Under the pieces are notes generated by a model that was given only the letters and a program-made list of their open reading frames with translations, ran no database searches and was not told the origin of the DNA. From an uncultured Hippea sp. (GTDB lineage: Bacteria > Campylobacterota_A > Desulfurellia > JAADFJ01): a DNA stretch of 19,583 bases. This document shows positions 1 through 19,583 of this stretch, piece after piece. The stretch is taken from assembly GCA_913009315.1 (NCBI GenBank), contig CAJVZA010000032.1:1-19583 (forward strand), given 5' to 3'. The first letter of the stretch is position 1. Every line of letters begins with the position of its first letter. The position numbers and the translations under genes are program-made.

Positions 1-95
1 GGAGATCAGGCAGTCGCTTTCATCAATTTCATCAATATAGAAGCTGAAGGTAGGTTGTGCATAGATGTTTTTAAGGATGAGCGCTTTTGTTGATT
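1..95. other. Possible gene edge, strand unresolved
   Basis: Two frames are open to the left edge. On the plus strand, frame 1 reads 30 codons and ends at a TGA at 91-93. On the minus strand, a frame reads leftwards from about 105, after a TGA, and runs off the edge with no ATG. Both translations look protein-like and I recognise neither. The minus frame would fit the direction of the next gene, and its start would have been removed by the repeat beginning near 80. The plus frame would be the C-terminus of a gene mostly outside the window. No function is proposed. Confidence 0.2.
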
Positions 96-274
96 CGTAA
101 ACGGATCATCCTGAACTGTAATCAGCCTTCTGCCTGCCTGCAATTTGTACCTTTTCTTTATGATACCTGTCTGCGTTACCTGCGTTGCGTTGAAACGGCA
201 GGCAGGTGCAGTGTCCGCACAGGCAGGCGGATTCGAACTCTCAATCGAAACGCTTAGAATTAATAAAGGTGTCC
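80..274 (+). repeat. Diverged copy of repeat family A (MITE-like)
   Basis: This stretch resembles the reverse complement of the intact element at 19334-19495. The best match is the right end, about 228-274, with GAAACGCTTAGAATTAATA shared exactly. The left part (CGTAAACGGATCATCCTGA) matches CGTAAACGATCATCTTGA. The middle differs and carries GGCAGGC/GCCTGCC motifs at 131-141, 197-206 and 222-228, with another just outside at 313-319. The first two can pair as a stem. The outer left end is badly decayed, so 80 is approximate. Confidence 0.6.
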
Positions 275-297
275 TGAGATATTGGAATCATATCTCA
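275..297. repeat. Small perfect hairpin
   Basis: TGAGATAT (275-282) pairs with ATATCTCA (290-297) around a 7-base loop, directly after the end of the family A copy. It has no T-run, so it is not a convincing terminator. The rest of 298-341 shows nothing recognisable. Confidence 0.35.
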
Positions 298-341
298 ATA
301 TAAAACAAAATCGGCAGGCACTAAGCTTAAATTAAGAAGTT

Positions 342-366
342 ATGTCAAATGTAAAGACACGACCCC
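342..366 (+). repeat. Solo copy of the RAYT terminal repeat
   Basis: This 25-bp sequence begins ATGTCAAATGTAAAGACACG and ends ACCCC. It is identical to the inverted complement of the repeat at 2905-2929 and differs by one base from the copy at 3925-3949. With the 3925 copy it also shares the four bases AGTT on its left. It lies 13 bp beyond the stop codon of the ligase gene. A short TGTC/GACA stem is possible within it. No transposase gene is attached, so it is probably a mobilised solo end. Confidence 0.8.
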
Positions 367-379
367 AAGATGCACCTTT

Positions 380-2209
380 TCACCTTTTGGGTCTCATTCC
401 GAAAGGAGGAGGAAATAGTTTGTAGAAGTCTCTTTTGGGATAAAGCAGGTATGCCTGTTTGTACCATTTGTAGGACTTGCTTAATCTTCCAAGCATGGCG
501 TTTTCTCTGCTTATTAAATATGCCGTGTTGACATGAGGATGTATTTTGTATTGATATTTGAGATAGCGAAGCGACATTTCTATAAGTTTCTTATCATGTC
601 TTTCCATTCCTGCCATATAATAGACGCGGGAAAGTGTTTTTTTTGCATCTCTTGATACAAACGGTGAAGTTAATGCCGATTTAAGTTCTGCGGCTGCCTG
701 AGGCGATCCGCTTCTTGCCCAAAAAGATCCTCTGTTAAAGGAGGCTACAATTTTTTCATTCTGATAACTTGTTACGGTGATATATCCAATAGCAAGAGCG
801 ACTGCGGCAATAGCCAGTCGATACGGCAGTTTTTCTGTCAACATATGCTTTCCTGTGTCCGGGTATGATGCAAACATTCCCAACAGAATGGCAAGCAGGA
901 AAAATGTTGGAGGAAAATGAAGCGGAAATGAGAAAAGTGAATGTACAAAATAAGGAATCAGTGAAGCAGACAATATCAAAGCTTCCCTGTTCTGAAGTTT
1001 AATAGATTTTACAATACGCTTGATAATGGTATAAATCAGTATCATAAATCCTGAAAAGCCGACGATACCTGTTTCACACAGTATGTGAAGATATTCATTG
1101 TGTGCCCAGGCATGGCTCAAAGGCGGCACGGCATATAAGAAATCTTTTCTAATCCAGGCATGATGCATTAACAGATCTGACTGAGAAAGAATGGAGAAGC
1201 TTTTAAAATTGCCCAGTCCTATCCCGAAGATGGGATGCTGCAGAAAAAGATTTATCGCATCAAACCAGATTAAAATTCTTAATCTTACCGATGTTCCGCC
1301 TGAAAATGCTCTATGCCATTTGTCGAATAATGTGAATGCTGTAGGAGACAGAAGATATTCCGTTAGATCTGCGGCTATGATACCCAGGACAATAACGGCA
1401 ATAGTTTTTATCAGATGAGATCTGCCCGATCTCACAAATATTATCAGAAAGGCCATGACGAAGATTGCATCAAGAAATCCTCCTCTCGAATGAGTCAGCT
1501 CTAAAAGAAAAAAATCGGCAAATAAGAAAAAGAACGCATAAGGTGATTTTAACGATCTGTAATAAAAAAACGGCAAAAATACGGCAAGTACTATTGCAAG
1601 CAGATTCGGCTGATTAAAATTTGCAGCGGCACCTTTATGAAAATCTACAAAAATATAAGAAAAAAAACCTTTCAGATGCAAATCAATAATCTTCCATTCG
1701 GTTAACAGCTGAAATGCTACCTGGATAAAGAGGATAACAAACAACAGCATCAAAAAACGTGAAAAACGCGTTAAATTTTTATCAAAAAGATTAGCGGATG
1801 CAATATAAAGAAGAAAAAATGCGACTGCATTGAGAAAATGGAACAAAAACCATATTTTATCAAGAGCACCAAAATACGAGGGGATAAAGAGAAAAAGCAT
1901 GATGATAAACGCAGCATCAATATTGGTAAAGCTTATCTTTTTTTTCGAAAGTGCCATTAAAAATGGAATTACTGCAGCTGCAGCCCCGAAAACCAATTCT
2001 TTCGGAAGCGCCACTCCCTCAATAAGATGTCGTGAGATAACAATAAAATCCCATGATAAAAACAGCATGAGCAGATAAAAAAGCATGCTGCCAATATTTA
2101 GCGCTTTTGCTTTGGCACTAAATGCGGTCTGAATAGATGGCTGCCTGCTTACCCGACTTTTTTTGCCTGTCGAATGCCTGCCGCTTTTATGATTTTTTAT
2201 TTTCGTCAT
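380..2209 (-). CDS. O-antigen ligase / PglL-like polytopic membrane protein
   Basis: The 609-residue protein has a basic N-terminal tail (about 1-38), then roughly a dozen hydrophobic segments to about residue 470, then a soluble helical C-terminal region. Typical Wzy_C/O-antigen ligase signatures are present: NFNQPNLLA before a membrane segment, LTHSRGG, and AHNEYLHILCETGIVG in the large periplasmic loop region. Members transfer lipid-linked glycans to lipid A core (WaaL), to proteins (PglL) or polymerise them (Wzy). NFNQPN is reminiscent of the PglL group, but no acceptor genes are nearby, so the acceptor cannot be assigned. The C-terminal tail has TPR-like helix spacing. The ATG at 2209 follows AAAGGA at good spacing. 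The gene is separate from the operon to its right, and the stop is followed by a mobile repeat at 342-366. Confidence 0.8.
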   Translation of the reverse strand: MTKIKNHKSGRHSTGKKSRVSRQPSIQTAFSAKAKALNIGSMLFYLLMLFLSWDFIVISRHLIEGVALPKELVFGAAAAVIPFLMALSKKKISFTNIDAAFIIMLFLFIPSYFGALDKIWFLFHFLNAVAFFLLYIASANLFDKNLTRFSRFLMLLFVILFIQVAFQLLTEWKIIDLHLKGFFSYIFVDFHKGAAANFNQPNLLAIVLAVFLPFFYYRSLKSPYAFFFLFADFFLLELTHSRGGFLDAIFVMAFLIIFVRSGRSHLIKTIAVIVLGIIAADLTEYLLSPTAFTLFDKWHRAFSGGTSVRLRILIWFDAINLFLQHPIFGIGLGNFKSFSILSQSDLLMHHAWIRKDFLYAVPPLSHAWAHNEYLHILCETGIVGFSGFMILIYTIIKRIVKSIKLQNREALILSASLIPYFVHSLFSFPLHFPPTFFLLAILLGMFASYPDTGKHMLTEKLPYRLAIAAVALAIGYITVTSYQNEKIVASFNRGSFWARSGSPQAAAELKSALTSPFVSRDAKKTLSRVYYMAGMERHDKKLIEMSLRYLKYQYKIHPHVNTAYLISRENAMLGRLSKSYKWYKQAYLLYPKRDFYKLFPPPFGMRPKR

Positions 2210-2226
2210 ATTATGGATCCTTTTTA

Positions 2227-2254
2227 TTGACTTTATAACACTATTAAATAAAAT
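2227..2254 (+). promoter_or_regulatory. Promoter of tRNA-Leu
   Basis: A -35 box TTGACT (2227-2232), a 16-bp spacer and a -10 box TAAAAT (2249-2254) put the start about 9 bases before the mature tRNA. The boxes fall within the promoter predicted for the opposite-strand ligase gene. Confidence 0.55.
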
Positions 2255-2259
2255 ATCAA
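2232..2259 (-). promoter_or_regulatory. Promoter of the ligase gene
   Basis: Reading leftwards, -35 TTGATA (2259-2254), a 16-bp spacer and -10 TATAAA (2237-2232) lie about 23 bases upstream of the ATG at 2209. The -10 box overlaps the -35 box of the tRNA promoter on the other strand, so the two polymerases should exclude each other. Confidence 0.5.
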
Positions 2260-2269
2260 TTGTAAAATT

Positions 2270-2356
2270 GCCGGGGTGGTGAAACTGGTAGACGCGCTGG
2301 ACTCAAAATCCAGTGGGAGCAATCCCATGCGGGTTCGATTCCCGCCCCCGGCACCA
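2270..2356 (+). tRNA. tRNA-Leu (anticodon CAA)
   Basis: An 87-base class II tRNA. The acceptor stem GCCGGGG pairs with CCCCGGC. The anticodon stem CTGGA/TCCAG encloses the loop CTCAAAA, giving anticodon CAA for the TTG codon. A variable arm (GTGGGAGCAATCCCAT region) and the T-loop GGTTCGATTCC are clear. The 3' CCA is encoded. A copy of repeat family B begins within the CCA. Confidence 0.96.
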
Positions 2357-2391
2357 TAAAAAGTCGTGAATCTGCTTATTATGCAGTGGTC
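2355..2391 (-). repeat. Repeat family B copy abutting the tRNA 3' end
   Basis: These 37 bases match the reverse complement of 19286-19322 at 34 positions. The core is GTGAATCTGCTTATT. The outer end is GTGGTC at 2391, and the inner part runs into the tRNA, so that the matching segment starts with the last two bases of the encoded CCA. This looks like the end of a mobile element truncated at, or inserted next to, the tRNA. Confidence 0.65.
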
Positions 2392-2401
2392 ATATATTAT
2401 A

Positions 2402-2442
2402 AAGGCGTCTATATTAATCCGGGAACGATTATCTTGAACTCC
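2402..2442 (+). repeat. End fragment of repeat family A
   Basis: Over 41 bases this matches one end of the intact element (reverse complement of 19455-19495) at 31 positions without gaps. ATTAATCCG and ATCTTGA are conserved. The fragment contains the stop codon and last few codons of the thioesterase gene (stop at 2429-2431). Confidence 0.6.
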
Positions 2443-2929
2443 GAATAAGTCTCTTTTTTCGTTCGCTCACTCTCATTTTTGCAGCCTCGTATAATTGTTT
2501 TTCATTCTCAGAGTTAAGCAGTACGGTCGGCACTTCTGTTGGTTTTCCGTTCTCATCCAATGCAACCATTGTAAAAAAGGCTGAGGTTGTTGGTGTTCTT
2601 TTGCCGCTTATCATATTTTCAGATTCAACTTTAACCTTAATTTCCATAGAAGTTCTGCCGGTATATGTCAAGATTGCCTTAATAATAATCAGATCTCCTA
2701 TATAGACCGGTGATAGAAATTCCAAACTGTCGACTCTTGCTGTTACCACATTTGTGCGGCAGTGCCGTCTTGATGCAACACCTGCAGCTGCATCCATGAG
2801 TTTCATAACCACTCCGCCATGAACATTGCCCTGCGCATTTGCATCCTCAGGCAAGGATTCATGTATCAATATAACTTTACTTTCCTTCGGACTTTTGCTA
2901 TATCGGGGTCGTGTCTTTACATTTGACAT
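2429..2929 (-). CDS. Hotdog-fold acyl-CoA thioesterase
   Basis: The 166-residue protein should hydrolyse acyl-CoA thioesters in the cytoplasm. The hallmark is NAQGNVHGG at 31-39 followed by MKLMDAAAGVAS, where D46 corresponds to the conserved acidic residue on the central hotdog helix. DSLEFLSPVYIGD follows and is typical of YciA/BACH-like enzymes. One hotdog domain is present, so the enzyme would work as an oligomer. Substrate length cannot be read. The start is unusual: residues 1-8 (MSNVKTRP) are encoded by the terminal repeat of the RAYT element. The ATG directly follows the RAYT stop, and AAGGAG lies 5 bases upstream. No other ATG occurs before the conserved domain, so the ancestral start was probably displaced. 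The C-terminal codons lie in a repeat family A fragment. The hotdog core itself looks intact. Confidence 0.88.
   Translation of the reverse strand: MSNVKTRPRYSKSPKESKVILIHESLPEDANAQGNVHGGVVMKLMDAAAGVASRRHCRTNVVTARVDSLEFLSPVYIGDLIIIKAILTYTGRTSMEIKVKVESENMISGKRTPTTSAFFTMVALDENGKPTEVPTVLLNSENEKQLYEAAKMRVSERKKRLIRSSR
2905..2929 (-). repeat. Left terminal inverted repeat of the RAYT element
   Basis: The 25-bp end reads GGGGTCGTGTCTTTACATTT and then GACAT on the plus strand. On the minus strand its first three bases are the ATG used by the thioesterase. It is identical to the solo copy at 342-366 in opposite orientation. Confidence 0.85.
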
Positions 2930-3895
2930 TCATTCTCCTTCTTCTTCCATTTTCCTTGTTATCTTCTCAATCATTTCCAATATCTTTTTATCGTTATCCA
3001 TTTTTTCTCCAAATCTTTTTGCCGTAACAGATACACTTGTATAATCCATATTAAACAATTTTCCTATCTCTTTTAATGGCGAAGCGGTATATTTTTTTAT
3101 CAAATACAGCGCTAATTGTCTATAGACATTGCCTCGCTTACTTTTAAACAGTTCATCTGTTTTTATGTTAAACTCATTCGATACGGCCTCTATTATCTCA
3201 TCGGGATTATAGGCAGATATAAGCTTTGTCTCTTTTATCTCTCTGTTTTTACCCATCAATTTTATCTTTTCGGTAATTTTTTCTATAAATCTATCACCTC
3301 CCAGAGCAATGCCTTTAAAAGCATTTTCTACGGGGGATTCCATTTTTTTATTTTTAATGACAAACTCTCTGTACATCTTTTGTGCCTGATCGGTTTTATT
3401 GGAAAATCTGTTTAAAATCAGCGATGTATTGAGTCTTTTTATAACAGGTTTCCTTTTATCTGTATAATCTAAAAAACTGCTGTACGGATAGTTCTCAAGT
3501 TTCTCAACCATGCCTGCCCTCATAGGATTTAGATGAATATAGGCCGAGAGAACTAATGCATAACTATCCTCATCAACAAGAATTGATTTGTATCTACCCT
3601 GAAAAACTGAGCCGGCAAGATTATATTTTGCTCTAAACCGGTTAACATAAGAGGCGTTAAGAAAGTGCATTCCGCCGGATATATTTGCAAGCGGAGTTCT
3701 GAGAAAAAGATGATAGTGATTGTTCATAAGACAGTAGGCATAACAAATGAATGAATATTTTTCAAAGGTTTCATTCATTTTATCTATGAAAACCTCTTTG
3801 TCTTTATCGGAATAAAAGATATCTTCTTTTCTTATGCCTCTTGCGGTTATATGATAAAACGCGTCTTCAAAGGATAATCTTAGAGCTCTTGCCAT
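2930..3895 (-). CDS. REP-associated tyrosine transposase with DnaA-like C-terminal domain
   Basis: The 321-residue protein belongs to the Y1 transposase superfamily (PF01797-like), single-strand DNA nucleases that cut and join DNA through a tyrosine. The HUH motif is NNHYHLFL with H60 and H62. The catalytic tyrosine is Y119 in AYIHLNPMRAG. FQGRYKSILVD at 98-108 is also typical of RAYTs. From about residue 215, a region containing DEIIEAVSNEFNI, LALYLIKKYT and MDYTSVSVTAKRF resembles DnaA domain IV, the helix-turn-helix that binds DnaA boxes. This extension is found in a subset of RAYTs and probably reads DNA sequence. No Shine-Dalgarno is visible before the ATG at 3895. The stop TGA is followed immediately by the thioesterase ATG. 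All catalytic residues are present, so the protein may be active. Confidence 0.92.
   Translation of the reverse strand: MARALRLSFEDAFYHITARGIRKEDIFYSDKDKEVFIDKMNETFEKYSFICYAYCLMNNHYHLFLRTPLANISGGMHFLNASYVNRFRAKYNLAGSVFQGRYKSILVDEDSYALVLSAYIHLNPMRAGMVEKLENYPYSSFLDYTDKRKPVIKRLNTSLILNRFSNKTDQAQKMYREFVIKNKKMESPVENAFKGIALGGDRFIEKITEKIKLMGKNREIKETKLISAYNPDEIIEAVSNEFNIKTDELFKSKRGNVYRQLALYLIKKYTASPLKEIGKLFNMDYTSVSVTAKRFGEKMDNDKKILEMIEKITRKMEEEGE
2935..2940 (-). promoter_or_regulatory. Shine-Dalgarno inside the RAYT gene that drives the thioesterase
   Basis: AAGGAG (2940-2935) lies in the last codons of the transposase gene, five bases before the ATG at 2929. The order AAGGAG, TGA, ATG implies coupled translation. 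The site belongs to the mobile element, not to the thioesterase gene. Confidence 0.75.
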
Positions 3896-3924
3896 AATAA
3901 AACATTGTATATTAAAATTGAGTT

Positions 3925-3949
3925 ATGTCAAATGCAAAGACACGACCCC
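3925..3949 (+). repeat. Right terminal inverted repeat of the RAYT element
   Basis: The copy starts ATGTCAAATGCAAAGACACG and ends ACCCC. It differs from the other two copies only by C for T at the eleventh base. It ends 4 bp before the stop codon of the EamA gene on the opposite strand. Confidence 0.85.
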
Positions 3950-3953
3950 GCTG

Positions 3954-4838
3954 CTAAACTCTTGCCCTGTTTGTTATAAGAACTCCGGTGATAACGAGCA
4001 GTCCTCCTATTATTGCGCTGATGGTTATCTTTTCATGCAGCAATATAGAAGATGCAGCTGCTCCAAAAACCGGAACAAGATTAACGAATATGCTTGTTTT
4101 TGCGGCTCCAAATCGCTCTATTCCTTTGTACCAGACGCTAAAACCAAAAAATGTAGCAAATATAGACATATAGACAACGGATGCCCACGCAATGGCAGGA
4201 TATGACAACAGGTTTTTATTTCCGTTCTCAAGCAGAGCAAAAGGAGCAAGATAGATTGTACCCAATATCACAGCGATGCCGGTAGCCTCTAAAAACGGCA
4301 ATTTTCTCATTGCTATTTTGCCTGCAACAGAATAGACAGCCCAAAGAAATGTAGCAGCAATCATAGACAGATCTCCAATGTTGAACTCTAACTTTTCTAT
4401 GAGTTCCATGGAACCGTGAGAAATGATAAACAGTACTCCCAAAAGCGAGATTACTATTCCTGCAATCATCAGAAAATTGATTTTTTCTTTTAATACAACT
4501 GCCGCAATAAGCGCGGTCAGCGCCGGATTGAATGCTACAATAAGCGCAGAGTTTGACACAAGGGTCATTTTTAGCGAATAAAGATAAAAGAAATTGTATG
4601 CCGTAAAGCCGCTTAAAGCCATAAGTGAGAGTATGAAAAAATTCTCTTTTATATCCCGGAGAACATGTTTATATTTGACTATGAGTATTATGGAAAACAG
4701 TATCGACGTTATAAAAAAACGCAAAAAGGCGTATGTGAAGAGTGGGATATAATTTATTCCCAACTTTGCGACCGGGAAGCCTACGCCCCATGCCAATGTG
4801 GTAAGAAACAGCATTAAAAGAATGAAAGAATCTCTCAC
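3954..4838 (-). CDS. EamA/DMT-family transporter
   Basis: A predicted inner-membrane metabolite exporter with ten transmembrane segments in two EamA repeats. Evidence includes WGVGFPVAKLG in the first helix, NSALIVAFNPALTALIAAVVLKE closing the first repeat, WAVYSVAGKIA opening the second and LVPVFGAAASSILLHEKIT closing it. The substrate is unknown. The frame is open upstream to an ATG at 4943, but that would overlap pgeF by 109 bp and add a hydrophilic tail foreign to the family. A GTG at 4838 overlaps the pgeF stop as GTGA and gives 294 residues, the usual family length, with the first helix right at the N-terminus. I prefer this start. The RAYT element begins just past the stop, so the 3' end may have been slightly altered. 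Confidence 0.88.
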   Translation of the reverse strand: MRDSFILLMLFLTTLAWGVGFPVAKLGINYIPLFTYAFLRFFITSILFSIILIVKYKHVLRDIKENFFILSLMALSGFTAYNFFYLYSLKMTLVSNSALIVAFNPALTALIAAVVLKEKINFLMIAGIVISLLGVLFIISHGSMELIEKLEFNIGDLSMIAATFLWAVYSVAGKIAMRKLPFLEATGIAVILGTIYLAPFALLENGNKNLLSYPAIAWASVVYMSIFATFFGFSVWYKGIERFGAAKTSIFVNLVPVFGAAASSILLHEKITISAIIGGLLVITGVLITNRARV

Positions 4839-5548
4839 TGATTTATCCGATTCTGCAGGGGAAGTCCTATGACTGCATACATTCTTCCGCTCTCCTTCCT
4901 TTTGCGCCATGAGTAAAAATAACGACTTTCGCATCCGGTGCATTGCGCGTTCAGATGGATATTGTCCTTTTGTATTCCTGAATTCAGCAGCAGTTCTTTG
5001 TTTATTGATGCCAGATCGATGAACGGTTTTCCGTTTTTCGTTTTGTAAGGATAATTACCGAATCTGCCGGCTATCTCGCAGGATACCTCATAGCAGCAGT
5101 CTCTGATGGAAGGTCCTATGTAAACCTTTAGTTCTTTTGGATCTACCCCAAATCCGCTCACGAGCTTTTCTATACAAAATCGCACAATCTGCTTATCGGT
5201 TCCGCGCCAGCCTGAATGAACTGCCGCTATTACCCTCTTTTTCTCATCGTACATAAGAATTGGAACACAATCGGCGGTTTTGATCGACAAAAACAGACCT
5301 GTGTCGTTTGTGATTATTCCGTCTGCAGCATAAATCTGTCCCGTTTCCTTTGTAACAATTATAATTTTGCTGCTGTGAACCTGTTTCGGCTGAAAGCACA
5401 GAGTAAATTTATTCGATAGGCTGGTTAAATTTGAAGCTCTCAAGACGGCTGATGAATCCGATAATCCAACAGGTATTGAGCAATTGAATGCCTTTGTAGT
5501 AAAAAATATGACAGCACCGGCTGCGTTTTGTCTTATTAGCGGGTCCAT
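4835..5548 (-). CDS. pgeF: Laccase-domain purine nucleoside phosphorylase / polyphenol oxidase (YfiH family)
   Basis: The 237-residue cytoplasmic protein belongs to the YfiH/PgeF (Cu-oxidase_4) family. Members have been assigned multicopper-oxidase-like activity, purine nucleoside phosphorylase/adenosine deaminase activity and a role in removing misincorporated muropeptide precursors. The metal-binding residues are all visible: H58 in QVHSS, C94 in KTADCVP and H111 in AAVHSGWRGT. IGPSIRDCCYEV and the C-terminal SGRMYAVIGL are also characteristic. The full family length is present. The start ATG overlaps the MATE gene by 13 bp and the stop overlaps the preferred GTG of EamA, indicating translational coupling. 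Confidence 0.93.
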   Translation of the reverse strand: MDPLIRQNAAGAVIFFTTKAFNCSIPVGLSDSSAVLRASNLTSLSNKFTLCFQPKQVHSSKIIIVTKETGQIYAADGIITNDTGLFLSIKTADCVPILMYDEKKRVIAAVHSGWRGTDKQIVRFCIEKLVSGFGVDPKELKVYIGPSIRDCCYEVSCEIAGRFGNYPYKTKNGKPFIDLASINKELLLNSGIQKDNIHLNAQCTGCESRYFYSWRKRKESGRMYAVIGLPLQNRINQ

Positions 5549-6879
5549 CGCCTAAGCCTTATTCTATAAAGTATAAAAAATATAATACCGCCGGTAAGGT
5601 TGGATATGGGAATCGCTATCCAGACTCCGTTTGCTCCAAGCGACATCGATACTGACAAAATATAGGCAAGCGGAATCATAAAGAAAAAGAGATTTACAAG
5701 ATTTACAATGCTGGGGGTAAGTGTGTCGCCGGTTCCCATAAAAATTCTTGAGAAAATTACAGTTACGCCGACGGCCGGATAGCTAATCGCCTGAAGTCTC
5801 ATAAAAAGAGATCCGTCGGCTATAATTGTGCTGTCACTGGAAAATATTCCTATGATATGCGCAGCGAGAATCAGATAGATGCCGGCTGCGGCTGCTACAA
5901 AAACGGTTTCATATTTTAGTGCCACAGTCACAGATTTTTTCAACAGATCAAATCGTTTTGCACCTATGCTTTGTCCTGCCAAAACGAAGGCTGCATTACC
6001 GAGACCGAATGTAGGAAACAGAATTACCTGAAAGCTCCTTATCACGATACCGAACGCTGCAAGAGGCTTGGATCCGAAAATAGTAACTATTTTTACAACT
6101 GCAAGCATACTGAGAATTCTCCATGCCAGATGCATAGCTGCAGGTATTGCGCCTTTTATTATTCTGAACATATAGTGTGCGACTACCTTTCTGTACTGCA
6201 GAATAGACAACTTGCTGAATACCTTTCTGATAAAATAGATCTGCAGAATGACTCCGAACATTCTTGCGGCGACTGTGCTTATCGCGGCTCCTTTTACCCC
6301 GAGAGGTGTAATTATTCCCAATCCGAGTATAAGTATAGGATCAAGTATCAAATTTATGATATTTGATAAAATGATAACCTTAAGTGCCATACCGGGCTGT
6401 CCAACGCTTCTCAAAGCTGAGTTGATGATCGGAAGGATAAAAAAGAACGGCATTCCATAAAAACTGATCATCAGATAAATCTGAGCCAGATGATAGCTTT
6501 CGCCCCTTAGCCCTAATGCATGAGGCAGGAAATATGAAAGTTTGCCCGATAGAGCGAATGTGACAAGTGAAATAACCGCAGCAAGCAGCAGGGCATCATA
6601 AAGAATGTGCGGAATCTTTGAATTATCCCCTTTCCCTTTTTCCATCGCAATCAAGCTTCCTGATGCCGCCGATATTCCAAATGCAATAGCCATAAAGAGC
6701 ATTAATAGTATCGCCGAACTTGTTACAGCCGCGATCGCTTCATATCCTATTATGGATACGAAGAATGTATCGACAAGGTTGAACAGATTTTGAAAGAGCA
6801 TTTCGGTAACCATAGGGTAGGACAACTTTCGAAACTCTTTTGCGATATCAACTGTTTTTAGATTGCTGATATCAAACAA
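5536..6879 (-). CDS. MATE-family efflux transporter
   Basis: The 447-residue protein has twelve hydrophobic segments in two six-helix halves. Family features include MLFQNLFNLVDTFFVSIIG in helix 1, the repeat of the same layout after residue about 235, FGLGNAAFVLAGQSIGAKR in the second half and FMGTGDTLTPS near 370. Such proteins export drugs, dyes or metabolites using a sodium or proton gradient. The substrate is not readable. The first codon is TTG (6879-6877), directly preceded by an in-frame TAG. A GGCGAG sits 8 bases before it. The next in-frame ATG, at residue 23, would cut into helix 1, so the TTG is favoured. The gene lies 32 bp downstream of the M23 peptidase gene and overlaps pgeF. 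Confidence 0.92.
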   Translation of the reverse strand: MFDISNLKTVDIAKEFRKLSYPMVTEMLFQNLFNLVDTFFVSIIGYEAIAAVTSSAILLMLFMAIAFGISAASGSLIAMEKGKGDNSKIPHILYDALLLAAVISLVTFALSGKLSYFLPHALGLRGESYHLAQIYLMISFYGMPFFFILPIINSALRSVGQPGMALKVIILSNIINLILDPILILGLGIITPLGVKGAAISTVAARMFGVILQIYFIRKVFSKLSILQYRKVVAHYMFRIIKGAIPAAMHLAWRILSMLAVVKIVTIFGSKPLAAFGIVIRSFQVILFPTFGLGNAAFVLAGQSIGAKRFDLLKKSVTVALKYETVFVAAAAGIYLILAAHIIGIFSSDSTIIADGSLFMRLQAISYPAVGVTVIFSRIFMGTGDTLTPSIVNLVNLFFFMIPLAYILSVSMSLGANGVWIAIPISNLTGGIIFFILYRIRLRRWTR

Positions 6880-6911
6880 CTATTTACTCGCCGTGAAACA
6901 CCAGAAAACTT

Positions 6912-8261
6912 TCACATAGTTTCTGATTTTACGCTCTGAATTCTTTCGGTGATATGATCTTTTATCCATCGTCCGTCCCACAGATAGATCGGATCTACAG
7001 GCATCCCGGACACATAAACACCAAAATGAAGATGATCACCTTCGGCCATTCCCGTCTGACCGGTTACTCCGATTATATCTCCCTGTTTTACCTTCATACC
7101 CTTTTTTACATCAATCTTTGACAAGTGGGCATAAAGTGAAAAGAGGCCGAAGCCATGATCAATTATCACAACATTTCCGTAGAGGTAGAGCGTTCCTGTA
7201 AATTTAATTATACCGGATGCGGCAGCAGGTACGCTCGAATGAGCAATAGAGGCAAGATCGTAACCCAGGTGCATCTCTTTATCAATAAGCTGTTTTCCCA
7301 TAAAATAGCTTCTTAAATCGTCAAATTGTGATGTAACAATAGAATGCGGCAGTTGAAGAAATCTTCTATGCCACAGCAGATCGCTTTGGGATTTTGAGCA
7401 GATTTTTCGAATTTCGGAATTATCTTTTTGGCGCAGATTCCTATTTACATATAAAAATAGTTCTTTGCTGCTGCCGAACGATTTCCCTTCTGCTACCTGT
7501 TTTGCTTTGTCTATTGTCAAAGACGTAATCGTGAGAGGTGTTTTTCTAAAAATTTTCTGTTTCCAGTAAACAGGCAGATGCACAGTTGTTATATTCCCTG
7601 CAAGATCGACTGCCGATATAGTGGCATTGCCGATTCGTTTGTTGCTGTATATCGGCCATGTTATAAATGTTGAGAAAAAATTGTTTTTCCCCATCAGCGT
7701 CTTTGCGTTGTACCCGGGAAAATTGTATCCATCGACGCTGACCCATGTTTTTTGCAGAAATTTATCTTTAACGCTCCAGATCGGCAGTCCGATTCCTCCT
7801 TTGTCAATTCTTATTGGAAGTCCGTATATCTCAATCCGGGGCGGCTTTTTGTCTATTATCACATGTTTTTGTATGCTTTTGCTTGCTCCCTGTAGAAAAT
7901 ATCTGATACTTTTATCACTCGCAAAAACGTTGATTGTAGCGCTTCCATCCATCATATTTGCAGGAATTTTGAATTTTATCAACTTCTCATTGAAGTTATT
8001 CGTAAACCGTTTTTCAAAGACAGTGCCGGAAACAAGAGAGTTTGTAATTGTAACTCTTACTTCTTTTATCGCTGCTTTATTGTCGCTGATTGTTATGGAG
8101 TAGCTGCCTTTTCCTATATAGTTGTTTTTGGGCAGATAGATTTTTATGGGATGAAAACCAAGTCCGGAAATATAGTAGATTCCAAATAACAGAGCAAAAA
8201 AGATAATGACGGCAAATACGATTCTTCCCTTTCTTTTTTTTCTTCTAGTTGTGTAATACAT
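6912..8261 (-). CDS. Membrane-anchored M23 (LytM) peptidase
   Basis: The 449-residue protein has a basic N-terminus and one membrane anchor (about 14-35), a long extracytoplasmic beta-rich region (about 40-235) with Ig-like character, a linker, and a C-terminal M23 domain (about 325-440). The zinc and catalytic residues are present: H331 and D335 in HLGYD, H379 in YAHLS, and H410/H412 in GDHLHFG. It is therefore expected to be an active peptidoglycan endopeptidase in the envelope, cutting cross-links during growth or division. No LysM domain or coiled coil is obvious. Its start overlaps the end of cvpA by 17 bp, with AAAGGA ten bases upstream. The Ig-like region could be a regulatory or substrate-positioning module, by analogy with other multi-domain M23 proteins. 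Confidence 0.92.
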   Translation of the reverse strand: MYYTTRRKKRKGRIVFAVIIFFALLFGIYYISGLGFHPIKIYLPKNNYIGKGSYSITISDNKAAIKEVRVTITNSLVSGTVFEKRFTNNFNEKLIKFKIPANMMDGSATINVFASDKSIRYFLQGASKSIQKHVIIDKKPPRIEIYGLPIRIDKGGIGLPIWSVKDKFLQKTWVSVDGYNFPGYNAKTLMGKNNFFSTFITWPIYSNKRIGNATISAVDLAGNITTVHLPVYWKQKIFRKTPLTITSLTIDKAKQVAEGKSFGSSKELFLYVNRNLRQKDNSEIRKICSKSQSDLLWHRRFLQLPHSIVTSQFDDLRSYFMGKQLIDKEMHLGYDLASIAHSSVPAAASGIIKFTGTLYLYGNVVIIDHGFGLFSLYAHLSKIDVKKGMKVKQGDIIGVTGQTGMAEGDHLHFGVYVSGMPVDPIYLWDGRWIKDHITERIQSVKSETM

Positions 8262-8769
8262 CGTTTTTTATCCTTTTTATAGATTTTTTTAGCCAATTTC
8301 CGGCAGTTGGAGAGGCTATTCGGTTGTTTATTATTGACAGCAGAGGTGAAGAGCGGACAAGCTGTTTCGAAAAATTCCTTGATGGTCCGAAGTTTTGAAG
8401 CAAAAAAACTGTAAGGGCTGTCAAAACAACTATTTTTGTAAGTGAAAACAGAGAGCCCAATATCTTATCGATTACGCCTGTTGCACCTTTGGCTACAAGC
8501 AGATGCAGCAGAAAGCCGGCAAGCAGCGCTATTACGTAAAAAAGCAGAAATGTCAGTAAAAATGCCACAGCCGACAGGACGGATGGAGGGAGAGCCAGCC
8601 TGTTTGTCAGGCTGGAAGCCACAAGCGGATAATATATCTTTGCCATCTCTATCGCCAATATGAGTCCTATCAAGCTCGATAGTTCCCTGATAAGGCCGCG
8701 TTTTGCTCCCCTTACCATAAAAAGCAAAAACAATGCTATCAGCAGAAGATCAACAATTCCAAATTTCAT
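8245..8769 (-). CDS. cvpA: CvpA family membrane protein
   Basis: The 174-residue protein has four hydrophobic segments and the typical CvpA opening: an N-terminal helix beginning FGIVDLLLIALFL, then RGAKRGLIRELSSLIGLILA. A second conserved stretch, GVIDKILGSLFSLTKIV, lies near residue 97. CvpA proteins are required for colicin V production in E. coli and are linked to envelope homeostasis. The molecular role is unsettled. The gene starts inside the last codons of the NFACT gene (20-bp overlap, no clear Shine-Dalgarno) and overlaps the M23 gene, so translation is probably coupled. Adjacent envelope functions fit an envelope role. Confidence 0.88.
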   Translation of the reverse strand: MKFGIVDLLLIALFLLFMVRGAKRGLIRELSSLIGLILAIEMAKIYYPLVASSLTNRLALPPSVLSAVAFLLTFLLFYVIALLAGFLLHLLVAKGATGVIDKILGSLFSLTKIVVLTALTVFLLQNFGPSRNFSKQLVRSSPLLSIINNRIASPTAGNWLKKSIKRIKNDVLHN

Positions 8770-10369
8770 CGGTCATTATTGTAATCGTTTTATAATTTTT
8801 GTATATAACCATTCCCAATTTTGCTCCTTTGGGCTTTTTTATAAACTTTTTTAGAGTGTAGTCTACATCTACCTTTTTATTTTTGGATGCCTTGCTGTTG
8901 ATGGCGGCTGTATAAGCGGCGTATTTAAGTTCTTTTTCCGAATAGCTGCCTTTTAATAAGATATGAGATCCGGGCACATCTTTTGCGTGAAACCATAAAT
9001 CATCTTTTCCTGCAAGATCAAAGGTTATCTTTTCATTTCCTTTTGCATTTTTACCGATATATATAACGGCAGCATCATTCAGCTGCTTTTTTATTATGTT
9101 ATCGGCCCGGATTGTCTTTATTCGCCTTTTCGCTTTTTTTTCTTTTATAATACCTGCCTGAAGAAGTTCATCTTCAACAGAGAGCAGTCCTTCTTCGGTG
9201 TTTGAGCGTTTCAGATCATAATCTATCTGCATAAGAACTTTTATATCGCCGTTTATCTTGTCTATTATCCCTTTTTTTATTGCAAGCGTTCTTTTGAATT
9301 TCTTTGACTGATTAAACAGGCGGTGCATATTTTCCGTAATCGTAAGCTCAGGTGAAATTTTTATTGATTCACCGGAAGGCTCATCCGGAAACTTTAGTAA
9401 AGATGTATGCGCATTTCCGTTTAGTCTGTAGAGATTTGATTTTATCAGCACTGCACAGTCTTCGTATTTTTTCCATCCTTTTGCTTCTTTCATTTCACCG
9501 GAAGCGTTTTGAAGTTTTTTATTTAGACGAGAAAGTTCTTTTATTATAATTTTATTCAGATTTTCTCTTTTAATATCCATTTTTTTATTTTCTGTCTTTT
9601 GAACATAGAGATAATCGAATAATGCCGTGAAATCGGCAAAAACCCTGCTTTTTTGTTTCATGTCTGTTCTGAAGGGAAAGAGAATTTCCCTGTTTTTAAA
9701 ATATACTATTTTGGGCATAAAATTTTTGTTCAAAAATTGCTTTTTAACTTCAAAGAATTTTTCAGCTCCGTTTTCAATAATCATCTCGGCTGTTTTTTTA
9801 TCTATTCCGCAATAGTTTTTCATAATTTCTTCAATGTTAAGATTATCTTCTAAAAAATCGCTCTTTATGTTCCAGATCGGCAGTTTATATTGTTTTATCG
9901 GAGGCGGCCATTTTTTTCCTGATCTAACGGGCCTAACGGATTCAACGCTTCTCGGAGTAATTTTCAGGGCATAAAGTACCGTATCTGCATTATCTACAAC
10001 TATTATATTCGGATTTCTTCCCAAATATTCAAATATTATTTTATATTTGAATTTCCTGATACCGACAATCTTTTCCATACCGATCACCAAAACTTTATCA
10101 GGAAGTGCTGTCTTGACATCGGTAACGGTAGATCCTATCAGATGACTTTTTGCATATTGATACAGATTGTCTTTTTCTGTAGATTTTGGAACATTCTTCT
10201 GAATAAAAATTGCTTGCGGATGCATACAGAAGGCGGCAGTTCTAATTTTGTGAGCCTTTTTGAATACTAAATAGAGACAGCCTTTAGACGACCTGATATC
10301 TACGATCGGTGATTTGACAAGCCATCCCGACAAAACATCGGATACGACTTTCAGAGTTAATGCATTCAT
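8750..10369 (-). CDS. rqcH: NFACT family ribosome rescue factor (RqcH-like)
   Basis: The 539-residue protein has the NFACT layout: an N-terminal NFACT-N domain with EYLGRNPNIIVVD (about 113-126), a central coiled-coil hairpin rich in Lys/Glu (about 270-400), and a C-terminal NFACT-R domain with DLWFHAKDVPGSHILLKG and KVDVDYTLKKFIKKPKGAK. RqcH recruits tRNA-Ala to stalled 50S subunits and adds alanine tails that mark nascent chains for degradation. FbpA/Fbp54 relatives were once described as fibronectin binding. The DR pair needed for tailing in characterised members seems to be D91-K92 here, by hand alignment. The gene is slightly shorter than usual, its ATG lacks an obvious Shine-Dalgarno, and it follows the rpsU terminator, which fits a translation-linked role. 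Confidence 0.9.
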   Translation of the reverse strand: MNALTLKVVSDVLSGWLVKSPIVDIRSSKGCLYLVFKKAHKIRTAAFCMHPQAIFIQKNVPKSTEKDNLYQYAKSHLIGSTVTDVKTALPDKVLVIGMEKIVGIRKFKYKIIFEYLGRNPNIIVVDNADTVLYALKITPRSVESVRPVRSGKKWPPPIKQYKLPIWNIKSDFLEDNLNIEEIMKNYCGIDKKTAEMIIENGAEKFFEVKKQFLNKNFMPKIVYFKNREILFPFRTDMKQKSRVFADFTALFDYLYVQKTENKKMDIKRENLNKIIIKELSRLNKKLQNASGEMKEAKGWKKYEDCAVLIKSNLYRLNGNAHTSLLKFPDEPSGESIKISPELTITENMHRLFNQSKKFKRTLAIKKGIIDKINGDIKVLMQIDYDLKRSNTEEGLLSVEDELLQAGIIKEKKAKRRIKTIRADNIIKKQLNDAAVIYIGKNAKGNEKITFDLAGKDDLWFHAKDVPGSHILLKGSYSEKELKYAAYTAAINSKASKNKKVDVDYTLKKFIKKPKGAKLGMVIYKNYKTITIMTDEIWNC

Positions 10370-10431
10370 TGATAATTTTTGTAACGCTTATTGCGATAAA
10401 ACGGATAGGTTAAATTACAGAGTGTTATACC

Positions 10432-10497
10432 AAAAAGACGATCTCAGGAGAGAGCATCTGTTCATTGCAGCTGCTCCAACAAGATGATCGTCTTTTT
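10432..10497 (-). terminator. Terminator hairpin after rpsU
   Basis: A perfect 12-bp inverted repeat, AAAAAGACGATC (10432-10443) and GATCGTCTTTTT (10486-10497), starts six bases beyond the rpsU stop. An inner GGAG/CTCC stem sits inside the 42-base loop. The outer stem ends in a T-run on either strand, so it can terminate in both directions. The loop is longer than in a classic intrinsic terminator. Between 10370 and 10431 I see no convincing promoter for the next gene, so partial read-through is possible. Confidence 0.6.
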
Positions 10498-10503
10498 AAT
10501 TGT

Positions 10504-10713
10504 TTACCTTCTGTACATTTTTTCTGACATTCGCTTTCTTTTGCGCGCTTTCTTTTTTGCCGCTACAAGCTCTCTCTTTTTCTTTTCGCTCGGTTTCTCA
10601 TAATGATCCCGTTTTTTAATCTCAGAAAGAATAGCTGCTCTTTCGCACTGTCTTTGAAAACGTTTGTAGGCCTCTTCGAACGATTCACCGTTTCTGACTA
10701 CAACGCCCGGCAT
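10504..10713 (-). CDS. rpsU: Ribosomal protein bS21
   Basis: The 69-residue basic protein opens [19 protein letters not shown] and continues with a [16 protein letters not shown] segment and an Arg/Lys-rich tail, all characteristic of bS21, a small-subunit protein near the anti-Shine-Dalgarno end of 16S rRNA that helps initiation. The length is normal for the family. The ATG is preceded by GGGGTGAT at suitable spacing. A promoter lies at 10747-10774 and a terminator immediately follows, so it is probably a strongly expressed short transcript with some read-through into the RqcH-like gene. Confidence 0.97.
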
Positions 10714-10746
10714 TACACATCACCCCGCTTTTTTTGATATTAAGCC

Positions 10747-10774
10747 ATCCTAACAGGCATTATGACAATGTCAA
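10747..10774 (-). promoter_or_regulatory. Promoter of rpsU with a palindrome over the -35 box
   Basis: Reading leftwards, -35 TTGACA (10774-10769), a 16-bp spacer and -10 TAGGAT (10752-10747) place the start near 10740, about 27 bases upstream of rpsU. The perfect palindrome TGACAATGTCA (10763-10773) overlaps the -35 box and could be an operator. That role is inference. Confidence 0.55.
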
Positions 10775-10825
10775 GCTTAATAAAGGTGTTTCGTACTTCC
10801 GTATTCGCAGGTTGAGAGGGTTGCT

Positions 10826-11395
10826 CTAATGTCTAAGATGAGTTGTTGAATCTTCATAAAATTTAATGAAAACTTTGTTTAACTGCTTAAATGTATCTTT
10901 AAAATAATAGATAAGAAAAGAAGATATTATCGAGACCGCAAATGATCCTGCAATATCAAGAGGAAAGTGAACGCCTATATAAATTCTGCAGATTCCTCCG
11001 ATTATACCCAAAACGGATAGTATTATTCCGGCAATTCTTGTTTTCTTGAAATACAGCAATGCAAATGCGATCGAGAGCATCAAGGTTGTGTGATCGGAAG
11101 GAAAAGATGTGTCAGGCGAATGAGGACTAAGCAGCTTGCCCATTCCTATCATATATGGTCTCGGGTGAAAATAAAAAAGCGAGATAAGAAAATTTATAGT
11201 AAGTCCGAGTGTAAAAGAATATCCGGCATACAGAGCTATCTGTTTGTTTTTGTAGAACCAGAGATACAGAAGGTACAGCGCAAATACCACAGGCATATAG
11301 TTGGCCAAAATGACCATAATCCGGTCAAAAAAATGATTGCTGCCTGCAAATCCGTTGATAAAATTGAATAATTGATAATTTATATGTTCCATCAT
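10826..11395 (-). CDS. PAP2-family undecaprenyl-diphosphate phosphatase (BcrC/YbjG-like)
   Basis: The 189-residue polytopic membrane protein has about five hydrophobic helices and the three PAP2 signature motifs: LFYFHPRPY (about 90-98), SFPSDHTT (about 115-122) and RIYIGVHFPLD (about 150-160). The histidines of the second and third motifs are the catalytic ones. The FHPRP and GVHFPLDI wording matches BcrC/YbjG, which recycle undecaprenyl diphosphate to the monophosphate carrier needed for peptidoglycan and O-antigen synthesis. Two ATGs stand in tandem at the start. GGAG is better spaced for the second (11392), so the protein may be one residue shorter. It is transcribed divergently from addB and stands alone. 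Confidence 0.9.
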   Translation of the reverse strand: MMEHINYQLFNFINGFAGSNHFFDRIMVILANYMPVVFALYLLYLWFYKNKQIALYAGYSFTLGLTINFLISLFYFHPRPYMIGMGKLLSPHSPDTSFPSDHTTLMLSIAFALLYFKKTRIAGIILSVLGIIGGICRIYIGVHFPLDIAGSFAVSIISSFLIYYFKDTFKQLNKVFIKFYEDSTTHLRH

Positions 11396-11519
11396 TGCTC
11401 CTTGAATAATCGATATTGTTTTCCGGAATTTGAAAGCAATTTCTTACTATAAAATCTTTGCCGTTTAATCTGTCTTATAATAACAAGGTTTTAGAAAATT
11501 CCCAACAGAGTTCGGATTA

Positions 11520-11570
11520 TGAAACCACTGCACAATAAGCTGTGAATTTGTCCATTGTATAGCGGTCTCA
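11520..11570. repeat. Short palindromic element of family B
   Basis: Arms of 17 bases (TGAAACCACTGCACAAT at 11520-11536 and ATTGTATAGCGGTCTCA at 11554-11570) pair at 13 positions around a 17-base loop. Both outer ends resemble TGAGACC, the end of the family B copy at 19283. ACCACTGCACAATAAGC (11524-11540) is identical in both. It sits between two divergent genes. The rest of 11396-11604 shows nothing I recognise. Confidence 0.6.
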
Positions 11571-11604
11571 GTATATTCATAGATTTTATGAAATATTCGG
11601 GTTA

Positions 11605-11632
11605 TTGATTAAAAAGTTGCGCAGACTACAAT
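11605..11632 (+). promoter_or_regulatory. Candidate promoter of addBA
   Basis: TTGATT (11605-11610), a 16-bp spacer and TACAAT (11627-11632) would start transcription at or next to the addB ATG (11639). No Shine-Dalgarno is visible before that ATG. If the promoter is real, the mRNA is leaderless or nearly so. Confidence 0.4.
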
Positions 11633-11638
11633 GATTTT

Positions 11639-14233
11639 ATGGGTATAATTTTGCATCAAACAGACATAAATCTTGTGCGGTTTATCTCCGGTTATGCATC
11701 GGAATCGTCGGCTGTGATTCTACCGACTAAGCGTGCTATAAGAGAATTTATTGGTCTGCGGCATGGCACTTCGGCGGCTCCGGATCTTTTTACCTATGAG
11801 GAATTCTTCAATTCGCTGCCGGATACGGGCGAATATATCGCAGCAGAAAAATTTATTAAGAATCTCTTTCTGAGAGAAGCGGTTTCAGGCATTAAAGATT
11901 CTGAAAAAATTATGAAGAATGATTTCGAATATATCAAAGATATAACTATGCTTGAAAGCTTTATAGATGATCTCGGCAGCTTCTATCGGGAGGTTGCAGC
12001 CGGTCAGGTTGATTTTGACAGGCTGAAAAGGTTTTCCGTTTACACTGAGTACTATAATCATATCAGCATATTGGAAAAAATTCAGAAGCGGTATATCGAA
12101 CTGCTGCATCAAAACGGTTTTACGGATATAGCGATGCTTAAAGCTGCCGGAGATATTAAAAAAATAACGAAATATGATGATATATATCTTGCTGCGAGCG
12201 GATTTCTCACAGATTTTGAAACGGGGGCGATAAAGAAGTTGTCGGATATGTGCAGCTTTCATATTGTTGCAGAAAAATCCGAAATTCCTAAAAAGATGGA
12301 AATGATTCTCAAAAGAGTTGTACCTGAACTAAAATCTGCTGCTGAAGATAAAATTCATGCCAATATTGAGGTGAGGCGATTTTCTACAAAATCGGCTATG
12401 GCAGGATGGATAATAAGAACAGTCAGATATGAATATTATCATAATGCTGTTCCGCCGGATAACATCAAAGTTGTGCTCCCCGATGAATCAATGGCTGATA
12501 TGCTGAGGATTTTTGATAGAGAAATGTTTAACTTTGCAAATGGGTTCGGACTTGATGAATCGGTATATTACAGCTATATCAAGGCTTTGTATGATCTGAA
12601 TGAAAACAGGACAGCCGGTCTGTACGGATCGGTCTATCTGATAAAACTGCTTAATCATCCATTTTCAAATAGCCGGACGGGCAGAGCTCTTTTGAGCAGA
12701 ATATACAAAGACGGTATGCCTGCGTGCAGCCTTTCGGATCAGGATCTTGAAACGCTTTCGCTGAACCGTTTCAGCAGAATTTATTACTCTGAGTTGATCA
12801 CTCTGCAGAATACCGCTAAGGAATTGCTTGAGATATTAAGAGAGTACTCAAAAGAATATGAGAAGCATAATCCGCCCGTTGATTACAGAAAGGCTGCCGA
12901 GACACTTTTTGATGAGCTTGAGCGATTGTCTATTTTGAACGAAAAATTTGTTGCATTGAAATCCTCGGGCGCAAATATGCTGAGGTATATTTTAAAGAGA
13001 CTCAAATCGATTCGTTTTCCCGATGCCGGAATCGGCAGAGTTAAGGTAATAGGAATGCTTGAAGCAAGACTTCTTGAGCAGGATGTTGTAATAATTCCAT
13101 CGCTGAACGATGGAATTTTGCCTAAGCAGATAAAAAAGGAGCTCTTTCTTAATAGTGTTATCAGAAAAGAATGCGGCCTTCCTGTGACAACTGACAGAGA
13201 AGAGCTCCAGCAGTATTACTTCAGGAGTATTATACGCTCATCTAAAACCGCTCATCTGGCTTATCTTGAGGGTGACGGACTTTCCGTGAGTAAATTTCTC
13301 TCGGATATTATGCTGGCATACGATTTGAAAGCCGAAACAGGCAATATGATGATAAATTATGTTACAGGGAAAGAGAGAATAACCGCCAAACAATTAAAAG
13401 CTCCTGCCGATAAAATTGAGAAGAACGATGTGATATTGAAAAAGCTCAGAACAATGAAATTCAGTGCACACGCAATTGATTCCTATAGAAAATGTCCATA
13501 CCAATTTTATCTCAGATATATAAAAGAGATACATAAAAAAAGCAGCTTTGATGATTATCCGTTTGAGCTTGGAAACATTGTCCATAGTGCACTTGCCGAG
13601 CTTTACAGAGACGGCAAAATCATAAATGATGAAGCTGTGCTGAGAAAACGATTTTCAGCTATTTTCGGCAGAATAGAAGACGAAAATAAAATAATCGGCT
13701 GCGATCCTTCGTATAGAATTAAAGCCGATTATTTTTTGTATAAAATCGAAAACTCGGATTTTTTTTATAATGAAGCGTCCTGCACGGCAGATAAGATTAT
13801 TACTGAACCGGAGTTTAGCAGCTCTATTGATGCCGGTTCTGCCGGAGAAGTGAAATTTATCGGCAGAGTGGACAGGATTGATCTTTATCACGATCATTTT
13901 GATATAATAGATTACAAAACAGGCAATATCAGCCGATATTCTGCAGCCGGCAAGAACTACAGCGTTCAGCTTCCCGTTTACGGATTTGCAATGCAGAACA
14001 GGTATGCATTGGAATGCAGCGGATTGTTTTATTATGATCTGAACAACTTCAAAAAGATTGATTTCGGGAATGCAAATGCCGATTGGACTACAGCTGAATT
14101 GATTGAGCAGGTTATGAAAGAGGTTAAAGCGGCGATTGAAGAAATTTTTGACATAAGCAGGCCTTTCAAAAAGATTGAGCGTCATTGCGCTTTTTGCGAT
14201 TATAGGGCTGTCTGTAGAAAATATGCAGATTAG
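11639..14233 (+). CDS. addB: AddB-like nuclease subunit with iron-sulfur nuclease domain
   Basis: The 864-residue protein is the second subunit of an AddAB helicase-nuclease, which resects double-strand breaks and loads RecA after a Chi-like signal. A C-terminal PD-(D/E)XK nuclease is complete: H649 in GNIVHSAL, D745 in GRVDRID, and D758/K760 in IIDYKTG. Four cysteines, C619 in RKCPYQF plus C850, C853 and C859, have the CX2CX5C spacing of the AddB 4Fe-4S cluster. The middle holds an inactivated helicase-like region (for example VVIIPSLNDGILPKQ near 485). No Walker A motif is present at the N-terminus, unlike Bacillus AddB, and the protein is shorter than the approximately 1160 residues of that enzyme. 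The stop overlaps the addA start by 11 bp. Confidence 0.92.
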   Translation: MGIILHQTDINLVRFISGYASESSAVILPTKRAIREFIGLRHGTSAAPDLFTYEEFFNSLPDTGEYIAAEKFIKNLFLREAVSGIKDSEKIMKNDFEYIKDITMLESFIDDLGSFYREVAAGQVDFDRLKRFSVYTEYYNHISILEKIQKRYIELLHQNGFTDIAMLKAAGDIKKITKYDDIYLAASGFLTDFETGAIKKLSDMCSFHIVAEKSEIPKKMEMILKRVVPELKSAAEDKIHANIEVRRFSTKSAMAGWIIRTVRYEYYHNAVPPDNIKVVLPDESMADMLRIFDREMFNFANGFGLDESVYYSYIKALYDLNENRTAGLYGSVYLIKLLNHPFSNSRTGRALLSRIYKDGMPACSLSDQDLETLSLNRFSRIYYSELITLQNTAKELLEILREYSKEYEKHNPPVDYRKAAETLFDELERLSILNEKFVALKSSGANMLRYILKRLKSIRFPDAGIGRVKVIGMLEARLLEQDVVIIPSLNDGILPKQIKKELFLNSVIRKECGLPVTTDREELQQYYFRSIIRSSKTAHLAYLEGDGLSVSKFLSDIMLAYDLKAETGNMMINYVTGKERITAKQLKAPADKIEKNDVILKKLRTMKFSAHAIDSYRKCPYQFYLRYIKEIHKKSSFDDYPFELGNIVHSALAELYRDGKIINDEAVLRKRFSAIFGRIEDENKIIGCDPSYRIKADYFLYKIENSDFFYNEASCTADKIITEPEFSSSIDAGSAGEVKFIGRVDRIDLYHDHFDIIDYKTGNISRYSAAGKNYSVQLPVYGFAMQNRYALECSGLFYYDLNNFKKIDFGNANADWTTAELIEQVMKEVKAAIEEIFDISRPFKKIERHCAFCDYRAVCRKYAD

Positions 14234-17120
14234 CAGTATCTCGGAAAACGCATCTGCGGGCAGCGGCAAAACAACTGAGCTTGTTAAGCGCTATATAAAA
14301 CTCCTGTATGGAGGAGTTCCGCCGGATGATATCTACTGCATCACATTTACAAATAAAGCCACCTGTGAGATGAAAAACAGAATCCTTTATGCCGTCAGCC
14401 GGTTTGCGGACAACAGGCATTGTTTCGGCGATGAAGATATAGGACATCTTCTCGATGGACTCGATATAAATGATGAAAAAGAGGCTCAGAAGAAATTCAG
14501 GAGAATCTTCAAAACTATTCATCCGTCGTCAATTCATATAGCTACTATAGACTCGTTTCTGCTTTCAATTCTGCGTTCTTTTACATTTGAGGCATCGGTT
14601 CCTTATGAGTTCGATATAGCAGGTTCAAGCGATATCGAACTTATGACAACAGAGGCGCTGCGGGGATTTATTAAGGAACTTTATCGGGCAGAGAACCGAC
14701 TGCTTAAAAAAGAGCTGTTTCGTTTTGGAAAAATAGCGGGAGAAAAGGATATTTTGAACTTTTTTTCACGCAGCCTTTCAAGCTTGTTTGATATAAGAGC
14801 GGAGATCGAGAAGATTGACGAAGGATATGACGCAAAAGATTTTCAGCAAAATTTTAATGAACAGCTTAACGAATCATATCTGACACTTATCAAGAATAAA
14901 ACGCGCCTCTTTAATTTTTTGAGAAAAAATATAGATAAAATCGGCAAGAGATCGCATGCAAAGATCGACAGATTGGGTGCGGAAGATCTGCCAAAGAAAC
15001 TCGCATCTCTGTTTAACAAAGAAATGACGGAGGTTTCGACATACAAAAAGCTTCTTCAATCTTTAGTCTCATCTGATTTTATATGTTTATGGAACAGATA
15101 CAAAGATTCACTGGGAAACTATTTCGAAGTCAAGGCAGATATAGACCGGCTGATACTGCTGCATCTGATAAAGATATTCGAAAAGTATTATAATTCTGCT
15201 GTTAGAAAATATAAAAAACTAAGCTTTTCGGATATACAAAATTCTGTTTACAATCTTCTTGTTGCCGACAAGCTGTATCAATACCCCGAATATATCTATT
15301 TTAGGCTGGATTACAGATTTAAACATCTTTTGATTGATGAATTTCAGGACACGAGTTTTATGCAGTGGTCTATTATCGAGCCGATTGCAAGAGAGCTGAC
15401 CGGCGGAATAGGGACAAGGGACGCTGCCGGTTCATTTTTTTATGTCGGAGATCCTAAACAATCCATCTATCGTTTCAGAGGCGCAGCGAGCGGGTTGTTC
15501 AATTATCCTTCAACGGCGCTTAAAATGGAAAAGAAAACGCTAAGTATAAATTATAGAAGCGACCGCTGCCTGATAGATTTTTATAACAAAATTTTCGGTA
15601 AGTTTGCGGCATCATCAGAACGATTTGATTATGAATCTGTTGTCGGCAAATCTTCAAAAGACGGATATGTTTATGCAGATTTTGAAGGAGATTATGATAC
15701 AGAGCAGATTCTGACAAAGATTGTAGAATCAATAAAAGAGATGAGTGATGCCGGATTTTCTTTTTCCGATATCGCAGTTTTGACAGAAAAAAACAAAGAA
15801 GTTGATATGATAGCGCAGTCATTGAGCAGTCAAGGCATACCCGTTTCAGCTGAAACAACCTCTACTCTTTTTAACACCGATTCGGGTCAGATAATGCTCT
15901 CTATTCTGCGCTATATTGTGCGGCCGGAACAGATACTAAAGGAACAGATTGTTTCATGTCTCAGCATTTCAGATTTTGACGGAAAGATGGAGAAGATTAG
16001 AAAGATTGTCGGAATCTACAATAATTCGATAGTTTTCAGCAAAGCGGCGTCACTTTTTGATCTTGAGAGCTATTTTTATGATGATGAGAATTTATACAAA
16101 ATTTTTGATATTGTGTTTGATATCAATAAGGAATCGGTACTTTTTGATGAATTTGCCGATCGGTTTGAAGCAATGCTCAAAAACTGCAATAAGCTGAGCC
16201 GCGTAAAAGATAATTCTGTAAAAATAATGACGATACACAAGTCGAAAGGACTTGAATTCAACGGTGTAATTCTGCCTGTTTTTCCTGTTAGGGCGAATAG
16301 AAGAAGCGGAATAATTTTGTCAAGAGATGAAAATTTCAGGATAAATTCAATTTTGTTGTCCGTTAACCAAAATATAATAAACTACAGCCGGAAATTAAAT
16401 GAAATATATAAAAAGGAAAAGGAAGACGAATTCATCGACGAATTGAATCGATTTTATGTTACGGCAACAAGAGCGCGCCATGCTCTTTTTTTGTTCGGAT
16501 CGGCAGGAAAACCGGTTTTTAGGCAGCTGAAAGGCTTTTTGGGCGAAGTGTACAGATGCGGAAAACCGGCATTAATCGGGCGGCCAAAAATCGAATATAC
16601 CGATAAGCCGGAGCAGTTTTTAAAAAAAATACAAGAAACAGATGACAGCAGTACCGACAAGCAGGAAATCTTCGGCTCCCTGAAGGAGCGGATTCTGGGT
16701 GAGGCGTTTCATTTTGCGATGGAGATAATTGAGAATTTTGAGGTTTCAAAGATAGATAACTGTATGAGAAAAGTGAGGTTGAAATATGAGCTTTTTCTCG
16801 TAGAAAATGATTTCGAAAAAATGAAAATCAGAATAATAAATTTACTTAAAAATGAAATATTCAGAAAACTTATTCAGGGGCAGGTTTTCAGGGAAAAATC
16901 GTTTCTAAGCAATGGAAAGATAAGAAGAATCGATCTTTTGGTGATCAAGCCGGATAAAATCAATATTATCGATTATAAAATACATTACAGCGTGCCGTTT
17001 ATGGAAAAATACAGAGCTCAATTGGAAGAATATAGATTGATAGCAGGAGAAATTTATAAGCTTCCGGTTTACTGCTATCTTTTATTTGTTGAGGATCATC
17101 TGAAAATAGAACAGATGTAG
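14223..17120 (+). CDS. addA: AddA-like UvrD-family helicase-nuclease
   Basis: From the ATG at 14223 the protein has 965 residues. All superfamily 1A helicase motifs are visible in order: Walker A ASAGSGKTT with K16, ITFTNKATCEMK, ATIDSF, Walker B LLIDEFQDT, YVGDPKQSIYRFRGA, INYRSD, MTIHKSKGLEF and FYVTATRARHALFLFG. A C-terminal RecB-type nuclease follows, with GEAFHFAME, D904 in RRIDLL, D917 and K919 in IIDYKI, and Q933. It should be the 3'-5' motor and second nuclease of AddAB. The frame is open to an ATG at 14175, but the 14223 ATG puts Walker A at the usual place near the N-terminus and overlaps the addB stop by 11 bp, which fits coupling. No terminator is evident after 17120. Confidence 0.94.
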   Translation: MQISSISENASAGSGKTTELVKRYIKLLYGGVPPDDIYCITFTNKATCEMKNRILYAVSRFADNRHCFGDEDIGHLLDGLDINDEKEAQKKFRRIFKTIHPSSIHIATIDSFLLSILRSFTFEASVPYEFDIAGSSDIELMTTEALRGFIKELYRAENRLLKKELFRFGKIAGEKDILNFFSRSLSSLFDIRAEIEKIDEGYDAKDFQQNFNEQLNESYLTLIKNKTRLFNFLRKNIDKIGKRSHAKIDRLGAEDLPKKLASLFNKEMTEVSTYKKLLQSLVSSDFICLWNRYKDSLGNYFEVKADIDRLILLHLIKIFEKYYNSAVRKYKKLSFSDIQNSVYNLLVADKLYQYPEYIYFRLDYRFKHLLIDEFQDTSFMQWSIIEPIARELTGGIGTRDAAGSFFYVGDPKQSIYRFRGAASGLFNYPSTALKMEKKTLSINYRSDRCLIDFYNKIFGKFAASSERFDYESVVGKSSKDGYVYADFEGDYDTEQILTKIVESIKEMSDAGFSFSDIAVLTEKNKEVDMIAQSLSSQGIPVSAETTSTLFNTDSGQIMLSILRYIVRPEQILKEQIVSCLSISDFDGKMEKIRKIVGIYNNSIVFSKAASLFDLESYFYDDENLYKIFDIVFDINKESVLFDEFADRFEAMLKNCNKLSRVKDNSVKIMTIHKSKGLEFNGVILPVFPVRANRRSGIILSRDENFRINSILLSVNQNIINYSRKLNEIYKKEKEDEFIDELNRFYVTATRARHALFLFGSAGKPVFRQLKGFLGEVYRCGKPALIGRPKIEYTDKPEQFLKKIQETDDSSTDKQEIFGSLKERILGEAFHFAMEIIENFEVSKIDNCMRKVRLKYELFLVENDFEKMKIRIINLLKNEIFRKLIQGQVFREKSFLSNGKIRRIDLLVIKPDKINIIDYKIHYSVPFMEKYRAQLEEYRLIAGEIYKLPVYCYLLFVEDHLKIEQM

Positions 17121-17222
17121 AGCCGCTCACTCCGGAATAATTGTATGTTTTGGCTTAATGACTTATTACTGCATAATTCTCATATCATAGTATTCAGTTT
17201 AATAAGATGTTCGGGTCTAATT

Positions 17223-17292
17223 CCCCGCAGCTTGCTGCGAGTAGCGTACCAAAAAAGAGCTGATACTCCGCTGTTTGCGTCAAGGTAGTTCA
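17223..17292. repeat. REP-like palindrome region
   Basis: CGCAGCTTGCTGCG (17226-17239) is a perfect inverted repeat with a two-base loop, next to CCCC on its left and GTAG on its right. A degenerate second version (CCGCTGTTTGCG at 17268-17279, then GGTAGTTCATT) ends at the stop codon of the following minus-strand gene. GTAG-type tetranucleotides next to a hairpin are typical of REP sequences mobilised by RAYTs. The family assignment is inference. Confidence 0.45.
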
Positions 17293-17802
17293 TTCTCCAT
17301 ATTCTAATTCTTCAGCAGCTGCTAAAAATTTATTTCGCATTTTATAACTAAATTTTTTATTTTCCGAAAATTCAATAAATTTCTCTAAGACTAAATCAAA
17401 TGGAAAACTACATAAAACATCGATTATAGTATTTATGTATATTCTCGTTGTATTGCTGCTTTTTATCCGCTCAATTTCACCAAATAAAAAATTAGCACAT
17501 TCTTTCGTTTTAAAATACCTAAGATTCTCTACAATTATTTCAAGTTTCTTTATATCATTACTATAATAACAAATGAGTCCAAATAAAAATATCGCAGTAT
17601 CTTTCCTTCCCTCATACGACATACTTCCTAACAATCTGCAAGCATTTCGGAATTTTTGCGCATCATTACTTAGTGAATCTTTTATAGGATGTTCAATCGG
17701 ATATTTCGAACAGTCTACGTATCCTTCTTTAGTTAGCCATGGGATATTGTACTCTTTTCGTAATTTTTTCAAATCTATCTGTTCATATTTTTCTTTTACC
17801 AT
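17290..17802 (-). CDS. Hypothetical helical protein
   Basis: I do not recognise this 170-residue protein. It is probably cytoplasmic, with no signal peptide or membrane segment. From residue 45 onwards it looks all-helical, with amphipathic pairs such as FRNACRLLGSM, TAIFLFGLICYY, ECANFLFGEIERI and INTIIDVLCSFPFDLVLEKFIEF, which suggests HEAT-like repeats. The N-terminal 45 residues are hydrophilic with an IPWLTKEGYVDCSKYP segment. GGAGGA lies 11 bases before the ATG at 17802, slightly far. The codon use is more AT-rich than that of addBA, and it sits between REP-like repeats and an attC-like site, so horizontal gain is plausible. An immunity-protein or toxin-partner role would be only a guess. 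Confidence 0.6.
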   Translation of the reverse strand: MVKEKYEQIDLKKLRKEYNIPWLTKEGYVDCSKYPIEHPIKDSLSNDAQKFRNACRLLGSMSYEGRKDTAIFLFGLICYYSNDIKKLEIIVENLRYFKTKECANFLFGEIERIKSSNTTRIYINTIIDVLCSFPFDLVLEKFIEFSENKKFSYKMRNKFLAAAEELEYGE

Positions 17803-18013
17803 CCTATTATCATTTCCTCCTATTCCGGAAATTAATCTGCCGGATTTTTAATATTATCAACTGTTGTCAATCGCCTTTTTAGATAAATGAGTGCTAATCT
17901 CCGTTGTTTTTGAACTGCTGCATCTCAATAATTTTTAAATATACCTTAAATCAGTGCTTTGTTCAAGTCTGCCGCAGAAATATATTTCAATCGATGCGAT
18001 GTAACTTTTTTTG

Positions 18014-18121
18014 CGCATAACGGCTCAAGTTAATCCGATTTGACCGCAGAAATTCATCCAAATTACATCGAAAATCCAAAAAACCAACAGCTGGTAAATC
18101 GGGTTGAATGGCGGGTTATGT
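18014..18121 (+). other. Integron attC-like recombination site
   Basis: The outer boxes are GCATAAC at 18015-18021 and GTTATGT at 18115-18121, which pair as CATAAC/GTTATG. Inside, TTAATCCGATTT (18030-18041) pairs with AAATCGGGTTGA (18096-18107) over 12 bp with two G-T pairs. A single unpaired G then separates it from an ACC/GGT stem, like the extrahelical bases of attC sites. The right arm fits the classical spacing CGG-N-TT-N-A-N5-G-N-GTT on the plus strand. The site lies 6 bp from the Fic stop codon. No integrase and no second site are in view. The rest of 17803-18013 shows nothing else recognisable. Confidence 0.6.
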
Positions 18122-18126
18122 GTTTA

Positions 18127-19185
18127 TTATTTCGTTGTTAATAACTTCATTAATCTATAATTTATATAATAATTTCCTGTTCCTAATTTTTGTTTTATTA
18201 ATAACCCGTCTTTTGCCAATTCATTCAAATATTTTGCAGCAGTTATTCTTGATACTCCAAGGTCTTTTTCTATAAATTCTATTTTCGTATAAGGGTGTTT
18301 GAATAAATTATTTAGTAATTCCTGACTATAAAACTTATAACTGTCCAGAAGCAAATTTTTATACTCAAAAATCAATTCTCTTATTTTTTCAATTAAAATT
18401 ATTGTTTCTTTTGAAATCTGTTCAATTCCGTCAATCATAAAAAGTAACCAGTTTTCCCAGTTATCTGTTTCTCGAACTTCTTGTAATAATTTGTAATAGT
18501 TGTCTTTATTGAGAATTATATATCTGCTCAAATACAAAACGGGAAGATTCAACAAATCTTTCATAACGAGATAGAGAACATTTATTATTCGTCCTGTTCT
18601 GCCGTTCCCATCGTAAAATGGATGAATACTTTCAAACTGATAGTGAATAATTGCCATTTTAACTAATGGATCAAAATCAGAAATTGTATCAGCATTAATG
18701 AATAACTCTAAATTTTTCATTAAATCCACAATTACGGAATATTCTTGCGGCGGCGTGTAAACAGTTTCTCCGGTTGCTGCATTTTTTAGTGCTGTTCCGG
18801 GCAATCTTCTGAAACCTGCTGTATTCTTTTCCAATTCAGCTTGTATCGCAATTATATTGTTGCTTGTAAGCATTTTATGTTTTGAAATTAACGCAAATCC
18901 CTTTTTTAATGCTGAAATGTAATTTTGAACTTCCTTGGCGTTTAACGATTTAAAACCGACAAGATTTAGTTCCGCTTTATAAATATCATCGTATGTTGTA
19001 ATAATATTTTCTATTGCCGAACTGTCTTTTGCTTCTTGAAGTCCCAATGTATTGATTAATATATTTTCATTCGGTATTGCAGCTACAATACCTTTTAATT
19101 CTGCTAATGCTCTGTGGGCAGATGCGAGTTTTTTTAAGATTTTCTTGGTTTCAATATCTTGTTCTATCGGTAATTTCTTTAACAT
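18127..19185 (-). CDS. Fic-domain protein (class II, SoFic-like)
   Basis: Fic enzymes transfer AMP (or other phosphate-containing groups) to hydroxyl side chains of target proteins. The complete active-site motif HPFYDGNGRTGR begins at H188 when counting from the ATG at 19185. An N-terminal inhibitory motif, SSAIEN (S55 to N60), matches (S/T)xxxE(G/N), so this is a class II, self-inhibited Fic. The flap region has the usual TGETVYTPPQ. A C-terminal winged-helix part (about 280-352, with YTKIEFIEKDLGVSRITAAKYL) fits SoFic-type proteins. A TTG two codons upstream (19191) is in frame, but AGGA is spaced correctly only for the ATG. No partner antitoxin gene is next to it. The target cannot be predicted. 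It lies beside an attC-like site and repeats, so it is probably accessory. Confidence 0.92.
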   Translation of the reverse strand: MLKKLPIEQDIETKKILKKLASAHRALAELKGIVAAIPNENILINTLGLQEAKDSSAIENIITTYDDIYKAELNLVGFKSLNAKEVQNYISALKKGFALISKHKMLTSNNIIAIQAELEKNTAGFRRLPGTALKNAATGETVYTPPQEYSVIVDLMKNLELFINADTISDFDPLVKMAIIHYQFESIHPFYDGNGRTGRIINVLYLVMKDLLNLPVLYLSRYIILNKDNYYKLLQEVRETDNWENWLLFMIDGIEQISKETIILIEKIRELIFEYKNLLLDSYKFYSQELLNNLFKHPYTKIEFIEKDLGVSRITAAKYLNELAKDGLLIKQKLGTGNYYINYRLMKLLTTK

Positions 19186-19225
19186 TTTCAATCCTATATG
19201 TAAATATTTATCAATTTTCTTTACA

Positions 19226-19253
19226 ATGATAAACTATTTGATAAAAAAATCAA
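19226..19253 (-). promoter_or_regulatory. Candidate promoter of the Fic gene
   Basis: Reading leftwards, TTGATT (19253-19248), a 16-bp spacer and TATCAT (19231-19226) would start transcription about 34 bases before the ATG. The region is very AT-rich, so chance matches are likely. The -35 box is part of a short TTGAT/ATCAA inverted repeat. Confidence 0.4.
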
Positions 19254-19282
19254 TTATTTTTTACAAATGTTTGTTTAAATGA

Positions 19283-19322
19283 TGAGACCACTGCACAATA
19301 AGCAGATTCACAGCTTTTTATG
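19283..19322 (+). repeat. Repeat family B copy
   Basis: It begins TGAGACCACTGCACAATAAG and runs on into AGATTCACAGCTTTTTATG. The first half matches the arms of the palindrome at 11520-11570, and 19286-19322 matches the complement of 2355-2391 at 34 of 37 positions. It is probably one end of a mobile element extending towards or beyond the window edge. Confidence 0.65.
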
Positions 19323-19572
19323 AGGTTTTCTATAGGGCAACTCTATTAATTCTAAGCGTTTCAAATTGAGAATTCAAATCCGTCTCATCAAGACGCAAAT
19401 TGCAGGTAATAGCAGAGCTATTGCCAAAATTTGCAACGCAGAGGAGATGGAATTGGGACTCAAGATGATCGTTTACGGATTAATAGAGTTGCCCTGAAGA
19501 CAAGGCAAACTTCTGAAGGACTAACGGGTTAATTCAAAGAAGTTTAACGAAGTATATGGGAAACCTCATAAA
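19317..19572. repeat. Outer inverted repeat enclosing the family A element
   Basis: TTTATGAGGTTT (19317-19328) and AAACCTCATAAA (19561-19572) are perfect 12-bp complements. Between the intact family A element and the right arm, a second stem, AAACTTC (19507-19513) and GAAGTTT (19539-19545), is also possible. This suggests a nested structure: a family A element inside another repeat. Confidence 0.5.
19334..19495. mobile_element. MITE-like element, intact copy of repeat family A
   Basis: A 162-bp non-coding unit with 17-bp perfect terminal inverted repeats, AGGGCAACTCTATTAAT (19334-19350) and its complement (19479-19495). It encodes nothing. Diverged or partial relatives occur at 80-274 and 2402-2442. 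No clear target duplication is visible. Any transposase acting on it must be encoded elsewhere. Confidence 0.75.
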
Positions 19573-19583
19573 GCCCGCAGGGA

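Follow-up and report, generated by a model that had tools for sequence, protein, structure and literature searches.

A terminal-inverted-repeat transposon end appears to provide the Shine-Dalgarno sequence, start codon, and first codons of an acyl-CoA thioesterase gene

Within the 19,583-nucleotide stretch of DNA analyzed here (the window), the minus strand carries, in this order, an EamA transporter gene, a mobile element of 1,047 bp with one gene inside (2904 to 3950), and an acyl-CoA thioesterase gene. As read from the sequence, the ATG in the element's right terminal repeat is the only plausible start of the thioesterase gene. An account in which a terminal-inverted-repeat (TIRYT) transposon inserted at the gene junction and brought its own Shine-Dalgarno (SD) sequence and start codon, with loss of the native start, is in our judgment very probably correct as a whole. 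The features on which it is built are collected in Table 1.

Table 1. Features at the junction of the element and the thioesterase gene, in window coordinates
Feature	Position	Strand	Remarks
Hotdog acyl-CoA thioesterase, 166 aa	2429..2929	-	4HBT, residues 33-106
Right terminal inverted repeat	2904..2929	-	Inner 24 nt form codons 1-8 of the thioesterase gene; from repeat pairing
Transposase TGA stop	2930..2932	-	Directly before the thioesterase ATG and in frame with it
Shine-Dalgarno AAGGAG	2935..2940	-	In last transposase codons, 5 nt ahead of the thioesterase ATG
TIRYT transposase, 321 aa	2930..3895	-	Y1_Tnp, residues 11-121; Bac_DnaA_C, residues 231-290
Putative element promoter, TTGACA-N16-TACAAT	3904..3931	-	11/12 consensus match
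Left terminal inverted repeat	3925..3950	+	Holds TTGACA, a putative -35 box
EamA-type transporter gene	3954..4943	-	Stop codon 4 nt ahead of the left repeat

A repeat search of the window identified the terminal inverted repeats, which are 26 nt long and complementary at 25 of the 26 positions. Genome-wide, 22 copies of the repeat were found at no more than three mismatches and none of a reversed control pattern; thus, the repeat pattern is not a product of chance. The gene inside encodes an IS200-like Y1/HUH transposase with a Y1_Tnp domain (PF01797; E value of 1.9e-10, 41.4 bits versus a cutoff of 23), in which the HYH motif is readable in NNHYHLF, and with Bac_DnaA_C at its C terminus (PF08299; E value of 7.9e-14, 51.9 bits versus a cutoff of 31.5). 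In the excerpted accounts, the TIRYT group comprises Y1 transposases between terminal inverted repeats, many starting with GGGG, and often with Bac_DnaA_C (PMC3733652, PMC6006769). Long terminal inverted repeats rather than REP palindromes, as found here, are the criterion for this group; of the GGGGWSAS motif, an optional feature of some TIRYTs, GGGGTCGT fits six of eight positions, and GGGGTCAG, present in many of the relatives surveyed below, fits it. The first-pass annotation had placed the thioesterase ATG and codons 1 to 8 in the 25-bp repeat of a RAYT element. The location stood; the length and the class were revised, in that the flanking repeats begin with GGGGTCGTG, carry no GTAG tag, and pair mutually with no self-palindrome reported, and the NCBIfam REP_Tyr_transpos score of 67.3 bits is below the curated cutoff of 80. 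The element is a TIRYT transposon and not a REP-flanked RAYT.

At the right end of the element, the minus strand reads GAA-GGA-GAA-TGA through the transposase stop (2932 to 2930), and the thioesterase ATG (2929 to 2927) abuts this TGA in the same frame. The order claimed in the first-pass annotation, AAGGAG within the last transposase codons followed by TGA and ATG, is readable in the sequence, and the predicted pairing of AAGGAG with the anti-SD sequence (-8.8 kcal/mol) was the strongest among the 12 window genes checked. The repeat had been said to end near codon 9, and it does so after the first base of that codon (ATG TCA AAT GTA AAG ACA CGA CCC C/GA), covering codons 1 to 8. No ATG, GTG, or TTG occurs in codons 2 to 20, and the in-frame starts that follow ATG1 are TTG21, TTG26, GTG40, and ATG42. 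Codon 42 is the next in-frame ATG, with the 4HBT domain beginning at residue 33 and the fold at residue 11, in agreement with the earlier claim that no other ATG lies ahead of the hotdog domain. Translation of the thioesterase gene by way of the transposase gene may be one option; an SD of this strength would also permit independent initiation.

The thioesterase was identified by its 4HBT domain (77.4 bits versus a Pfam cutoff of 20.6), and the closest solved single-domain chain is 1vpm, an acyl-CoA hydrolase. Against the YciA equivalog, it scored 76 bits, below the NCBIfam cutoff of 162. In the AlphaFold model, mean pLDDT is 54 at residues 1 to 10 and 95 to 98 at residues 11 to 80, and most blocks between residue 11 and about residue 150 reach at least 95, giving a confident fold from residue 11 onward; strand E19-24 is part of the modeled fold, and S17 is nearly invariant across 30 homologues. 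Start positions were then compared among 39 homologues from other genomes, with starts assigned by a heuristic rather than taken from annotation. Twenty of the 39 have 7 or 8 residues ahead of E16, corresponding to query residues 8 and 9, and the nearest relatives (44 to 48% identity in A1) start at query residue 8 in almost all cases. The N termini of these element-free homologues consequently fall mostly where the repeat ends, and the opposite outcome, element-free homologues that share the first residues, was not seen: none of the 39 begins with MSNVKTRP. Together, the homologue starts and the low-confidence tail indicate that the repeat encodes a tail of about 8 residues on a complete hotdog enzyme, and this MSNVKTRP(R) tail is probably disordered.

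The same element, site, and junction occur in a related species (G001; JAADFJ010000094.1, locus L023), with 91.8% nucleotide identity over 6.5 kb. Past the repeat, the two thioesterase genes differ by 23 synonymous and 7 nonsynonymous changes, for a dN/dS of 0.080 (Fisher P value of 2e-10), the lowest of the five genes compared; the values were 0.216 for the transposase and 0.116 for EamA. By these counts, the thioesterase gene is under strong purifying selection since the divergence of the window's genome (G000) and G001, which implies that it has been working in the shared arrangement. Both genomes are drafts of about 88% completeness. The search for an empty site within the family covered G001 and G002 and no further family genome, and no element-free orthologous locus was found there, as G001 shares the insertion and G002, the next genome of the genus, has no thioesterase match. 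The EamA gene of G002 sits in a different neighborhood, where it is followed by a gene that we take, from reading its sequence, to encode an elongation-factor-P-like protein. Joining the present-day flanks yields no start codon in frame with the thioesterase, so that either a small loss of target sequence or later decay must be assumed. Between the element and the stop codon of EamA, the left flank in G001 has kept a purine-rich stretch, AAGAAGGGGAAGGAAG; this stretch is missing in G000 and is possibly a remnant of the native ribosome binding site.

The start signal is also found at the ends of related elements. Two identical copies (1,056 nt) of an element 63% identical to the present one lie at different places in a genome of the same class (G009), showing that the architecture moves as a unit. 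Their right end, GGAGAGGAAATGAATGTCAAATG, has the same SD-TGA-ATG order, and a genome outside the class (G051) has AAGGAG...TGAATGTC at its element end. In the relatives G009, G051, and G071, TGAATGTC belongs to the repeat. Anti-SD energies at the element end were -8.7 in G001, -8.6 in G009, and -8.8 in G051, and the frames that follow the ATG at the G009 and G051 ends are 15, 9, and 23 codons long. Since the signal is present where no gene is fused to it, it belongs to the element end and did not arise to serve the thioesterase gene.

These results suggest the following course of events. A TIRYT would have inserted before the split of the two related species, at the junction of EamA and a co-directional thioesterase gene, with its right tip landing at the position of the native thioesterase start codon. 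The purine-rich end of the transposase gene would serve as the SD (AAGGAG), followed by TGA and ATG, and ribosomes would start at the repeat ATG either directly at AAGGAG or by reinitiation after the transposase stop. Transcription would come from the promoter with the -35 box in the left repeat, from the upstream operon, or from both. Made redundant by the element, the native start was likely lost at or after insertion. The left and right repeats can form an RNA duplex of -45.9 kcal/mol; in a transcript from upstream of the element, the paired repeats could hide the ATG, and transcription from the element promoter would leave the left repeat out.

Three other explanations of the junction were weighed. 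The element might have inserted upstream of an intact gene whose real start is TTG21 or TTG26, making the repeat-encoded extension accidental. Both codons are present in frame, but a start at TTG21 would remove E16-S17-K18-V19, including the nearly invariant S17, and touch strand E19-24; furthermore, among the 39 homologues no start was placed at this position, and none of the window genes checked has a stronger SD than the repeat ATG. We consider such an internal start very improbable. It is also quite improbable that the thioesterase gene was a passenger brought in with the element rather than a resident gene hit by it. Neither G002 nor the remainder of the class has a close homologue, which would fit a passenger, as would the distance of the nearest relatives in the other collection (about 44 to 52% identical, many of them in Desulfobacterota-like MAGs); however, the inverted repeats close the element ahead of the thioesterase gene, no repeat copy lies beyond that gene before 342 to 366, and no such gene accompanies the mobile G009 copies.

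A further possibility is that selection tuned the SD and start after insertion to drive the thioesterase gene. A domesticated coupling of this kind would explain the intact transposase gene, which is constrained (dN/dS of 0.216) and has been kept at the same site in both species. Against it, an equally strong SD-TGA-ATG is present in G009 and G051 with short following frames and so predates the fusion, and coupling does not need constraint on the transposase amino acids; we regard this explanation as unlikely. Insertion of an element that already carried the start signal at the gene junction is the reading retained here.

To place the locus among other elements, TIRYT relatives were surveyed in 290 genomes, yielding 58 nonredundant loci with a recognizable right repeat; gene calls were open frames plus Pfam matches, and right ends were compared with left ends. 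In 49 of the 58 loci, the transposase gene terminates within the right repeat or immediately at it, and at 24 loci the stop is the TGA of the tip TGACCC. The suggestion that unrelated genes beside related elements would have starts of the same origin found support at two loci. At L251, a CCA-adding enzyme (tRNA nucleotidyltransferase) begins with MSRPDP followed by IVEIKLIAEKYPDSYIVGGAVRD, where MSRPDP is repeat encoded; PolyA_pol begins at residue 21, and the next standard start, GTG23, falls inside the domain. At L250, the sole standard start before the domain of a glycosyltransferase 2 protein is a GTG at the inner repeat edge, with the domain beginning at residue 11. For both genes, no plausible start other than the one supplied by the repeat is apparent. 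At three further loci (L224, L239, and L248), an ATG within the repeat is in frame, but there are later start candidates as well.

Several other survey genes start no more than 6 nt from the repeat tip. The downstream ATG is at +0 of the tip in L224 and L230, at +1 in L247 (glycosyltransferase), at +4 in L225 (hexapeptide transferase) and L249 (epimerase), and at +6 in L245 (ABC permease); the weakest of the tip-start cases is L230, whose downstream frame matched no Pfam family. Frames of at least 120 aa with an ATG between -30 and +20 of the tip were present at 14 of 54 right ends versus 5 of 55 left ends (Fisher P value of 0.024), in a modest sample counted by hand with G001 left out and with cutoffs set after the data had been seen. 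Judged from these predicted genes, repeat-supplied starts recur at a few loci, and their enrichment at right tips is only suggested. SD strength was considered as a family-wide adaptation and rejected, as it is only weakly raised (-7 kcal/mol or lower in 14 of the 58 loci versus 15% of background 20-mers). Co-directional neighbors outnumbered opposed ones 33 to 19 on the right flank (P value of 0.07) and 37 to 13 on the left (P value of 0.0009); because adjacent bacterial genes are commonly co-directional anyway, no preference is claimed. The frame of the CCA-adding enzyme (L251:2492-4000) extends, at residues 470 to 503, into the first part of a glycosyltransferase 2 domain. At eight loci (L233, L244, L248, L249, L251, L261, L263, and L264), the stop of an upstream co-directional frame lies 22 to 38 nt inside the left repeat, and the element may therefore also replace the 3' ends of genes.

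The element shares with the TIRYTs, or TIRtrons, of Di Nocera et al. 2013 (PMC3733652; TnpAREP-like subclass 2.1.2 in PMC6006769) a Y1/HUH transposase with a Bac_DnaA_C C terminus and long terminal inverted repeats starting with GGGG. Dispersed copies of the repeat, and an overlap of repeats with the 3' end of the transposase gene ("3'ov"), are likewise known from these accounts, which in the excerpted parts describe no repeat-donated start codon, ribosome binding site, or N-terminal codons for a neighboring gene; unlike the loci described there, the thioesterase locus has a stop-start junction in frame with the neighboring gene (PMC3733652, PMC6006769). It is already known that mobile repeats add codons to bacterial genes: the excerpted reports describe RPE, RU-1/2/3, and ERIC-type repeats inside coding genes that add codons to host proteins, including RU-2 in wbbJ (YP_0349), where N-terminal codons come from the mobile repeat (PMC10969869; PMC2759123). 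As described there, those are nonautonomous repeats of roughly 100 to 170 bp (PMC10969869; PMC2759123), whereas at the thioesterase locus the end of an intact element gives the SD, the start, and 8 codons, with the transposase gene intact upstream. REP tips supply stop codons to flanking ORFs, GTAG repeats giving TAG, according to the available part of one account (PMC3733652). Here, in contrast, the signal supplied by the tip is one for initiation, in addition to the stop of the transposase gene itself in relatives. Insertion sequences form promoters from a terminal -35 box, and the left repeat of the element, which holds the TTGACA of the putative transposase promoter, resembles them in this respect; the difference is that at the thioesterase locus the translation start is also element borne.

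An intact transposon that donates a ribosome binding site, start, and N-terminal codons to metabolic genes, recurrently in one family, is not described in the excerpted literature on TIRYTs, RPE, and RU/ERIC. That TIRYTs are recurrent donors of start codons, having given a new ribosome binding site, start, and N terminus to the thioesterase gene and, in other bacterial groups, to genes for a CCA-adding enzyme and a glycosyltransferase, is a serious possibility that we advance tentatively. If so, a transposase gene that runs into the right repeat beside in-repeat ATGs would allow insertion at operon gene junctions without polar effects, a route by which a transposon could enter an operon without silencing the downstream genes. 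One such event would be enough to create a new N terminus, as it apparently was for an enzyme of tRNA CCA-end maturation. For annotation, a start codon within a repeat tip can be the start of a real gene, and the first residues of such proteins would be without homologues for good reason.

Further observations concern the element and its repeat. With no SD and its ATG only 8 nt past the putative -10 box, the transposase gene would give an mRNA almost without a leader. Extra searches in three small phyla found few further copies, and the viral contigs searched matched neither the repeat nor the transposase. The thioesterase gene aside, the longest frame opened by a repeat copy was 64 aa in G000 and 78 aa in G001. 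A solo repeat copy, ATGTCAAATGTAAAGACACGACCCC, lies at 342 to 366 of the window, just beyond a minus-strand gene (380 to 2209), with a GTT prefix like that of the element's left end. Most of the solo repeats in G000 (L001 to L019) have GAGTT ahead of ATGTCAAATG, as in the left end, and none of these close copies has the transposase-end TGA; having GAGTT in its place, most look like left-end derivatives. Contig C2 of G000 has three solo repeats in one orientation, about 700 to 800 bp apart. The two identical G009 copies (L182 and L201), in a single-contig genome, have ATA-GCA-CGG instead of ATG in the transposase start region, and their identity extends about 10 nt past the left repeat and 3 nt past the right, which may mark the real borders of the element or a target common to both copies. 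In addition, a slightly different repeat type, ATGTCAAATGTTGAGACATGACCCC, forms an inverted pair 37 bp apart in G000 (L020/L021; G000:C29:18550-18636), giving an 87-bp MITE-like unit.
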